A stretch of 64,000 nt of DNA from an uncultured Prevotellaceae bacterium (GTDB lineage: Bacteria; Bacteroidota; Bacteroidia; Bacteroidales; Muribaculaceae): the NCBI GenBank assembly GCA_900317835.1, contig ONIL01000002.1:62001-126000 (forward strand). Direction: 5' to 3'. Numbering within the stretch: position 1 is the first letter of the stretch; every line of letters starts with the position of its first letter. Position numbers and translations under genes: made by a program. Shown piece by piece: positions 1 to 64,000 of this stretch. Under the pieces are notes generated by a model that did no database searches, was not told the origin of the DNA, and saw nothing but the letters and a program-made list of their open reading frames with translations.

Positions 1-1
1 G

Positions 2-1255
2 TACTATCCTACCCAGGTCAATACTTATGACGGCATCCAATGGACCGATGTGACCCCCGCGGATGCTCCCAAGAACGGATCTTACTGGTTGGAATTTATG
101 CCAAGCGACCCTGACACTTATTTCATGAGCACCTGGAGAAATGGTCTCCTTAAAGTAACGAATGACGAGATCGTTTACACCTATGATGTCGAAAACAGCC
201 CGATGAAAAAGAGATCTGCCATTCATCCCATTACGAGCATTGACCGCAATGGCAACATCTGGTGTGTTCAGACCTATGAGAACAGTGAAACCCCTGTCAT
301 GGTTCTTCCTGCCGCCAAGTCCAAGCAGAGTGAAGTAACTGTCAACGACTGGGAAACTCCCACCATCGACGGTATCTACTCAGGTGAGTACACCAAGCGA
401 TCCAGTTTTATCAGCACACATAATAGCAACCTGGACATCAAGGTGTTTACTGATGGTGACTACCAGCGACCCGTATTCTTCTGGAACAGTGCGGGCGAGA
501 TTTCCTCCTATCCCCAACAGACGTTTTATTCACGCTTGACCGATCAGGACGGGGAGGCTGTCTCATGGACTTATATCATGTGCTTGACCGAGGATCTCTC
601 GGGCAACGTGTGGATGGGTACCACCGAGGGCATTTGTGCCATGAATCCGGCTCAGGCATTCTCAAGTAGCTTCAGTGTAGTGAGGCCCAAGGTGCCCCGT
701 AACGACGGCACTGGAATGGCCGACCGCCTGATGGATGGTATCCAGGTCAATGATGTCGCTGTTGACGGCGCCAACCGCAAATGGATTGCTACAAATTCAT
801 CAGGCCTCTTCCTGGTGAACAGCGACGGCACCGAGATTATCAAGAAATTCAATACTGCCAACAGCCCCTTGGCCAGCAATACCATATATCGGGTATGCTG
901 CAACCCTAACAGTAATTCTGTTTATGTTACTACTCCTGCCGGATTGTATGAGTACTTTAGTGACAGCAGTCCTGCCGAGAATACCTATGACAACATCTAC
1001 GCCTATCCCAACCCTGTGCGACCTGACTACATCGGCGAAGTGACTATTGTGGGAATGATGGACAATACACTGGTCAAGATTGCCGATGCAAGTGGCAATG
1101 TCATCAGACAGCTCAAGTCCACGGGTGGTATGGCAACTTGGGATGGCTGCGACCAACGCGGCGAGCTTGTCAAGACCGGTGTTTATATGGTTCTTTGTTC
1201 CAGGGCTAATGGTAGTGGCGAGGCAGTGGTGACCAAGATTGCCGTCATTAGGTAA
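2..1255 (+). CDS. PorZ-like secreted beta-propeller protein, 5'-truncated by the window edge
   Basis: The reading frame is open from base 2, so the true start lies upstream; about 417 residues are visible. It aligns closely with the C-terminal half of the convergent gene at 1349-3694: shared phrases include TYDGIQW/TYNGTIW, SRLTDQD/AHYTDQD, GNVWMGTTEGI and KWIATNSSGLFLV. Propeller blades of the two-component-regulator type are followed by a C-terminal sorting-like domain starting at YPNPVRPDY, with the IADASGNVI, WDGCDQRGE and GVYMV strands typical of type IX secretion signals. PorZ is an outer-surface T9SS component that delivers anionic LPS to the sortase. Whether this copy is PorZ itself or a paralogous substrate cannot be settled from a partial gene. 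Confidence 0.75.
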   Translation, partial: YYPTQVNTYDGIQWTDVTPADAPKNGSYWLEFMPSDPDTYFMSTWRNGLLKVTNDEIVYTYDVENSPMKKRSAIHPITSIDRNGNIWCVQTYENSETPVMVLPAAKSKQSEVTVNDWETPTIDGIYSGEYTKRSSFISTHNSNLDIKVFTDGDYQRPVFFWNSAGEISSYPQQTFYSRLTDQDGEAVSWTYIMCLTEDLSGNVWMGTTEGICAMNPAQAFSSSFSVVRPKVPRNDGTGMADRLMDGIQVNDVAVDGANRKWIATNSSGLFLVNSDGTEIIKKFNTANSPLASNTIYRVCCNPNSNSVYVTTPAGLYEYFSDSSPAENTYDNIYAYPNPVRPDYIGEVTIVGMMDNTLVKIADASGNVIRQLKSTGGMATWDGCDQRGELVKTGVYMVLCSRANGSGEAVVTKIAVIR

Positions 1256-1270
1256 GGCTCGCTACCAAAT

Positions 1271-1320
1271 GATCAAACAGCAGGAAGGCATGCCATGTGC
1301 ATGCCTTCCTGCTGTTTGAT
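1271..1320. terminator. Long perfect hairpin between convergent genes
   Basis: An inverted repeat with 22-bp arms (1272-1293 and 1299-1320) and a 5-nt loop lies between two convergent PorZ-like genes. It has no long T-tract, but its position fits a bidirectional terminator or 3'-end stabiliser. Confidence 0.65.
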
Positions 1321-1348
1321 AGAGTTGAGGCCGAAAATCTGTTTCGGC

Positions 1349-3694
1349 TTACTTGATGACCATTACTGAGGTGATGGGCTCGCCCGTTGTCGCGGGTTGG
1401 CTGCCCTGGGCAATATAAATGCGGTAGATGCCAGTGGGCACCCTCTCGCCGTTGCTGCCGCATCCATCCCACAGTGCGCTGCCAGTCACGGGACCCATTT
1501 GGGTGACAACGGTACCTGATCTGTTGACGATCTTCAAGTAGGAATTCTCCATGAGCTTGGTGATCTTGATCATGCCCGTGAAGTCCGGTTCGATGGGATT
1601 GGGATAGACAGTCACGTTACTGTAGTCGATGGCTGCAGCATCGCCAGTAGCGATGTACTCGGCAAAACCATTGTCGGTGTAGATGTACACGCGGTCATGC
1701 TTAGTGTCACACTCCACGCTATAGATGGTGTTTGAAGGGATGTCACTGTTTTGGATCATGAAATGCTCATAGATGGTCGTGCCGTCGGGTGAGACAAAGT
1801 AGAGGCCATTGTTGGTAGCGAGCCACTTGTTATTATTACGGTCGATGCCAATGTCATATACTGTGAAGCCCTCGCACAAGGTTCCCTTGTCCTCCTCCAT
1901 GGCACAGTGTGTCACGTGGGGACGAATGGCCCTGGGGTTGTTGTCGAACACAACATCGGGGTAGAACGCAAAGACTCCCCCCGTGTGGCCTACCCAGATC
2001 AAGCCGTCAGCATCTTCCTCCATGTGGGTCAAGTAGGTCCAGTCCACCATCCTGTTATCCTGATCGGTATAGTGTGCGATTGTCGTGAAGCGGTAGTTGT
2101 TCACTGTGGGGTCAACATTGTTATTGTCCCAGCACATGATGCGGCCAGGCAGTGAAGTGCTCAGGTAGTCGCAATCGCTGTAGATCTTGACATTGTTGAG
2201 TTTGGAAATAACAAATCGCGAACGCTGCATGTTCCCAGTGTTCAAGTCAAGCAAGCCGCTAGGTTGGAACCAGTCAGCCTTGGATACCGAGTTGTTGGCC
2301 ACTTTGTTTTTGGGCAGGACAGCAGCAGGACAACTGGCATTTCCGTAGGAGCTGACCACCCACATATTGCCGTACTTGTCAAATGCAGGGTGGGCCTTGT
2401 AGATGCCAACCAGGGAGTTGTTCCTGTTGTAGTTGAGCGTCATCACGTTGTTGGTGACTTTGTGGATGCCCTGATCCCAACTTGCGCGCACGTAAGTCGT
2501 TGAATCCAAGGGATTGAACACAAACTCATAGCCGGGTGACGTTGAGTAACTTGTCGCATCTGCCCAGATGGTGCCATTGTAGGTGTTGATGGCATTGGGC
2601 GACATTGTGCCCGTGACTGTGCCGCCATTGCGGGCGGTCACGCCGATATACAGCAGATCCATGGCCGAGTTATACTTGAGCCAATAGGGCTGGTCTGTAG
2701 TCATGGCCGGCATCTTGTAATAGGCTGTGCTGTTTTTGATGTGCAGACCATTGGCATCGTTAATCCAAACTGTGCCGTCACCTGACGGGTCGCTAGTGGC
2801 AAAGCCCACAGTTGAGAATACCTGGGTTGCCGTCTTGCCGGTAGGGTCGATGGTGTAATAGTAGCTTTGGCCGGCAAAGTTGGCGATGAATCCCGACGGG
2901 GTTTTCTGAACCATCGTCGGTTTGGCCGACACCAGCGTTGTCACAGTGGGAGTGCTGCCTGAGAACTCATACAGGTACAGGGCCGTTGCACCCAGCACGA
3001 ATGTCGCATTATTGTTCACAGGGAATAACTTGCCGCCAGTGAAAGAACCGCTCACCTTGCTATAGGTGGACAGCGGATTAACTGCACCGACAGGACCGTA
3101 GTAGCAGTAGGTATTGGTCAGGATAAGCATCAGGTTATCGTTGAGCTGCATGACCGCATTGATGTTTTCACTCTGACTAAACAGCACATCGTTGACCACC
3201 TCGAGTGTGGATTCGTCAATGGTGATATAGCCGTAGCCTGTTGAAACATAGGCAAAGCCGTTGACAAAGGTGATGTCATTGATGGTCTTCAGGATATGAT
3301 CCGCTAACTCGTTGTTGCTCAGTGTGTAGTTGTAAACTCTCACGATGGCATCCTTGACATTGCTGATGTTCTTCACCTGGCCGTTGGCGTTAATGATGTC
3401 GATGTTGGCATTGACATAGGCGACAAACAGCAACTGATTCTGCTCGTCATAATAGATCTGACTGATATTATTGTCCGAGAGCACGTTCTGGCTGTTCAAG
3501 GCAGTTGTTACATGAGACGATTTGTCAAACTGAAACAGCGCGTTGCTGTTCAAGTAATAAACTTTGCTGCCGGTGTCATATGCATTCTGTATCTTGGATG
3601 TCACATAGTAGTTATGAATTTTCCATGTGCCGGCACTGGCGGTGGCAACGGCCATCACCATCAGTGTCAAGAGAATCAGATGTTTTTTTAGCAT
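1349..3694 (-). CDS. porZ: PorZ-like T9SS beta-propeller protein
   Basis: 781 residues, very close to the usual PorZ length (about 776). An N-terminal signal peptide (LILLTLMVMAVATASAG) is followed by two propeller domains (roughly residues 25-330 and 330-680) with repeated NLW/MWVV/LIWVGHTGGVF blade motifs, and a C-terminal sorting-like domain from about residue 695 (YPNPIEPDFTG, LKIVNRSGTVV, WDGCGSNGERV, GIYRIYI). PorZ of Porphyromonas is a surface protein that supplies A-LPS to the PorU sortase. The gene is convergent with a second, closely related copy, so one of the two may be a substrate-like paralog. The gene symbol is assigned by length and architecture only. Confidence 0.7.
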   Translation of the reverse strand: MLKKHLILLTLMVMAVATASAGTWKIHNYYVTSKIQNAYDTGSKVYYLNSNALFQFDKSSHVTTALNSQNVLSDNNISQIYYDEQNQLLFVAYVNANIDIINANGQVKNISNVKDAIVRVYNYTLSNNELADHILKTINDITFVNGFAYVSTGYGYITIDESTLEVVNDVLFSQSENINAVMQLNDNLMLILTNTYCYYGPVGAVNPLSTYSKVSGSFTGGKLFPVNNNATFVLGATALYLYEFSGSTPTVTTLVSAKPTMVQKTPSGFIANFAGQSYYYTIDPTGKTATQVFSTVGFATSDPSGDGTVWINDANGLHIKNSTAYYKMPAMTTDQPYWLKYNSAMDLLYIGVTARNGGTVTGTMSPNAINTYNGTIWADATSYSTSPGYEFVFNPLDSTTYVRASWDQGIHKVTNNVMTLNYNRNNSLVGIYKAHPAFDKYGNMWVVSSYGNASCPAAVLPKNKVANNSVSKADWFQPSGLLDLNTGNMQRSRFVISKLNNVKIYSDCDYLSTSLPGRIMCWDNNNVDPTVNNYRFTTIAHYTDQDNRMVDWTYLTHMEEDADGLIWVGHTGGVFAFYPDVVFDNNPRAIRPHVTHCAMEEDKGTLCEGFTVYDIGIDRNNNKWLATNNGLYFVSPDGTTIYEHFMIQNSDIPSNTIYSVECDTKHDRVYIYTDNGFAEYIATGDAAAIDYSNVTVYPNPIEPDFTGMIKITKLMENSYLKIVNRSGTVVTQMGPVTGSALWDGCGSNGERVPTGIYRIYIAQGSQPATTGEPITSVMVIK

Positions 3695-3971
3695 GTCAAG
3701 TAAGTTTATTTAAGTTTTGAATATTGTAATATGCTCATAACCAATTAGATTTACTCTTAGGGAGGGCATATCTCACTGAATTAGATGCCAAAGTTATGAA
3801 AATAAAACGAAAAACCCCGTCTTTTTAGCATTTTTTCAATGCAACAGCATCTATATGAAGCCTTTTAATATCTCCTGCAAGGGAAGAGACAACGGGTGAA
3901 GGTGAATTAAACTTATCGGTGTTGGAATAGTCTAATAATTATAAAGTTCAACCCTAATTATTTTATTCGTC

Positions 3972-4466
3972 ATGATGAATATGAAAAAGGTCGTTTTTTT
4001 AATGATTTCATTGGTGCTGTTAACAGCATGCGGCACTAATAACGGTTTAACCAAGGTCGAGCGTGATGCTCTAGTGACCCGACAGGTTCAAGAGGGGCTT
4101 GACACACGTCATTACACAATTGCCGTTGACTGGATGAGGCCGTTGGGTGGCATGGCTCGCCATGTGAGTTCAACCTATGAGCTCAAGGTGAATGGTGATG
4201 AAGTTGATAGTTATCTGCCCTATATCGGCGAGGCTTACCGCTTGCCTTACGGCGGAGGCAAAGGCTTGAACTTCAAGGGCAAAATCAAGGATTACACGAT
4301 AAACTATCCCACGAGCAACCGGTCACACATCGAGTTCAACGTGACCAATGAGGAGGACACCTACTATTTCCGTATCGATGTGTTCAATAACGGCAAGGCT
4401 GTTATCGATATTATCGCCCAGGAGCGTGATGCCATCTCATTTGACGGAGAGATGATTTTCCAGTGA
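3972..4466 (+). CDS. DUF4251 family lipoprotein
   Basis: 164 residues with a lipoprotein signal (hydrophobic stretch then LLTACGT, the Cys being the lipidation site). The mature part carries DUF4251 hallmarks: WMRPLGG, a YLPYIGEAY motif, GLNFKGKI, and a final YYFRIDVFNNGKAVIDI...RDAISFDG strand pattern. The family is common in Bacteroidales and its function is unknown; it is expected to sit in the periplasm or outer membrane. A paralog begins 36 bp downstream on the same strand, so the pair is probably co-transcribed. Confidence 0.85.
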   Translation: MMNMKKVVFLMISLVLLTACGTNNGLTKVERDALVTRQVQEGLDTRHYTIAVDWMRPLGGMARHVSSTYELKVNGDEVDSYLPYIGEAYRLPYGGGKGLNFKGKIKDYTINYPTSNRSHIEFNVTNEEDTYYFRIDVFNNGKAVIDIIAQERDAISFDGEMIFQ

Positions 4467-4502
4467 AAAGTGTGATCAAATCCCTAAAGATATCAACTCT
4501 AA

Positions 4503-5012
4503 ATGTGTAGTATTTTGAAAAAGTGTTTAGTGATTTCAATTCTGCTCTTGTCGGTCTTACTGGTGTCATGCAGCTCCAGCAAAAGTGCAATTGATCCTGG
4601 GCGTGCCCTGGTTATTCACTCCTTGCTCGAGTCGCAGCAATATGTGGTGATGGTGGGTTCAATGCGACCCATGTCAGCCCCCACGATCAGCGTGAGCCAA
4701 GGGCAGAAGATGATTGTCCGGGACGGCGCGGTGTCATGTTTCCTGCCTTACGTCGGGTCAGGCCAGAATGTGGGCTACGGCGCTAGTGGCTATAAGGCGC
4801 TCAACTTCTCGGCCCCGATTCTCGACTACAAGGTTGAGTATCCCAAGGCCGATCGCGCCCGGGTGACGTTTAAGGTAGACAATGGCGATGATCACTACTT
4901 GTTCCATGTCGAGGTGTTCATGAATGGCAAGACCACTATCGACGTTGAACCACGTAGCCGTGACGCCGTTTCCTATAGCGGCATGATTCACGGCCTGGAT
5001 ATCCTTAACTAG
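4503..5012 (+). CDS. DUF4251 family lipoprotein, second copy
   Basis: 169 residues. A signal ends at LLVSCSSS (lipobox Cys). It repeats the DUF4251 pattern of the preceding gene: GSMRPMSAP, CFLPYVGSGQ, GYKALNFSAPI, YLFHVEVFMNGKTTIDV and RDAVSYSG. The two copies have diverged considerably, suggesting an old tandem duplication. Its stop codon overlaps the stop of the convergent sbcC gene by 4 bp, leaving no room for a separate terminator. Confidence 0.85.
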   Translation: MCSILKKCLVISILLLSVLLVSCSSSKSAIDPGRALVIHSLLESQQYVVMVGSMRPMSAPTISVSQGQKMIVRDGAVSCFLPYVGSGQNVGYGASGYKALNFSAPILDYKVEYPKADRARVTFKVDNGDDHYLFHVEVFMNGKTTIDVEPRSRDAVSYSGMIHGLDILN

Positions 5013-8000
5013 CAGGCAGCTGACACCCTGACACGGCTAACGGTGTTGTTTTCGGGGTCTCGTTCGACTTGAATCTGGGTGGTGATGCGTTCCTTGAGCA
5101 TCTCGACATGACTGATGATGCCCACTCGCCTGCCGCCCAGGTCATACAGGCGGTTGAGCGTGTCCATCACGTTGTCGAGGTAGCTTGGGCTGAGCGATCC
5201 AAAACCCTCGTCGATGAAGATAGTATCGACTGTAAATACCTTACCCGACATACTGGACAGTGCTAATGCCAGGGCCAGTGACACCATGAAGCTTTCGCCG
5301 CCCGAGAGGGTTGTCACGGCAGCCTTGTCGCCCTGTTGCAGGTCCCGTACAAGAATGGTGAGTGAACCAGGGTTGGGTTCCAGTTCATAGCGGTTGTTGA
5401 ACTGACGCAGATAGCCGTTGGCGGTTCCCAGCAGTTCTCCCAGGATATAGCTCTGCGCGATTTTGCGCAGGGTCTTACCGTCGGCACTGCCCAGCATGGC
5501 GTTTAATTCGGCCCATTGGTTGTAAATAGCCTCGGCCTCATCGAGTTGTGTTTTCTTCTCGCCCATGAGGCGCAGGCTTTCCTCGTCGCCCTTGAGACGC
5601 ACGGTGCGTGAGGAAATTTCCTCCGTAATTTCTCCAATCCGCTTTTCAGTCGCTTCAATCATGGCGGTGAGTTGTCCAGGATCTTGCTCGTCACCCTCGG
5701 GTTTTGCTGCTGTGATATCCTGCTGTCGTTTTGTCAAGGCCTGAATCTCTCCTTGCATGAGCGTGATGCTGTCGGCCAATTCCTTGATGGACTGCTTGAT
5801 GGCATTGATGTCATCTTGCTGTTGACGATTGAGCAGGACAAGACGTTGCATGTTGATGGTCGAATGGCTTTGTAGGAAATGCTCGATAGCTTGCTGAGCT
5901 TGTGAAGCTTTGTGGTGCTCGGCAGTGATGCGGGTATTCCATTCCAGATACCTGTTCTCGAGGTCGTTCCATCGCTGGCTTAGGTCATCAGGAATATCGG
6001 TTGTAGTTATCCCATTGTCTTTTAGCCCCTTGATACTGTTCTTGATAGCCTGCATGGTGGGGACTAGCGATTGATGGAGCTGGATGATGTGTTCCAGTTG
6101 CTGGGCCTCTTGCTTTTTACTCTTATAGGTGGAGGCCTCTTGCTCCAGCTGGTCGATAAATTCAGGGACCAGGATGCGCTCCTTCCAGTTATCATCGATG
6201 AATAGTTCGCTCAATTCTTGGGTCAGTTCCTCGAATTGGTCCTTGCTTGCCTTGATGGCCTCACGTTGCTTCTCGATACTTGATTTCACTTGATTCAGGT
6301 CGATGATGGCCTGTTTGTGCTTATCCGATGCTTGTGAATGTTTCTCGCGTTCCTGCACGATGAGCTTGTTGAGCAATTGGGCCTGCTTGAGTACTTCATT
6401 GAGCCGTCCTGTTTCATCGTCGATGTTGTCGATGAGTAAATCAGCTCGTGCCTTATCCTTCATCATGTCTTCGGCGTCAATGCCGCACTTGATCAGCAGG
6501 CTGTGGGTTTGTTTCCATTGCTTGTCGATTTGAACGATGGTGGAATCGTGGTCTTTCTTGTTGCTCTTGATTTGCTTGTCTAGTCTCAGGATGAGGGCTT
6601 TTGCGGTGTTGATGCTGGTTGTCGTCTTTCTCACCTGTTCCTCGGCATCGTTGAACTGTTGCTGCAATTCCTCCAGCACACTCTTGCCCTTTGGGGCTAG
6701 CAACTGTGTGATGACATTGCCGCACACGGGGCACTCGTCTCCCTCGTGCAGGGTCTTGTGGGCTTGCTCGATGAGGATGTTCCAGTCCTTTTGGCGCTCA
6801 ACGGCTAGTCGAGCCTGCTCCATGAGTGCCCGCTGGCTAGTGATGACATTGCTCTCGCCGGCAAGCAGTTCCTGTTGCCCCATGAGGTCTTCATTCAGAT
6901 TGTTCAAGGTTGCAGTTTGTTGATCTACCGTGGAGAGCAGGTTCTTGAGGTTAATCAAAGCCTGTTTGGCTGCATTGAGGTCGTCCTTGCGGTTATTCAC
7001 CTGGTCGATGTGCAGGGCATCGTATTGCTCTTGGGTCTGCTGGAGTGACTTGCCGATGGCATCAAGGGTTTCTTGAGCCTGCTTCAGCGTTTCCTCGGCT
7101 ATGGGCAATCGGACTGTTTCCTGTTCCAGGGCCTTGGTGTAGGCTGCGACGTTGTCCGCTGCCGTGTGGCGCTTGTTGACGAGCGTTTTGATGGTCTTAA
7201 TGGCTTCCAACATGGCGCTGCGGGGCTCTTCTTGCTCAATATAGCCCTGTATCTCTTTTAATGTGGCTTGCTTGCTTGAGATATCAGCAGTTGTTGCTCG
7301 CAAGGCCGCACTCAACAGGTCAAACTCGCGTTGCATCGAGGGCTTTTCCTGCTCCAGTGCTTCAACTTGAGCCAATGCAGCGTTCATTTCCTTGAGGTCG
7401 CGACGGGCATCGGTTGTGGCGTCCCAATCATTCACTAGCGCCTGTCGCTCTTTGTGGCTCTGCTGCTGGACTTGTTCCTGCTTTTCGACGAGATGGCGCT
7501 GCTTGTCGGCGAGTTCTTTGGTGATTTTGGCGATTTCATCGAGCCAATCCATCATTTTCTTCGCTTTGTCATGCTTTTTCTGCTCGGTGACCTGTTGCTG
7601 CTTGAAACCCTCGATTTCACCGTTGATTTCGGCTTTTTCTTCGTCAGTGAGCAAGTTGATGTCGCGCAACTGGTCGCGCAGCAGGTTGCGGTTGTATTCT
7701 TTCTCCTTGCAGATGTCATAAATCTTTTTCCCCACTTGGGCATATACCTCGGTACCGGTCATTTTCTCGAGCAGAGTCGACTTGTCGTTGTCATCGCTTT
7801 CCAGGAACTCGGCAAATTTGCCCTGGGCCAGCACCACAGTGCGGAAGAACTGATCGACGTCCAGCCCAATGACCTGATGGACGAACTTGTCGATGTCGGC
7901 AATTTTAGTGTAATGATGATGCTGTGGGGCACCGTCATCGGTCATGATAGTCCTAGCCACCTTTTGGATAGCGCCATCGGATTTGTTGCGGGCACGATGC

Positions 8001-8350
8001 ACGTGCCATGTGGCGATGTAAGGTGTGCCGTCATTGTCGTCAAAGGTCAAGGTCACGTCGGCGCTCACAGCGCCACGGCGCAGCAATTGTCTCACGTCGT
8101 TGGTCTTGAGTTTGTCCTCGCTGGTTGTGTCCGAGCGTCCGGTTGGGTATTCGGCACTTTTGGCATCCTTGAGCCTGGGCGTGTCTCCATATAGCGCGAG
8201 GCACAGGCTGTCGATGATGGTTGATTTTCCGGCTCCGGTCTCGCCTGTAATGAGGAATAGGTGTTCGTTGGCCAGTGGGGCTGCGTCAAAGTCAATTACC
8301 GCGTGTTCGATTGAGGCAATATTGTCGATGGTGAGTTTCTTGAGTTTCAT
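5009..8350 (-). CDS. sbcC: Exonuclease subunit SbcC (Rad50-like SMC ATPase)
   Basis: 1113 residues. The Walker A site GETGAGKST is near residue 38, followed by long coiled-coil arms (about 190-950) around a zinc-hook CPVC motif near residue 545 (GDECPVCGN). The ABC signature LSGGESF and Walker B TIFIDEGFGSL lie near the C-terminus. With SbcD it forms the Mre11-Rad50-type nuclease complex that cuts hairpins and processes DNA ends. Its start overlaps the sbcD stop by 4 bp (ATGA), so the two are translationally coupled. Confidence 0.95.
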   Translation of the reverse strand: MKLKKLTIDNIASIEHAVIDFDAAPLANEHLFLITGETGAGKSTIIDSLCLALYGDTPRLKDAKSAEYPTGRSDTTSEDKLKTNDVRQLLRRGAVSADVTLTFDDNDGTPYIATWHVHRARNKSDGAIQKVARTIMTDDGAPQHHHYTKIADIDKFVHQVIGLDVDQFFRTVVLAQGKFAEFLESDDNDKSTLLEKMTGTEVYAQVGKKIYDICKEKEYNRNLLRDQLRDINLLTDEEKAEINGEIEGFKQQQVTEQKKHDKAKKMMDWLDEIAKITKELADKQRHLVEKQEQVQQQSHKERQALVNDWDATTDARRDLKEMNAALAQVEALEQEKPSMQREFDLLSAALRATTADISSKQATLKEIQGYIEQEEPRSAMLEAIKTIKTLVNKRHTAADNVAAYTKALEQETVRLPIAEETLKQAQETLDAIGKSLQQTQEQYDALHIDQVNNRKDDLNAAKQALINLKNLLSTVDQQTATLNNLNEDLMGQQELLAGESNVITSQRALMEQARLAVERQKDWNILIEQAHKTLHEGDECPVCGNVITQLLAPKGKSVLEELQQQFNDAEEQVRKTTTSINTAKALILRLDKQIKSNKKDHDSTIVQIDKQWKQTHSLLIKCGIDAEDMMKDKARADLLIDNIDDETGRLNEVLKQAQLLNKLIVQEREKHSQASDKHKQAIIDLNQVKSSIEKQREAIKASKDQFEELTQELSELFIDDNWKERILVPEFIDQLEQEASTYKSKKQEAQQLEHIIQLHQSLVPTMQAIKNSIKGLKDNGITTTDIPDDLSQRWNDLENRYLEWNTRITAEHHKASQAQQAIEHFLQSHSTINMQRLVLLNRQQQDDINAIKQSIKELADSITLMQGEIQALTKRQQDITAAKPEGDEQDPGQLTAMIEATEKRIGEITEEISSRTVRLKGDEESLRLMGEKKTQLDEAEAIYNQWAELNAMLGSADGKTLRKIAQSYILGELLGTANGYLRQFNNRYELEPNPGSLTILVRDLQQGDKAAVTTLSGGESFMVSLALALALSSMSGKVFTVDTIFIDEGFGSLSPSYLDNVMDTLNRLYDLGGRRVGIISHVEMLKERITTQIQVERDPENNTVSRVRVSAAC

Positions 8351-9546
8351 TGTCTGTTGTCTTTTTCAACTTCTTGGAAAGCGTGGTTGAACATCTCCTG
8401 CTGCCGGGCAGTCATGGGGTTGCCGGTCCGGTCTATAAAGTACTGGTTGGCAATGTCGATGGGCTGCATCTTGTTGAATTGTTCCACTGTCATGTGGGTA
8501 GTGTGATGGCGCTCAATCGCTGTTGCGGTCTTCTTGATTTCGCAGAAGCGGCATTTCTTCTCCTTTACTGCCTGTGCAGCGCGCTCCTGTGCTCCTGTGG
8601 GCAGGAACCGCTCTACCTGGACGTTGAGGCGGATGTAGCTTCGGTCATTGGGGTTGAGTTGCTGCAGCATCTCTAATGCTTTATCAAAACCGGTTGGCTC
8701 GGTGGGCGGGATGGTGTGCAAGGGTTTGATGTTATTGATGCGCTTGGTCTCGATGCGGGGAAATGCATCATGGGCATCAATCTCGACAATGCTCACCGAG
8801 TGCTCGCATTGCTCGTCAAAACTCACGGGCAATGGCGTGCCGCAGTAGTAGGCGCGTTCGCTCACCTGCTGCGGACGGTGGATGTGCCCCAGTGCAGCAT
8901 AGTCATATCCCGAACCCAACGCCGCGATATCAACGCACTCCATTTTCATGTCGCGGTCATGACCCGTGAAATCACTGTTGTTCACGGCGAGGTGAGCCAT
9001 CAACACTACGGGCAGATGGTTGGTGTTTTGACTTGTCGTCCGGTCAAGAAGGGCTTGGAAATAGGTCTGTTGGCGCAGGTCTCGGTCAACGTTATTGCCA
9101 GCGACCTGCGGGAAACTTGCGGGATAGGCAAACGGTACGGCGACAACGATACCCTTGTTGCCCACAGGGATGATGTGCCGTTGCAGGTCGGCATGGCCTT
9201 CCTTGTCGCGGGCGATGCTGCCCAACACGGTGACGCCAGCCAGTTGCCACAGACGTCTGTCGCTATCAAGGCGCGATGCGCTGTCGTGGTTGCCCGCGAT
9301 GACGATAATCTTCATCATGGGGCAAGCGTCATGGATGTTGAGCAAGGCATTGACATATAGGTTGACGGCAGCGTTGGACGGTGCTGCTGTGTGGAAAATG
9401 TCGCCGCTGACGAGCATGGCATCGGGTGTGTGCTTGCGGACAATATCGGCCAATTGTTCAAGGAAGTCACGTTGCTCCTCTCCGCGGTCATAGCCGTAGA
9501 AATTCTGGCCTAAGTGCCAATCGCTGGTGTGAATGAATTTGAACAT
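8347..9546 (-). CDS. sbcD: Exonuclease subunit SbcD (Mre11-like phosphoesterase)
   Basis: 399 residues with the full calcineurin-like metallophosphoesterase motif series: SDWHLGQ near residue 8, VSGDIFH near 46, GNHD near 87, MAHLAV near 183 and GHIH near 222. The C-terminal capping domain is present and the length is normal. It supplies the Mn-dependent nuclease active site for the SbcCD complex. First gene of a two-gene operon; a Bacteroidetes-type promoter lies about 65 bp upstream. Confidence 0.95.
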   Translation of the reverse strand: MFKFIHTSDWHLGQNFYGYDRGEEQRDFLEQLADIVRKHTPDAMLVSGDIFHTAAPSNAAVNLYVNALLNIHDACPMMKIIVIAGNHDSASRLDSDRRLWQLAGVTVLGSIARDKEGHADLQRHIIPVGNKGIVVAVPFAYPASFPQVAGNNVDRDLRQQTYFQALLDRTTSQNTNHLPVVLMAHLAVNNSDFTGHDRDMKMECVDIAALGSGYDYAALGHIHRPQQVSERAYYCGTPLPVSFDEQCEHSVSIVEIDAHDAFPRIETKRINNIKPLHTIPPTEPTGFDKALEMLQQLNPNDRSYIRLNVQVERFLPTGAQERAAQAVKEKKCRFCEIKKTATAIERHHTTHMTVEQFNKMQPIDIANQYFIDRTGNPMTARQQEMFNHAFQEVEKDNRQ

Positions 9547-9611
9547 AGATGATTACTTGCTGGAAGGTAAAAACTCATACTCATTTTCCCCAATAGTGGG
9601 ATTTCTAAGGA

Positions 9612-9643
9612 CAAATATAGTCAGAAAACTTGAATAATGCAAG
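9612..9643 (-). promoter_or_regulatory. Promoter for sbcDC
   Basis: On the minus strand a -7 box TATATTTG (9612-9619) and a -33-like CTTG (9640-9643) are separated by 20 nt, matching the Bacteroidetes TTTG-N19-20-TAnnTTTG pattern. Confidence 0.55.
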
Positions 9644-9648
9644 TTTTC
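9626..9648 (-). terminator. Hairpin downstream of the 9677-10042 gene
   Basis: The 8-bp inverted repeat AAAACTTG/CAAGTTTT with a 7-nt loop lies 29 bp past the upstream gene and over the -33 region of the sbcDC promoter, so the end of one transcript and the start of the next are interleaved. Confidence 0.45.
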
Positions 9649-9676
9649 CCTGTTAAGAGTTGTAATGAATGTTTTT

Positions 9677-10042
9677 CTATTTTGCCGAGCGTGTCGCCAA
9701 TTTCTTGCCTTTCTTGTCCCAGGTATATATCCAGCTACCCTTGCGGCTGGTAAATGTGTCACCGGCCGCATTCAGGATTTCCCCCACATTGCTCACCGAG
9801 AACGTGTGCAGTTTCTTGCCCTTGGCATCACAGGTGTAGTACCACGAGCCGTGCTTGATGATATAGAAAGAGTCGCTGTAGGCCACTACCTCGCCTTGGG
9901 TTGTGCTGAAGGTATGTACCTTTTTCCCATTTTCATCATACACGTAGTGCCATGGCTTTGTGGTCTCGATGTGGCTGATTTTCTGGGCATTGATGCTGCA
10001 AACAGCCATCATCATGGCCAAGATGATAAAGATTCTTTTCAT
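9677..10042 (-). CDS. Small secreted protein with three WxYxxDxxGKK repeats
   Basis: 121 residues: a signal peptide (IFIILAMMMAVCSINAQ) followed by three copies of a roughly 30-residue repeat, each with an aromatic strand and a D-x-x-GKK turn (WHYVYDENGKKVHTF, WYYTCDAKGKKLHTF, WIYTWDKKGKKLATR). The shape resembles a small beta-repeat protein that sits outside the inner membrane. I do not recognise a named family. It follows the AlkZ-related gene by 13 bp and may share its transcript. Confidence 0.7.
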   Translation of the reverse strand: MKRIFIILAMMMAVCSINAQKISHIETTKPWHYVYDENGKKVHTFSTTQGEVVAYSDSFYIIKHGSWYYTCDAKGKKLHTFSVSNVGEILNAAGDTFTSRKGSWIYTWDKKGKKLATRSAK

Positions 10043-10055
10043 ATCTATCCAATGG

Positions 10056-10736
10056 TTATTTGATTAATTTCATGATTTGTTGATCGCTGGCATGAGGCAG
10101 GATTTGGTGGAATTGCTCCATGATGCGCTCAAGAGATTGCTGTGGTGTGCGGTCACATTGGCATGCCTCCTTTCCCAGTAATTGCTCGGGGGTGGTGAGT
10201 AAAGCCCAACCCCAACCATATTCGTGGCCATGCTTGTCGCGGGGATAGACGAAGTCTTGGGTGACGATACGGCAAGCCATCTGCAGGCGGGTAACATAGC
10301 CGTCAAAGCGGTTGCGCATCTTCGTGCCCGTGAAGCCGCAAGCGGCGCGTAACTCCCGTGTGATCAAGCTTCCGTGCTCACGCAGGGTCATCACAATTGC
10401 CTCCTCAATGGAGCCTTCGGATGGGGTGGGGTAGGCATGGTGACGGTAGTTCATGAAGTCTGGCCACCAGTCAATACTGATGTAGCCCGCCTTCTTGTTA
10501 AAGAACTTGCCGTACACACAGCTGCCCTCGGTGACGATGGGACCTTTCCACTTCCACATGGGCCAATCCCAGCCACCGTCATCATAGACCACATAGCGGC
10601 AATCGTCGTCCACCACTTCCTCGGCCGAAAAACCACTGATGCCACTGTACAGCAACGGCAGGAACCCCACATCCTGAATGAGTCCCATCAGTTCAGTTGC
10701 ACTATGTATCATTCCTCGTTTCATGAATGCATGCAA
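10056..10736 (-). CDS. AlkZ-related winged-helix protein
   Basis: 226 residues. It contains GFLPLL, DDCRYVVYDDGGWDWPMWKWKGP, a KAGYISIDWWPDF segment, and a winged-helix-like part (SLITRELRAACGFTGTKMRNRFDGYVTRLQMACRIV). This is the pattern of Bacteroidetes proteins annotated as AlkZ-related, distant relatives of DNA glycosylases that act on interstrand crosslinks; activity on DNA is inferred only. The start may be the internal Met at residue 5 or 9. It lies in a minus-strand run with a second repair-type gene class (AlkD-like) elsewhere in the window. Confidence 0.65.
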   Translation of the reverse strand: MHAFMKRGMIHSATELMGLIQDVGFLPLLYSGISGFSAEEVVDDDCRYVVYDDGGWDWPMWKWKGPIVTEGSCVYGKFFNKKAGYISIDWWPDFMNYRHHAYPTPSEGSIEEAIVMTLREHGSLITRELRAACGFTGTKMRNRFDGYVTRLQMACRIVTQDFVYPRDKHGHEYGWGWALLTTPEQLLGKEACQCDRTPQQSLERIMEQFHQILPHASDQQIMKLIK

Positions 10737-10754
10737 TTAAAAGTTTGAACGTTA

Positions 10755-11681
10755 TCACAGGCGGATGAGGGCGACACCAGCAAGCATGAGCAGGATGCCA
10801 AGGATTTGTGCCCAGGTGATGGGCTTGCGTGGGGAACCGAGCCAGCCGTTGTGTTCCATCAGCTGGCTGAGGGCCAACTGGCCGACGAGCAGGGCCATGA
10901 CGAACACACCAACGCCAACATGGGCGACAAGCCAAGCATTGCCAAACACGATAGTCGCTCCACACAGGCCGCCCAGCCACATCCACCATGGATACTCACG
11001 ACTGAAAGCCTTGCCAATTAAACGTACACTTCCATTAAGGGTGCAGAAGAGCAACAGCACCATTGTAGCTACAAAGAAGGCGACTGTCGTTGCCTGAATG
11101 GGATTGCCGACGATGCTGGACAATTGGGCATAAACACCCGTGATACTTGCCGACAAGCAGCCCGACACCACGGCACATAGCTGCCAGAACAATTGCCGCG
11201 AACCCTTGTCGCGGGTCGCTTGTTGCTGTGCTTTGAGCTTAGGCAGGATAACGACAAGCGTAACACCCGCGACGAGCAGTAGTGAACCGATGATTCGTTT
11301 TGCGTCAAGTGGTATCACCTTGGCACCGAACCAACCGAAGTGGTCAATCATCAGGCTGAAAATCAACTGGCTGAACATCGGGATGATGACTGCCTGCAAC
11401 GGCCCGATTTCCTTGAACAGATGGATAGCGATGGTAATGGTCACTACAGCGACCAACCCAGCAAACCAGCTCCACCAGGGCGCCTCAGCCAGCATCTGGC
11501 TTGTGGGAATGAGTGGATTACCCGTCAGCAACGAGACGAGCAGTAGGGCCAGAGTTGATACTGAGAAGGAAACAAGCGTCGAGACATAGGCCGGTCCCAC
11601 GACTCCGCGCAATCTGGAATTGGCTGCGGTCTGAAAAGGAACCAGCAGACCCATCGCCAGTGTTATAATCAAATAAAACAT
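10755..11681 (-). CDS. DMT-superfamily transporter, DUF606/YdcZ type, two fused repeats
   Basis: 308 residues, almost wholly hydrophobic, with about ten membrane segments. Two homologous halves (about 1-145 and 165-308) each end in a GSLLLVAGVTLVV/GILLMLAGVALIRL helix and include WW-W-F-AGL/WW-W-LGGL motifs, so two DUF606-type units are fused in one chain; many relatives have a single unit. Substrate is unknown. Located in the inner membrane. It lies 18 bp upstream of the AlkZ-related gene on the same strand. Confidence 0.8.
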   Translation of the reverse strand: MFYLIITLAMGLLVPFQTAANSRLRGVVGPAYVSTLVSFSVSTLALLLVSLLTGNPLIPTSQMLAEAPWWSWFAGLVAVVTITIAIHLFKEIGPLQAVIIPMFSQLIFSLMIDHFGWFGAKVIPLDAKRIIGSLLLVAGVTLVVILPKLKAQQQATRDKGSRQLFWQLCAVVSGCLSASITGVYAQLSSIVGNPIQATTVAFFVATMVLLLFCTLNGSVRLIGKAFSREYPWWMWLGGLCGATIVFGNAWLVAHVGVGVFVMALLVGQLALSQLMEHNGWLGSPRKPITWAQILGILLMLAGVALIRL

Positions 11682-11774
11682 ATCGTTCTTTGTTATTGGT
11701 CAGATATTAGGTGCTGATAAAAAAGTGGAACATTGATTTGGTTTCACAGAGTTCCATGCTCAGTCGCCCCCACA

Positions 11775-12206
11775 TCACTCTTTTTGCCCCAGGATTTGGT
11801 CTAGTACGGGGTAGATTTCGCCCTCGGCAGTGTATGGGTGGATATTGAAGTAGGGGTTGCCAGTGAGCATGGCAGACAGTTGCGTCTTGGTTTTGTCGTA
11901 GAAGATATGACAGGGGATGCCGCGGCTTTCGGCATAGGCTAGTTCATAGCCGACTCCCAACGACGGGCATGTACACTCTCCGATGAGCAGGTCGCTCTCG
12001 CGCAGCCATGCCGTGTCTTGGTTATAGATGCGGGCGTCGCGTTCACGGCCCTGTTCCGTCAGGCTTAGGTTGCTGCTACCGACATGCTCGGTCAACACTA
12101 CATCGGTTCGCTGGATATAGTCGATGATGCGGCGGTACAGGTCAGCATCTACTCGACCGCCGCGGATTGATCCGGCAAAATATATCTTTTTCTTGGCCAT
12201 AATCAT
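11775..12206 (-). CDS. DNPH1-like 2'-deoxynucleoside 5'-phosphate N-hydrolase
   Basis: 143 residues. The core matches the nucleoside 2-deoxyribosyltransferase fold and is especially close to human DNPH1/RCL: YFAGSIRGGR near residue 8, LTEHVG near 38, a WLRESDLLIGECTCPSLGVGYELAYA stretch near 67-90 with the catalytic Glu in GYELA, and LSAMLTGN. The family cleaves the N-glycosidic bond of deoxynucleotides to give free base and deoxyribose phosphate, a nucleotide-pool cleaning role. Translation probably starts at the third residue (MAKKK). It lies 7 bp downstream of the thioesterase gene. Confidence 0.8.
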   Translation of the reverse strand: MIMAKKKIYFAGSIRGGRVDADLYRRIIDYIQRTDVVLTEHVGSSNLSLTEQGRERDARIYNQDTAWLRESDLLIGECTCPSLGVGYELAYAESRGIPCHIFYDKTKTQLSAMLTGNPYFNIHPYTAEGEIYPVLDQILGQKE

Positions 12207-12213
12207 TCAAATG

Positions 12214-12585
12214 CTAAAGTCGGGACATGAACTTCTCACGGTCCACAATAAAACGCAAGTGGGAGCCTTCGCCCAACAGGATGTCGCCCCATTGCGCCTT
12301 GACCTCAAACTCAATTTTCTTGCCATCAACCTTGGTAACTGTGGCTGTGGCGGTAACGGTCTCGCCAATGGGAGTGGGTTTGATGTGTGACGCGGAAATA
12401 TGACCGCCCACGGTGGTGCAGCCCTCAGGCAGATGCGGTGCTACGGCGAGCATGGCGGCGTTCTCCATAAGCGCCATCATCGCGGGTGTGGCCAGGACGG
12501 GCAGGTCGCCCGAGCCCATCTCAATTGCCGTGACAGCCTCGCTAACTGTTAATTGGCTGGTATGTGTTAATCCTTCTTGAATCAT
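12214..12585 (-). CDS. Hotdog-fold thioesterase (FlK-like)
   Basis: 123 residues spanning one hotdog domain: the LATPAMMALMENAAM helix near residue 30-45 with its conserved Glu, the GGHISASHIKPTPIGETV strand pair near 63-80, and KIEFEVKAQWGDILLGEGSHLRFIV at the end. Close in pattern to fluoroacetyl-CoA thioesterase-like proteins of Bacteroidales. The substrate is probably an acyl-CoA, which is inference. Eleven bp separate it from the upstream dehydrogenase gene, suggesting one transcript. Confidence 0.8.
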   Translation of the reverse strand: MIQEGLTHTSQLTVSEAVTAIEMGSGDLPVLATPAMMALMENAAMLAVAPHLPEGCTTVGGHISASHIKPTPIGETVTATATVTKVDGKKIEFEVKAQWGDILLGEGSHLRFIVDREKFMSRL

Positions 12586-12595
12586 AATCGGTAAA

Positions 12596-15565
12596 TTATT
12601 GATTGTTTTTCGGTTGTGTTACCTCGTTGACGAGATAGACCATGCTCTGGTAGGGGATGCCGCCGTTGGTTTCCAGGCCCACTTCGCAAGTGCGGCTATT
12701 GCTGTAGCCCACCTCGATGTGGTTTTCCTCGAGTTGACGGCGCAGTTTCCTGAGTGCCCAGCGGTTGACCTCAGGATGGGTCCAGCCTCGGTCTCCCGCA
12801 AAGCCGCAACAGCCCACGCCCTCGGGCAGGAAGACGTTGTTGCTGCACAACCTGGCCAAGTTGGTCATCTTGTCAACCAGTCCCATCTCGCGCGTCGAGC
12901 AGGTGAAGTGCAGGGCGATGTGGCGGTCGATGGGAGTGAACTCGAGTCGGTCGCGAAGGTACTCCCAAATGAATTCCACGGGTTCATACAGTTTCATACG
13001 CGTGATGCACTTGCGCATGCGATGCAGGCATGGACTCTGGTCACACATCACGGGATACTTGCCCTGCTCGCTGGCACGCCACAGGGCCTCGTCGAGTTCG
13101 GCGGTCTTGCGGTCAGCGATGTCGAGCATGCCTTTGGACTCCCAGATGGTGCCGCAGCACATCTTTTCCAGCCCTTCGGGGAAGATGACTTCGTAGCCCG
13201 CCTTGCGGCACAGTTTAACCATCTCATCGACGAGGGTGTTTTTGGCGGGTGAGCCTTTGGACAGCCCCATCGTCTGGTTGATGCACGAGGGGAAATAGAC
13301 CACCTTGAGTTCACTGTTGCCAACATGGCCAGCACGGGGTTGACGCGCCTTGCTTGGCATGGCTGGTGTCCACAAGGGCAGTCCAGCCTTGTGTAAGGCT
13401 TCAGTGGCACCCTTCATTGCCGAAGTGCCCAAGATATTGTGTCCCAAGCGCGCCGTGTCAAGCACGAGGCGCAATCCACTCTTGATACCCGCCATGTGTC
13501 GTGCGGCGAAGTCACCCGCCCTGTAACCCATACTGCCCTGTTGCAAGGCTTCGTGGCGCACGAGGTGGGTCAAGTCGGCCACGTTGATTTTCATTGGGCA
13601 GGATGTGGCGCACAGACCATCGCCTGCACACGTCTGGTCGCCCTGATAACGGTACTGCTTGACAAGGGTCGCCAAGCGTTCGGGGTCGCTACCCGTCTCA
13701 CGCAGGTGGGAAATTTCGCGTTGGACGGCGATGCGCTGGCGTGACGAGAGCGTTAGGCCGCATGTGAGACAGTTCACCTCACAGAAGCCGCACTCGATGC
13801 ACTTGTTGGCTTTGAGAACACTCTCAATAGCTTCACGCATGCTGTCGTGATGGCCGTCGGGTGCAGCAAGCCGCATGTCAAGGCTACGCATCTTCAATTC
13901 AGGTAGGGGCTTCAGGTGCTTGATGAAGCACTCAGGGTCGCCATTGAAAATGACACCTGGGTTGAGCAGGTAATGTGGGTCGAAGATCTCCTTCAACTCG
14001 AGCATGGCGGCAAAAGCCTCCTCTCCCCACTCATACTTGACGAATGGAGCCATGTTGCGGCCAGTGCCGTGCTCGGCTTTAAGAGAGCCGTCATATTCCT
14101 CTACCACCAGACGGGCTACATCACGCATCATTGCGGCATAGCGTTGCACCTCGCTCTCGTCACTGAAGAGTTGGTTGATGATGAAGTGATAATTGCCCTC
14201 AAAAGCGTGTCCGTAGATGCAGGCATCCCGATAGCCGTGGTCGGCAATCAGTTTTTGCAGTTTCACGGTGGCCTCGGGCAGGTCCTCAACAGCAAAGGCG
14301 ACGTCCTCGATGAGGCATGAAGTGCCTACAGGACGCGCACCACCCACACTGGGGAAAATACCCGAACGGATGGCCCAATACTTCCCATACACGGAAGGGT
14401 CGGTGGTGAATTCGACAGGGATATAGGTTTTGAACTGTGACAGGCACTGGGTAATGGCTTCAATGCGCTGTTGCAGGTCCTCGGGATTAATCGCTTTGGT
14501 CTCAGTAAGGATAGCAGTGAGGTTGTGGTAATCACCAGGCTCCACGCCTTCAATCCTTCCGGCATCCACATCCTGCTTGTATTGAAGATAGACAGGGTCA
14601 TCGACCGATGCCAACGACAGGTAGTCAAGCATTTCGGCACTCTTGACCATCAGGTTCTCTCCGCTCATGACGATATCGTCATCATTGGACTGCAGCCGTT
14701 TGAGGGCTACAACAGCCTCGCAACTTTCACGCATGGTGAAGAAGTAGAGCATCGCACTGGCTTTGCATGGGTAGTCGTGCAGCGTGCGCATGGTCACCTG
14801 GCTGATGAAGGCCAGCGTGCCCTCGCTGCCCACCACGCAATGGGCAATGATGTCAAACGGGTCGTCATAGGCGATGAACGGCCGCAGGTTCAGGCCAGTC
14901 ACGTTCTTGATACTGTATTTCTTGCGAATGCGGTCGGCCAAGGGCTGGTTAGAGCGGATGTGGTCTCGCAAAGACTCAATCTTAGCAATGAAATCGGGGT
15001 GAGACTGACGGAATGCTTCTCGGCTCACCTTGTCGCCTGTATCGAGCACAGTGCCATCGGCCAGTACCAGTCGTGCCGACAACAGCATGCGGTCACTGTT
15101 GGCATGGGTGCCGCAGTTCATTCCTGAGGCGTTGTTGGCCACGATGCCTCCCACCATAGCCGAACCAATGCTGGCAGGGTCAGGCGGGAAGACGCGCCCC
15201 AGCGGTTTCAGGATTTGGTTAACCCTGGCCCCAACGATGCCGGGTTGCAAAGTGATACTCTCGGCATCAGGAGCAATCGAGTAGTCCTCCCAGTTTTTAC
15301 CCGCCACAATGAGAATGCTGTCACTGACACTTTGCCCCGACAAAGACGTGCCGGCGGCACGAAAGGTGAACGGCAGGCCGTAACGGTTGGCGATGGCCAC
15401 GATTTGTGACACTTCCCGCTCATCTTTGGCACGCAACACAACCTTGGGCGTCAAGCGGTAGAAACTGGCATCGGTTCCCCATGCCAGTGTGCGCAACTCG
15501 TCGGTATATATCCTTTCATCAGGCAATAAAGCCCTGATATCTTTCAAGAACTGCTTCATTTGCAA
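12596..15565 (-). CDS. FAD-binding and (Fe-S)-binding dehydrogenase (D-lactate/glycolate type fusion)
   Basis: 989 residues joining a GlcD-like flavoprotein and a GlpC-like Fe-S protein. An FAD-binding PCMH domain (about 35-270; FRAAGTSLSG, VGGIVANNASGMNCG) is followed by the FAD-oxidase C-terminal domain (about 270-545, ending DPHYLLNPGVIF), two 4Fe-4S clusters (CIECGFCEVNC near 590; CAGDGLCATSCPM near 650), and two CCG domains (CCGTIWESKG, CCGFAGDRGW). Proteins of this architecture oxidise D-2-hydroxy acids such as D-lactate and pass electrons to quinone. It heads a minus-strand run with the thioesterase and DNPH1-like genes. Confidence 0.9.
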   Translation of the reverse strand: MQMKQFLKDIRALLPDERIYTDELRTLAWGTDASFYRLTPKVVLRAKDEREVSQIVAIANRYGLPFTFRAAGTSLSGQSVSDSILIVAGKNWEDYSIAPDAESITLQPGIVGARVNQILKPLGRVFPPDPASIGSAMVGGIVANNASGMNCGTHANSDRMLLSARLVLADGTVLDTGDKVSREAFRQSHPDFIAKIESLRDHIRSNQPLADRIRKKYSIKNVTGLNLRPFIAYDDPFDIIAHCVVGSEGTLAFISQVTMRTLHDYPCKASAMLYFFTMRESCEAVVALKRLQSNDDDIVMSGENLMVKSAEMLDYLSLASVDDPVYLQYKQDVDAGRIEGVEPGDYHNLTAILTETKAINPEDLQQRIEAITQCLSQFKTYIPVEFTTDPSVYGKYWAIRSGIFPSVGGARPVGTSCLIEDVAFAVEDLPEATVKLQKLIADHGYRDACIYGHAFEGNYHFIINQLFSDESEVQRYAAMMRDVARLVVEEYDGSLKAEHGTGRNMAPFVKYEWGEEAFAAMLELKEIFDPHYLLNPGVIFNGDPECFIKHLKPLPELKMRSLDMRLAAPDGHHDSMREAIESVLKANKCIECGFCEVNCLTCGLTLSSRQRIAVQREISHLRETGSDPERLATLVKQYRYQGDQTCAGDGLCATSCPMKINVADLTHLVRHEALQQGSMGYRAGDFAARHMAGIKSGLRLVLDTARLGHNILGTSAMKGATEALHKAGLPLWTPAMPSKARQPRAGHVGNSELKVVYFPSCINQTMGLSKGSPAKNTLVDEMVKLCRKAGYEVIFPEGLEKMCCGTIWESKGMLDIADRKTAELDEALWRASEQGKYPVMCDQSPCLHRMRKCITRMKLYEPVEFIWEYLRDRLEFTPIDRHIALHFTCSTREMGLVDKMTNLARLCSNNVFLPEGVGCCGFAGDRGWTHPEVNRWALRKLRRQLEENHIEVGYSNSRTCEVGLETNGGIPYQSMVYLVNEVTQPKNNQ

Positions 15566-15630
15566 TAATGTTTGTGGGCCAACATATTATCTCATCACCT
15601 TGGATGCATCAATTCCTCGGTAAACCGATT

Positions 15631-17244
15631 CTACCAGTGGCCAGATAGCAGATAATCGATGAGTATGGTCACGTCACCGATGTCGGGTCTTCCACTGTCG
15701 TCACAGTCGGCGGCTTCGGTGTCAATGATGCTTGAGGATGGACCGTATAACAGGTAGTCGATAAGGGCTGTCACGTCGTTGATATTCACGATGCCGTCGA
15801 TGTCCACGTCGCCACGCTCGATTGCCGTGGGGTCAAACTCCAACTGGCTGTCTATCCATGTGATGCGATCAGTAAGCCACCTTTTCAGATAATTGATCTC
15901 ATCGTCGAAGCTGGTGGCGATATAGTAATTTGGCCACACGTACTCTCCCCATCTGGGCCATGCCTGACTGTTGCGTTCCTCAGCTCCCTTGACGGTCAAC
16001 ACGTTGGCCAGTGAGTCGATAGTGGCCATGATGCGGTCTTCGCGCAGGTTGGTGCGGCGATACAGAGCCCATCTTTTCTTGAACCCGTCGACATATGTGG
16101 GATCGTTATTCAGTTTGTACCACCAGAAAGGGACTAACTGGGGATCGCCTTCGCTATTGAGGATACTGTTGGTGGCATAGATCCAGTTGTCGGTTCGGGA
16201 TCCTTGATAATAGGCCGCGTTGCCGTAGGCGATGTTCATGTCCCACACCACCATTTTGAAGCGGGGATCTTCACTGTCGCGTCGCTTGAAAAATTTACCG
16301 CTCAACCGGTATCCGTCCACATTGTGACCCAACTCCATCGCTATCTGGTAGTCGATGAAATTGGTCTCGTCCAGATAATTCAGAAAGTTTCTGGGCTGCC
16401 CGACATTGTAGTTCCACAGCAGCTTTTCCATCTTATCGATTTGAATGGTAATGTATCTTATCTGATCTGGGGTCAGGTCCTCATAGTCGGGAAACTTGTA
16501 CTGGAAGTGAATATATCGATTTTGGTAAACGTAACCGGAACTGCTCACGGGATGATACTTGGATGTGTAGGTGATCTCGTCATCACGGTCCACCTCCATT
16601 ATATAGCCTCCAGACATTTCTTCTCCCTCGATGCCGGGGTCGGGAAGGTTCAGCCTGTTCTTGCCATCAGAAACGACCTCGCACATGATATAAACACCAT
16701 AATAGATGCCGTCAAGGAAAAGTTCGCAAAATCTCCCCTCTGGGGTGTATTCCATCCAGGGGCGCGACACCTCAAATGCGAGCAGGTCGCGTATCATGCT
16801 CTTGTCGGCATAGGGTGCCAGCAAAGCCCAGTTGTTGTCTTTGCCCATGCCCAGGATATTCACCTTCTGTTTGCTTCCTCCATCCTCGAGTGGCTTGTCC
16901 AGTGGCCTGAATGAGTATGGTTTCTTGGCGCTCATTGAGAATGAAGAGTTGCCACGATAACGCAGTGCCACATAGCCCTTGTAATCCACGGTCTGCCCTG
17001 GATGGGCAATCGTGTCGGCATAGTTGAGCCTGCCATTGCCGTTATGGATGATCTTCATGCGGGCGGTGATGCGTTCCTCTGTGTCGATATAGTTGCCGTC
17101 AACTTCAATCCACACGATGGGCAGATTGGTTGAGGTCAACTTCACGTCCACATTGTCAGGAGCGTAGTTGTCCCACCACCATCCAGCGTGGGCCACTCCT
17201 GTCATCGTCAGTAATGCGACAGCCAGTATTATTGCTCTTTTCAT
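15631..17244 (-). CDS. Secreted CotH-kinase family protein with C-terminal dockerin-like pair
   Basis: 537 residues. A signal peptide (AIILAVALLTMTGVAHAG) leads to a CotH domain (about 45-450) with ALRYRGNSS, KKPYSFRP, LGMGKDNNWALLAPYADKS, ELFLDGIYYGVYIMCEV and the FKMVVWDMNIAYGN region holding the conserved Asp. CotH proteins are atypical protein kinases of the spore coat, but in Bacteroidetes their substrate is unknown. The last 60 residues hold two calcium-loop repeats of dockerin type (GDVDIDGIVNINDVTALIDYL and DCDDSGRPDIGDVTILIDYL). A promoter of Bacteroidetes type precedes it. Confidence 0.88.
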   Translation of the reverse strand: MKRAIILAVALLTMTGVAHAGWWWDNYAPDNVDVKLTSTNLPIVWIEVDGNYIDTEERITARMKIIHNGNGRLNYADTIAHPGQTVDYKGYVALRYRGNSSFSMSAKKPYSFRPLDKPLEDGGSKQKVNILGMGKDNNWALLAPYADKSMIRDLLAFEVSRPWMEYTPEGRFCELFLDGIYYGVYIMCEVVSDGKNRLNLPDPGIEGEEMSGGYIMEVDRDDEITYTSKYHPVSSSGYVYQNRYIHFQYKFPDYEDLTPDQIRYITIQIDKMEKLLWNYNVGQPRNFLNYLDETNFIDYQIAMELGHNVDGYRLSGKFFKRRDSEDPRFKMVVWDMNIAYGNAAYYQGSRTDNWIYATNSILNSEGDPQLVPFWWYKLNNDPTYVDGFKKRWALYRRTNLREDRIMATIDSLANVLTVKGAEERNSQAWPRWGEYVWPNYYIATSFDDEINYLKRWLTDRITWIDSQLEFDPTAIERGDVDIDGIVNINDVTALIDYLLYGPSSSIIDTEAADCDDSGRPDIGDVTILIDYLLSGHW

Positions 17245-17276
17245 CTCTTCTCTTGTTTTGGGTTATATAGTAACTG

Positions 17277-17308
17277 CAAAGTTACAATAAAATAAATAAC
17301 AAAACAAC
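17277..17308 (-). promoter_or_regulatory. Promoter for the CotH gene
   Basis: Minus-strand -7 TAACTTTG (17277-17284) and -33 GTTG (17305-17308) with a 20-nt spacer, 33 bp before the start codon. Confidence 0.6.
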
Positions 17309-17408
17309 GATGTGGGCTTAATGATTTTATTAACATCCACCAGTTGAGGGATGATACTGCTTGGGTGAGGTGTGAAAGAATGAATGCTTGCTTGTGGGAA
17401 ACGGTGTT

Positions 17409-18323
17409 TTATGCAGGGGCATTGCGGGGATGGAACTTTAGAATCTCGTCACGCAATCGGGTGCGGTCGATGTGGACGTAGATTTCGGTGGTCGTGATGC
17501 TCTCGTGACCCAGCATCTGCTGGATGGCACGCAAGTTGGCGCCACCCTCCAGCAGATGGGTAGCAAAACTGTGCCGCAACGTGTGTGGGCTAATAACCTT
17601 GCGGATTCCAGCCAGTTCGCACAACTGCTTGACGATGTGGAATATCATTTGGCGCGTGAGCATTGCTCCGCGGCGGTTCAGGAACAGGATATCGTCGCTG
17701 CCGCGCTTGGCAACTTGATGGGAGCGTGTCTGTTCCAGATACAGGTTGATCTGTTCGATGGCAACAGGTGAGATGGGCACCAGCCGTTGTTTGTTGCCCT
17801 TGCCTTGGATGATGACGTAATGATCCTCCAAGAAGAGTTGTGACAGTTTAAGCGTCACCAGCTCGCTCACGCGCAGGCCGCAACCGTACAGTGTTTCGAT
17901 AATCGCACGGTTGCGCTGGCCCTCGGCCTTAGACATGTCGATGGCATCTATCATGCGGTCTATTTCGGCAATAGTGAGCACTTCGGGCAGGTGGCGTCCT
18001 ATCTTGGGCGTGAGCAACAGCTCGGTAGGGTCGGTCTCCAGAAAACCCTCCATGCGCAGGAACTTGTAGAAGTTTTTCACCCCGCTGATGATGCGCGCTT
18101 GAGAACGTGGTTGAATGCCCACATCCTGCAATGTGCACACAAAGCGTTCCAGGTCATCGGTCGTAGCCCGCTCGATGCCCACGCCTGCATCAGCCAGGAA
18201 ACGCGTGAGTTTGTCCACATCGTCACTATAGGCCTCGGCAGTGTTGGCACTCATGCCTTTCTCCAGTGTCAAGTACCCCACAAAGCGTCCCTTAACGTCA
18301 GTTATGTCGATGATGTCTCTCAT
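17409..18323 (-). CDS. xerD: Site-specific tyrosine recombinase XerD
   Basis: 304 residues. The N-terminal SAM-like core-binding domain (about 1-95; GYLTLEKGMSANTAEAYSDDVDKL) precedes a catalytic domain with the Arg in LYGCGLRVSEL, HTLRHSFATHLLEGGANL, LGHESITTTEIY and the nucleophile Tyr in IYVHID. This is the normal XerD length and pattern; with XerC it resolves chromosome dimers at dif. The core location, away from the island, supports a housekeeping role rather than a phage integrase. It closes a minus-strand run with 7 bp to the serine hydrolase gene. Confidence 0.9.
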   Translation of the reverse strand: MRDIIDITDVKGRFVGYLTLEKGMSANTAEAYSDDVDKLTRFLADAGVGIERATTDDLERFVCTLQDVGIQPRSQARIISGVKNFYKFLRMEGFLETDPTELLLTPKIGRHLPEVLTIAEIDRMIDAIDMSKAEGQRNRAIIETLYGCGLRVSELVTLKLSQLFLEDHYVIIQGKGNKQRLVPISPVAIEQINLYLEQTRSHQVAKRGSDDILFLNRRGAMLTRQMIFHIVKQLCELAGIRKVISPHTLRHSFATHLLEGGANLRAIQQMLGHESITTTEIYVHIDRTRLRDEILKFHPRNAPA

Positions 18324-18330
18324 GTACGTG

Positions 18331-19839
18331 TCACTGGATAGTGAACGGGACGGTTTCGGGTTTTGAGTTGGGATAGGTGTCGCGCATGGTCACCTCATGC
18401 TTGTCAAAGTCAAAAGTGAACGTGGTGCCACTGATCCAGTCAACATAGTGGATACGCACCTCGAGCGTTGTGGGTGAGGTCCATGCGTAGGTTGCTGCAG
18501 CCGTAAAGTCATGAGCGAAGCCCTGCATTCGATTGATGGCATTGATTGAATAAACGGGATAACCGTTCAGTTGACTGTAACTCCACTGGCCATAGCCCAT
18601 ATCGATGCGCTCCTCGGTGCCATCATTGAAAAACATCCTGAACTGTCCATCATCAGCAATGACCAAATCCTTCAAATTATGCTTATTGGGATCCAGTGAC
18701 ATCATCTTGCCCCAAATCATCTGTTTCTTGCTCGTTTTCTTGCCCTTCGGCAAAGACAACATGGCACCAGAGCACAACTTTTCCAACTTGGCCTGCAATT
18801 TCTTCTCGGGTTTGAGCGGCTCGGCCTTGATGCCTGGCATCAGATGGTTCCAGATGCATGCAAGTTCCTCGTGACCATAGAGTTTCATACCCAAGATGAC
18901 CACCACGAGGTCGGCCTCGGGTACAACGACGGAATATTGCCCCATGGCACCGTCGGCACGGTAGGAGCCTGGCCATTTGCTCTGCCACACTTGGTAGCCG
19001 TAGCCCTGATTGCCGTCGGTGGGCGGCACGGTTTCCTTGGCACCGCCATCGATGAGGCGTGAGCAGGCTGCCGTCATATAGTCGGCACTGACTAGTTGCT
19101 CACCGTTCCAGTTGCCCTTGTTAAGCAACAACAGACCTAACTTGGCCATCGTCTCGGCTTGGACGCGCAGGCCCCAGCCACCAGTGCAGATGCCGTCGGG
19201 ACTCATCTCCCAGTCGGCCACGGTAATGTGCATGGGGTTGAACAATTTCTTCTGTAAGTACTCCAGCATGGTCTGGCCAGTCACACGCTGCACAATGGCG
19301 CTGAGCATGAACGTGCACATCGAGTCATACTGGAAACGACTGCCGGGCACGTCATCAACGGGTTTAGCGAGAAAATCCTTAACCCAATCGGTGCTGTTGT
19401 TGCGCATGGTCCCGTCGGGTTTTATGCCCGAGGCCATCATCAACAGGTCGCGCACGGTCATAGCCGCCATGTTGTCGCTGACGCGATTGGTGCGCTTGTC
19501 GGGGAAGAAGGTCATCACGCGGTCGTCCAGTCGCAGCAGGTTTTCGTCGATAGCGCAACCCACCGCCAGCGAGGTGAAGGTCTTGCTTGCCGAGTAGAGT
19601 GTATGGCTATCCTCGGCGCGGAAGGGAGTAGGATGCATCTCAGCGATCACCTTGCCGTGGCGCACGACCATCACATGGTGGATATCGCACTCGGGCAGCC
19701 TCATCAGCGAGTCCATCATGTTGATGACCGCTTGGGTGCTGGTACCCTCGGCGGCAGGGGTGCTGCGGGGCAAATCCCCCACCTGTGCCGCCAGCAGTAG
19801 CGGCAACAACGCAAGTAATATTGCAAATTGTCGTCTCAT
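18331..19839 (-). CDS. Periplasmic serine hydrolase (beta-lactamase/AmpC-like fold)
   Basis: 502 residues with a signal peptide (FAILLALLPLLLAAQ). The class C beta-lactamase/DD-peptidase fold is marked by the SxxK site in LYSASKTFTS near residue 84, a YDS element (RFQYDSMCTF), and GWGLRVQAETMAKLGLLLLNKG. A C-terminal beta domain of about 150 residues (from about 350) has no clear match. Such enzymes act on peptidoglycan peptides or esters. Its place next to the symporter and namZ makes a muropeptide role plausible, which is inference from context. Confidence 0.85.
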   Translation of the reverse strand: MRRQFAILLALLPLLLAAQVGDLPRSTPAAEGTSTQAVINMMDSLMRLPECDIHHVMVVRHGKVIAEMHPTPFRAEDSHTLYSASKTFTSLAVGCAIDENLLRLDDRVMTFFPDKRTNRVSDNMAAMTVRDLLMMASGIKPDGTMRNNSTDWVKDFLAKPVDDVPGSRFQYDSMCTFMLSAIVQRVTGQTMLEYLQKKLFNPMHITVADWEMSPDGICTGGWGLRVQAETMAKLGLLLLNKGNWNGEQLVSADYMTAACSRLIDGGAKETVPPTDGNQGYGYQVWQSKWPGSYRADGAMGQYSVVVPEADLVVVILGMKLYGHEELACIWNHLMPGIKAEPLKPEKKLQAKLEKLCSGAMLSLPKGKKTSKKQMIWGKMMSLDPNKHNLKDLVIADDGQFRMFFNDGTEERIDMGYGQWSYSQLNGYPVYSINAINRMQGFAHDFTAAATYAWTSPTTLEVRIHYVDWISGTTFTFDFDKHEVTMRDTYPNSKPETVPFTIQ

Positions 19840-19844
19840 AGCAG

Positions 19845-20744
19845 TTAGTTTTGATATTGTTTTAGGGCTTGTTGCAGTTCGTTGACGATGAGCATTTTCA
19901 GCTCCTTGGGCTCCACCACCTCGATGCTGGCCCCGTGTGACATGATTTCCTCCTTGAGGTCATAGGTGATGCGCATCTTGTAGGAAAAAACGGAGTAGTT
20001 GTCATGAACCTCTTCCTGCTGGGAACTGTGCAACGGCAAGGCGCGGAAGTACTTGGCCTGTGTGGGTTCTATCCTCAGGACGATGCGCTTGGGGCTATTT
20101 TGATTAGTGATGATGCCGAAGCAGTCCTTGAAGAATTCCGACGGATTGATGTTGACAGGCATGGCAAACGTGTCCTTGAGCAGGTTCAGGTTGTTCATGC
20201 GGTCAAGCGAATAGGTCTTGACGAGGCCGTCCTTGACGTTTAGGCCAATGACATACCACAGTTGCTTGAAAATCTTGACAAAATAGGGCTCCAGCACAAT
20301 GTCATCTGTAGGCAGTGAACGGGTATAGCTCTTGTAGGAAAAGCGGATGCGCCTGTTCTGCTTCAATGCCTCGATGATGACGGGCAAGTGCTCGCGTGCC
20401 GAGGGCACATTCTCAAGCATGATGCGTTCGATGATGTCATGGGCACTGCTCAGCACACCACTCATCGACACCGAGTCCATCAACCATGACCTCAAGCGCG
20501 CATTGTTTTCTCCGCCAGTGTCATCGATGTAGTATTCAAAGGTCGATTTGTCACAGCGTATATCGACGTCGAACATTTCCTCAATGCCATCGCGGTAATG
20601 GAAGAATGTGCGTCGGGCCAGCGGTTTCCCCTCACTGATGTCACTGCTCAGCCAGACATCATTCAGATCCTTGAGCGTGATGCGCCCATAGCGGCTGATG
20701 GTATCTACCAGCCACACGTATTTAGTCACGAGGTTGCGTGCCAT
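19845..20744 (-). CDS. WYL-domain transcriptional regulator
   Basis: 299 residues. The N-terminal winged helix (about 1-70; RYGRITLKDLNDVWLSS) is followed by a WYL domain (about 125-200; RRIRFSYKSYTRS, LEPYFVKIFKQLWYVIGLN, TYSLDRMNNL) and a C-terminal extension (WCX-like) to residue 299. WYL domains bind nucleic-acid or other negatively charged ligands and control transcription. It sits between the serine hydrolase (5 bp) and the symporter (19 bp), so it probably regulates this cluster. Confidence 0.88.
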   Translation of the reverse strand: MARNLVTKYVWLVDTISRYGRITLKDLNDVWLSSDISEGKPLARRTFFHYRDGIEEMFDVDIRCDKSTFEYYIDDTGGENNARLRSWLMDSVSMSGVLSSAHDIIERIMLENVPSAREHLPVIIEALKQNRRIRFSYKSYTRSLPTDDIVLEPYFVKIFKQLWYVIGLNVKDGLVKTYSLDRMNNLNLLKDTFAMPVNINPSEFFKDCFGIITNQNSPKRIVLRIEPTQAKYFRALPLHSSQQEEVHDNYSVFSYKMRITYDLKEEIMSHGASIEVVEPKELKMLIVNELQQALKQYQN

Positions 20745-20763
20745 GGTTTGAAGTCTGGAATGG

Positions 20764-22221
20764 TCAACTTGAAACCCTGTCGCGCTTGATCAGTAATGCC
20801 AAGCCTATCATGGTAAGTGCCGCATTCAGCAGCAGCAATTCGAACCCCAGCGTGTAGTCATACTGGTTCTTGAGCCACATCTGGATGAAGAAGCTAATGA
20901 CGGGAGCAGCGATGCACACCACAGGAACCAGGCGGTCGCGAACGGGGCTCTTGCATATCATGCCGAAGGCAAACAAGCCCAGGATGGGACCATAGGTGTA
21001 ACTGGCAAGGGTATAGACCGCACTGATGGCGTCACTGTTGCTGATGGCATAGAAAATGAGGATTACCAGACCCATGCCGGCAGCCATGGCAATGTGAACC
21101 ATGCGGCGGGTGCGTCCCAACGCTTTGTCGTCCTGTTTCTTGTCTGCTCCAAGGATATCAACGGTGAACGAGGTTGTGAGCGAAGTCAGAGCCGAACCTG
21201 CAGCCGAGTAGGCTGCTGCAATCAGGCCGATAATGAACACCACGCCCAGCAGCACGGGCATGCCCTCGCTGAAGGCCACTGTGCCGAACAACTCGTCGGT
21301 CTTCTCGGGCATGGCGATGCCGTGAGCCTTGACGTGCATGGTGAGCAGAGTGCCCAGCACGAGGAACAGCGCAATGACAATCACCTGCAGGAATACGCTG
21401 ACAATGAGGTTTTTGGCCGACTCGCTGGCGTTCTTGCAAGCAAGGCTGCGTTGCATCAGGTCTTGGTCAAGGCCCGTCGTGGCGATAACCATGAAGATGC
21501 CCGCAATGAACTGTTTCCAGAAGTAGGTGCCCTCCTTGGGATTGTCAAAGAAGAACATGCGGGACGTGTCGTCGCCAGCCACGGCCTTGCACAAGCCTGC
21601 GAGATCATAACCCAGGCACTTGGCAACGAAGTAGATACTCAGCACAACCGACAGGATGAGGCAGAAGCTCTTCAATGTGTCGGTCCAGATGACGGTCTTC
21701 ACACCACCCTGCAACGTGTAAAGGAAAATCAGTGCAATGGTGACGATGACGTTGATGACAAAGGGGATGTGCAACGGCGAGAACACCAGCAACTGCAAGG
21801 TGACGCACACGACATAGAAGCGCACTGCCGCTCCCAGCATCTTGCTGATAAAGAAGAACCATGCGCCGCTCTTGTGGGTGCTGCCGCCGAAACGTTGCTC
21901 CAGATAGCCGTAGATGGACACCAGGTTGCGCTTGTAAAACAACGGGATGAGCACATAGGCGATGACAAAGTAGCCCACGATGAAGCCCAGCGCCATCTGC
22001 ATGTAGCTGAAGCCCTTGGTGACTACCATGCCCGGTACCGAGATGAAAGTTACACCCGAGATGGGCGCACCCAGCATGGCAATAGCAACGATAAACCACG
22101 GGGCTTGACGGCCGCCGCTCAAGGCGGTAGCGGTGTCACTCTTGCGTGATGCGGCCCACGAGATGATAAACAGGAGAATGAAGTAGCCAACAATGGTGGC
22201 AAGTACAATCCAGGGAGTCAT
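20764..22221 (-). CDS. Sodium:solute symporter (SSS family)
   Basis: 485 residues with about 13 membrane helices. SSS signatures include GAPISGVTFISVPGMV near residue 55, FYKRNLVSIYGYLEQRFGG near 115, IATTGLDQDLMQRSLACKN near 250 and AAYSAAGSALTSLTTSFTVDIL near 345. It moves a solute into the cytoplasm with sodium. Next to namZ the natural guess is MurNAc or a related amino sugar, but the substrate cannot be read from sequence. Confidence 0.88.
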   Translation of the reverse strand: MTPWIVLATIVGYFILLFIISWAASRKSDTATALSGGRQAPWFIVAIAMLGAPISGVTFISVPGMVVTKGFSYMQMALGFIVGYFVIAYVLIPLFYKRNLVSIYGYLEQRFGGSTHKSGAWFFFISKMLGAAVRFYVVCVTLQLLVFSPLHIPFVINVIVTIALIFLYTLQGGVKTVIWTDTLKSFCLILSVVLSIYFVAKCLGYDLAGLCKAVAGDDTSRMFFFDNPKEGTYFWKQFIAGIFMVIATTGLDQDLMQRSLACKNASESAKNLIVSVFLQVIVIALFLVLGTLLTMHVKAHGIAMPEKTDELFGTVAFSEGMPVLLGVVFIIGLIAAAYSAAGSALTSLTTSFTVDILGADKKQDDKALGRTRRMVHIAMAAGMGLVILIFYAISNSDAISAVYTLASYTYGPILGLFAFGMICKSPVRDRLVPVVCIAAPVISFFIQMWLKNQYDYTLGFELLLLNAALTMIGLALLIKRDRVSS

Positions 22222-22302
22222 ATTGTGTAGTTAATAGTTAACAGTTTAATGAGAATAGTGAATAGTCGTCTAGATAGGGTGCGTTATTAAGGCTCTTTTA
22301 AC

Positions 22303-23580
22303 CTATTCCTCATAGAGGAGATAGGGGCGGCGTTGCACCTTGAAGAGTTCAACATCGGCTTGCCAGGTGGCTTTGATTTCATCGGCGCTCTTGCCTTGGG
22401 CAATCAGTTCGCGCACGCGTGTGGTGCCCATCAGCAGGTCAAAGAAGTTGCTCTTCAAGTAGAACTGGTGTCCACCCTTAGTAAGGTTGCGGTAAGCGTC
22501 GATGAGATACTCCAGGTTGATACCCTTGGCAATGACTTCCTCGGGATCAAGATTGTGCAGGTCCACGCCATGACACAGTTTGTCCATCTGCGGTGGCGTC
22601 TTGGCGCCAGGGCGGCTGGTGGGCGTGAACTCGAAGTCATAGCCTGTCATTTCGGGGTGCCCATAGACCTGGAAGGGCCAATCGGTGCCGCGTCCCAGGC
22701 TTACTGTCGTACCCTCGAAGTAACACATCGACGGGTACAGGTAGATGGCCAGCATATTGGGCAGGTTGGGACTGGGAGCGATGGGCAACGAGTAGCGTGT
22801 TTGGTGAGTGTAGTTCTCGCACGGGATGACGGTCAGGTCACACTTCAGGCCTTTCTTGAGCCACCCTTCGCCGTTGGCCATCTGCGCCATCTCGCCAAGG
22901 GTTAAGCCGTGCACGGTGGGAATAGGCAGACGTCCCACACCCGACTTGAGCGTCATGTCCAGGATGGGGCCGTCAACATACATGCCGTTGGGGTTGGGGC
23001 GGTCGAGCACCATGAATTGCTTGTTGTAGGTGACTGCGGCGTCCATCAGGTTGATCATTGTAACATAGTAGGTGTAGAACCGCAGTCCCACATCCTGTAT
23101 ATCGGTGACAATGATGTCGATACCGCTCATCACCTCGGGGCTGGGCATCGGTGACTTGCCGTCGTAGAGTGATGCGATTGGAATTCCTGTTTTCTCGTCA
23201 ACGCTGCTCGAAACGTGCTCTCCGGCGTCGGCATTACCGCGGAAACCGTGCTCGGGCGAGAAGATGGTTACCACGTTCACGCCTTGCTCCAGCATCAGGT
23301 CAAGGGTGTGCTTGTCGCCCACCATGCCCGTTTGGTTGCTGAGCAGTGCCACGCGTTTGCCCTTGAGCATCGGGACATACTGGCTCGTTCGGGCGGCACC
23401 CACCACGACCTCACCGGCAGCCGTGCTCGTGTTCGGCTGGACCGCTTGTTGCGCATTGGTGTTGGTGGAACTGGCGGCAGTGCCGTTCATGCGGGTTCCG
23501 CAAGCATTCAAGGTGGTCATCGATGTGAGCGACAGCCACAGGACAATCATCATTAGATAATTCTTGCTCATTTTTTTCAT
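22303..23580 (-). CDS. namZ: NamZ-type exo-beta-N-acetylmuramidase (DUF1343) lipoprotein
   Basis: 425 residues. A lipoprotein signal ends at TTLNACGT; a Ser/Thr/Gln-rich linker (about 30-58) leads to the DUF1343 domain: GKRVALLSNQTGMVGD, FSPEHGFRGNADAGE near residue 112, DIQDVGLRFYTYYVTM, VLDRPNPNG, EGTTVSLGRGTDWPFQVYG and PEMTGYDF. NamZ removes MurNAc from the non-reducing end of peptidoglycan chains. It heads the minus-strand run ending with xerD, and a promoter lies just upstream. Confidence 0.88.
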   Translation of the reverse strand: MKKMSKNYLMMIVLWLSLTSMTTLNACGTRMNGTAASSTNTNAQQAVQPNTSTAAGEVVVGAARTSQYVPMLKGKRVALLSNQTGMVGDKHTLDLMLEQGVNVVTIFSPEHGFRGNADAGEHVSSSVDEKTGIPIASLYDGKSPMPSPEVMSGIDIIVTDIQDVGLRFYTYYVTMINLMDAAVTYNKQFMVLDRPNPNGMYVDGPILDMTLKSGVGRLPIPTVHGLTLGEMAQMANGEGWLKKGLKCDLTVIPCENYTHQTRYSLPIAPSPNLPNMLAIYLYPSMCYFEGTTVSLGRGTDWPFQVYGHPEMTGYDFEFTPTSRPGAKTPPQMDKLCHGVDLHNLDPEEVIAKGINLEYLIDAYRNLTKGGHQFYLKSNFFDLLMGTTRVRELIAQGKSADEIKATWQADVELFKVQRRPYLLYEE

Positions 23581-23608
23581 TTGTTCCTTTGATTGTGATT
23601 ATTCCGTG

Positions 23609-23638
23609 CAAATATAACTATTTCATTTCAATCACAAG
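23609..23638 (-). promoter_or_regulatory. Promoter for namZ
   Basis: Minus-strand -7 TATATTTG (23609-23616); a CTTG -33-like element lies 18 nt away at 23635-23638. Confidence 0.5.
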
Positions 23639-23752
23639 CAATATTCAAGACAATTTTGCCAAAAACTGGCACACGTGCGCCGCAACCATCTTCCTTTGAA
23701 TGATGACACACTCTTTCCTCTTCATTTTTTTCGTCATTATCGTTGCAGGGAA

Positions 23753-23784
23753 GTTGATACATTGATCGTGATTTTGTAATTTTG
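23753..23784 (+). promoter_or_regulatory. Promoter of the first nuclease gene, near-leaderless
   Basis: -33 GTTG (23753-23756), 20-nt spacer, -7 TAATTTTG (23777-23784). The ATG follows only 11 bp after the -7 box, implying a 5' leader of just a few bases. Confidence 0.6.
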
Positions 23785-23795
23785 CGGATAAGAAT

Positions 23796-24608
23796 ATGAC
23801 GACAATAAAGGAAGTGTGTAAATTTGGTGCTTGGGCTCTGACTGTGGCTTTGGTATGCTTTTTGCTGTATAGGGTTGCAGTGAACAAGACAAAGCCATAT
23901 CTGGTGCCGTTGAGCGACGGTGGTCGTGACAGCCTGATGACCGTCGGAGTGCCTAATGCATTGAACGACACGTTGGTGAGGTATGATGCCTTTGACGTGT
24001 ACTTTAACAGCAGTTGGGGCATTGCTGATTGTGCTGTTTACGAGCTCACGTCCACCGAATTGGACGGCACTGCCGAGCGTGGAGGGGACTTCATGCAGGA
24101 TGCCTCCATCGCAGGTTGTCCTGAACCCGCTGAATACGTCGGTAGCGGGATGGATCGTGGCCATCTAGTGCCGGCCGCCGATCTCAAGTGGAGCGAGAAG
24201 GCGATGCGGCAATCTTTCCTGCTGACCAATGTTGCCCCCATGCACAAGGCTTTGAACGGCGGTGGATGGGCCAAGTTGGAAGAGAAAGTGCGTGAGTGGG
24301 CCGTGCGTGACAGTGCTTTGCTCGTGTTTACTGGCCCTGTTGTCAATCCAGATGACACAACTCTCATGAGTGGCAAGGTGAAGGTGCCGGGCGCCTTTTA
24401 CAAGGTGATTATGGCGCCTTGCGTGAGGCCAACCAGGGCCGTTGCATTCATCTATCCCAATGGTAGCAGTGGTGGGCGGTTGCGGCAGTATGCCGTGAGT
24501 GTTGATGAGGTAGAAGAGAAGACGGGATTGGATTTCTTCCCCCTTTTGTCCTCTGATGAGCAGCGGCGTCTGGAAAGTGACGTGAAACTCGAAATATGGA
24601 TCAATTAA
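23796..24608 (+). CDS. Membrane-anchored DNA/RNA non-specific endonuclease
   Basis: 270 residues. One N-terminal membrane helix (about 9-28) anchors a NUC-family beta-beta-alpha-metal nuclease. The active-site block GMDRGHLVPAADLKWS has the catalytic His in DRGH near residue 125, and the metal-ligand Asn lies in LLTNVAP. The domain faces the periplasm or outside and would degrade nucleic acids for nutrition or competition. A second NUC gene starts 30 bp downstream. Confidence 0.88.
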   Translation: MTTIKEVCKFGAWALTVALVCFLLYRVAVNKTKPYLVPLSDGGRDSLMTVGVPNALNDTLVRYDAFDVYFNSSWGIADCAVYELTSTELDGTAERGGDFMQDASIAGCPEPAEYVGSGMDRGHLVPAADLKWSEKAMRQSFLLTNVAPMHKALNGGGWAKLEEKVREWAVRDSALLVFTGPVVNPDDTTLMSGKVKVPGAFYKVIMAPCVRPTRAVAFIYPNGSSGGRLRQYAVSVDEVEEKTGLDFFPLLSSDEQRRLESDVKLEIWIN

Positions 24609-24638
24609 TTCAATAGTTAGCATTAACCAATTGCGAAA

Positions 24639-25520
24639 ATGAAGCATTTCCTGAAAATCTGGATTCTTGTAACTGCTATGGTGATGGGTGGGGCCTTGCC
24701 TCCCCAGATGATTGGCGATAGTGGGTTTGTTACACAATGGAGTGCCCAAGCCAAATCAAAAACCAAGAAAAAGAAAAAATCCAAGAAGTCCACTCTTCCC
24801 AAGAAATCCACTTTCATTAGCAAGTCCACTATCCCCAGCAAGTCCAGCTCCTTGATGGCCGTCGGCGTTCCCAAGGGCGTCTCAAACCAGGTCATCAACT
24901 ACGAGGCAATCAGGGTGAACTTCAACCCCTCATTGAGGATCCCCAACTGTGTGGCCTATGAGTTGACGGCAACAATGGTCGATATGGCCGATGCTCCCGG
25001 GCATGAGAGCCGCAAGTCCTATAACTATGCCAAGGACCCTGCTGTCAAGTCTTGCCCCGAGAATTGGGAATACCGTGGCAGTGGATACAGCCGTGGTCAC
25101 ATGGCTCCGGCAATGGATATGCGTTGGGACAAAACTCCCATGACGCAATGTTTCTACATGACCAATATGTGCCCCCAGGATACCAAACTCAACAACGATC
25201 ACTGGCGTTCTCTTGAGGAAAAGGTGCACCGTTGGGCAAAGCGTGACAAGCGCTTGATGGTCTATACAGGCCCCATCATGGGCAGGAATCCCAAGATGAT
25301 TGGCAAGGATAAAGCGAATATTGCTGTTCCTGATGCCTTCTTTAAGGTCATATACGCCCCCGAACAAAAACGGGCGATAGCCTTTATTTATCCTAATACT
25401 CCGTGCCCTGGCGGAATCAGCAAGTATGCTGTCACGGTTGCCGAGGTAGAGCGTCGCACCGGTCTCACCTTCTCGAGTGCCATTCCCAAGCAACAATGCC
25501 GTATAGCTGACTGGGAATGA
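24639..25520 (+). CDS. Secreted DNA/RNA non-specific endonuclease with Lys/Ser-rich linker
   Basis: 293 residues. An N-terminal signal-like segment (about 1-30) is followed by an unusually basic stretch (about 35-68) made of Lys runs and repeated KST units (KKST, SKST, SKSS), which could bind nucleic acid or cell wall. The NUC domain holds GYSRGHMAPAMDMRWD (His near residue 150) and FYMTNMCPQD. Ser replaces Asp in the usual DRGH, as in many Bacteroidetes members. Likely co-transcribed with the preceding nuclease. Confidence 0.88.
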   Translation: MKHFLKIWILVTAMVMGGALPPQMIGDSGFVTQWSAQAKSKTKKKKKSKKSTLPKKSTFISKSTIPSKSSSLMAVGVPKGVSNQVINYEAIRVNFNPSLRIPNCVAYELTATMVDMADAPGHESRKSYNYAKDPAVKSCPENWEYRGSGYSRGHMAPAMDMRWDKTPMTQCFYMTNMCPQDTKLNNDHWRSLEEKVHRWAKRDKRLMVYTGPIMGRNPKMIGKDKANIAVPDAFFKVIYAPEQKRAIAFIYPNTPCPGGISKYAVTVAEVERRTGLTFSSAIPKQQCRIADWE

Positions 25521-25540
25521 CGAAATGATATTGATTTGTT

Positions 25541-25891
25541 ATGGACGTTGTGAATTTACTCGCCTTCAGCCATCGCAGCCAGTTGCGACAATGGCTCGAG
25601 GAGAACCATGAAACTGAACGCCAATGTTGGGTGGTGGCCTATCGCAAGGTGAAACCCCAATGGGATGCTTTGGCCTACATAGATATTGTCGAGGAGGCCT
25701 TGTGCTTCGGATGGATTGACTCTACCAACAAGAAGTTGCCGGACGGGCGTCTTGTCCAACGGCTCTCGCCACGACGCAAAGCCAGCCACTGGACCGAACT
25801 GAACAAGCAACGATGCCAGGACCTGGAACAACGGGGGTTGATGACCGCTGCCGGCCGTGCCGCGCTGAGTAGATTGAAAGAATCCCGTTAA
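25541..25891 (+). CDS. YdeI-like protein, short form
   Basis: 116 residues. It shows the N-terminal YdeI/OmpD-associated pattern: RQWLEENHETERQCWVV, LAYIDIVEEALCFGWIDSTNKKL, LVQRLSPRRKASHWTELNKQR and GLMTAAGRAAL. Usual members run on for about 70 further residues; this one stops at once and abuts the convergent AlkD-like gene (stop codons adjacent), so it may be a natural short form or a C-terminal truncation. Function unknown. Confidence 0.7.
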   Translation: MDVVNLLAFSHRSQLRQWLEENHETERQCWVVAYRKVKPQWDALAYIDIVEEALCFGWIDSTNKKLPDGRLVQRLSPRRKASHWTELNKQRCQDLEQRGLMTAAGRAALSRLKESR

Positions 25892-26653
25892 TTAGGTTTT
25901 GGAGGGGAGGGTCATCCAATAGTGTCGTTCTTCAGGCGACATTTTTTCGATGGCGTAACGCAGGGCGGTTCGGGGCATCTCGTGGGCATGTTTAGTGAGG
26001 AATTGCCTCAGCAGGTCCATGCCGTCGCGCTTGCCCACCTCGCGCAGCATCCAGCCGACAGCCTTGTGCATCAGGTCGTGCGGGTGGTGCAGGTGAATCA
26101 AGGCATAGCGCAGGCTCCACGACGGATCGCCCGCTTGGGTGGTTCTCAAGGTACACACGATGCTCATGCGCTGACGCCACAGGCATGGGCTGGCGGCTAA
26201 GGCATCAAGAACAGTCAGTTTATCTCCAAGCCGCGTGGGCAATAATAGCCAATGGCCAAGTATCTTGGGCGCTGACAAGTCAACCAGGTCCCAGTTGTTG
26301 GCTTGTTCGGCATATTGCAAATACATCTTCACGATCTCGTCGCGCTCTCCGATGGCGCAATCGTCATTTTCCAGCCGCTTTGTCGCCTGTTTGCCGAAGC
26401 GCTCTACCAGCACCAGCAGCCCGCACAACCTCACCTCGTGCCAATGTGACATCAGCAGTTCAGGTACTTCCTTGATGGGCAGGTCCCGTGCCACATTCTT
26501 AGCCACTAGGCGTGTCTGCGGCACTTTCAATCCCAGGAATTCATCGCCCTCGCCATATTGACCAGGTCCGGTTTTGAAAAACCGCATCAACTCCTGACGC
26601 TGCTGCTCGTCCTGCAGCGATTCCATGTGTTTGATGATTTCTTTTGCTGTCAT
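25892..26653 (-). CDS. AlkD-like DNA alkylation repair protein
   Basis: 253 residues of HEAT-like helical repeats. Family marks include FFKTGPGQYGEGDEFLGLKVPQTR near residue 24-48, NNWDLVDLSAPKILG near 137-150, SPCLWRQRMSIV and HDLMHKAVGWMLREVGKRDG near 193-212. AlkD-type glycosylases excise bulky or cationic alkylated bases. Same strand as the SDR gene 18 bp upstream. Confidence 0.9.
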   Translation of the reverse strand: MTAKEIIKHMESLQDEQQRQELMRFFKTGPGQYGEGDEFLGLKVPQTRLVAKNVARDLPIKEVPELLMSHWHEVRLCGLLVLVERFGKQATKRLENDDCAIGERDEIVKMYLQYAEQANNWDLVDLSAPKILGHWLLLPTRLGDKLTVLDALAASPCLWRQRMSIVCTLRTTQAGDPSWSLRYALIHLHHPHDLMHKAVGWMLREVGKRDGMDLLRQFLTKHAHEMPRTALRYAIEKMSPEERHYWMTLPSKT

Positions 26654-26671
26654 TTTGCTTGATTGATGGTG

Positions 26672-27409
26672 TTATTCTTCCAATTTCCAGCCATGGTCGC
26701 CGTGGTAGACCATTTGGCGGGTCATGCCGCCGTCGATGCATATGTTTTCGCCTGTGATGAAGCCTGCCTTGTCTGAGCAAAGGAACAGCACCATGCTGGC
26801 GATATCCTGAGGAGTGCCGACGCGTCCAGCGGGTTGCTGGATGGCATCGGGGCCACTAAAGACCGTGCCGTGCGTGTCGATCCAACCTGGAGAGATGGAG
26901 TTGACACGGACACGACCGGCAAGGCTGACGGCTAGCGCGTGGGTGAGTGCTGCGATACCACCCTTGGCAGCGGTGTAACTCTCGGTCTGTGGCTGGCTCA
27001 TGCGGTCCCGTGACGACGAGATGTTGACGATGGCAGCTCCAGGTGCGAAATGCTGAGCGAACAGCTTGACCAAATAGAACGGGGCGGTGATACCCACACT
27101 CAGGGCATACTGGAATTCTTCGTAGGTACACTCGTCAATGCCCTTCATCAGTGGTAAGGCATTGTTAATCAAGTAATCCACATGACCATGCTTGTCGATG
27201 ACCTCGTGGGCAAACTGCTCCAGAACCTGCTTGGAGGCGATATCGCCCACAAAGTGCGGTCCCTGCTGCTTGTCTATCACGCAAACATGAGCGCCTGCTT
27301 CACTAAACTCAGTAGCAATGCACTGCCCGATGCCTCGTGCGCCGCCAGTCACTACCACCACTTTATCCTTGAATTCCATAAGGTTATGCTTTGATTTGGC
27401 TTCATTCAT
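26672..27409 (-). CDS. Short-chain dehydrogenase/reductase (SDR)
   Basis: 245 residues: the NAD(P)-binding motif VVVTGGARGIGQ near residue 18, INNALPL near 85, a catalytic Ser in NISSSRD near 133, the YxxxK site in SYTAAKGG near 146, and a cofactor-loop SPGWIDTHG. The C-terminus ENICIDGGMTRQM is typical. Substrate unknown. A -7 box at 27440-27447 fits the first Met as start. Confidence 0.88.
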   Translation of the reverse strand: MNEAKSKHNLMEFKDKVVVVTGGARGIGQCIATEFSEAGAHVCVIDKQQGPHFVGDIASKQVLEQFAHEVIDKHGHVDYLINNALPLMKGIDECTYEEFQYALSVGITAPFYLVKLFAQHFAPGAAIVNISSSRDRMSQPQTESYTAAKGGIAALTHALAVSLAGRVRVNSISPGWIDTHGTVFSGPDAIQQPAGRVGTPQDIASMVLFLCSDKAGFITGENICIDGGMTRQMVYHGDHGWKLEE

Positions 27410-27439
27410 ATTCTCAGATGATTGTTATGATAACTCATA

Positions 27440-27447
27440 CAAAATTA
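27440..27447 (-). promoter_or_regulatory. Probable -7 box for the SDR gene
   Basis: Minus-strand TAATTTTG, 31 bp before the start codon; no clear -33 box. Confidence 0.35.
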
Positions 27448-27642
27448 ATTAAATATTTAGATTCCATATCATCTCGAGTGGAAATATCTCAATATTTTCA
27501 TGTAATGACATGAGAGCGAATGTGATTTCATGGCCCCAGAGCGTTGTGTTGCTCATGGTTAACGATGTAGAAAAGCGACGCGTGTTTGCCCCTTGCCTAT
27601 TATAAATAGGGTAACAATTTTAAAAGAACAACAAACTTTTAG

Positions 27643-27650
27643 TATCTTTG
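27643..27650 (+). promoter_or_regulatory. Probable -7 box for the M6 protease gene
   Basis: TATCTTTG fits TAnnTTTG, 70 bp before the ATG. The 5' leader would carry a short inverted repeat around GGTATACC and GGGTATAC (27669-27697). The rest of the 312-bp gap from 27410 shows no gene. Confidence 0.45.
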
Positions 27651-27720
27651 CAGGGTGTGTTAAACTGGTATACCTTATAGATGATTTATGGGTATACTTT
27701 TACGTTATTAGTTAAAAATT

Positions 27721-30567
27721 ATGAAGAAGAATCTATTTATCTTGTTGTTTTGCCTGTGTGTAGGAATGATTGCGCAGGCTATGCCCGCCAAGCCAGGCTG
27801 GCATGTGGTTGCCCAGAGTGACGGTTCCACCTTGAAAGTTCAGGCCGTTGGTAACGCTTTCAACAGCGCTCTGCTCACGAGCGATGGGCTGACGGTAGCC
27901 CGCGGCATCGATGGCGACATGTACTACATCTCGTCGGTGACGGGACTGACCACGGTGCGTGCACACGAACCCGAAGAGCGTAGCGGTATCGAGACGGCAT
28001 TTGTCAATGCCCAGCGTGCCAGCTTGAAGATGGTGATCAAGCCCTACAAACTGGAGAAACCCAAAGACAAGTTTCGCGTGGGCGGTAGCAATGACGAGTC
28101 GGGAGTGCCCGCCATGGGCACACGCCGCATCCCCATCATCCTGGTGGAGTTTACCGACAAAAAATTCAATAATACCCGTGAGCAGATTATCAATGCCATG
28201 CTGACGGGCAGCGAGAGCGTGGGCCAGTACTTCCGTGACCAATCAAATGGCCTGTATCAGCCTGATTTTGAGGTGTTCGGAATCTATGGCCTGTCTCATA
28301 ACCGTGAGTTTTACGGTGGCCACAGCGGTAGTGACAATGACAAGGGACTGGGTTACTTGGTGACCGAGGCTTGCCAACTGGCCGCTGCCAACGGTGTGTC
28401 GTTCAAGCCCTATGACACTAACAGTGATGACTACTGTGACGTGGTGATCGTTATCTATGCCGGTGTGGGCGAGGCTCAGGCCTCGTGGAATCATCCTGAG
28501 GCAGTTTGGCCCTGCAACTGGAACCTCTCATCAGCCGCTTACTATAATATGGGCGGCACGGGTGCCTTCCGTCCCAACAACGGGGACCCCTTGGTGGACA
28601 ATTTCGCCGTTTTCAACGAGTTGCATGGCAGTAACGACAATAGTACCACTATCGACGGCATCGGCACCTTTGCCCATGAGTTCGGTCACTGCCTTGGTCT
28701 GCCCGATTTCTATGACACAGGTGATGGTGACCACTACGGCATGGGCGACTGGGACATCATGTGCATGGGATGCTACAACAACGATGGTTACACGCCCCCG
28801 GGCTATACTGCCTATGAGAAAGTTTTCATGGGTTGGATAGAGTATATCAACCCGCTGCCAGGCACCTATTACACCCTGCCCGTGTTTAACATGAAGAGCG
28901 CTGCGACCGACAAGGCCATTTGTATGACGAGTGACCTGAATGAGAATGAATACTTCGTGATCGAGAACCGCAGGAAACAGGGCTGGGACCGTTATTTGCC
29001 AGGAGAAGGCCTGTTTATCACGCACGTCACCTATGATGCCGACCGCTGGTGGAGCGACTCGCCCAATAACGAGGATATCCAGCTGATGACTTTTGTGCCT
29101 GCCGACAACAGCCTGTCCTATTATGACGAGAATACTGACACGTGGCCTCAGGGCAACAAAAGAGCTTTTACCGACAGTTCCACGCCTGCCGCCCAGCTCT
29201 ACATGAATGCTCGTGGCACCATCAATGGCCATGCGGGTTATTTGGGCCAACCCGTGACCGAGATGGTCATTAATGCCGATAGAACGGCAAGTTTCTGGTA
29301 CATGAAAGGCTCTGTCACCAGTCCTGTCATCTCGGTTACGGCCGATGCCATTGACTGTGGCGATGTCATGATGACAATCAGTGCCGATAAGACCTTTAAG
29401 GTGTTCGGTCAAGCATTGACGGGTAATGTGACCCTCACGCTCAACGACCCCAACGGGGTGTTCTCGGTTTCTCCCACAACCATCAGCAGTGCCAATGCCT
29501 CCGTTGGCTGTGACGTGACGGTAACTTTCACCCCGACATCCAACCAGGACTACACCGCCACGTTGACCCTGAGCAGTCCCGGCGCCCAGGATGTGGTTGT
29601 CACCCTCACGGGCCACGGACTGATTGTGGGCTATGCTCCCGTAATGCTGCCCGCCGCCGAACAGTATATCAACCTCACGCAGTTCCGTGCCGAGTGGACC
29701 GACCAGACGCCGACCCAAAACGTGACCAGCTACACCTTGGAGGTGAGCAGCAAGCCCAAAGTTCAATTGCTTGAAACCGCCGACTTCAGCGATCTTCCCG
29801 ATGTGCTGACCTCCGATGGGCAGGGCCTTGACGACATTTCGGGCAACTACAGCGACTATCTGCCCCAGGGTTGGTCTGGCACGTCTTATATGGGCGCCTA
29901 TGGCGGCGCTGTGATCCTCGCCTATGATGGAACCCTCAAGACGCCTACCTATGACTTGTCGGGCTATGGCAATAAGGTGACTGCTGTTGTCAGGGCAGCT
30001 TCCTACTACTATGACAACTCCACCATCAGCGTTTCGACCAGCAGGGGAGTGCAGGAGGTCTCGCTCAACAGCAACACTATCAACTACCTTGTCGTTCTCG
30101 ACTGTGCCAACATGGATGCTGTTACCTTGAAGTCCTTGACCAACTACTCCAGCATCTATCATGTGGAAATCTATGCCGGTGACCTCACCAGCGTCGACAA
30201 CAAGGCCAATGAGGACCCCGATAATGTCTATCGACTCATCACAGGCATTACCGACATGTTCTATACCGTCCGGGACTTGCCTGCCGAGGGTACCTATCTC
30301 TATAAGGTGAAAACCGTCTTTGCCGACGGCACCGAGAGCCCTTGGAGCAACGTTGAAGAAGTGACACTGTTCGAGAACGGTCACGGCTTTGATGCGGGTG
30401 ACGTGAACCACGATGGCTACGTGAACATTGCCGACGTGACTGCCCTGATTGACCGTGTGCTAGGCAGCGCATCGAATGTCTGCGACATTTGTGCTGATGT
30501 GAACGAGGATGGCTATGTGAACATCTCGGATGTCACAAGCCTCATTGACTCAGTGTTGAGTAATTGA
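27721..30567 (+). CDS. Secreted M6-family metalloprotease with Ig-like and dockerin-like domains
   Basis: 948 residues. A signal peptide (LFILLFCLCVGMIAQA) and propeptide-like region lead to the M6/immune-inhibitor-A-type catalytic domain, with the zinc site FAHEFGHCLGLPDFYD near residue 319 and GDWDIMCMG downstream. An Ig-like beta-sandwich follows (about 535-640), then a jelly-roll-like module (about 680-830), a fibronectin-like strand set, and two dockerin-like calcium repeats (GDVNHDGYVNIADVTALIDRV; ADVNEDGYVNISDVTSLIDSV). It should act outside the cell on protein substrates. Confidence 0.9.
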   Translation: MKKNLFILLFCLCVGMIAQAMPAKPGWHVVAQSDGSTLKVQAVGNAFNSALLTSDGLTVARGIDGDMYYISSVTGLTTVRAHEPEERSGIETAFVNAQRASLKMVIKPYKLEKPKDKFRVGGSNDESGVPAMGTRRIPIILVEFTDKKFNNTREQIINAMLTGSESVGQYFRDQSNGLYQPDFEVFGIYGLSHNREFYGGHSGSDNDKGLGYLVTEACQLAAANGVSFKPYDTNSDDYCDVVIVIYAGVGEAQASWNHPEAVWPCNWNLSSAAYYNMGGTGAFRPNNGDPLVDNFAVFNELHGSNDNSTTIDGIGTFAHEFGHCLGLPDFYDTGDGDHYGMGDWDIMCMGCYNNDGYTPPGYTAYEKVFMGWIEYINPLPGTYYTLPVFNMKSAATDKAICMTSDLNENEYFVIENRRKQGWDRYLPGEGLFITHVTYDADRWWSDSPNNEDIQLMTFVPADNSLSYYDENTDTWPQGNKRAFTDSSTPAAQLYMNARGTINGHAGYLGQPVTEMVINADRTASFWYMKGSVTSPVISVTADAIDCGDVMMTISADKTFKVFGQALTGNVTLTLNDPNGVFSVSPTTISSANASVGCDVTVTFTPTSNQDYTATLTLSSPGAQDVVVTLTGHGLIVGYAPVMLPAAEQYINLTQFRAEWTDQTPTQNVTSYTLEVSSKPKVQLLETADFSDLPDVLTSDGQGLDDISGNYSDYLPQGWSGTSYMGAYGGAVILAYDGTLKTPTYDLSGYGNKVTAVVRAASYYYDNSTISVSTSRGVQEVSLNSNTINYLVVLDCANMDAVTLKSLTNYSSIYHVEIYAGDLTSVDNKANEDPDNVYRLITGITDMFYTVRDLPAEGTYLYKVKTVFADGTESPWSNVEEVTLFENGHGFDAGDVNHDGYVNIADVTALIDRVLGSASNVCDICADVNEDGYVNISDVTSLIDSVLSN

Positions 30568-30605
30568 CAATCTGTCAATCACATTTGAAACTGATTCTTG
30601 ATTGG

Positions 30606-30670
30606 ATTTCGCTCGAAATATTCAAATTTCGGGCGAAATCTATCAATAATCCGATACATTTCGCCCGAAA
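30606..30670. terminator. Hairpin region between M6 protease and the original mnmE 3' end
   Basis: An inverted repeat TTTCGGGCGAAAT (30627-30639) / ATTTCGCCCGAAA (30658-30670), plus a third related near-palindrome ATTTCGCTCGAAAT (30606-30619). Each arm is itself near-palindromic. Before the island inserted, this would have lain between convergent mnmE and the protease gene, fitting a bidirectional terminator. Confidence 0.55.
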
Positions 30671-30687
30671 ATGAATATGGAAAGGTC

Positions 30688-30705
30688 TTACTTGCCGATG
30701 CAGAA
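30688..30705 (-). repeat. attL-like copy of the mnmE 3' end
   Basis: TTACTTGCCGATGCAGAA matches 49549-49566 at 16 of 18 positions; read on the minus strand both give Phe-Cys-Ile-Gly-Lys-stop, the two differences being synonymous third positions. Confidence 0.8.
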
Positions 30706-30715
30706 AATGCAACTT

Positions 30716-30819
30716 ATTGATTGTCAGTTGGTTGTCAATTAAACGGTACAAATATGGTAGAGTTTTAAAGTACCGTTTTCGTCCCCTTCATTTTTAACAC
30801 TATTGACTAAGTTTAACGC
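30716..30819. repeat. 104-bp att-adjacent repeat, copy 1
   Basis: A degenerate direct repeat of 33882-33985, equal in length, sharing ATTGATTGTCAG, ATTAAACGGTACAA, TATGGTAGAGTTTT and AGTTTAACGC. This copy has a perfect 9-bp inverted repeat AAACGGTAC/GTACCGTTT. It begins 10 bp after the att core GCAGAA. Confidence 0.75.
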
Positions 30820-30898
30820 TCGAAATGAGCCAAAAACGGGGATTTTGACCATCATCTTAATCATATCGGAATAGTTTCAAATCTATAACCGGATTGCA

Positions 30899-32068
30899 CT
30901 AAAGAAAAATTGCCATATACATTGGCAGCATTATCAAATCCCGTTCTTTCCGAATGTCCTTTGAATGAAGGAGGTACCGTTGAAGGATGCGGGCCGAGAA
31001 CTTCTTCTGGAATTCATCAATGGAAACATGAAGATTGGATGTCGATGACTTGACTTCTATCGGGCAGATTTTAGCTTTACGGGACAACAGGAAGTCTATC
31101 TCGTAGTTATGTTTGCCCGATGGTGTCGGCCACGTATGGTAATACAACTTATTCCCAGTGGCTGTCAGAATCTGTGACACCACGTTCTCATATACGTAGC
31201 CCACATCAGCCTTCAGTTTATCGCTCAACAATTTTTGGTAAATGACATTCTCTGTAAATTTATCGTCCCAGAAAGCGAGAGTGACAAATAGTCCTGTATC
31301 TCCGCAAAACAATTTAAACTGGTCGCGGTTGATGTGTGATGCCAATCCTGCACTTGGGTCGTTAGCGTGATAAGCTATATTGACGGTCATGGAATCTTTG
31401 AGGATATTTATCAGACCTCTTAAACGATCCACTTTTCCTCCCTCAATCACGCTACTCACCTGATAGCGAGATGCGTTACTGCTTAGTTGAGCAGGAATGG
31501 CGTGAAACAGGTCGGAGGTTTGACCTGATGGCAAAAGGGGAATAGTTTGGTCGTCTCCCAATGCCCAACGAAACTCTTCATAGTCCATGGGGTACATATC
31601 AAGGCGCGTTTCCTCACTGGGAATGAGAATGTTTTTCTGTTGCTCGGAGTTGCCAGCTGACTTCCTTTTACGCTTGATGCTCAACAGAGAGCCGGTTTCG
31701 ATGTAATCGTAGCGTCCATCGGCCACAAGTGTTTTAATGGCTTGCCGGGCTAATGGCTGCTTCTGTATTTCATCAAAGATGATGACTGACTTGCGTGGCT
31801 TCAGACTCGTCCGATAGTTAAGTTGCAGTTGCGTGAAGATGTAGTCCAGATTGGAGACATCTTCAAACAAACGGTGTATTGTTTGCGTTGCTGTTGAGAA
31901 GTCAACTAATATGTAGCTCTCGTATTCATTACGGGCAAATTGCTCGGCAACAGTGGACTTGCCGACACGCCTTGCACCCCTGATAAGAAGTGCTGTCGTT
32001 CCGTGCTGATTTTTCTTCCAACTCAGCATTTGCCCATATATTTTGCGTCTGAAAATTCTTTCTGCCAT
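30899..32068 (-). CDS. DUF4143-type AAA ATPase, apparently internally shortened
   Basis: About 389 residues from MAERIF. The Walker A site LLIRGARRVGKSTVAEQ is near residue 32, the Walker B VIIFDEIQKQP near 87, and the sensor-like SLLSIKRK near 125. The C-terminal DUF4143 domain has the nuclease-like NYEIDFLLSRK and ICPIEVKSS motifs. In relatives I recall, roughly 60 residues separate the RWALGDD segment from IPAQLSSNASRYQVSSV; here they are about 20 apart, in frame, suggesting a deletion. Start chosen because a promoter -7 box lies at 32092-32099, inside the longer possible frame. Function of the family is unknown. Confidence 0.78.
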   Translation of the reverse strand: MAERIFRRKIYGQMLSWKKNQHGTTALLIRGARRVGKSTVAEQFARNEYESYILVDFSTATQTIHRLFEDVSNLDYIFTQLQLNYRTSLKPRKSVIIFDEIQKQPLARQAIKTLVADGRYDYIETGSLLSIKRKRKSAGNSEQQKNILIPSEETRLDMYPMDYEEFRWALGDDQTIPLLPSGQTSDLFHAIPAQLSSNASRYQVSSVIEGGKVDRLRGLINILKDSMTVNIAYHANDPSAGLASHINRDQFKLFCGDTGLFVTLAFWDDKFTENVIYQKLLSDKLKADVGYVYENVVSQILTATGNKLYYHTWPTPSGKHNYEIDFLLSRKAKICPIEVKSSTSNLHVSIDEFQKKFSARILQRYLLHSKDIRKERDLIMLPMYMAIFL

Positions 32069-32091
32069 TTTCATCTTTGTATTACCGGGTG

Positions 32092-32122
32092 CAAATGTAA
32101 TCATAAAATCCCAAATATCAAA
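32092..32122 (-). promoter_or_regulatory. Promoter for the DUF4143 ATPase
   Basis: Minus-strand -7 TACATTTG (32092-32099), 19-nt spacer, -33 TTTG (32119-32122). It rules out the upstream start at 32104. Confidence 0.65.
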
Positions 32123-32134
32123 GGAAAAGTGCAG

Positions 32135-32233
32135 AAAATGCCGAAATTCTCAAAGGTTGAATACTGAAAAATGCCGAAATTCTCAAAGATTGAATACTGA
32201 AAAATGCCGAAATTCTCAAAGATTGAATACTTT
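32135..32233. repeat. Three tandem 33-bp repeats upstream of the ATPase promoter
   Basis: Units at 32135-32167, 32168-32200 and 32201-32233, nearly identical (AAAATGCCGAAATTCTCAAA core plus a TTGAATAC tail). They begin 13 bp beyond the -33 box. No spacers, so not CRISPR; a repeated protein-binding site or a slippage-prone array is likely. Confidence 0.85.
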
Positions 32234-32371
32234 ATTTGCACCAGACCTTGAAAGTAGACACTGAAAATGTTTTTTAGATGAATAAATTTATAAAAGTAGA
32301 CATTTCAGTGATTTTTATCTCTTTTGGTTTTACAAAAGTAGTCATTTTCGCCAGATTTGCAAAGATTCCGT

Positions 32372-33346
32372 TTATGAAAGTGGACACAGGCCTTGAAGGC
32401 TCTGTTTAGCAGCGGTTTCCTTGCGCTTCTTGACGAACTTGGGCAGTTCGGACAGTTCTCGGGTCGAGAAAGTGTCTCTTTTGGGCAGCTCTCCCTTGTA
32501 ATAGCGCTTGCGGTAATTAGCGGGAGTATCGTACCCGATGGCGAAGCATGGCCTCATGTCGTTGTAATAACGCACATACCTGTCAAGTGTCTGTTCGACC
32601 TGTTTCTTGTCCGTGCATTTGTCAATATGGAAGTCCACGAACAGCTCCTCCTTGATCCAGCCGTTGAGCGCCTCGTTGACAGGGTTGTCGGTAGGCTTGC
32701 CGGCTCTGGACATGGAGCGCACGATGAGAGTGTCCCTGATCAGCTCGTTGTATGCCATGGAGGCATAGACACTGCCTTGGTCGGTGTGCAGCACCGTGGG
32801 CTCAGAGTGTCCCCTGAGCAGGCTGATGACGTCCTGCAGACCGCCGACGTATTGTTCTCGGCATCCTCTCCTGTCGGCAAGCCGCCATGCCAGGATCTCC
32901 TTGGTGAACACGTCAAAGTAGAACGTCACCTCAAAGAGCAGCCACTTCCACTTCAAGGCGGTCATGTCCGATACCACCACCTGCCTTGGGCGGTCCACCG
33001 TCTCCCATGTCGAGAAAATCAGGTTGGGGTACCTGTCGCGTACCTTCCTCGGACGTGGATGGGGCTTGTGCTTGGTCTGGGCCTGCAAGCCCAGGTAACG
33101 GAAGCATTTATAGATGTAGTTGTCACTGATGCTCACATTCAGGTCGTTGCGGATATATGCGGCCACCCATCGGTAGCCGTGGGAGGGATGCTCGCTATGC
33201 ACCTGTTCCACCACATCGAGCATGGCGTCACGGGTGATGTCCCGTGAGGACGGGTCGCGGCGAAGCCATTTGTAATAGCCCGAACGGCTCACGCCCATCA
33301 TCGCGCAGATGTCGGTTACTGCGTAGTCCTTGGAAAGCATGTTCAC
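32372..33346 (-). CDS. IS3-family transposase OrfB (DDE integrase)
   Basis: 324 residues. An HTH_21-like N-terminus (SRSGYYKWLRR, HPSHGYRWVAAYI) precedes an rve integrase core with the catalytic triad: Asp in VVSDMTALKWK, Asp in LHTDQGSVYAS and Glu in NEALNGWIKEEL. The frame runs upstream of the ATG into the orfA overlap, and IS3 OrfB is normally made as an OrfAB fusion by -1 frameshifting. The stop codon lies just before the innermost end motif at 32377. It looks intact. Confidence 0.93.
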   Translation of the reverse strand: MNMLSKDYAVTDICAMMGVSRSGYYKWLRRDPSSRDITRDAMLDVVEQVHSEHPSHGYRWVAAYIRNDLNVSISDNYIYKCFRYLGLQAQTKHKPHPRPRKVRDRYPNLIFSTWETVDRPRQVVVSDMTALKWKWLLFEVTFYFDVFTKEILAWRLADRRGCREQYVGGLQDVISLLRGHSEPTVLHTDQGSVYASMAYNELIRDTLIVRSMSRAGKPTDNPVNEALNGWIKEELFVDFHIDKCTDKKQVEQTLDRYVRYYNDMRPCFAIGYDTPANYRKRYYKGELPKRDTFSTRELSELPKFVKKRKETAAKQSLQGLCPLS

Positions 33347-33693
33347 GATTTTGAACTCTTCGTTTTTAAACGAACATATACCGTTTCTCCAGACTCGCTC
33401 GTCCTCACCGCATAATTTTCTTTTAGACGCTCGTTCTCGATGCGAAGCCTCAGGATCTCACGCTTGTAGGCCTCCTCGGTGCGGTCCACGCCCTCGGGGA
33501 GAACCTCCCCGACCGAGGCGTCGGCACGGGCTAGCGCTTCCAGACCGCCTTCCTCGTACTGCTTCAGCCATTTCTTGAATGCCGACTCGGACACGCTGTT
33601 GGCGTAACAGAAGTCACTCAACTTGATTGATGGATGGCTCTTGAACTTGCGTATCAAGAGTTCCTTTTCCAATGGATTCAGATGTTTTGCCAT
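33343..33693 (-). CDS. IS3-family OrfA (helix-turn-helix transposase subunit)
   Basis: 116 residues. A HTH_Tnp_1/Homeodomain-like N-terminus (KELLIRKFKSHPSIKLSDFCYANSVSESAFKKWLKQY) is followed by a leucine-zipper-like helix (EAYKREILRLRIENERLKENY) used for multimerisation. It overlaps orfB by 4 bp. The slippery site near its end lets ribosomes move into orfB. Confidence 0.9.
   Translation of the reverse strand: MAKHLNPLEKELLIRKFKSHPSIKLSDFCYANSVSESAFKKWLKQYEEGGLEALARADASVGEVLPEGVDRTEEAYKREILRLRIENERLKENYAVRTSESGETVYVRLKTKSSKS
33364..33370 (-). promoter_or_regulatory. -1 ribosomal frameshift heptamer in the IS3 element
   Basis: The minus strand reads T TTA AAA in the orfA frame, a canonical X XXY YYZ slippery site. 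Slipping back one base continues as NEEFKIVNMLSKDYAV, joining OrfA to OrfB without a stop. Confidence 0.75.
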
Positions 33694-33742
33694 AATGTAA
33701 ACTCCTTTCTGGCAGTGGATGACTGATGTTGAGATGCCACGT

Positions 33743-33793
33743 TTATTGTCCCCCTCCTTTCGGGCTACGCCCTCAATACGGAGGACAATAAAC
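33743..33793. other. Hairpin in the IS3 leader
   Basis: TTTATTGTCC and GGACAATAAA pair around a GC-rich loop, upstream of orfA. Such hairpins often limit read-through transcription or translation into transposase genes. Confidence 0.4.
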
Positions 33794-33881
33794 TATCCGC
33801 GACACAAAGGTACAACATTAAGTCATTTTCCTGCCTTCCAGTGTCTACTTTTTGAGGTGCAACACGCAGAAGTTACAGTTA

Positions 33882-33985
33882 ATTGATTATCAGATATTTA
33901 TATATTAAACGGTACAACTATGGTAGAGTTTTGAAGTACAACTTTCAAAGCCTTCACATTTAATACTTTTGACATAGTTTAACGC
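33882..33985. repeat. 104-bp att-adjacent repeat, copy 2
   Basis: Direct repeat of 30716-30819. As in copy 1, GCAGAA (33866-33871) stands exactly 10 bp before it, marking a probable second att core interrupted on its left by the IS3 element. The right arm of the hairpin seen in copy 1 is lost here. Confidence 0.75.
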
Positions 33986-34083
33986 CTGGTAGATTCAACT
34001 GAATCGACATTGGGTGAATCAGTTGTAGTTCACAAATAGCATAATATAATAGAAAAAGCGGTTGAGTCATAATCATTCTAATA

Positions 34084-34188
34084 TTAATCTTTCAGGCAAG
34101 CTATCGGAATAACCATTACACCATCGGCTCGCATATAAGCATATTGTCCAACTGCCGTCAAAACCATCTTGAAAGATGGTTTTTTCAT
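34084..34188 (-). CDS. 34-residue ORF, probable 3' remnant of a larger gene
   Basis: It reads MKKPSFKMVLTAVGQY then a tail with RADGVMVIPIACLKD and stop. The tail looks like the C-terminal strand of a larger protein; its distance to the 104-bp repeat (99 bp) is similar to that between the DUF4143 ATPase stop and its own repeat (80 bp), so it may be the leftover end of a second such gene. A GAGAAAAC stretch precedes the ATG. A short inverted repeat AACCATCT/AGATGGTT with a T-run (34162-34185) lies inside it and could instead be a plus-strand terminator. Confidence 0.35.
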   Translation of the reverse strand: MKKPSFKMVLTAVGQYAYMRADGVMVIPIACLKD

Positions 34189-34285
34189 CTTTGTTTTCTC
34201 AATCTTGCCTTCAATTATTTATTCAATAAAATTATGGCGGTAATCAAAAACATAGCCTCAAATCAATAGTTTTTCTCAATTTCTT

Positions 34286-34315
34286 CTTGTTTGTCGGACG
34301 TATTCAGTATATTTG
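34286..34315 (+). promoter_or_regulatory. Promoter for the SatD-like/DUF3307/GHKL operon
   Basis: -7 TATATTTG (34308-34315) with CTTG 18 nt upstream. The start codon is 156 bp further on, leaving a leader of about 150 nt. Confidence 0.5.
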
Positions 34316-34419
34316 CAAATCAAAATATCAAGTTAATCCACTGCAATAAGGCGATGAATAGCCCTGTTAGCAACATTGGCTCAAAGCCTAATTACAAGCT
34401 CTGGAACTTGTATTGTCAG

Positions 34420-34443
34420 AAAACAAGTGCTAGAACTTGTTTT
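34420..34443 (+). promoter_or_regulatory. Leader hairpin, possible attenuator
   Basis: Perfect 9-bp inverted repeat AAAACAAGT/ACTTGTTTT with a 6-nt loop, ending in a short U-run, inside the leader of the operon. A partial copy of its right arm (GGAACTTGT, 34403-34411) lies just upstream and could form an alternative pairing. Confidence 0.45.
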
Positions 34444-34470
34444 AACATTTGAAATAATACTTATAAGAAT

Positions 34471-35121
34471 ATGTACGCAACAATATCAGCAGATGTAGTT
34501 TCTTCTACTTCATTATCAATAGAGTCCATGATAGGGCTTAACGAGCATATCAAGAAGTGCCTAGCTCTTCTTGAAGATAGATATATGGGCTTCTGGGGAC
34601 GTATTGTAAGAGGTGACACAATAGAATGCATTCTGAAATCGCCAGAGGATGCCCTTGAGGCTGCACTTGTACTGAAAACATGGGTAAAATCATTTGTACC
34701 AAAGAGCGATGCTAAATATAGTTTTAGCAAATATGGTCTTAGGATTGCAATTGGCTTAGGTGATATGAAGACCGTAAGTCGAGATCGCGATATGATGGAT
34801 GGTGATGCCATCTATCGATCTGGAAGAGCTCTAGATAGCCTTGTGGGTAGATCGAAGTATTCGTTTACTATCTCCATGGCTGATGGAAAGCAAGAACAAA
34901 TTTTGAGAATCATGTTTTCGCTAATCAATGACTTGGTTAATAAAACTACAGCTCGTAGATGTCGCACACTTTATGAGAAAATCCTCTATAAGGATGCGAA
35001 TATGATTGCAAAGAACATGGGTATTACCCCGTCGGGGGTTAATCAGAATCTTAATGCGCTCTGTTGGAGTTCTATTGAACAGGTAATAGAGTATTATAAA
35101 GAAATCGTGAGAGAATTATGA
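34471..35121 (+). CDS. SatD-like protein: nucleotidyl-cyclase-fold domain plus HTH
   Basis: 216 residues. Residues 2-125 follow the class III cyclase layout: ISADVVSST (Asp8, first metal ligand), a GRIVRGDTIECIL hairpin (Asp49, second metal ligand), SPEDALEAALVLK, LRIAIGLGDM near 90-99 and GDAIYRSGRALDSL near 111-124. The Asn that normally helps catalysis in that last helix is Tyr here, so activity is uncertain. Residues 163-216 look like a helix-turn-helix (IAKNMGITPSGVNQNLNAL). SatD-family proteins often precede DUF3307 genes, as here with a 4-bp overlap. A sensor or regulator role is inference. AT-rich codon use differs from the core genes. Confidence 0.7.
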   Translation: MYATISADVVSSTSLSIESMIGLNEHIKKCLALLEDRYMGFWGRIVRGDTIECILKSPEDALEAALVLKTWVKSFVPKSDAKYSFSKYGLRIAIGLGDMKTVSRDRDMMDGDAIYRSGRALDSLVGRSKYSFTISMADGKQEQILRIMFSLINDLVNKTTARRCRTLYEKILYKDANMIAKNMGITPSGVNQNLNALCWSSIEQVIEYYKEIVREL

Positions 35122-35888
35122 TAGATATGATAATAAACTTATTGGTGGCTCATTTTGTAGGTGACTTTTATTTGCAAAATGGCTGCATGTGTAGGAGCAA
35201 AGTGGAGAATAATTGGAGTGGCTGGGGAATGATTACCCATGCTATAATTATTGGAATTCTTTCCTGTTTTGCTGTTATGGATTGTGCTGCTTGGTGGATA
35301 ATTCTTTTGCTGATAATATCTCATTTTGCAATCGACAGCCTGAAATCTTATTTTCAGGTTAAATACAATATTGTAAATATTGCTGAACTTAATGTAACTG
35401 ATGGGAAAAATGCTAAATATGATTTACCGTTATTTGTAGTTGACCAGTTGCTTCATATAGGTATTATAGTTAGCATTGTGAACCTTTGGTTCCTGGTTGG
35501 TAATGATTGGAGTCAGTTTAACTGGGTGGCATCTTTATACTTGCAGCATCCATTATGGATAAAGACGATATTAGCGATGGCTTTGGTTTTGAAACCTGCC
35601 AATGTTCTGGTATTATTAGTTCTTAAAGCTTGTAAGGTAAAGGTCGCTGAAGAAGATCACGGAAACTTTCATTCAGGCGCGCTGATAGGAAATATAGAGC
35701 GTGTATTAATTCTCTTGTTTGTTATTCTGTCTCAATACGAAGCAATAGGTTTCTTGCTCACAGCAAAGTCTATTTTGCGATTTAGCCAAGCACACTCAGA
35801 GAGTGAGAAGTCTGAGTATGTGTTGGCTGGTTCTTTGGTATCGTTGGCAATAGCTTTTTTTATAGGTATAATTGTTGTGAAACTTTAA
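35118..35888 (+). CDS. DUF3307 family membrane protein
   Basis: 256 residues, six or so membrane helices. The DUF3307 signature is clear at the start: LLVAHFVGDFYLQNGCMCRSKVENN, then ITHAIIIGIL, LIISHFAIDSLKSYFQVKYN and FVVDQLLHIGIIV, with conserved Asp and His residues in the membrane (VGDFYLQ, ISHFAIDS, DQLLHI). The C-terminal half (about 150-256) includes HSGALIGNIERVLILLFVILSQYEAIGFLLTAKSILRF. Function unknown. It overlaps the SatD-like gene by 4 bp and precedes the GHKL-nuclease by 12 bp, so all three are one operon. Confidence 0.85.
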   Translation: MIDMIINLLVAHFVGDFYLQNGCMCRSKVENNWSGWGMITHAIIIGILSCFAVMDCAAWWIILLLIISHFAIDSLKSYFQVKYNIVNIAELNVTDGKNAKYDLPLFVVDQLLHIGIIVSIVNLWFLVGNDWSQFNWVASLYLQHPLWIKTILAMALVLKPANVLVLLVLKACKVKVAEEDHGNFHSGALIGNIERVLILLFVILSQYEAIGFLLTAKSILRFSQAHSESEKSEYVLAGSLVSLAIAFFIGIIVVKL

Positions 35889-35900
35889 AAGAGGAAATCG

Positions 35901-38087
35901 ATGATAAAATTTGATGATGTAACAAAGTTCGAAAAGTACAATGACTTGAAATGGTCGGGCATCTTGAAGAGCATTAAAAAATCTGCTAATATTCTGCAAC
36001 CACTCTTTGAGGGTTTCACAAATAGTCTAGAGTCGATCAAGATGCGGATAAAAAGAGGGGATGATTTTTCTCCTTATATCAATATTATACTTAGTTATAA
36101 TTCATCGACTGATGGTGATAGTTTAGATTTGTCGAGCTTAACCATCGAAGACAATGGTATAGGATTTGATGAAGATAACTACAAGCGACTTGTTGTCTTT
36201 AAAGATGATACCAAAGGTTATAATAATAGAGGCTCTGGCCGAATTCAAATGATTCATGCTTTTCAGTTATCCCAATATGATAGTATCTATAAGGAAGGAG
36301 ACATATTGATGAAGCGAGGATTCGTTATATCCGGAACAAGGCCATTCATTGATAAGAATACGATTATCTATAAAACAGAAGAGCCAACTGCGCTAGAAGG
36401 TGACGAGGAGATTAAGACTACCCTCAAGATGTATTTACCCACTAATGAACATGATGCTAAAGAGTACGCCGAATTAGGCGCAGACGACATAAAGAAAAAA
36501 CTCATAAATCACTATTTACTTACTTTTTGTAATGGAAAGGATTCATTACCTTTGATAAGCATTATTTATAAGATTGGTGGGGAAGTAAAAGATCGTGATA
36601 CAATTCTAGTTGATGACATTCCTGATCCAACTTGCACTGATGTTTTGATTTCAGTGCCTCTTTGTAAGATATCTGATGACATGAAAAGAATCCAAGAGGT
36701 AGAGGATACGCATATACCAATCAAGATACTTCCCTATAAGATTAATGCAGATATGCTCCAAACTAGTGAGATAAAGATTACTAGTAAAGGAGAGATTTGC
36801 GATAACACCAAGATAAAATTAACATGTATTGATCCAGATGCAGAATTAGATAATTGCAGATATTTATTCCTGCTTTCAAGTGATTATTTTGATGATTTAG
36901 AAGGTGATGAGCGTGGCAATATTGAGATATTAGATAAGACAGAATTCAAAAAAGTAGCTAAAGCTCAAGGATATATTGAGCATCAGATTGTGCTTAATGA
37001 TATCCAAGATGGAGTGAATGCAAAAGCAAGCGAGATCTATTCTGAAATATTAACTCAGAATGAAGAGTTTCAGGAAAGGCTTGAGCAGTTGAAGAAAGAT
37101 TATCTGCTTTCCGAAGATGCATTATTAGAGGTATCATTGAGTGATTCCATTGATGATGTGTTCAAAAAAGCATATACCTATGATGCAAAGGTAATGGCGA
37201 AACAAAGTGCTGCATACGAGAAGAGCGTACAGAAGTTGAATGAGTTGAATCCGACAACTGATGATTATCAAGATCAACTCTCTAGTATTGTTGATAGTTT
37301 AGTCGAATCATTGCCCGTTCAGAATCGCGCAACATTGTCTAAATATGTTGCGCGACGCAAGATGGTAATCGAACTAATGGGTAAAATACTGGATCGTCTT
37401 GCAGATTGTCAAGATGATGATAAAAGAAATCAGGACGAAAAATTGCTTCACAATCTCATATTTAAGCAGCATAGTGATAATCCTCTTTCAAGCGACATGT
37501 GGCTTATAAATGAAGAATATATGTATTTTACGGGTTCTTCAGAAAGCAAACTATCGCAATTGAAATTGGATGGTGAACGTATCTTCAAAGATATCATTGA
37601 CGAGGAGGAAAAGCGCTATCTAAATTCGTTAGGAGAGAAGAGAGCAGATATGCGAACTGATGTATTACTATTTCCTGCTGAGGGTAAATGTGTAATTATA
37701 GAGTTTAAAAATCCAAAGGTAAATGTCGCTGACTGCATTAACCAGATAACAAAGTATGCCTATTTCCTCAGGAACTTCACAAAGCCTCAATTCAAGTTTA
37801 TTACTTTCTATGGTTACCTTATAGGTGAAAGCGTGGAAAAACGAGATGTGCGAGCAGTTGATGGTGATTTTCAAACTGCACCTAATCTTGATTATCTTTT
37901 TAGGCCAAAGAAAACGATACCGGATGATAGTGGAGCAGGCGTTGATGGTACTTTGTATATGGAGGTTCTTAAATTTTCTGTGCTACGAGAGCGTGCTTCA
38001 TTAAGAAACAAAGCATTCATCGATCGTCTCATGGAAGATGCTTTACCAGAAAACAGAGCAAGTGGGGAAGAGAATGAATGTTCGTAA
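35901..38087 (+). CDS. GHKL ATPase fused to a PD-(D/E)XK nuclease
   Basis: 728 residues. The N-terminal Bergerat-fold ATPase domain (about 25-220) has the N box LFEGFTNSLES (Glu37, Asn41), the G1 box IEDNGIGFD (Asp84, Gly86, Gly88) and a Gly-rich G2 box NNRGSGRIQ (108-115). A middle region (about 375-580) is helical and acidic. The C-terminal part carries a nuclease core: RTDVLLF (Asp587), VIIEFKNP (Glu601, Lys603) and QITKY (Gln615, Tyr619), as in RecB/Cas4-type enzymes; the last part, VLKFSVLRERASLRNKAFI, recalls Shedu/DUF4263 ends. MORC- and Hsp90-type GHKL proteins act as ATP-gated clamps, so an ATP-gated DNA or RNA cutting effector is a reasonable inference. Confidence 0.75.
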   Translation: MIKFDDVTKFEKYNDLKWSGILKSIKKSANILQPLFEGFTNSLESIKMRIKRGDDFSPYINIILSYNSSTDGDSLDLSSLTIEDNGIGFDEDNYKRLVVFKDDTKGYNNRGSGRIQMIHAFQLSQYDSIYKEGDILMKRGFVISGTRPFIDKNTIIYKTEEPTALEGDEEIKTTLKMYLPTNEHDAKEYAELGADDIKKKLINHYLLTFCNGKDSLPLISIIYKIGGEVKDRDTILVDDIPDPTCTDVLISVPLCKISDDMKRIQEVEDTHIPIKILPYKINADMLQTSEIKITSKGEICDNTKIKLTCIDPDAELDNCRYLFLLSSDYFDDLEGDERGNIEILDKTEFKKVAKAQGYIEHQIVLNDIQDGVNAKASEIYSEILTQNEEFQERLEQLKKDYLLSEDALLEVSLSDSIDDVFKKAYTYDAKVMAKQSAAYEKSVQKLNELNPTTDDYQDQLSSIVDSLVESLPVQNRATLSKYVARRKMVIELMGKILDRLADCQDDDKRNQDEKLLHNLIFKQHSDNPLSSDMWLINEEYMYFTGSSESKLSQLKLDGERIFKDIIDEEEKRYLNSLGEKRADMRTDVLLFPAEGKCVIIEFKNPKVNVADCINQITKYAYFLRNFTKPQFKFITFYGYLIGESVEKRDVRAVDGDFQTAPNLDYLFRPKKTIPDDSGAGVDGTLYMEVLKFSVLRERASLRNKAFIDRLMEDALPENRASGEENECS

Positions 38088-38136
38088 ATAATCAGAGACG
38101 TTTACAATACTTGACGACATTCGTGTTGACTGTATA

Positions 38137-38357
38137 ATGCGCATCAATAGTGTCCACTAAAGAATCGCATATTATTTTATAAGTATCTGATATTCATTGC
38201 CTTATAGATGATTTTAAGAGACGACGATTTGAAATAGAGAAGTCATTAAGAATCAAATGATTAAGAAAAAAACATATTGATTTTTAGGCCTTTAATAAAA
38301 ACTATTTCATGTATCACCATTGTTTGAAAGTTTAAGTGGACAGCAATGAATGCGCAT
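38137..38357. mobile_element. MITE-like or IS-remnant element
   Basis: Inverted ends TGTCCACT (38151) / AGTGGACA (ends 38342), each flanked outside by the palindrome ATGCGCAT (38137-38144 and 38350-38357). No ORF inside; the 192-bp interior is AT-rich. The terminal motif resembles the ends of the IS3 element at 32251-33851 (innermost copy AAAGTGGACAC), so that IS may be able to move it. Confidence 0.5.
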
Positions 38358-38489
38358 ACCTGAAAATAATATCTAAAAGCCATGTTTGAGTTATTTGCCA
38401 AAATCCGAAAGGCAACTCGCCAAAATGCATAATTTTTGCAAAATCGGCAGTTATCTTTCGGAATTTTGATATTTAACGATTCTGCTTGA

Positions 38490-38639
38490 CTACTGTTTTC
38501 TGACTTCGTCGTTGTTTAGATAGAACTTGTTCCCAGCTATCACAAGTACATTGCCTGTGACGAGAAATCCGCAATGCTTTATGTATCTGCTGTTTTCTGC
38601 AAACTCCATTTGCAGGTTACTCATGTATTGTATTCTCAT
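38490..38639 (-). pseudogene. 49-residue N-terminal fragment of a metallophosphoesterase, metal ligands replaced
   Basis: It reads MRIQYMSNLQMEF...GNVLVIAGNKFYL then stops after ten more residues. Bacteroidales calcineurin-like phosphoesterases usually start MRIQYxSDLHLEF...GDVLVLAGDxxYL; here Asp-x-His is Asn-x-Gln and both later Asp are Asn, so every metal ligand visible is an amide. Its ATG overlaps the stop of the 38636-39877 gene (ATGA), so it is translationally coupled. It may be a decayed gene or a retained catalytically dead mini-protein. Confidence 0.65.
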
Positions 38640-39877
38640 CGCGGTTTTTCTCTAATTGGTTTAACTTTTCTCAGTGGCTCCCATTCAGTGGCAGCAATTA
38701 CATCTGCAACTTGTTGAGCTGTGATGCCATCTTGCACATAAGGAAGCCTGATTTCATTTCCGATCTTCTCGTCATGAACGTATTTGTTAGCTCCAGGAGT
38801 AATGCCAACATAGTCGGTCTCTTGAGTAATACGAAGCAATCGGGCTGACTCATGGCATACCACCCCAATTCCAGCGTCGCACAATGCCTCCAACATATTA
38901 ACCACATCATTGGAATAGCCATAGACACTATATGATAATGTAAAATACCATTGGCCATCAGCTACTGGCACATCCTCGTTAGCCCATCGGTTTTCTTTCT
39001 TTCGGGGATAGAGATGGATTCTGGCATAGTTGACATTCATGCAGTGATAAGAACTGTTCTCATCATGCCATTTCTGGTAGTCCTGTTCGTTGTCGAGATC
39101 CAGACCTTCTATCTCACTTCCCTTGCTAATGTAGCGCACAAAGACATCTATGTCTGTCTTATTGGCAAATGCCGACTTGGAAATTGGCTCATACCTGTTC
39201 TTTGTTCTGTATGCCTCATAAAGTATACGCCATATATGCATGTAGGTTCTGAGCGTCATCTTATCTACTGACCATAAAGGCAGCATGTTCATCTTTGTTA
39301 CGATATCCACCACTCGCTTTGGATTATCAAACGTCCGATAAATTGGGCAGATGCGGTTTAGGTCTTCACGCTTGATGATACCGTCTCGCTTTGAATATGG
39401 GAGGTTCTTATCGATATGGGTGTTGTAGGCATCGGGATTCTCGCAGATGCTATCTACCAGTGCAGTGATGTACTTTTCCAGTTTTTTCAGTGGCTTTGAC
39501 ACATTCCCATGCCATACATCTGGCTTTCGCTCACCTCCAATATATCTGGTACTCCTAAGATCGTGATACATCCCCTCGCGGTTCCTGATGATCATGCAGT
39601 GGAAATCCTGATAGCTGGCAGTAATCACCTGATACCAATAGTTCACGTTTGCATCTGCACTTTCCATGCGATTACGCTTACCTGGCGACTCGAGTTCTAT
39701 CCAGAGCCAACGTTGCTCGTCATCGCTCATCACCTCCAGTCGCTGCATGGTATACTCTATTCGAAGCATCACTTCGAGTGCTGCATCATCGACAACAACA
39801 CCGTTCAAATGGTGTTCATGGGTTAAGTACATCAGATCTCTGAGATCGTTGTACCTCAATATTTGTATTTTCTTCAT
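38636..39877 (-). CDS. Unrecognised 413-residue protein in the phosphoesterase operon
   Basis: No family recognised. No signal peptide or membrane helix, so probably cytoplasmic. It begins MKKIQILRYNDLRDLMYLTHEHHLNGV and is rich in aromatic and charged residues, with W-containing segments (QRWLWIELESPG, VNYWYQVITASYQDFHCM, HIWRILYEAYRTKNRYEP, GQWYFTLSYSVYGYSNDVVNMLEALCDAGIGVV). It starts 30 bp after the metallophosphoesterase stop and overlaps the dead phosphoesterase fragment by 4 bp, so the three form an operon. Confidence 0.7.
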   Translation of the reverse strand: MKKIQILRYNDLRDLMYLTHEHHLNGVVVDDAALEVMLRIEYTMQRLEVMSDDEQRWLWIELESPGKRNRMESADANVNYWYQVITASYQDFHCMIIRNREGMYHDLRSTRYIGGERKPDVWHGNVSKPLKKLEKYITALVDSICENPDAYNTHIDKNLPYSKRDGIIKREDLNRICPIYRTFDNPKRVVDIVTKMNMLPLWSVDKMTLRTYMHIWRILYEAYRTKNRYEPISKSAFANKTDIDVFVRYISKGSEIEGLDLDNEQDYQKWHDENSSYHCMNVNYARIHLYPRKKENRWANEDVPVADGQWYFTLSYSVYGYSNDVVNMLEALCDAGIGVVCHESARLLRITQETDYVGITPGANKYVHDEKIGNEIRLPYVQDGITAQQVADVIAATEWEPLRKVKPIREKPR

Positions 39878-39907
39878 TTTCTGGTTTTCAATTTGTAGTT
39901 CAACTTA

Positions 39908-40537
39908 TTACCTTACCTCGCCACGATAATTGTTCTGTGCGTACTCCACAAAAGTGTCGCAATTGTATTGTATTATCTTCTGTTTTGCGGCGTTGTAGAT
40001 GTCCTCTAGCGACAAGAAATGCAGATTAGCAAGCGAGCCATCTATTCCGACGTCGAAACGCAAATCCGTTGACAAGGAATTATACTCGTCCAATTCTCCG
40101 TGACTGTGTCCGTGTAGCATCACAGATCCTCGTGGTTTCTTATTCCATGTTACCATCGGATAGTGGCACATAACCACGCGGAAGTCCTCTGTTAGAAAAG
40201 GTGCAACCGTTGGTTTGAAACACATCTCCTTAATCTGATAGACTTCCTTAAAATAGTTTTTGTAAGCCCGGATTGAACCATCATGATTCCCCTCAATCAG
40301 GAACTTCTGCCCAGGTAGCATCTCTAACAACCGGCGGGCCTTCTCGCTTTTCAAGAATGTCAAATCGCCTAGAATATACACAGTATCCCGCTTGTCTACC
40401 GTACTCTTCCAGAGATCCAGTAACCACTCATCATGTGCCACAATATCCACTGTCTCTGAAAATGGTCGTTTTGGCGAATGTTTCAGTATATTTGAATGGC
40501 CGAAATGTAGGTCGGCCGTGAAATAGATTTTATTCAT
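39908..40537 (-). CDS. Calcineurin-like metallophosphoesterase
   Basis: About 209 residues from MNKIYFTADLHFGHSNILK. All metal-binding motifs are present: ADLHFGH near residue 8, ILGDLTF near 55, IEGNHDG near 83, MCHYPM near 123 and LHGHSHG near 141. This small type is frequent in phages and mobile elements and cleaves phosphodiesters or phosphomonoesters of unknown identity. An open frame extends 48 residues further upstream, but the sequence there is not conserved-looking, so the internal Met is preferred. Confidence 0.85.
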   Translation of the reverse strand: MNKIYFTADLHFGHSNILKHSPKRPFSETVDIVAHDEWLLDLWKSTVDKRDTVYILGDLTFLKSEKARRLLEMLPGQKFLIEGNHDGSIRAYKNYFKEVYQIKEMCFKPTVAPFLTEDFRVVMCHYPMVTWNKKPRGSVMLHGHSHGELDEYNSLSTDLRFDVGIDGSLANLHFLSLEDIYNAAKQKIIQYNCDTFVEYAQNNYRGEVR

Positions 40538-40712
40538 TGTTTTATCTTCCTCTTGTTTTGTGCGCATCGCTGCGCGGTTAATGATTGATTGTGATTTGGG
40601 TTCAGTCGATTGAGCCCTTCTCTGTAAGTTGTGCCTTAGGCCGAGCGGTGAGGAGAAGTTGGGCTGGTGGTAAGTCAGCATTTTTCATCGTTTGTGATCG
40701 GCACAAAAAGAA

Positions 40713-40745
40713 GTGGTTGGAAAGTTTTGCAGACTTCCCAACCAC
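40713..40745 (-). terminator. Strong intrinsic terminator or attenuator
   Basis: Arms of 13 nt (40713-40725 and 40733-40745) pair with one mismatch around a 7-nt loop; on the minus strand the stem is followed by TTCTTTTTG. It lies between the membrane-protein gene (ends 41216) and the phosphoesterase operon. The rest of 40538-41215 shows no supportable gene. Confidence 0.6.
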
Positions 40746-41215
40746 CATAATGACTTGCGTGTGTTATCAGCTTCAATTGCTTAGACGGAACTGGTCGTTC
40801 CATCCTCGTGCTGACATGGGAAGTCTTTCTGTGCGCGGACAACTTGTGAGCGCAATGCTTGACAGAAGCATATCGTTATCCCGTTCAAGGCCCCAAGTGC
40901 CAAGAATGTTCAATCCTGCTAATATGTCGAATTTTTGTCTCTGCATTGCTGCTGTTATTAGGTTATTTATATAAAATCGGCTGCAAAGATAGACTCTTTC
41001 ATCGAATCGACAATGGCTTCTGGGTAAAATTGATTACGAATATTTTGGTTATACACCACTCCGTTTGGAGAGAAACTCAACTGGCAGCTACGCCGAAATA
41101 TAGGATAAAGACTGGGACAATACTTTTCCTCTCAGTCACACACTTATAGCCGCCATTTACATTCTCGCACTTATAGTTGGCAGCATGTTCGGTATTGCAC
41201 AGAAGTATTGATCTT

Positions 41216-41857
41216 TTACGATTTCTTTCTAAATCGATCAAGGAAGCGCATCAGAAGATTCTCTTTAATGACAATAATGTCTCCTGCAGCACGTTCGTCG
41301 TCTGGATGGACATCATGGTATGTTTGAGCGAATTGACCAAAATTGAAGATATTGATTGTTATATCCTTGATTGAGAAAATCGTGTAAATCAATAGAAAGA
41401 CCAGCCAAAACAAAGTAAAAGCCTTAATACAAATTTTCAAGTTATAGTTAAGTGTACTAAGGTGGCTAACGAAATTCATGCCAACCTGGACAAATACACA
41501 AAATAGCGTAGTGATAAAAGATGCTCCAAGTACGATGGCAAATGTCGAGTTCAATTTTTGAAATAAAGACGGCTTTTCTCCATCCATAATGGGCTGCATG
41601 ACCTTAGAACCTGACATCCCCATCATCAAAGCATAACCAGCAAGAGTAAAACCAAGAACTGTGGGTGCTATGGATAAGGATATTGTTGTCACAGTATCGA
41701 TAAGCACAGTCGGGGACACAGTTGATGACATTGAGCATACAACCACTATTAGTGCGACAATTAGTGGCCATGCAACTGAGCGGCGCAAGTTCTGTATAGT
41801 ATAGCATTTAAACACTGCGCCCCAACCAGGACTTGTAATTCTCTTACCCATTTTCAC
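41216..41857 (-). CDS. Four-helix membrane protein paired with a DUF4747-like gene
   Basis: 213 residues with about four membrane helices: 29-46, 58-80, 107-130 and 145-170. The N-terminus is basic; the cytoplasmic tail holds FGQFAQTYHDVHPDDERAAGDI and a final basic helix (ENLLMRFLDRFRKKS). No family recognised. It overlaps the upstream DUF4747-like gene by 14 bp, so expression is coupled. Such sensor-plus-membrane-effector pairs are common in abortive infection; that role is inference. Confidence 0.7.
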   Translation of the reverse strand: MKMGKRITSPGWGAVFKCYTIQNLRRSVAWPLIVALIVVVCSMSSTVSPTVLIDTVTTISLSIAPTVLGFTLAGYALMMGMSGSKVMQPIMDGEKPSLFQKLNSTFAIVLGASFITTLFCVFVQVGMNFVSHLSTLNYNLKICIKAFTLFWLVFLLIYTIFSIKDITINIFNFGQFAQTYHDVHPDDERAAGDIIVIKENLLMRFLDRFRKKS

Positions 41858-42683
41858 CTCTTGCTAAACGTCTGATAAAATCAAAAACAGCATAGGTTGG
41901 CGAATTGCCGTAGTATGGGATGGTTTTGACCATTGGATGCTCGGAGGTATCAATCCTTTCAGGCACATCATCATCGTAGATTGTGGCTATGGTATGACCA
42001 TTGGAACCACTCAACCTAACATAAGCTTGGAGCATTTCACTCTGACGTATGTCAATGGGATTTCGCTTCGTTCCAGTTACAACTGTTTTAGAGGACCTTG
42101 CATTACTTTGGCGCATTTGGTTATCAATAGCCTCGGCCCAATCATCATGATTGTCATTGTTCGTATATGAGATATTGACCTCTAACCTTGACATAGCAGG
42201 TGCGTTAAGAATGCGTTCCAACACACCTCGGTCTTTCTCTAATGTGACTTCATAGGAGTCTCCATCTCGATATTGCTCAATTGCCTTCTTCAAGAACTTC
42301 AGAACCTGTTTCTCGGGGAACGGTTCAATAATGGCTATACGATGAAACTCAGGCACAAATATATAAGGCCAAATCTTAACACTAAGTCCTTTATTCGGGT
42401 CTGTTGCGGATGGCACTATCTCATTCGTATTTCTATCAATCGCATCCGAATCTGGTTTGATGTATATCGCATTGGAAAAGTCGCCATAAAAAACCCCGTT
42501 TTCATCGGGACCATATAGTCTACGGATATGAGTAGCACGGTCTCCGAATGTCGAAACTAAAACACCATCATCAAATATGTGACGAAACAATTCAATATAG
42601 TTGTCTCTTATCTGATCCGTTTCGGGATATAAGACAATATTGAATACTTTTACCCTGCAGTATTGCTGTCGTTCTGTTTCCAT
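41844..42683 (-). CDS. DUF4747-like protein
   Basis: 279 residues, soluble. The layout matches DUF4747: VKVFNIVLYP at the N-terminus, a YIELFRHIF helix, GDRATHIRRLYGPDENGVFYGDFSNAIYI, FVPEFHRIAIIEPFPEKQVLKFLKKAIEQY, and VTLEKDRGVLERILNAPAMSRLEVNISYTNND with the Glu-rich EAIDNQMRQ helix after it. Family function is unknown; members occur in accessory regions. Named from pattern memory, so only moderately sure. Confidence 0.6.
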   Translation of the reverse strand: METERQQYCRVKVFNIVLYPETDQIRDNYIELFRHIFDDGVLVSTFGDRATHIRRLYGPDENGVFYGDFSNAIYIKPDSDAIDRNTNEIVPSATDPNKGLSVKIWPYIFVPEFHRIAIIEPFPEKQVLKFLKKAIEQYRDGDSYEVTLEKDRGVLERILNAPAMSRLEVNISYTNNDNHDDWAEAIDNQMRQSNARSSKTVVTGTKRNPIDIRQSEMLQAYVRLSGSNGHTIATIYDDDVPERIDTSEHPMVKTIPYYGNSPTYAVFDFIRRLARGENG

Positions 42684-42703
42684 CCTCCAAAATTTTAGGT
42701 TTG

Positions 42704-42734
42704 CAAAATTAATGATTAACTTTTAATCAACAAA
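42704..42734 (-). promoter_or_regulatory. Promoter for the DUF4747-like/membrane pair
   Basis: Minus-strand -7 TAATTTTG (42704-42711), 19-nt spacer, -33 TTTG (42731-42734). The GCAAA-TTAATGATT context recurs in the promoter at 47545. Confidence 0.65.
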
Positions 42735-42747
42735 TTTTCAATTATAA

Positions 42748-43197
42748 AATCGTTCTCACACATTCAACCTAAACCGCACATCCTCGTTGCCCGGTCTGCT
42801 GTTAAGCGAGAGCGCGGTGATAGACTTGCTGTCTGGCAATACCATCCGCATGAGGGACAAAAGAATTCTAACGGCCAGCATTAACGAGGATCAGTACGGT
42901 TCCTATTGCATCTATTACGCAAGCGGTAAAAAGATGATGGAGTTCAAGTCCGACAGCTTTATCTACTACTATAATGGCAACAATACCGTCGCCTGGAAAC
43001 TGGGACATGGCGGTAAAATCCTAGTCGGCTCGACCGATGACTGGGTACCCGTCTATCTTGCCTATCTGGGCGACGCAAAGCCATCGCCTGCAGGCCTGGT
43101 CGACAAGTACGACCGCGATTTATGTTACAAATTCAAGTTAGGGATCGGTGGGAACTGGGCCGCGTTTGATAACCACTATTATAGGAGTAACGCTTAG
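42748..43197 (+). pseudogene. C-terminal fragment of a phage-structural-like gene
   Basis: The frame opens right after a stop at 42745 with no ATG until well inside, and the residues before the only candidate starts (NLNRTSSLPGLLLSES) already look like protein interior. The body (YGSYCIYYASGKKMMEFKSDSFIYYYNGNNTVAWKLGHGGKI) has the repetitive beta-strand look of tail-fibre or distal-tail ends. GC content is higher than both neighbours, so it likely came from a separate source. Confidence 0.45.
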
Positions 43198-43199
43198 CC

Positions 43200-43715
43200 G
43201 ATGTAACGGTCTCCACCTTCCTTAACTTATGCTGAGGACTGATTGTACCTATCTATGCGGAAGAAACATCATGTGCGTTTCAGCTATTGCGCCTCGTCAG
43301 TAATTCATAGCGGAATAGACATTCTCAGTTGATGTTGCAAACCATTAAGTCCTTCGTTTTTGATTGACTCACAGTCCATAAATTCGACTACTCCTGATTT
43401 TTCGGCATTCTTTTTTACTATCCCTTTTGAGTCATCTATATCTTACGGGATAAGACATACATCTCTCATCGTTTACTCGCCAGATTTATACATCAAGATT
43501 ACGGCTCACTTTTGAGTGCATCGTTACCACTTGCCAACTTTACCGCTTGGTACGCTTTAATATCTGATTTTTGTTCGTCAAGCCACGATTTCGCTATTGC
43601 TTCCTTTCTCTCAAGCCTCGCCACTTGAAACCTGTAAGTCGCTATTGGGTTTGTAGGTGACTACGCCCCGTATGGACTTTCACCACAGATGTATGACATG
43701 CCTTTCGTACCAAGA
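43200..43715 (-). other. Non-coding stretch with group II intron-like features
   Basis: No ORF of note. On the minus strand it contains GTGGTGAAAGTCCATACGGG, GCACTCAAAAGTGAGCCGTA and similar phrases that resemble the 5' ribozyme domain of bacterial group II introns. There is no reverse transcriptase gene next to it. This is a pattern resemblance only; a remnant is the best reading. Confidence 0.35.
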
Positions 43716-43718
43716 AAA

Positions 43719-43747
43719 GAGGGTGTGTCAAGATTTAGCACACCCTC
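43719..43747 (-). terminator. Intrinsic terminator after the DUF2188 gene
   Basis: 9-bp stem GAGGGTGTG/CACACCCTC with an 11-nt loop, followed on the minus strand by TTTTC, 20 bp past the stop codon. Confidence 0.7.
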
Positions 43748-43767
43748 ATCTCCATAAAGAGAAGTGG

Positions 43768-44004
43768 TTAATGCCTGGTGTCCTTGGGTGGACATGGGTC
43801 ATTTCCATAGCTGTTGGGATTTTGAATCTTACCATCTGTGCCGTGAGGAATAAGTTCAAGCCCTTCCCTCTTGGCCAGATCGCGACTCCACTCCATTGCT
43901 TCCTTCTTTGTATGAAAGTGCTTTGAAGCCCTGTCTGCGTTTGGTCTTTTCGCATCCCAACCTCCTCTGTTTGGATTAGAAACAATGTGAATTTCTTTTT
44001 TCAT
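43768..44004 (-). CDS. DUF2188 domain protein
   Basis: 78 residues from MKKEIHIVSN. It is a complete small DUF2188 protein: GGWDAKRPNADRASKHFHTKKEAMEWSRDLAKREG, LIPHGTDGKIQNPNSYGNDP and PPKD. The frame extends upstream, but only this start gives a family-like N-terminus. Function unknown; frequently found in mobile regions. The HNH-like gene lies 88 bp upstream on the same strand. Confidence 0.85.
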   Translation of the reverse strand: MKKEIHIVSNPNRGGWDAKRPNADRASKHFHTKKEAMEWSRDLAKREGLELIPHGTDGKIQNPNSYGNDPCPPKDTRH

Positions 44005-44092
44005 AACAGTTGGGTTTAGATTGTGGAAAACAATGCGGTGATATTCCGATTCCGCTACGGAGCACATGAGGCGTTGCATACCATAGTGTGGC

Positions 44093-44371
44093 TTACTGTC
44101 CGCTAGGCACTCTAACCAGTTCAGTGTCAACCCAGAAGTTATCTGTGCAATTATTACAGTCTTTGCACAGAGGGGTGATGTATATCTCATTGCCACCAAA
44201 AACTTTCTGGACATGACCACCAACGAGCGGGCCTGTGGAATGGCAATCGGTAGCACCGCAACGGGTAGCCTTTTTACCCGTTTGTTTTTCCCAATACTCC
44301 AGCCACGAGGACTCACCCGTCGAGGGCTTTGACCATCTGGAAGTACCACTTGCATTTTTGACGTAGGTCAT
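44093..44371 (-). CDS. Small zinc-finger/HNH-like protein
   Basis: 92 residues. It has a Cys-x4-Cys-His block (RCGATDCHSTGPLVGGHVQKVFGG) followed by ITPLCKDCNN, the spacing seen in treble-clef HNH folds: Cys pair, a His in GGHV, and a second Cys pair. The usual catalytic Asn/His tail is short, so it may only bind zinc. It pairs with the DUF2188 gene in an AT-rich setting. A shadow frame over the same bases is less protein-like. Confidence 0.65.
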   Translation of the reverse strand: MTYVKNASGTSRWSKPSTGESSWLEYWEKQTGKKATRCGATDCHSTGPLVGGHVQKVFGGNEIYITPLCKDCNNCTDNFWVDTELVRVPSGQ

Positions 44372-44493
44372 ATGGCAAATTTTTAGTTCCTGTTGTCTGA
44401 ACAGTACAGCAGAGCTTTACTCCAACGGGTGGTTTCGATGCTCAGGAACGTGGGCCACCATCTTTATGATGAGCAAAAAGAGTGCCAAATATA

Positions 44494-44518
44494 TTTTTTG
44501 AGCAAAAACCTCAAAAAA
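44494..44518. terminator. A/T-flanked hairpin, bidirectional
   Basis: TTTTTTGAG/CTCAAAAAA around a 7-nt loop, in the 365-bp gap between divergent genes 44371 and 44736. The rest of the gap is AT-rich and has only the promoter at 44693. Confidence 0.45.
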
Positions 44519-44692
44519 TAGCAAGTATTTTTAATATATCAGCTAAATAATTAGTTACGATTTCGCTTAATTCGAAATTTTTAAATATTTTTTTTGTTGG
44601 AATTGTCACTGTCGACTGACATTTTGACCTCTGACAAAATGTCGCAAAATGAAAATTCTTCTCAAAATATACAATTGTTATAAAAAAGTGCG

Positions 44693-44700
44693 TATATTTG
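44693..44700 (+). promoter_or_regulatory. -7 box for the AbiLi-like ATPase
   Basis: TATATTTG, 35 bp before the ATG; no good -33 box. Confidence 0.45.
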
Positions 44701-44735
44701 TGGCAAAAATTGAGCAAATGTCACAAATTTGAGTT

Positions 44736-46034
44736 ATGATAACGAGCTTTACAGCAGAGAATTTCCGTTCGATAGACGGGGAGATCAGATTGTCGTTTGA
44801 AGCTGATACAGGCATCAAGGACATGGACAACAGGGGTTATACCACTGTAGCGAATAGTAGCGTGTTGAACGCAAAGGCCTTTTATGGAGCTAATTCAAGT
44901 GGCAAATCGAACGTCTTCAAGGCCGTTGGCATGATGCGGAGCATGATTATCCATTCGGTGAGGCTAAACGACAATGAGTCACTCCCATATGATCCCTTTC
45001 TCCTTTCGGATAAAGAAGTAAGACCAACGCGGTTTGAAATGTCGTTTGTAGACGGTACGGACAAGTATACATACGGATTCAGCTATACTTCACGTCGGAT
45101 AGAAGAGGAGTGGCTGATAGCGAAATTCCCCAAGCGTTCGCTGAAGACACTGTTAAGGCGAACCCCCGACAAGACAGAGATTGATATACAAAATTATCAG
45201 GAGGGGTTAGCTATTAAAGAAGGCACTATCCCACTGAATAATAATAGGCTGTTCATTTCTCTGGCAGCACAGTTGGGCGGTGAAATATCAAAAAGAGTGA
45301 TTGAATGGTTCAGAACAAAGCCAAATGTAATTTCCGGCCTGCGAGATAATGACTTTTCCCTCTACACGAAGGAAATGCTACATACTAGAGCGGACTATAA
45401 AGACGATATATTGGACTTTATCGGGGGCATGGATGTGGGATTCCGTGAAGTGACAACTGAGCAAGAGTATATTGATGAGAAAATGCTACCCAAGGGACTG
45501 CCCTCCGAGATTGTGGCATCGCTGAAGGAACATCCCCCTATTGTTGCATATGCCAAACATAGTAAGATAAATGAAGAGGGTGATGTTGTAGGGATGGTGG
45601 ATTTTGATATCGATGAAAGAGAATCGGACGGAACCAGGAAACTGTTTAATCTAGCTGGTCCAATTGTTGACACTCTTCGGCAGGGGAAATCGCTGTTCGT
45701 AGACGAGTTAGATGCACAACTTCATCCACTGCTGTCGCGTCGCATCTTGCAGCTTTTCAACTGTGCTGAGACGAATCCTCACGGTGCGCAGCTGATATTC
45801 ACAACGCACGATACTAATATGTTATCGAAGAAATTGCTGAGACGAGATCAGGTGATATTTGTAGAGAAAACAGCAAAAACGCATTATTCTACGAAACTGA
45901 CACCGATGATGAATATCACATTAGACAATGGGGCAAAACCCAGAACAGACAGCAACTATGAGAAGAATTATCTAGAAGGGAAGTATGGGGCCATCCCTTA
46001 CTTTGAAGATGAATTTAAAGGTTGTAACGAATAG
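44736..46034 (+). CDS. AbiLi/RloA-type AAA ATPase (AAA15 family)
   Basis: 432 residues. The N-terminus MITSFTAENFRSIDGEIRLSFEA is followed by Walker A FYGANSSGKSNVFKA near residue 48, a middle region with DIDERESDGTRKLFNLAGPIVDTL (signature-like), Walker B SLFVDELDAQLHP near 323, and TTHDTNML. The C-terminus EKNYLEGKYGAIPYF is the usual end of the ATPase partner of RloB in abortive-infection AbiL-type systems. The partner normally follows directly; here the next 514 bp hold no RloB-like frame, so this is an orphan. Confidence 0.8.
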   Translation: MITSFTAENFRSIDGEIRLSFEADTGIKDMDNRGYTTVANSSVLNAKAFYGANSSGKSNVFKAVGMMRSMIIHSVRLNDNESLPYDPFLLSDKEVRPTRFEMSFVDGTDKYTYGFSYTSRRIEEEWLIAKFPKRSLKTLLRRTPDKTEIDIQNYQEGLAIKEGTIPLNNNRLFISLAAQLGGEISKRVIEWFRTKPNVISGLRDNDFSLYTKEMLHTRADYKDDILDFIGGMDVGFREVTTEQEYIDEKMLPKGLPSEIVASLKEHPPIVAYAKHSKINEEGDVVGMVDFDIDERESDGTRKLFNLAGPIVDTLRQGKSLFVDELDAQLHPLLSRRILQLFNCAETNPHGAQLIFTTHDTNMLSKKLLRRDQVIFVEKTAKTHYSTKLTPMMNITLDNGAKPRTDSNYEKNYLEGKYGAIPYFEDEFKGCNE

Positions 46035-46547
46035 AGTAAGGAGGGGAAATATATAAACGAGTGAATGACGGCATTGATTCTTCATATTCATCACTAAATC
46101 AATTGTTCCCAACAATGCAACCTATTATCCTCCATAGGCTGTTTTAGATAGTATAAGAAAAGGAGCTAGCCTATAAAATAGCTGCTATTGGCAGGCTTTA
46201 GTAGTAATTCATATCTGTACCAAGTGTTCATAACTTACTGATGCATATATGTAATTAGATTGAGGAGGTTACTCAACTATTTAATTTAGTGTTCAGCCAG
46301 AAAAAACAGTTGATAAAAGGTTTGGGTTTAAGTTTTTTAAAGAGTCTAATATTACATATAAGGGTAAACTTAAACTTGCATGAATGTCTCAGAGTTTAGT
46401 TTTTAATTAACGACATGTATAATACATGTTAAATTTAAACCTAAAACTCGATTTTTTCTTGATTGAGTCACTTCTCCAACTTTCAAAAATCCAGTTTTTT
46501 AAATGCCATTATAATTATATTATTCGAATAAAAATAAAGCATATCTG
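46035..46547. other. AT-rich gap without a gene
   Basis: No credible frame. A short palindrome ACATGT-ATAAT-ACATGT lies near 46413-46429 and may end the minus-strand gene that stops at 46548. Confidence 0.5.
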
Positions 46548-47519
46548 TCAGAGACGAAAATATCTATCTATGAAGTTTTCCAGTACATTCGTTAATTTTT
46601 CATCGCTGTTTGACGTCTGGCAAATGTATAAAGAAAGGATGTCAACAACAATGGATTGGCTTAGCGACTTTGGATTGTATTTCCATACCTCTAATGAATA
46701 TGGATGGTTCCCTTTTTCATCGAAAACCGTGATCTCAGATAATTGGCTTTTGCTGATCGCGTAGCGTGTTCCTTCATTTGTATTAGCCGAATTGGTATAA
46801 TGGCGTACAGCATCCATTCCAGCCAGTAATGCACCATCTGGCCTTTCATCAGAATATACTACTTTCTCTATCGGAGAACTTAGATATGCAATGCAGGACT
46901 CCCACAGGCTTCTTCCTGATTTCATCATCTGCACTTTCTTTTCCTTACCTCTTGACACTATGACCAGTTCTTTCGATTTGAGCCATCTTACAGCCCTGTT
47001 AGCTGTCGAATAGGAAACGTCAAACGCTTCCATGATTTCATGGACACTCATCCATAACGGTCCGAAGAGGATGCTGTGCAGTATCAGGCACTGTGCTAAC
47101 GCCGGAATTTCTTCTTTTATATCTTTGCCTGTCTGAGGAAGTCTTCTGAGATCCATCAGCAGGGAGGGGACGAACATTTGTTTCCCGACAATGATGAAGT
47201 TCACGCGCTGGTGGATGAGACGCTGGATGTTGTATGATGGGATGTTTCTGATAACAATGATGCTGATGATTCCACACTTATCTGACATGATCTGCATATG
47301 TCGCTGTATCTGTGCCGGGGTTAGTGTTTTCACTTCCTTCGGGTAACACAGCATCACGGGAATGCCGAACAGTGATGATATGTAGCACTTGTACTGCTCA
47401 ATCAGCACTGCCGGCATTCTCTTTCGAAGCTCGTCGTCAACTACCCATATTTTAATTGTCTGGTCGATCAAAGAATAGATATACGACTGGGTTTGTTCTA
47501 TAAGGGCTTTATCTTCCAT
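46548..47519 (-). CDS. Winged-helix protein of unknown family
   Basis: 323 residues. The first 150 residues have a mixed alpha/beta pattern (IKIWVVDDELRKRMPAVLIEQYKCYISSLFGIPVMLCYP; VNFIIVGKQMFVPSLLMDLR). A winged helix follows at about 165-205 (MSVHEIMEAFDVSYSTANRAVRWLKSKELVIVSRGKEK), then a C-terminal domain with ERPDGALLAGMDAVRHYTNSANTNEGTRYAISKS, reminiscent of AbiEi-like regulators. No toxin partner is adjacent. A promoter of the island type precedes it. Confidence 0.65.
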   Translation of the reverse strand: MEDKALIEQTQSYIYSLIDQTIKIWVVDDELRKRMPAVLIEQYKCYISSLFGIPVMLCYPKEVKTLTPAQIQRHMQIMSDKCGIISIIVIRNIPSYNIQRLIHQRVNFIIVGKQMFVPSLLMDLRRLPQTGKDIKEEIPALAQCLILHSILFGPLWMSVHEIMEAFDVSYSTANRAVRWLKSKELVIVSRGKEKKVQMMKSGRSLWESCIAYLSSPIEKVVYSDERPDGALLAGMDAVRHYTNSANTNEGTRYAISKSQLSEITVFDEKGNHPYSLEVWKYNPKSLSQSIVVDILSLYICQTSNSDEKLTNVLENFIDRYFRL

Positions 47520-47544
47520 ACTTTTTTGTGTCTGTGATTATTTG

Positions 47545-47575
47545 CAAAGTTAATGATTATATTCTGTATGGCAAA
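47545..47575 (-). promoter_or_regulatory. Promoter for the winged-helix gene
   Basis: Minus-strand -7 TAACTTTG (47545-47552), 19-nt spacer, -33 TTTG (47572-47575). Confidence 0.65.
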
Positions 47576-47616
47576 AGATTAGAAGCCCTTACTCTTATTT
47601 TTTAATCAATTATAAC

Positions 47617-48732
47617 TTATTTCATTTCATAGGCTTTATCCATCCTGTCAATTGCCTCTTGCGCATCACTGCTTTTCATCTTGGCATAAAGCTGAGTGCT
47701 TGATACATTTTTGTGACCGAGCAGGTTGGAGATGACGTATATTCCTGTGCCCAGTTCCTGAAGCATCATGGCAAAAGTGTGCCTAAAGCAATGAAACGTG
47801 ATATGTTTGTTGATACCCGCTGTTTTGAGCCACCTCGAAAGATGTGTATTCAGAATGCTTTCTGTCAGTTTCGTAAACACCAATCCTTCATTCTGCCTTT
47901 CTCCCAAGATATTTATGGCGGCCCTTGAGAGAGGAAGCTGGACGAAGCGGTCTGTCTTCGACATCTTGATCTCAATATAGGTGTTCTGAGTCGATCTGTC
48001 TACAATTTGCTCCCAATGTAATTTCAGTACATCGCTCCTTCTTAGACCTGTGTAGATGGAAAGTAGGCATGCTCTCCTCAGTTCTGGGCACTTCTCGTAT
48101 GGAGTTTGCTCTAGCAGATGTACCTCGTTGATGCTTAAGTACTCCTTCTGGGTGTCATGGTTCCATCTGATTGGTCTCACATGTTTTGTGTAATCCTCGC
48201 CAAGGACATGATCCACGAACGCAAGCTTGACCAAGCTCAAGAACACATTGAAGTAGGCACTTGCTGTATTATGTGACAGTTCCTTTGCTCCGTCGTGCAG
48301 CTTTGTGTCCCTCAAAAGATATGCTCTGTATTTATTACACAAAGCACCGTTAATATCCTTGAATGCGCATTTGTGGTTACAGAATTTCTCGAAGTGGAGC
48401 CTCGCGCATTCGTACTTGGGACCATGATAGTCACCATTCTTTCTGAAATACTCCAAAAAGTCACCATCCAGATTGTCTTTCGAGATAAAAGAGAAGTCCC
48501 TTCTCACCAACTGTAGATACCTCTTGCATCGGATTTCCTCCGCAACTTCCTCAATCACCTTGTTATGCTGTTTTTGAATAGCGTTTTTCGGCTTCGTATA
48601 GAGCTCAAGGTTCAGGAACTCATATCTGATGACATGACCCCGAATATCAGTAATGGAAGGTCTGAACTCAAGGTAGACAGACTTCATGGTGTCACCTCTC
48701 TTTGATTTGTATCTCAATGCAACTCTATACAT
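47617..48732 (-). CDS. Tyrosine-type integrase of the mnmE island
   Basis: 371 residues. An N-terminal arm-binding region (about 1-95) and SAM-like core-binding domain (about 95-190; FCNHKCAFKDINGALCNKYRAYLL) precede the catalytic domain: Arg in IYTGLRRSDVLKL near 232, Lys in KMSKTDRFVQLPL, HCFRHTFAMMLQELG near 318, LLGHKNVSSTQLYAKM with Tyr near 349. It overlaps the upstream HTH gene by 8 bp. Lying next to the att-like repeat in mnmE, it is the likely enzyme for insertion and excision of the island. Confidence 0.9.
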   Translation of the reverse strand: MYRVALRYKSKRGDTMKSVYLEFRPSITDIRGHVIRYEFLNLELYTKPKNAIQKQHNKVIEEVAEEIRCKRYLQLVRRDFSFISKDNLDGDFLEYFRKNGDYHGPKYECARLHFEKFCNHKCAFKDINGALCNKYRAYLLRDTKLHDGAKELSHNTASAYFNVFLSLVKLAFVDHVLGEDYTKHVRPIRWNHDTQKEYLSINEVHLLEQTPYEKCPELRRACLLSIYTGLRRSDVLKLHWEQIVDRSTQNTYIEIKMSKTDRFVQLPLSRAAINILGERQNEGLVFTKLTESILNTHLSRWLKTAGINKHITFHCFRHTFAMMLQELGTGIYVISNLLGHKNVSSTQLYAKMKSSDAQEAIDRMDKAYEMK

Positions 48733-49339
48733 GGTGTTGCCTCCTTTCTATATTTTTTGCGATGTCACTCTTGAGATAGTGGAGGACGCATTCCATCTTC
48801 CTTGTCCTTACCAGGTGAGTGGCGACGAGCATGTACAGCTCGTGCTGTGTGATCTCCATGTTGAGCGTTGCTTCTTCCACAGTGATCCATTTTTGATACA
48901 GAAAGCGTTCTCTGTCCCAGGCTACAATAGCTTCCTCTTTGTCAAATCTTCTGAACTTACCAAGATAATAGCAAGAGATATTATTCCTGTCGGCAAACTT
49001 CAGTACCCAAGCCCTTCCCATTCTGATTTGCTTCATGAGCCCCTTCAGAGAAAAGGAGCTTTTCCCGATGGGAGATGAGGGAAGGACGTCTATGGAAGAA
49101 TACCACTTCGTGAATTCCCTGGCACGAATTCCGATGGTTCCGTTACGGCCTTTTACGCTTTTGATCTTGCCCGATAAAATCTGGCTGTTGACATACTGGC
49201 GGCTGAACCCTGATAGTTCAGCTGTCTCGGTTACTGTCAGGTAACCTTTGGCAATTGCATACTGCCATTTTTGGTCCAGTCTTTCGAATGGATCATGAAA
49301 ATACTTGTAGTTTTTTAAGAACATATTATATACGGCCAC
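48725..49339 (-). CDS. HTH protein, excisionase-like partner of the integrase
   Basis: 204 residues with two MerR/excisionase-like helix-turn-helix units: LTVTETAELSGFSRQYVNSQILSGKIKSVKGRNGTIGI (about 33-70) and a second, weaker one around ITVEEATLNMEITQHELYMLV (about 150-172). It overlaps the integrase start by 8 bp. Probably directs excision or represses the operon. The internal Met at 49324 is an alternative start, since a palindrome covers the first codons. Confidence 0.75.
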   Translation of the reverse strand: MAVYNMFLKNYKYFHDPFERLDQKWQYAIAKGYLTVTETAELSGFSRQYVNSQILSGKIKSVKGRNGTIGIRAREFTKWYSSIDVLPSSPIGKSSFSLKGLMKQIRMGRAWVLKFADRNNISCYYLGKFRRFDKEEAIVAWDRERFLYQKWITVEEATLNMEITQHELYMLVATHLVRTRKMECVLHYLKSDIAKNIERRQHHV

Positions 49340-49361
49340 ATTAGAGTGGCTTGGTATATAA
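49326..49361. promoter_or_regulatory. Interrupted palindrome at the integrase operon start
   Basis: TTATATAC (49326) pairs with GTATATAA (ends 49361), and GCCAC with GTGGC inside. It overlaps the start of the HTH gene and is a candidate operator for autoregulation. Confidence 0.5.
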
Positions 49362-49448
49362 TAATAAAATTGGTTGTGTTGTCAACACCCCTGAAAATGA
49401 GTAAGAATGGGGTGGAAAAAATGACGATTTTATCGTGTGATTATTTGC

Positions 49449-49479
49449 AAAACTAAGTGTAACTTATTGAATGTCAATA
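49449..49479 (-). promoter_or_regulatory. Promoter for the HTH-integrase operon
   Basis: Minus-strand -7 TAGTTTTG (49449-49456) and an ATTG -33-like element 19 nt away. Confidence 0.5.
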
Positions 49480-49548
49480 TTTATCAAAAATTGCTTATTC
49501 CCTTTTGCAAAACTTGTAACCATCTGTTCTTCCGCGTATTATAGAGAA

Positions 49549-49566
49549 TTACTTTCCAATGCAGAA
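49549..49566 (-). repeat. attR-like site in the mnmE 3' end
   Basis: TTACTTTCCAATGCAGAA, the last six codons of mnmE (FCIGK-stop), repeated with two synonymous changes at 30688-30705. Confidence 0.8.
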
Positions 49567-50943
49567 GTGGGAGAAGATTTCACCGAGGATAGCGTCGGTG
49601 GTGATTTCTCCGGTGATTTCTCCTAGCCAGTGGAGGCACTCGCGGATGTCCTGGTCGAGAAGGTCGCCGCTGAGGCCGCTGTCAAGGCCGCCGATAGCGC
49701 GGGCGATAGCATCGCGGGCGCGTGTCAGCGCCTGGTAGTGGCGGGCGTTAGTGACGATGACAGCGTCGGAGCCCACCTTGGGCAAGGACGCCGTGGTGAC
49801 GATGAGTTCGCGCAGGGCCTCGACGTCGCTGTCGCTCTTGGCACTGATGGCCATGACCGGTGTGCCCTCGGGCAGGAGGTCGTTTAGCTCACTCCTTGCG
49901 GCAATATCGTCATCAAGGTCGGTCTTGTTGAGCACGGCAATGAGAGCCTTGCCGGTGCAGCGTTTCAGGATGTCGTGAGCCATGCTGGTGTCGGCGCTGG
50001 TGACATCAACGATCCAGAGCACGACATTGGCTTTGTCGATGGCCTGCCAGGCGCGCTCGATGCCCATCCGCTCGACGGCGTCGCTTGACTGCCGGATGCC
50101 CGCCGTATCGATGAAGCGGAACAGCGTGCCGCCCATCACAATGGTGTCCTCGATGGTGTCGCGCGTGGTGCCGTGGATGTCGCTTACCAGGGCACGGTCA
50201 TCCCGCAGCAGGGCATTCAACAGGGTTGATTTGCCCGCGTTGGTCTGGCCCACGATGGCGACCGGGATGCCGTTGCGTATGGCGTTGCCGTCACGGTAAC
50301 TGTCAGCCAGACGGCTGATGAGTGCGTGGATGTCGCGTGCCAGTGTGGTCACCTCGACGCGGTCGGCAAAGGTCACGTCCTCCTCGCTGAAGTCCAGTTC
50401 CAACTCAATCAGCGCAACAAAGTGCAGCAGTTTGTCCCTCAGGCTCCTCAATTCCTCGCCATAGCGGCCCCGCATTTGGCTTATCGCCACACGGTGTGCC
50501 GCGCGAGACTGTGCTTCAATGACGTCGGCGACAGCCTCGGCCTGCGACAGGTCCATGCGTCCGTTGGCAAAGGCGCGGCGTGTGAATTCGCCTGCCGTGG
50601 CGTGACGGCAGCCCGCATCGATGAGCGTCTGCACCACCTGTTGTTGTATCCACGTCGAGCCGTGGCAAGCCAGTTCCACCACGTCCTCGCCCGTGAATGA
50701 GTTGGGTGCGCGAAATACCGTCAGCACTGCCTGGTCGAGCACGTCGCCCGTCGAGTCGATGATGTGTCCCACATGGACGGTGTGCGATGCCATGTCGGCC
50801 AGCGGTTTGCCTTGCCAGCGGCGTTGTACGATGTCCAGCGACTGCGTGCCGCTCAGTCTCACCACTGCAATGCCGCCTCGGCCCTGCGGGGTCGAGATGG
50901 CGCAGATGGTGTCATTATTTCCTGTCAATTCATGTGTATTCAT
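49549..50943 (-). CDS. mnmE: tRNA modification GTPase MnmE
   Basis: 464 residues. The N-terminal tetrahydrofolate-binding domain (about 1-125; ICAISTPQGRGGIAVVRLSG) and helical domain carry an inserted G domain (about 225-385) with GQTNAGKSTLLNAL, DTAGIRQSSD, NKTD and SAKS motifs, and the C-terminus ends in the invariant CIGK. With MnmG it installs the cmnm5 group on U34 of certain tRNAs. Intact despite the island at its 3' end, because the att repeat restores the last codons. It overlaps the upstream nuclease gene by 4 bp. Confidence 0.95.
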   Translation of the reverse strand: MNTHELTGNNDTICAISTPQGRGGIAVVRLSGTQSLDIVQRRWQGKPLADMASHTVHVGHIIDSTGDVLDQAVLTVFRAPNSFTGEDVVELACHGSTWIQQQVVQTLIDAGCRHATAGEFTRRAFANGRMDLSQAEAVADVIEAQSRAAHRVAISQMRGRYGEELRSLRDKLLHFVALIELELDFSEEDVTFADRVEVTTLARDIHALISRLADSYRDGNAIRNGIPVAIVGQTNAGKSTLLNALLRDDRALVSDIHGTTRDTIEDTIVMGGTLFRFIDTAGIRQSSDAVERMGIERAWQAIDKANVVLWIVDVTSADTSMAHDILKRCTGKALIAVLNKTDLDDDIAARSELNDLLPEGTPVMAISAKSDSDVEALRELIVTTASLPKVGSDAVIVTNARHYQALTRARDAIARAIGGLDSGLSGDLLDQDIRECLHWLGEITGEITTDAILGEIFSHFCIGK

Positions 50944-51821
50944 CGGCTGGGATAGTATTTAGGCCAATCTTTAATGTTCTCTTTGCTCTCAATGACGTTC
51001 TCCACTCCATCCTCGAGCGAGGCCAGGAAGTTATATCCCGTTAAGGCCTCAACCTTGTCGATGGTGGTGGCATAGTTGGTCCAGCTGTTGGGCAGTTCCT
51101 TGTTCTCCATGACGAAGGCGATGGCGCGGTTCTGCTTGGGTGAGTAGATGACCTTGAAGAAGCGCTCGGGCACGGCGATGTCATCGTGCCTGCCGATGCG
51201 CTTCATGTTGTCCGAGAAGATAGGGCCCGTGAACACGATGAGGCGTCCTGCCGTGCGTGACCACCTGTGCACTGCCTCCTCGACGTGGCGCCACTCGCCA
51301 TCGTTCATCTCGGCTAGCTGAGGGCAGATGTTGGTCATCAGGAAGCATTGCTCCATGGCTGTCTTGTCCCAACGCATGTCCATCGCTGGGGCCATGTGGC
51401 CTCGGGTGTAGCCGCTCTCCTTGTATTCCCACCAGTCGGGGCAGCCCTTCACGTTGTGGTCGCGCTCAAACTGGTAGTCGTTGCGGTTCTCGGCGTCACG
51501 TGAGTCGGCCATCGACGTCATGGTGTTGGTCAGCTCATAGGCCACGCAGTTAGGCACGCGGTAGTACTTGTTGAAATAGACCACGATCGTCTTGTAGCGC
51601 ACCGTTTGGTTGTCGAGCCGCTCGGGCAGCTTCACGTCGAGCAGTGACTGGTCGCCCGTGGATTGGTACTCCTTGCCCTCGTTACTTTTGGTCTGCTCAA
51701 TGGGCAGCTCGTCGTTATAGGCACTCTTGTAGAAGGAGTTCTTCATGTCGAGCCCCTTGTATCCTAACAGTATTAGGATGACCGCTCCAACCAGGTACAA
51801 TAATTTCTTCTTACTCGTCAT
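50940..51821 (-). CDS. Membrane-anchored DNA/RNA non-specific endonuclease
   Basis: 293 residues. One N-terminal helix (LLYLVGAVILILLGYKG) anchors a NUC domain: GYTRGHMAPAMDMRWD (catalytic His near residue 147) and LMTNICPQL. It is closest in pattern to the nuclease at 24639, with Thr in place of Asp before RGH. It overlaps mnmE by 4 bp and so is the first gene of that operon, an odd partner for a tRNA enzyme. Third enzyme of this family in the window. Confidence 0.88.
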   Translation of the reverse strand: MTSKKKLLYLVGAVILILLGYKGLDMKNSFYKSAYNDELPIEQTKSNEGKEYQSTGDQSLLDVKLPERLDNQTVRYKTIVVYFNKYYRVPNCVAYELTNTMTSMADSRDAENRNDYQFERDHNVKGCPDWWEYKESGYTRGHMAPAMDMRWDKTAMEQCFLMTNICPQLAEMNDGEWRHVEEAVHRWSRTAGRLIVFTGPIFSDNMKRIGRHDDIAVPERFFKVIYSPKQNRAIAFVMENKELPNSWTNYATTIDKVEALTGYNFLASLEDGVENVIESKENIKDWPKYYPSR

Positions 51822-51985
51822 GGATATCTTGTTTAATGCAAATTACACGAATTAAGCGAATGGTAAGGACTCAATGGCACGTTACATTCGTCGGCACAAA
51901 ATTATGAAAAAAACAAGTGACGTTTTTTCTTTTGACCCAAAAAACACTTAAAAAAGTGCTATGCGCTTGATATTGTTGTTATTAG

Positions 51986-52072
51986 ATGATGTGGCGCGAG
52001 GGTGGCCGCACAGTGATTGAGAACTGCCAGATGCTGTGCCGCGACTGCAACCGCCACAAGGGAGCGAAGTAA
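51986..52072 (+). pseudogene. C-terminal remnant of an HNH endonuclease
   Basis: 28 codons (GGRTVIENCQMLCRDCNRHKGAK at the end, shown here only as a pattern: Asn, then LC-x2-CN, then a KG tail) directly after a stop codon at 51983. This is the usual last part of an HNH nuclease with its zinc Cys pair, without the catalytic part. The remaining 394-bp gap (51822-52214) shows no other gene. Confidence 0.55.
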
Positions 52073-52214
52073 CACATCGTTGCCCAAGGTGTGCAGCTTT
52101 TCTAACCCATCAGCCACACATTTAGCGTTCAACCGCCACGTGAGTTGAACCTGAGTTTTCGGTTATCCAGTGCAATAGCAATACTCCCTTCTTGATCAGG
52201 AAGGGAGACGGGGG

Positions 52215-52838
52215 TTACAGCCCGTCCATGAAGCTGGTGAAGGTGCTGTTCTCGACGTCGGGCAGCCCCATCTGGTCACGTCCCAAGGCAATGCTCTTGA
52301 TGAGGAAGGCCATGTTGCGTCCCAGGTTGCGCATCGTCTGAAGGCCCTCGAGGTCTTTCTCGACATCCTCGGGCGTGAAACCGTGCACCTCGTTCCAGTA
52401 GGTGCTGGGTACAACAGGCATGCACGAGATCGTGAAGTGCTTATTGATGTCGTCAAAAGCCGATGTGCTGCCCGCACGGCGCGACGAGACGACGGCTGCA
52501 CCCACCTTCATCCGCTTGTCGAAGGGGGTGCTGTAGAACAGCCTGTCCAGGAATGCCAGCAGGCCGCCATTGGCGTGAGCGTAATAGACGGGAGTGCCCA
52601 CCACGACGCCATCGGCCTGTTCAAACAGGGGAGCCGCCTCGTTGACCGCGTCGTCAAACACGCACTTGCCCAGCTCGGCACATTTGTTGCAGCCGATGCA
52701 GCCGCGCACGACCTTGTTACCCACATTGACCCAATCGGTCTCGATGCCCTGCTCGTGCAAGGTCTTTTCCACTTCCTTCAAGGCCCGTGCCGTGCAGCCG
52801 TTGGGCTTGGCACTGCCGTTTATCAGTAAAACTTTCAT
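52215..52838 (-). CDS. Flavodoxin-like NAD(P)H-dependent FMN reductase
   Basis: About 207 residues from MKVLLINGSAKPNG. The FMN-binding loop LINGSAKPNGCTARAL, a GCIGCNKCAELGKC Cys cluster, VVGTPVYYAHANGGLLAFLDR and MKVGAAVVSSRRAG are those of NADPH-dependent FMN reductase/iron-sulfur flavoproteins. Cytoplasmic redox role. It follows the carbonic anhydrase by about 30 bp on the same strand. Confidence 0.85.
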   Translation of the reverse strand: MKVLLINGSAKPNGCTARALKEVEKTLHEQGIETDWVNVGNKVVRGCIGCNKCAELGKCVFDDAVNEAAPLFEQADGVVVGTPVYYAHANGGLLAFLDRLFYSTPFDKRMKVGAAVVSSRRAGSTSAFDDINKHFTISCMPVVPSTYWNEVHGFTPEDVEKDLEGLQTMRNLGRNMAFLIKSIALGRDQMGLPDVENSTFTSFMDGL

Positions 52839-52867
52839 AGTAGTATGGTTGATGATTTGCTGTGTTG

Positions 52868-53410
52868 TCATTTGATTTCCTCGAGGGCTCCGGTTGTGGA
52901 GTCGATGATGAAGCCGCGCACAACGATGTCACGGGGCATGAGCGGATGGGTGGCGATGGTCTCGACGGTGCGTCTCACCGACTGGGTAGTGTCCTTGAAG
53001 CCCTCCAGCCAATGGTTAAGGTCGATGCCGCAACGGCGGATGGTGTCGAGCGTCTCGTCGGTCACGCCGCGGGCGATCATCTCGTGGTGGAAATGGTCAT
53101 AGCTCATGTGGCAGGCGCCGCAGTTGCTGTGTGCCACCACCATGATTTCCTCCACGCCTAGCTCATAGATGGCGACAATGAGGCTGCGCATGGCCGAATC
53201 AAACGGTGAGATCACCAGTCCCCCAGCGTTCTTGATGACTTTGGCATCTCCGTTTTTAAGGCCGAGCGCCGCCGGGAGCAACTCGGTCAGCCGGGTGTCC
53301 ATGCAACTGAGCACCGCCAGGCGCTTGTCGGGATAATTGTCGGTCACATACTGCTCATAGCCCTTGCTGGCCACAAACTCCTTGTTGAATTCAATAATCT
53401 GGTCTATCAT
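52868..53410 (-). CDS. Beta-class carbonic anhydrase
   Basis: About 180 residues from MIDQII. The zinc site is CMDTRL (Cys and the Asp-Arg dyad) near residue 36 and the HSNCGACH motif (His, Cys) near 92-99; NAGGLVISPFDSAMRSL lies between. It interconverts CO2 and bicarbonate. The longer possible start at 53470 is ruled out by a promoter -7 box at 53428-53435. Confidence 0.88.
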   Translation of the reverse strand: MIDQIIEFNKEFVASKGYEQYVTDNYPDKRLAVLSCMDTRLTELLPAALGLKNGDAKVIKNAGGLVISPFDSAMRSLIVAIYELGVEEIMVVAHSNCGACHMSYDHFHHEMIARGVTDETLDTIRRCGIDLNHWLEGFKDTTQSVRRTVETIATHPLMPRDIVVRGFIIDSTTGALEEIK

Positions 53411-53427
53411 CATATCGTTTTTGCTTG

Positions 53428-53459
53428 CAAATGTAAGCATTTTTCCTGACGATGTCAAG
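53428..53459 (-). promoter_or_regulatory. Promoter for carbonic anhydrase and flavodoxin genes
   Basis: Minus-strand -7 TACATTTG (53428-53435), 20-nt spacer, -33 CTTG (53456-53459). Fixes the start codon at 53410 or 53413. Confidence 0.6.
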
Positions 53460-53511
53460 AGAGCAGTCAAAACAGGGCGCCGAAACCGGTACTAAATCGA
53501 AAAAATAGAGC

Positions 53512-53519
53512 TACCTTTG
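53512..53519 (+). promoter_or_regulatory. -7 box for the flavin reductase gene
   Basis: TACCTTTG, 29 bp before the ATG at 53549. Confidence 0.5.
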
Positions 53520-53548
53520 TCAATCAATTGTTTTTAACATCAAATATA

Positions 53549-54127
53549 ATGAAAGACATGAAAAGTTTTGGATCAAAACCGTGGATACTTCCACAGCCTG
53601 TGCTCATCATCGGCACATTTGACAGTGAAGGGCGTGCCAACGCCATGAACGCCGCATGGGGCGGCACGTGGGACATGAAGGAGATTTTCATCTCACTCTC
53701 GTCACATGCCACGACCGACAACCTTGCCGCTAACGACGAATTCACGGTCGCCTTTGCCACGGTCGAGACGATGGTGGCATCCGACTATGTGGGTATTGTC
53801 AGCGCCAGGAAGGACCCCGACAAGATGTCCAAGACCGGTTGGACCATTGAGAAGGCTCCAAACGTGAATGCCCCGCTGTTCCGCGAGTTTCCCATGACGA
53901 TGGAGTGCCGCGTGAAGGAGAAAATCGACGAGGACAAGAACACGGGCTACTATCTTGTGGCCGAGGTGGTTAATGTCATGTGTGACGAGCGCTATCTTGA
54001 CGAGAATGGCAACCCCGACATCGAGAAGATGCACATCATCACCTATGACCCCACGCGCTATAAGTATGTGCAACTGGGCACGACGGTCGGCACCGCGTTC
54101 CACGATGGAGGACAGTTGGCCCAATGA
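53549..54127 (+). CDS. Flavin reductase family protein
   Basis: 192 residues from MKDMKSFGSKPWILPQPVLIIGTFD. The split-barrel FMN-binding domain shows NAMNAAWGGTWD, ISLSSHATTDNLAANDEFTV and KAPNVNAPLFREFPMTMEC. Such proteins reduce flavins or bind FMN in the cytoplasm; the exact reaction is unknown. The ATG start at 53549 is preferred over the upstream TTG. Convergent with nothing; the S24 gene follows 244 bp on. Confidence 0.88.
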   Translation: MKDMKSFGSKPWILPQPVLIIGTFDSEGRANAMNAAWGGTWDMKEIFISLSSHATTDNLAANDEFTVAFATVETMVASDYVGIVSARKDPDKMSKTGWTIEKAPNVNAPLFREFPMTMECRVKEKIDEDKNTGYYLVAEVVNVMCDERYLDENGNPDIEKMHIITYDPTRYKYVQLGTTVGTAFHDGGQLAQ

Positions 54128-54291
54128 CAAGGCCGATTGCTGGATGTGAACGAGGCTGCTGCCTGAAATAAAGAACCGTGCTGGCTCACGGGACAGAACA
54201 TTTTTACTAAATGATGAACTACTGGGTTTTCTGAATCCATTTCAGGAAATTCAGTTGTTTGTTTGATAAACCCAAGAATTGTTGGTGAAAA

Positions 54292-54323
54292 TTTGTGTTT
54301 TGCAAACTTTTGTGGTAATTTTG
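54292..54323 (+). promoter_or_regulatory. Promoter for the S24/M16 genes
   Basis: -33 TTTG (54292-54295), 20-nt spacer, -7 TAATTTTG (54316-54323), 47 bp before the ATG. Confidence 0.65.
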
Positions 54324-54370
54324 CCGCGTTAAAGACACATGATTATCAACAAAATTGAAAATAAGCAACA

Positions 54371-55045
54371 ATGGATCAAAAGAAAAACGCTGAAATCATC
54401 GGGAGAATCAAGTACCTGATGAAGGAAATGGGCGTGCGACAGGTGCAGTTTGCCGAGCGAGTGGGGGTTGATACCTCTAACCTGTCGAAGTACCTGAACG
54501 CACACATGCCGTTGAGCGACTCGTTCCTGAACCGCTTGGTGGTCAACCTGGGCGTGTCTAAGGAGTGGCTGTTGGATGGCACAGACCTTCCCTTTGGCAA
54601 GACACCTGCTCTGCTCGATGCATCGGGGGCGCAACCAGCAGGCGGCACCCCGGTCTATGACGTGGACGCCACTGCCAGAGCCCAGTCGGGTCGCACCGAG
54701 CTGTTTGCAAACGAGAACATCGTCGGATGGGTAAATCTGCCTAACATGAGCCCCAACTGCCGTATCGTGCGCGTGAGCGGGGACTCGATGGCACCGGTGA
54801 TCATGGACGGTGACTTTGTGGCCGTGCGTGAGGTGAGCAATCCCAACCAGATTTATTGGGGGCAGATTTATGTCGTGCAGCTCGACGACTTCAGGGTGGT
54901 GAAATACATGCGCCGCCACACCGACCCCAACATGGTGGTGCTGCGTAGCGAGAACCCCAATTATGATGACATGGACGTGTACCGCAGCGACATCCACGAG
55001 ATGCTGCTCGTGCAGCACGTGCTCCACATCAACTCCAGGCTTTAA
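54371..55045 (+). CDS. HTH plus S24 peptidase-like repressor (LexA/CI type)
   Basis: 224 residues. An XRE-type HTH (about 8-70; GVRQVQFAERVGVDTSNLSKYLNAHMPLSDSFLNRLVVNLGVS) and a C-terminal S24 domain with the Ser in VSGDSMAPVIMDGDFVAV near 138 and the Lys in FRVVKYMRR near 179. An Ala-Gly site near residue 88 (ASGAQPAGG) could be the self-cleavage point. Likely a stress-responsive regulator. One base of its stop overlaps the M16 start. Confidence 0.85.
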   Translation: MDQKKNAEIIGRIKYLMKEMGVRQVQFAERVGVDTSNLSKYLNAHMPLSDSFLNRLVVNLGVSKEWLLDGTDLPFGKTPALLDASGAQPAGGTPVYDVDATARAQSGRTELFANENIVGWVNLPNMSPNCRIVRVSGDSMAPVIMDGDFVAVREVSNPNQIYWGQIYVVQLDDFRVVKYMRRHTDPNMVVLRSENPNYDDMDVYRSDIHEMLLVQHVLHINSRL

Positions 55046-56274
55046 TGTCAGCAGCGATGAACATATTCTACCATACTCTATCAAATGGAATGCGGGTGGT
55101 GCATGTGCTGACAACCTCTCATGTGGCATGGTGCGGGCTTGCCGTCAATGCAGGCAGCCGTGACGAGAAGGACGGCCATTATGGGCTGGCCCACTTCGTG
55201 GAGCACACCATCTTCAAGGGCACGCAGCATCGCCGCGCCTGGCACATCCTGAACCGCATGGAGCGTGTGGGCGGTGAGTTGAATGCCTATACGACCAAGG
55301 AGGGGACGATGCTCTATTCGGTGTTCCCGCAGCAGCACTTGCCGCGCGCCGTTGACTTGCTGGCCGACCTGGTGCAGTGGTCGGTGTTCCCTCAGGAAGA
55401 ACTGGACCGTGAGCGCGATGTCGTTCTTGAGGAGGCCGCCAGCTACCGTGACACGCCTGCCGATGCCGTGTATGATGACTTCGAGGATCTGCTGTTCGCC
55501 GGCAGTGAACTGGGACACAACATCCTGGGTCGGAAAGAGGACTTGGAACGGCTCACGCGTGAGGATTGCATGCATTACCTCAAGTCGTTGTATGTGCCTG
55601 CCAACATGGCGTTCTTCTCGGTGGGTCCTGAGCGGCCCGATCGCGTCTTCCGCTTGGCCGAAAAAGCCTTTGGCGGCATGGGCCATGCGATGGCACCCCG
55701 TCACCGCAGTGTCCCGGCAGCCGTTGAACAGTTCAAGAAAGTTATCACCATCGGCACCCATCAGGCCCACACAGTGGTCGGTGCCCGTGTGCCCGATATG
55801 AGCCACCCGTTGCGCCACGCCTTGATGCTGCTCAACAACATTCTGGGCGGTCCGGGCATGAACTCGCTGCTCAATGTCGAGTTGCGGGAGCGCCGCGGCT
55901 ATGTCTATACCGTCGAATCCACGTTGACGCTCCTGAGCGACTGTGGATGGATGGAAATCTATCTGGGCTGCGACCCCGATGACGTGAGGTCGAGCCTGCG
56001 TGTGATTGAACGCATCACCAGCCGCTTGAGCGAGATGCCGTTGACCCAACGGCGACTTGATGCCTACAAGAAGCAGTATTGCGGTCAACTGGTGGTGGCA
56101 GCCGACAATACTGAATTCATGGCCATGCGTGCTGGCCGCGGATTGCTGTATCACGGCAAGGTGGCGACCATTGATGAGACCATCGCCAGCATCCAGGCCG
56201 TTACACCCGCCGATGTCGCCCAGGCGGCGACTTACCTCAAGGCCGAACGCCTGTCTTCACTCACCTTTAAGTAA
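55045..56274 (+). CDS. M16-family zinc peptidase
   Basis: 409 residues. The inverted zinc motif HFVEHTIFKGT (His-x2-Glu-His) lies near residue 51 with the downstream Glu in DVVLEEAASYRDTP near 128; the C-terminal half has NILGGPGMNSLLNVELRERRGYVYTVEST. It may be periplasmic or cytoplasmic, as no signal peptide is seen. The start could be the second Met (MNIFYHTLSNG). Starts at the last base of the S24 gene, implying coupling. Confidence 0.9.
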   Translation: MSAAMNIFYHTLSNGMRVVHVLTTSHVAWCGLAVNAGSRDEKDGHYGLAHFVEHTIFKGTQHRRAWHILNRMERVGGELNAYTTKEGTMLYSVFPQQHLPRAVDLLADLVQWSVFPQEELDRERDVVLEEAASYRDTPADAVYDDFEDLLFAGSELGHNILGRKEDLERLTREDCMHYLKSLYVPANMAFFSVGPERPDRVFRLAEKAFGGMGHAMAPRHRSVPAAVEQFKKVITIGTHQAHTVVGARVPDMSHPLRHALMLLNNILGGPGMNSLLNVELRERRGYVYTVESTLTLLSDCGWMEIYLGCDPDDVRSSLRVIERITSRLSEMPLTQRRLDAYKKQYCGQLVVAADNTEFMAMRAGRGLLYHGKVATIDETIASIQAVTPADVAQAATYLKAERLSSLTFK

Positions 56275-56301
56275 AGCAATCAACAAAAACGATATACAAA
56301 G

Positions 56302-57237
56302 ATGAAAAAGATTTCAATTCTTATTCCGTGTTATAACGAGGAGCAGTCCCTGCCACTGCTCTATCCTGAGTTATTGAAGCTCATGGAGAGTATGCCTGCC
56401 TATGAGTGGGAACTGATGTTTGTCAATGACGGCAGTGCCGATGGCACGTTGCAGGTGCTGCGTGAACTGCGTCAGCGTGACAGCAGGGTGAATTATGTGG
56501 ATTTGTCACGAAACTTCGGTAAAGAGAACGCCATGCTGGCGGGCTTTGATCATGTCACGGGCGACTGCATGGTGATCATCGATGCCGACCTGCAGCATCC
56601 GCCAACGCTGATTCCCGAGATGATCAAGTGGTGGGAGCAGGGCTATGACGATGTGTATGCCAAACGCAAGACCCGTGGCAAGGAGAGCTGGCTGCGCAAG
56701 AAACTGTCGTTACAATTCTACAAGATCCTGCAACGCTCGTCGCGCTTTGACGTGCTGCCGAACGTTGGTGACTTCCGCCTGCTTGACCGCTGCTGCATCA
56801 ACGCATTGAAGAGCTTGCGCGAGAGCGAGCGTTACACCAAGGGTATGTACAGCTGGATCGGCTTCAGGAAGAAGGAGCTGGAATTTGAGCAGGGCGACCG
56901 TGTCGCAGGTGAGTCGTCGTGGAGCTACCGCCAGTTGTTCTCGTTTGCCATCGATGGCATCACGTCGTTCACGACGACACCGTTGCGCATCTCGACAATT
57001 GTGGGCTTTGTTGTGTCGCTGTGTGCGTTCCTGTATATGATATATGTCTTCTTCAAGGCAGTGATCATCGGGGAGCCGGTGCAGGGTTACCCCACGCTTG
57101 TGATACTGATTCTGTTCCTGGGCGGTATCCAGTTGCTGTCGCTGGGTATTATCGGCGAATACATCGGCCGCATCTACAGCGAGACCAAGAACCGCCCCGA
57201 CTACATCGTCCGCGAGTTCAACGACCATCGCGTGTAA
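56302..57237 (+). CDS. GT2 glycosyltransferase, DPM/GtrB-like
   Basis: 311 residues. An N-terminal GT-A domain (IPCYNEEQSLPLLYPEL, VNDGSADGT, DADLQHPP as the metal-binding DxD-type motif near residue 94) and two C-terminal membrane helices (about 235-257, 268-290) ending GEYIGRIYSETKNRPDY. This type makes polyprenyl-phosphate sugars for surface glycans. Highly similar to the next gene; 27 bp after the M16 gene. Confidence 0.9.
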   Translation: MKKISILIPCYNEEQSLPLLYPELLKLMESMPAYEWELMFVNDGSADGTLQVLRELRQRDSRVNYVDLSRNFGKENAMLAGFDHVTGDCMVIIDADLQHPPTLIPEMIKWWEQGYDDVYAKRKTRGKESWLRKKLSLQFYKILQRSSRFDVLPNVGDFRLLDRCCINALKSLRESERYTKGMYSWIGFRKKELEFEQGDRVAGESSWSYRQLFSFAIDGITSFTTTPLRISTIVGFVVSLCAFLYMIYVFFKAVIIGEPVQGYPTLVILILFLGGIQLLSLGIIGEYIGRIYSETKNRPDYIVREFNDHRV

Positions 57238-57268
57238 CCCTGCAATCGGGCTAGATGATCATTAAACA

Positions 57269-57294
57269 AATGCTCACCTTGACGGGTGGGCATT
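57269..57294 (+). terminator. Terminator between the two GT2 genes
   Basis: 10-bp stem (57269-57278 with 57285-57294, one G-T pair) and a 6-nt loop, followed by an AT-rich run with TTTTTTTTT. Confidence 0.6.
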
Positions 57295-57430
57295 ATTTGT
57301 ATATTTGTATTTTTTTTTCAAAAATATTGTGGGATTGATGGAGAATGAGTAATTTCGTAATCGACTTTTCAAGTGTTGCCTCTTGAGGTTTTATAGGGGC
57401 GTTTAATGAATGGCTATTATCTTCAGAATT

Positions 57431-58369
57431 ATGAAAAAGATATCACTGCTCATCCCGTGCTACAATGAGAAGAATTCATTGCCGTTGCTTTACCCTGAAC
57501 TGCTCAAGTTGATGGATGCCAATAAGCAGTATGAATGGGAACTCATGTTTGTCAACGATGGCAGTACCGATGGCACGATAGACACATTGCGACAACTGCG
57601 TCAGCAGGACCCGCGGGTGAACTATGTTGACCTGTCACGCAACTTCGGCAAGGAGATGGCGATGCTCGCTGGATTTGACTATGTATCAGGTGAGTGCATG
57701 ATAATCATTGATGCCGACCTGCAGGATCCTCCCGCGCTCATTCCCGAGATGATCAAGTGGTGGGAAGAAGGTTATGAGGACGTGTATGCGCGTCGCAAGT
57801 CGCGCGGCAAGGAGAGCTGGCTGCGCAAGTTCTTGTCCTTGCGCTTCTACAAGTTGCTTCAGAGCTCGTCACGATTCGATGTGTTGCAGAATGTGGGCGA
57901 TTTCCGTCTGCTCGACCGCTGCTGCATCAACGCGCTGAAGAAGATGCGCGAGAGTGAGCGATACACCAAGGGCATGTACAGCTGGATCGGCTTCAAGAAG
58001 AAAGAGATTCTGTTTGACCGTGGCGATCGTGTCGCCGGCAAGTCGGGATGGAACTACAAGCAGCTGTTCTCGCTGGCGGTGGATGGCATCACCTCGTTCA
58101 CCAATCTGCCGCTGCGCATATCCACCGTTATTGGCTTTATAATATCGCTCATGGCGTTCATCTACATGATGGTGGTGTTTGTCAAGGCATTGGTGTGGGG
58201 CGACCCTGTGCGTGGTTACCCGTCACTGGTGATGCTGATCTTGTTCCTGGGAGGCATTCAGCTGCTGTCGCTGGGTGTTATCGGTGAGTACATCGGTCGC
58301 ATCTACAACGAGACCAAGAACCGCCCCGGCTACATCGTGAGCAAGTTTAATGATGAACGCGTCCTTTAA
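57431..58369 (+). CDS. GT2 glycosyltransferase, DPM/GtrB-like, second copy
   Basis: 312 residues from MKKISLLIPCYNEK. The DxD-type motif is DADLQDP; the C-terminal membrane pair and GEYIGRIYNETKNRPGY match the previous gene. Most differences are conservative, so the two come from a recent duplication and could transfer different sugars or be redundant. A separate terminator and spacer stand between them. Confidence 0.9.
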   Translation: MKKISLLIPCYNEKNSLPLLYPELLKLMDANKQYEWELMFVNDGSTDGTIDTLRQLRQQDPRVNYVDLSRNFGKEMAMLAGFDYVSGECMIIIDADLQDPPALIPEMIKWWEEGYEDVYARRKSRGKESWLRKFLSLRFYKLLQSSSRFDVLQNVGDFRLLDRCCINALKKMRESERYTKGMYSWIGFKKKEILFDRGDRVAGKSGWNYKQLFSLAVDGITSFTNLPLRISTVIGFIISLMAFIYMMVVFVKALVWGDPVRGYPSLVMLILFLGGIQLLSLGVIGEYIGRIYNETKNRPGYIVSKFNDERVL

Positions 58370-58399
58370 AGAGTGGTTTTTTCATTTTTTGGCAAAATA

Positions 58400-58431
58400 T
58401 TTGCAGGATTTAGTCGAAAATACTACTTTCG
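58400..58431 (+). promoter_or_regulatory. Promoter for frr
   Basis: -33 TTTG (58400-58403), 20-nt spacer, -7 TACTTTCG (58424-58431, one off consensus). Confidence 0.55.
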
Positions 58432-58477
58432 TGACCAGTAAAACAACAAATACTAAAACATAATAACAAACGACACT

Positions 58478-59038
58478 ATGAACGACGTGAAATTCTATCT
58501 CGACGCAGCCGAGAAAAAAATGCAGGAAGCCGTTGATTTCCTCGATGACACTTTGGCGCACATCCGTGCAGGTAAAGCCAATGTGAAAATTCTGGACGGC
58601 ATCCGTGTGAACTACTATGGCAGCCCCGTGCCCATCGGCAACGTGGCCAACATCAGCACCCCCGATCAGCGCACCATCGCTATTATGCCCTGGGAACGCA
58701 ACATGATCGGTACTATCGAGAAGGCCATCATCGACAGCAACGTGGGTATCATGCCTGTGAATAACGGTGAGGTCATCCGTCTGAACATCCCGCCCTTGAC
58801 CGAGGAACGCCGCAAGTTGCTCGTTAAAGATTCCAAGGCTGAGAGCGAGAAAGCCCGTGTGAGCATCCGCAACGCCCGCCGCGAGGCCATTGAGGGTCTG
58901 AAGAAGGCCGTCAAGGAAGGTATGAGCGAAGATGTCAGCAAGGATGGTGAGGAAAAGGTGCAGAAGATTCATGACAAGTTCATGAAGAAGATTGACGAGA
59001 TCTTTGCAGCCAAGGAGAAAGAAATTCTCACGGTTTAA
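58478..59038 (+). CDS. frr: Ribosome recycling factor
   Basis: 186 residues, standard length. The helical domain I and the beta domain (residues about 30-105; ADKANV-type KANVKILDGIRVNYYGSPVPIGNVANIS) are present, ending in RRKLL, RNARREAIEGLKKAVKEGMSEDVSKDGEEKVQKIHDKFMKKID-like helices. It splits ribosomes after termination together with EF-G. Monocistronic here, with its own promoter and a strong terminator. Confidence 0.95.
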   Translation: MNDVKFYLDAAEKKMQEAVDFLDDTLAHIRAGKANVKILDGIRVNYYGSPVPIGNVANISTPDQRTIAIMPWERNMIGTIEKAIIDSNVGIMPVNNGEVIRLNIPPLTEERRKLLVKDSKAESEKARVSIRNARREAIEGLKKAVKEGMSEDVSKDGEEKVQKIHDKFMKKIDEIFAAKEKEILTV

Positions 59039-59094
59039 ATGTCTATCCATCGTTGAATCATCACAACTTTTACGGCTCTAGCCGTTTAACATTG

Positions 59095-59123
59095 GGTTGC
59101 GGCAGTGTTGTCTTGCCGCAACC
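59095..59123 (+). terminator. Intrinsic terminator of frr
   Basis: Perfect 10-bp stem GGTTGCGGCA/TGCCGCAACC, 9-nt loop, then TCTTTTTT. Confidence 0.85.
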
Positions 59124-59153
59124 TCTTTTTTGCAACTCTAGAAGTCTCCTATT

Positions 59154-60851
59154 ATGAAATCGTCACATTTTTTAGATTCTCCTTCCTGGAAACGCACTCA
59201 TGATATCGGTTACTGGCTGCTCATCGTGGCAGCGTGTGTGGTTTTCTATATCATGAACGTACTCACCACTCTCAAGGAAGATGACCTTGCTTTCTCCCTG
59301 ATTGAAGGAGAATGGACCCATGTCCGCACTCTTGCCGACTACTTCAGGTCTCATTATTGCCATTATCTGACGGTGAATGGCCGCTCATCCGATATCGTGG
59401 GCGAGCTGTTCTGTGGCCTGTTGGGTAAGCCGTTGTTTAATATCGCAAACACGCTTGTGTTCGGCTTGATGATGCACTTGTTGAGCCTCTTGAGCACTGG
59501 CCGCCGTTCGGTCATGGTCGTGGCGATGTTCCTGGCATTCTTTGGTTGCTGTTTCCCGATTCCTGGCGAGACCATGCTGTGGCTCTCGGGCAGTTGCAAC
59601 TATATGTGGGCTGTTACTCTGTCGCTGCTGCTGGTCTATTGCCTGCAACGCCATCAGGGCCGCGGTGCCAAGACGGGGTGGGGAAAAACTGTGTTGCTGA
59701 TGCTGCTGGCCGTCTTTGCGGGCAGTTTCAACGAGGGCACCTCGTTAGGATTCTTCGCCGGTTTGTTCCTGTATTACCTGTTCAACCGCGACAAAGTGAA
59801 CCGCACGGTGTTGCTGGTGATGGGCGCCTACTTGCTGGGTATTCTCATCATTGCTGTGTGTCCTGCCACGTGGAACAGGGCTACAAGCGGATATATCGTG
59901 GTGGACATGGGTTGGCGTGAATTGCTGTCCAGCCGTTGGTTCATCTTCCATGAGAAGATATGGCGATTCTATACACCCGTCCTGGCTCTTATCGTGGGTG
60001 TGGTTGCCCTTTGCTGGAAAGGATTCAAGCCGATAATGCGGAACCCATGGACTTATATTCTGCTCTGCTCATTGGCTGTCATGTTTTTGCTGGGCATTGT
60101 TCAGGAACGTCCCTATACTGCGCTGGCGACCGTTGGCTTTGTCATTGTAGCGATGGGTGTTGACGCGTTGCTGGCCCGATGGCCATTGGCCCGGTTGGCG
60201 GTGGCAGTTGTCGGCATCGCCCTGTTTGCTTACACCAGTTTCTATGCCGTGAAAGCCATACATGCCTACAAGGTCTATGATGACCAGACGGCGAGCGAAA
60301 TCGTTGCCGCTCCCAACCAGGCTGTGTTGAGAGAGCGCCAGTTTGACATTTACAGCCGTTTCATCCGACCGATGAAGTATAATTCGCTCGACTTCTTTGA
60401 CCGCGAACTGGTGTATAGGGGATACTATGAGAAGGAGAATGTGCAGTTTGTTACCGATTCGGTATATGACCGCTATCACTCAGGGCGCTTGCTGGATGGA
60501 GCCACAGTGATGCCGCTGGTTTGTGACCATCCTGAGATTGCCGACACGGTCTTGTCCTTCCCCGATCAGGACTATATGGCCATTGTCCTCAAAGTGGACT
60601 CCCTGCCGCCCACCTACCAGCAGGCACGCTACTACTTCTATGAGACCAACGGCAACCTCGATGCTCAGGAGGTGGAGCGTCGCCGCAATTATGCCATCTC
60701 GGCAGAATATACCCCGCTCGGATATTATCCCTTGCGTTATCAGGGCAAGCACCTGCTCATTTGCCCGCTACCCGAAGACGATGTTGCCAGCATTGTCATC
60801 TCGTTTGAGGGCGATATCTCTGAAGGGGAAATGACCTTAAACCGCAAGTAG
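59154..60851 (+). CDS. DUF6056-type polytopic membrane protein
   Basis: 565 residues. About ten membrane helices (residues 20-360) with NVLTTLKEDDLAFSLI near the start, PGETMLWLSGSCNYMWAVTLSLLL near 140 and GSFNEGTSLGFFAG; then a soluble C-terminal domain of about 190 residues (YRGYYEKENVQFVTDSVYDRYHSG). The acidic EDD motif after the first helix and overall layout recall GT-C glycosyltransferases; that link is inference. Tandem with a clear paralog. Confidence 0.8.
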   Translation: MKSSHFLDSPSWKRTHDIGYWLLIVAACVVFYIMNVLTTLKEDDLAFSLIEGEWTHVRTLADYFRSHYCHYLTVNGRSSDIVGELFCGLLGKPLFNIANTLVFGLMMHLLSLLSTGRRSVMVVAMFLAFFGCCFPIPGETMLWLSGSCNYMWAVTLSLLLVYCLQRHQGRGAKTGWGKTVLLMLLAVFAGSFNEGTSLGFFAGLFLYYLFNRDKVNRTVLLVMGAYLLGILIIAVCPATWNRATSGYIVVDMGWRELLSSRWFIFHEKIWRFYTPVLALIVGVVALCWKGFKPIMRNPWTYILLCSLAVMFLLGIVQERPYTALATVGFVIVAMGVDALLARWPLARLAVAVVGIALFAYTSFYAVKAIHAYKVYDDQTASEIVAAPNQAVLRERQFDIYSRFIRPMKYNSLDFFDRELVYRGYYEKENVQFVTDSVYDRYHSGRLLDGATVMPLVCDHPEIADTVLSFPDQDYMAIVLKVDSLPPTYQQARYYFYETNGNLDAQEVERRRNYAISAEYTPLGYYPLRYQGKHLLICPLPEDDVASIVISFEGDISEGEMTLNRK

Positions 60852-60866
60852 TAGCCATTATTCAAT

Positions 60867-62558
60867 TTGACGATGGGAGCAGCGAGTCACAGCGGGTCTC
60901 TAGCACAACAGCGCTGGCATGGTATTGCCTACTGGTGCTTGTTGGCGGTGTCTTGTGCCGTTTTCCTTGTCATGAATGTCCTTACTACTTTCAAGGAGGA
61001 CGACTTGGCTTTCTCGCTGATTGAGGGTGTATGGACTCCGATTGACTCCCTTTGGGACCTCGCAAGATCACATGTTAACCATTTTGTTGATAGCAATGGC
61101 CGCACAGCCAATCTGGTAGCGTCTCTGTTTTGCGGACTGTTGGGGAAGACGTTGTTCAATATTTGCAATGCGTTGGTGTTCGGCCTCTTGGCTCATGTGT
61201 TGTGTCTCCTGACGGTCGGACGCCGTTCATTGCTGGCTCTGTCGATGTTCCTCGTGATGGTGGGTACTTGTTTCCCTGTCCCGGGTGAGACCATGCTGTG
61301 GCTCGACGGCAGTTGCAACTACATGTGGGCTATCACGTTGTCCTTGTTGTTGGCATGGCACTTGATGCGTAACTGTGACATGCCGTTGCGTTGGGGTGGG
61401 GCGGTCGCGCTCTTCCTGGCGGCATTTGTGGCAGGTAGCTTTAACGAAGCAACTTCTTTTGGCTTCTTTATGGGATGGTGTTTGTATTATGCGGTTAACC
61501 GTCACTGTCTCAACCGCAGGGTGGTCATTGCTCTTGCAGGCTACTTGCTGGGAATAATGGTGATCGTCGCGTCGCCAGGAGCGTGGCAACGAGCGTCGGG
61601 TGATATAGTTACCAACCTGGCATTTTCTGATTTGTTATCAAGCCGCTGGTTTATCTTCAGCGAGAAGTTGTGCCGGTTCTATCTTCCCGTGGCTGCAATG
61701 GCGGTTGGCGTATTGGCTTTGTTGTTCCGCAAGGGAAAAGAGGTGCTGCAAAGCCCTTGGACCTATATTTTCCTGGCTATCTCACTGGTGATGTTCTTGC
61801 TGGGTGTTATCCATGAGCGAGCCTATTCTCCGCTGGTGACAGTGGCCTTTATCATTGTCGTGATTGCTGCCAACTGGCTGCTGGAAAGATGGCCAGTGGT
61901 TAGGGTCGCATCTGTGGTGGCCTGCCTGGCTTTGGCTGGTTTTACATTTGCTCGGGGAATAACGGTGCTGTCGGCCTACAAGACCTATGATGACCAAGTG
62001 GTGGAGGAGATTATTGCCGCTCCTCGTCAGGCCGTGTTGCTGGAACGTCAATTTGATGGCTATAGCCGCTTTGTGAAGCCAATGAATTACAATTCCACCG
62101 TGTTCTTTGGCCACGAGATTGTCTATTGCGGTTACTACGGCAAGGATAACGTGCAATTTGTCAGCGATTCAATCCATGCACGGTTCCATTCGGGGCGACT
62201 GCTGGAAGGGGCAGCAAAATTGCCCTTGAAGAGCGATTGCCCTAATGTTGTCGGTGATATTCTTTCATTTGATAATCAGGATTATATGGTCGTGACGTTG
62301 CGGCTCGATACTCTGCCGTGCACGCCTCAAACGGCGCGATACTACATGGCCGATTCCGACAAAGCGTTAACTGTTGCCGAACGAGAACGACGCCATAATT
62401 ATGGTCTGATTACCGATTACACTCCTCAGGGATTCTACCCCTTGTCCTATCAGGGTCACAATTTCCTTATTTTCCCATTAATGGACAGCACCACATCGCG
62501 AATTGTCTTCCCGTTGGATTATGATTTGTCGCGAGGCGAGGTAACCATCAGCCGATAA
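60867..62558 (+). CDS. DUF6056-type polytopic membrane protein, second copy
   Basis: 563 residues with the same helices and motifs as the preceding gene (NVLTTFKEDDLAFSLIEG, PGETMLWLDGSCNYMWAITLSLLLAW, GSFNEATSFGFFMGW, CGYYGKDNVQFVSDSIHARFHSG). Sixteen bp separate them, so they are co-transcribed. Start may be the third codon. No catalytic role is shown. Confidence 0.8.
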   Translation: MTMGAASHSGSLAQQRWHGIAYWCLLAVSCAVFLVMNVLTTFKEDDLAFSLIEGVWTPIDSLWDLARSHVNHFVDSNGRTANLVASLFCGLLGKTLFNICNALVFGLLAHVLCLLTVGRRSLLALSMFLVMVGTCFPVPGETMLWLDGSCNYMWAITLSLLLAWHLMRNCDMPLRWGGAVALFLAAFVAGSFNEATSFGFFMGWCLYYAVNRHCLNRRVVIALAGYLLGIMVIVASPGAWQRASGDIVTNLAFSDLLSSRWFIFSEKLCRFYLPVAAMAVGVLALLFRKGKEVLQSPWTYIFLAISLVMFLLGVIHERAYSPLVTVAFIIVVIAANWLLERWPVVRVASVVACLALAGFTFARGITVLSAYKTYDDQVVEEIIAAPRQAVLLERQFDGYSRFVKPMNYNSTVFFGHEIVYCGYYGKDNVQFVSDSIHARFHSGRLLEGAAKLPLKSDCPNVVGDILSFDNQDYMVVTLRLDTLPCTPQTARYYMADSDKALTVAERERRHNYGLITDYTPQGFYPLSYQGHNFLIFPLMDSTTSRIVFPLDYDLSRGEVTISR

Positions 62559-62582
62559 AACCTTCAGCAGTTGTGCTTGAAA

Positions 62583-64000
62583 TCAAAAGGTCAAGAGGTA
62601 ATCAATAAATAAAGAAACATCCTTGATGTTGATGATGCCGTTACCATCGATATCAGAATTCTGGATCAGGATGCTGTTATTGTCGCCCAGCAGGTAGTCA
62701 AGCAGCATCGTCAGGTCCTTGATGTTCACGTTACCATCACCATTCATGTCGCCGACATTGATTTCAGTTAAACCCTGGATGACTGAGAATAGATGCCAAT
62801 AGTCGGTTGATTGATAAGCCTCTAAAGCATCGTTAGGCACCCTTAGTTCAGCATGGTTGTAGCACGTGAACGTGAAGCAGTTGCTGTTCTCCATGACTGG
62901 TGGGATGCTTGAGGTGCTGATAATGCTCTCGATGGCGTTGCAATAGAAAAAAGCCCTATTACCAATAAATGTGACCCCCGAACCTAAAGTCACATCGCTA
63001 AGTCCTGTGCAACCCTGGAATGCCGCGCTGCCGATGCTGGTCACTGACTCGGGAATGACAATGGTAGTAAGCGAGCAGCAGTTGTCAAAAGCATGCTGGC
63101 CGATGCTGGTCACCGTGCCGGGGATATGGACACTCGTCATGTTCTCGCATCCCTCAAGGGCATTGTCGCCAATGGCTGTTACCGTCAAGTCGTTGCCGTA
63201 GAGGTTGACTGTCTCGGGGATGACCACATCGCCCTGAAAAATGTGGTAATTGTCATCGGTATAGACCAATGAGGCGGTTGTGGCGCTGGTCATCACATAG
63301 TTGAAGTAACCCGTCGAGAAAGCGTAGTCAAATCCCTGGATGTCGTCAAACAGTTTCCAGCAATCGTCGTTTTGATAATTCTCAACAACGACATGAGGCA
63401 TCTGCAGGATGGCATGGTGATAGCAGACCGAGTCAAAGCACAGACTGTCGTCGAGAATGGGCGGAATAAATGCCAGACTTGTCACCGTCATTAAGCTGTC
63501 GCAGTCGGTGAAGGCACGTGAGTTGATTCTGACGACGGACTCGGGCAGGCTGATAGCCGTCAGGCCTTTGCATCCTTGAAATGCTCCGCCGGCAATGCAT
63601 TCTACACCGTTGTCAAGTGTGAGCCGTGTGCCATTGGGCATTTCACCCTTGTACTTGTAGATGATGGGGCCGATGTGAATAAAACCGTTGGGCTGATTGC
63701 TATACCACAAGGTGTTGTCAAACGCACCGATGCCTATCTTGTCAATGTGGTCGGGAAATGTGATGCTTTCAAGTTGTGTGCATTGGTCAAAAGCCCACTC
63801 ATCGATAGTGGTGACCGATTGAGGGAAGCTGATGCTTGTCATGCTGGAACATAAGGTGAATGCGCCCTCACCGATGTGTGTCAAAGAGTTGCCTAGGGTT
63901 ACCGAAGCCAATGAATCACAAGCTGAAAAGGCATAGTCTCCAATGGTTGTGACGGAATTGGGTATGTCGATGTGAGTCAGGGAGAGACAGTTCGAGAAAG
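62583..64000 (-). CDS. BspA-like leucine-rich repeat surface protein, 5' end outside the window
   Basis: At least 472 residues, running past base 64000. It holds many LRR_5 (BspA/TpLRR) repeats with the IP.SVTxIGxxAFxxCxxLxSV pattern (PNSVTTIGDYAFSACDSLAS; PESVTSIGSAAFQGCTGLSD), broken by a non-repeat segment with VENYQNDDCWKLFDDIQGF. The end carries two dockerin-like calcium repeats (GDMNGDGNVNIKDLTMLLDYL; SDIDGNGIINIKDVSLFIDYL). Such proteins are exported and often bind host or bacterial surfaces. Confidence 0.9.
   Translation of the reverse strand, partial: FSNCLSLTHIDIPNSVTTIGDYAFSACDSLASVTLGNSLTHIGEGAFTLCSSMTSISFPQSVTTIDEWAFDQCTQLESITFPDHIDKIGIGAFDNTLWYSNQPNGFIHIGPIIYKYKGEMPNGTRLTLDNGVECIAGGAFQGCKGLTAISLPESVVRINSRAFTDCDSLMTVTSLAFIPPILDDSLCFDSVCYHHAILQMPHVVVENYQNDDCWKLFDDIQGFDYAFSTGYFNYVMTSATTASLVYTDDNYHIFQGDVVIPETVNLYGNDLTVTAIGDNALEGCENMTSVHIPGTVTSIGQHAFDNCCSLTTIVIPESVTSIGSAAFQGCTGLSDVTLGSGVTFIGNRAFFYCNAIESIISTSSIPPVMENSNCFTFTCYNHAELRVPNDALEAYQSTDYWHLFSVIQGLTEINVGDMNGDGNVNIKDLTMLLDYLLGDNNSILIQNSDIDGNGIINIKDVSLFIDYLLTF

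What the first reader, a model, noticed from the sequence alone, without database searches (positions are those of the whole stretch)
34471..38087. Operon of cyclase-fold/HTH protein, DUF3307 membrane protein and GHKL ATPase-nuclease
Three tightly coupled genes in a mobile island: a SatD-like protein with both metal Asp of a class III cyclase fold and an HTH, a polytopic DUF3307 protein, and a 728-residue fusion of a Bergerat ATPase (Glu37/Asn41, DNGIG) with a PD-(D/E)XK nuclease (Asp587, Glu601-x-Lys603, QxxxY). This could be a defence system in which nucleotide sensing or signalling gates an ATP-clamped nuclease. I do not recognise the set as a named system.
Basis: partly seen in the sequence, partly recalled or inferred. 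Interest (0 to 1): 0.8.

Follow-up and report, generated by a model that had tools for sequence, protein, structure and literature searches.

The report
Two neighbouring modules, not one system
The three genes are real, but they look like two separate units that sit side by side in one lineage: a widespread uncharacterised two-gene pair, and an ATP-clamp DNA-cutting protein whose published relative defends bacteria against phages.

Summary
In detail: three intact, closely spaced + strand genes at 34471-38087 with the motifs described, all under purifying selection. The 728-aa protein has the published paraMORC3 architecture (GHKL ATPase plus C-terminal PD-(D/E)XK nuclease). VcSduA, reported with that layout, blocks phage and needs both its ATPase Glu and nuclease Lys. 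The three-gene set is not a conserved system: all three occur together only in the window and two close MAG relatives. None of 15 other nuclease loci with about 5 kb or more upstream has SatD or DUF3307; neighbours there vary (McrBC/LlaJI-like, type IIG, Mrr-like, reverse transcriptase, or none recognised; one further locus lies between hsdS and hsdR). SatD-DUF3307 is its own near-obligate pair: 28 of 29 SatD loci have DUF3307 downstream, 24 of 24 full-length DUF3307 loci have SatD upstream, 5 of 5 short DUF3307 loci do not. The window's own genome has a second pair without the nuclease. Best reading: two adjacent modules. The nuclease is a restriction-type defence enzyme of a known kind. The pair is the open part; I propose that SatD restrains a membrane effector, antitoxin-like, which is inference.

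The parts
34471..35121 (+). SatD-like protein, 216 aa: class III cyclase/GGDEF-type fold with D8 and D49, plus C-terminal HTH
35118..35888 (+). full-length DUF3307 polytopic membrane protein, 256 aa; invariant H12, D16, Q20, F106, Q110, H113, E194, R195, K217, R221, Y234 in 56 of 56 aligned rows
35901..38087 (+). GHKL ATPase - PD-(D/E)XK nuclease, 728 aa (paraMORC3 architecture)
33863..38144 (.). block shared as a unit with L006 (99.8%) and L007 (94.5%)

Best explanation
Two independent modules lie next to each other. (a) The 728-aa protein is a paraMORC3-type GHKL ATPase-nuclease. Most likely it dimerises on ATP, clamps DNA with its GHKL plus middle domains and lets its PD-(D/E)XK domain cut foreign or replicating DNA, as a restriction-like defence. 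The domain layout, motif conservation and partner-swapping context are shown here; the clamp and DNA cutting are inferred from GHKL relatives and from the published VcSduA mutants. (b) SatD-DUF3307 is a translationally coupled pair that travels by itself. Most likely SatD, an HTH protein with a metal-binding cyclase-like sensor domain, represses and/or restrains the full-length DUF3307 membrane protein, which acts as an effector. The obligate pairing is shown; the regulator/antitoxin role is inference. In this one lineage the two modules have become neighbours, possibly co-transcribed.
For: Trio only in the window and in L006 and L007 (nuclease 99.9% and 96% identical). 15 of 15 other wide-flank nuclease loci lack SatD and DUF3307 at E<=0.01; 4 further Bacteroidales genomes with a nuclease match gave no SatD or DUF3307 hit in their 1.5-kb flanks (L134 is partial, its upstream side barely visible). 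Nuclease neighbours are other restriction-like genes: McrB plus LlaJI-like (L008), McrB plus DUF2357/PDDEXK_7 (L009), reverse transcriptase (L011), Eco57I-type (L065), Mrr/nSTAND3 (L068), and hsdS/hsdR-like on either side (L132). SatD-DUF3307: 28 of 29 and 24 of 24; 5 of 5 short DUF3307 loci without SatD. Second pair in the same genome at G000:C61, no nuclease. G012 and G238 carry both modules far apart. Pair also in Fusobacterium (SatD PF16264 3.2e-14) and on Sphingomonas, Vibrio, Salinivibrio, Enterobacter and Segatella plasmids, beside annotated Pycsar, TIR and AAA ATPase/helicase genes in two of these five (L085, L088). In S. pyogenes satD was the only accessory gene (178/249 genomes) in the top essentiality class (PMC11323703, passages), a pattern expected of an antitoxin.
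Against: In this lineage the three genes are tightly spaced, conserved as a block between two genome backgrounds, and all under purifying selection, which allows a local functional link. No toxicity, cyclase, ATPase or nuclease activity was tested. The S. pyogenes satD paper says nothing in the passages seen about a neighbouring DUF3307 gene or an antitoxin role, and satD is tied there to acid tolerance. Most of the ten Bacteroidota pairs with wide flanks sit among housekeeping-looking genes, not defence genes (my reading of the sequences).
Confidence: 0.78

Rival explanations
1. A genuine three-gene defence system of this lineage: SatD senses or makes a nucleotide, DUF3307 transduces at the membrane, and the GHKL nuclease executes.
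For: Close spacing (4-nt overlap, 12-nt gap), shared block in window, L006 and L007, and dN/dS of 0.15-0.17 for all three genes.
Against: Only one close lineage shows it; 15 of 15 other nuclease loci and 10 of 10 wide-flank SatD loci lack the partner module. The pair's prevalence (SatD in 62 of 296 genomes) far exceeds the nuclease's (4 of 395; 9 of 395 with a profile; 5 of 393).
Confidence: 0.1
2. SatD-DUF3307 is a Pycsar-like pair: SatD makes a cyclic nucleotide that opens a DUF3307 membrane effector.
For: Cyclase fold with both metal Asp invariant; Pycsar cyclases 7r65 and 8jsz appear among the PDB matches (ranks 44 and 49); the effector-like partner is membrane-bound; one pair lies beside an annotated Pycsar system (L085).
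Against: At the column I assign to the transition-state Asn no row of 28 has Asn (three have Asn one column later), and the following Arg is kept in 17 of 28; the column assignment is mine, by eye. SatD carries an HTH; a profile comparison with the L085 cyclase found nothing. PADLOC gave no hit for either protein.
Confidence: 0.12
3. SatD-DUF3307 is a stress (acid/membrane) regulation pair rather than a defence or toxin-antitoxin unit.
For: The family name comes from acid tolerance in S. mutans (stated in PMC11323703 and PMC10326533, passages); chromosomal copies among housekeeping-looking genes.
Against: Patchy distribution (62 of 296 genomes), carriage on plasmids, and an essential-yet-accessory satD fit a self-maintaining unit better.
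Confidence: 0.3

Closest known systems
paraMORC3 family (Iyer, Abhiman and Aravind 2008, PMC2292703; parts 1-2 of 4 and passages read)
   Same: N-terminal GHKL plus S5-type domain, C-terminal restriction-endonuclease-fold domain with E-D-ExK; proteobacteria and bacteroidetes; sporadic, some standalone, others with restriction genes.
   Different: Some relatives here lie next to McrBC/LlaJI-like genes or a reverse transcriptase, which the parts I read do not mention ('mcrb' 0 occurrences). No direct comparison with a named paraMORC3 sequence was possible.
VcSduA, GHKL-type Shedu (PMC12137116, section 12 and passages read)
   Same: GHKL ATPase followed by PD-(D/E)XK nuclease; catalytic Glu and Lys at E27/K557 there, E37/K603 here, with E25-E33/K552-K565 in six shorter relatives of 667-684 aa in my alignment.
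   Different: P0003 and the family rows do not match PF14082 (SduA_C); they match HSDR_N weakly instead.
SatD family (PF16264) and DUF3307 (PF11750)
   Same: SatD-like fold and HTH; DUF3307 domain; same gene order as in Bacteroidota, Fusobacterium and Pseudomonadota.
   Different: P0001 is divergent: no PF16264 hit of its own, linked through family members (15 of 28 rows hit).
Pycsar (cyclase plus effector)
   Same: Cyclase-fold protein next to a membrane protein.
   Different: HTH-bearing, probably altered active site; DUF3307 is not a Pycsar effector I know of (recalled).

Membership tests
paraMORC3 | N-terminal GHKL domain with the ATP-binding motifs | tested here: met
   E37, N41, D84, G86, G88, G111, G113, T173 in 14 of 14 rows; GHKL folds top the PDB matches
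paraMORC3 | S5-type middle domain | tested here: met
paraMORC3 | C-terminal restriction-endonuclease-fold domain with E-D-ExK | tested here: met
   E513, D587, E601-x-K603 in 14 of 14 rows; HSDR_N matches in 7 of 14 rows, best 4.5e-05, P0003 1.3 bits under the cut-off. The aligned position of D587 is unsure in the distant rows
paraMORC3 | sequence relation to a published family member | not testable with these tools
   the figure with the sequences is not held
Shedu (SduA) | PF14082 SduA_C (DUF4263) nuclease domain | tested here: not met
   no PF14082 match at E<=1 in P0003 or in the 14 rows of A2 or 9 of A1; own genome 0
Shedu (SduA) | remote homology of the nuclease domains | tested here: inconclusive
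   hhalign against 13 PF14082 loci: all 14 rows 96.4%, 140 columns; seven distant rows 93.9%; but the seven rows nearest P0003 only 18.8%, 43 columns; unrelated SatD control 0.1%
SatD family | PF16264 match | tested here: inconclusive
   P0001 itself: none at E<=1 or 0.01; 15 of 28 aligned relatives match, best 1e-10
DUF3307 | PF11750 over cut-off | tested here: met
   74.4 bits against a cut-off of 23
Pycsar | cyclase fold with two metal Asp | tested here: met
Pycsar | catalytic transition-state residues | tested here: inconclusive
   no Asn at the assigned column in 28 rows, Arg in 17 of 28; column assigned by eye
toxin-antitoxin module | obligate adjacent pair | tested here: met
   28 of 29 and 24 of 24; the two sets share some genomes
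toxin-antitoxin module | one product toxic, the other neutralising | not testable with these tools
   only indirect: essential yet accessory satD in S. pyogenes (PMC11323703 passages)

The most novel reading that the evidence does not exclude
SatD-DUF3307 is an unrecognised two-gene toxin-antitoxin or abortive-infection unit, widespread across phyla, in which a cyclase-fold HTH protein that has kept its metal site senses a nucleotide or phage-induced change and releases an intramembrane His/Asp-rich enzyme or channel. It would explain why satD is the single essential accessory gene reported in S. pyogenes. In the window's lineage it has been stacked with a paraMORC3 nuclease as a back-up layer.
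Probability: 0.3. Interest if true: 0.65.

Novelty: new member of a known kind. Interest (0 to 1): 0.4.

Why it matters
For the nuclease it adds a Bacteroidales member to a family with one tested representative known to me from the papers read (VcSduA) and shows how freely that module changes neighbours. For SatD-DUF3307 it replaces a guess about a three-gene signalling system by a testable two-gene unit with strict pairing, conserved polar residues in the membrane protein and a regulator with a metal-binding cyclase-like site. Searches of the held library for DUF3307 (one paper, a phage genome), SatD with DUF3307 (none), 'SatD family' with defense (one annotation paper) and SatD with toxin and antitoxin (two, neither on this as far as their listings show) found no description of the pair as a system; most subscription papers are not held.

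Tried and rejected
A single signal-gated three-gene system: rejected as the main reading because neither module follows the other outside one lineage.

Filing P0003 as Shedu: not done, since PF14082 was tested and not met; only a remote profile link for the wider family. In the fold searches of the whole P0003 model the nuclease part was barely tested (listed rows span 7-394) and no Shedu entry is in the 50 rows listed by each; this says nothing either way. The model has mean pLDDT 77.0, pTM 0.51 and weak confidence around 400-600.

PADLOC gave nothing for the three proteins; over the nine rows of A1 only single-member matches, best 0.0066 to PDC-S41. NCBIfam gave nothing. PDB by sequence gave nothing useful for P0003, P0001 or A1. 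Viral scan with P0003 alone found no relative; with A1 seven viral contigs with nuclease relatives, none with SatD or DUF3307, three of them with under 1.6 kb upstream. Phage records: no match for P0003 or P0001. E. coli genomes by DNA: none. Pycsar cyclase profile comparison: nothing. Streptococcal SatD neighbours could not be fetched; that satE might be DUF3307 is a recollection I could not test (one search found no paper with both names on the sat operon in its listing).

Rows left out: A3 holds 25 of the 29 SatD loci L015-L043 (L017, L032, L040 and L043 left out) plus P0001, L007 and L044. One search gave flanking DNA for 30 of 64 places (L014 is the window's own), for 30 of 39 places. The SatD profile was trained partly on loci it then found.

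Full report
Observation. GC drops to 0.36, against 0.455-0.567 in the 2-kb steps outside 34-48 kb. Between the window and the L007 relative dN/dS is 0.154, 0.171 and 0.163, so all three are kept as proteins.

The nuclease. P0003 has GHKL motif residues and a C-terminal E513-D587-E601-x-K603 motif, present in 14 of 14 aligned relatives down to about 19-22% identity, with Q615 in 13 of 14. The position of D587 in the distant rows is unsure. The model matches SMCHD1, GyrB, MutL and Hsp90/TRAP1 over about residues 14-390. Pfam gives HSDR_N at 4.5e-05, 1.3 bits below cut-off, and HATPase_c only at 0.24 for P0003 itself; HATPase_c matches 11 of 14 family rows, best 4.7e-07. This is the architecture described in 2008 as paraMORC3 (PMC2292703, parts 1-2 and passages): GHKL, S5 and a restriction-fold domain with E-D-ExK, in proteobacteria and bacteroidetes, often standalone. 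VcSduA of the same layout was shown in 2025 to protect against T1-like phages, and E27A or K557A abolished this (PMC12137116, section 12). P0003 does not match the Shedu domain model PF14082. A profile comparison links the family's nuclease domain to PF14082 proteins (96.4%, 140 columns; SatD control 0.1%), but the subset closest to P0003 gives only 18.8%. So I call it paraMORC3-type, working like VcSduA, and leave Shedu membership open.

What the nuclease lives with. Relatives are sparse: 4 of 395 Bacteroidota genomes by P0003, 9 of 395 class genomes by profile, 5 of 393 order genomes at E 1e-20, each count including the window's own genome; 8 plasmid records. SatD and DUF3307 sit upstream only in the window, L006 (same block at 99.8%) and L007 (94.5%). 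Fifteen other loci with 4.9-10 kb upstream show neither gene at E 0.01. Their neighbours include AAA_5 plus RE_LlaJI (L008), AAA_5 plus DUF2357/PDDEXK_7 (L009), RVT_1 (L011), Eco57I (L065), Mrr_cat/nSTAND3 (L068); others have no recognised partner among the ORFs I read by eye. Of four more Bacteroidales genomes, L132 has the nuclease between Methylase_S and ResIII/HSDR_N genes; none of the four showed SatD or DUF3307 in the short flanks held, and L134 shows little of its upstream side.

The pair. SatD-like proteins occur in 62 of 296 Bacteroidota genomes. Of the 29 places outside the window for which flanking DNA was given, 28 have DUF3307 directly downstream (L026 is the exception). From the other side, DUF3307 was found in 38 of 198 class genomes. 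Of 29 places newly given as loci, 24 are full-length and all have SatD upstream; 5 are 122-133 aa and have none. The two sets share genomes and so are not independent. Ten pairs with wider flanks have no nuclease. The window's own genome carries a second pair at C61 without it. Genomes G012 and G238 hold both modules at distant places. The pair reaches Fusobacterium, where SatD passes the Pfam cut-off (53.5 against 29 bits) with DUF3307 next to it, and Sphingomonas, Vibrio, Salinivibrio, Enterobacter and Segatella plasmids. In two of those five the neighbourhood holds annotated Pycsar, TIR or AAA ATPase/helicase genes (L085, L088).

How the pair may work. SatD has a cyclase-type fold with D8 and D49 invariant in 28 rows, but at the column I assign to the transition-state Asn there is none in 28 rows (three have Asn one column on), and the Arg is kept in 17. 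That suggests metal/nucleotide binding rather than ordinary cyclase chemistry; the column assignment is by eye. Full-length DUF3307 has invariant H12, D16, Q20, Q110, H113, E194, R195, K217 and R221 in 56 of 56 rows, with H41, H69, D73, K76, D109 and E233 in at least 53, which looks like a membrane-embedded active site or channel. Full-length DUF3307 was never seen without SatD in these samples, while one SatD stood alone. In S. pyogenes satD was the single accessory gene (178 of 249 genomes) in the top essentiality class (PMC11323703, passages). Together this fits a restrainer and its effector. It is inference: no toxicity has been tested, the neighbouring gene in S. pyogenes was not seen, and acid tolerance is the only role named in the passages read.

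Context. The block lies beside an integrase-bearing stretch that ends at mnmE. In L007 the block alone is next to mnmE, so the trio is not tied to that element.

Verdict. The three-gene system is not supported. The most interesting remainder is the SatD-DUF3307 pair.

Noticed in passing
window 38136-38349: About 205-bp MITE-like insertion with 12-bp end repeats of the type TGTCCACT and a duplicated AATGCGCAT; L006 shows the empty site.
   Followed up: partly
window 44736-46034 (+): AAA ATPase with PADLOC AbiLi match, E 3e-87.
   Followed up: no
window 30899-32104 (-): AAA_14/DUF4143 ATPase with PADLOC PDC-S01 match, E 1e-71.
   Followed up: no
window 41844-42683 (-) and 41216-41857 (-): DUF4747 protein (E 9.1e-24) overlapping a probable membrane protein gene; not in PADLOC.
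   Followed up: no
window 46548-47519 (-): GntR-like winged-HTH protein with a weak CARF3 match (2.7e-04) in PADLOC.
   Followed up: no
L011 10094-11734: Reverse transcriptase gene (RVT_1, E 1.6e-13) overlapping the end of a GHKL-nuclease gene on a Pseudoalteromonas plasmid; possibly a paired defence unit.
   Followed up: partly
L128 123-1883: A different 587-aa protein with a GHKL-like N-terminus (PADLOC REase_II 6e-14) found through PF14082: a second GHKL-Shedu-like architecture in Bacteroidota.
   Followed up: partly
L113-L117: Short DUF3307 proteins of 122-133 aa, without the C-terminal half and without SatD: a separate branch.
   Followed up: partly
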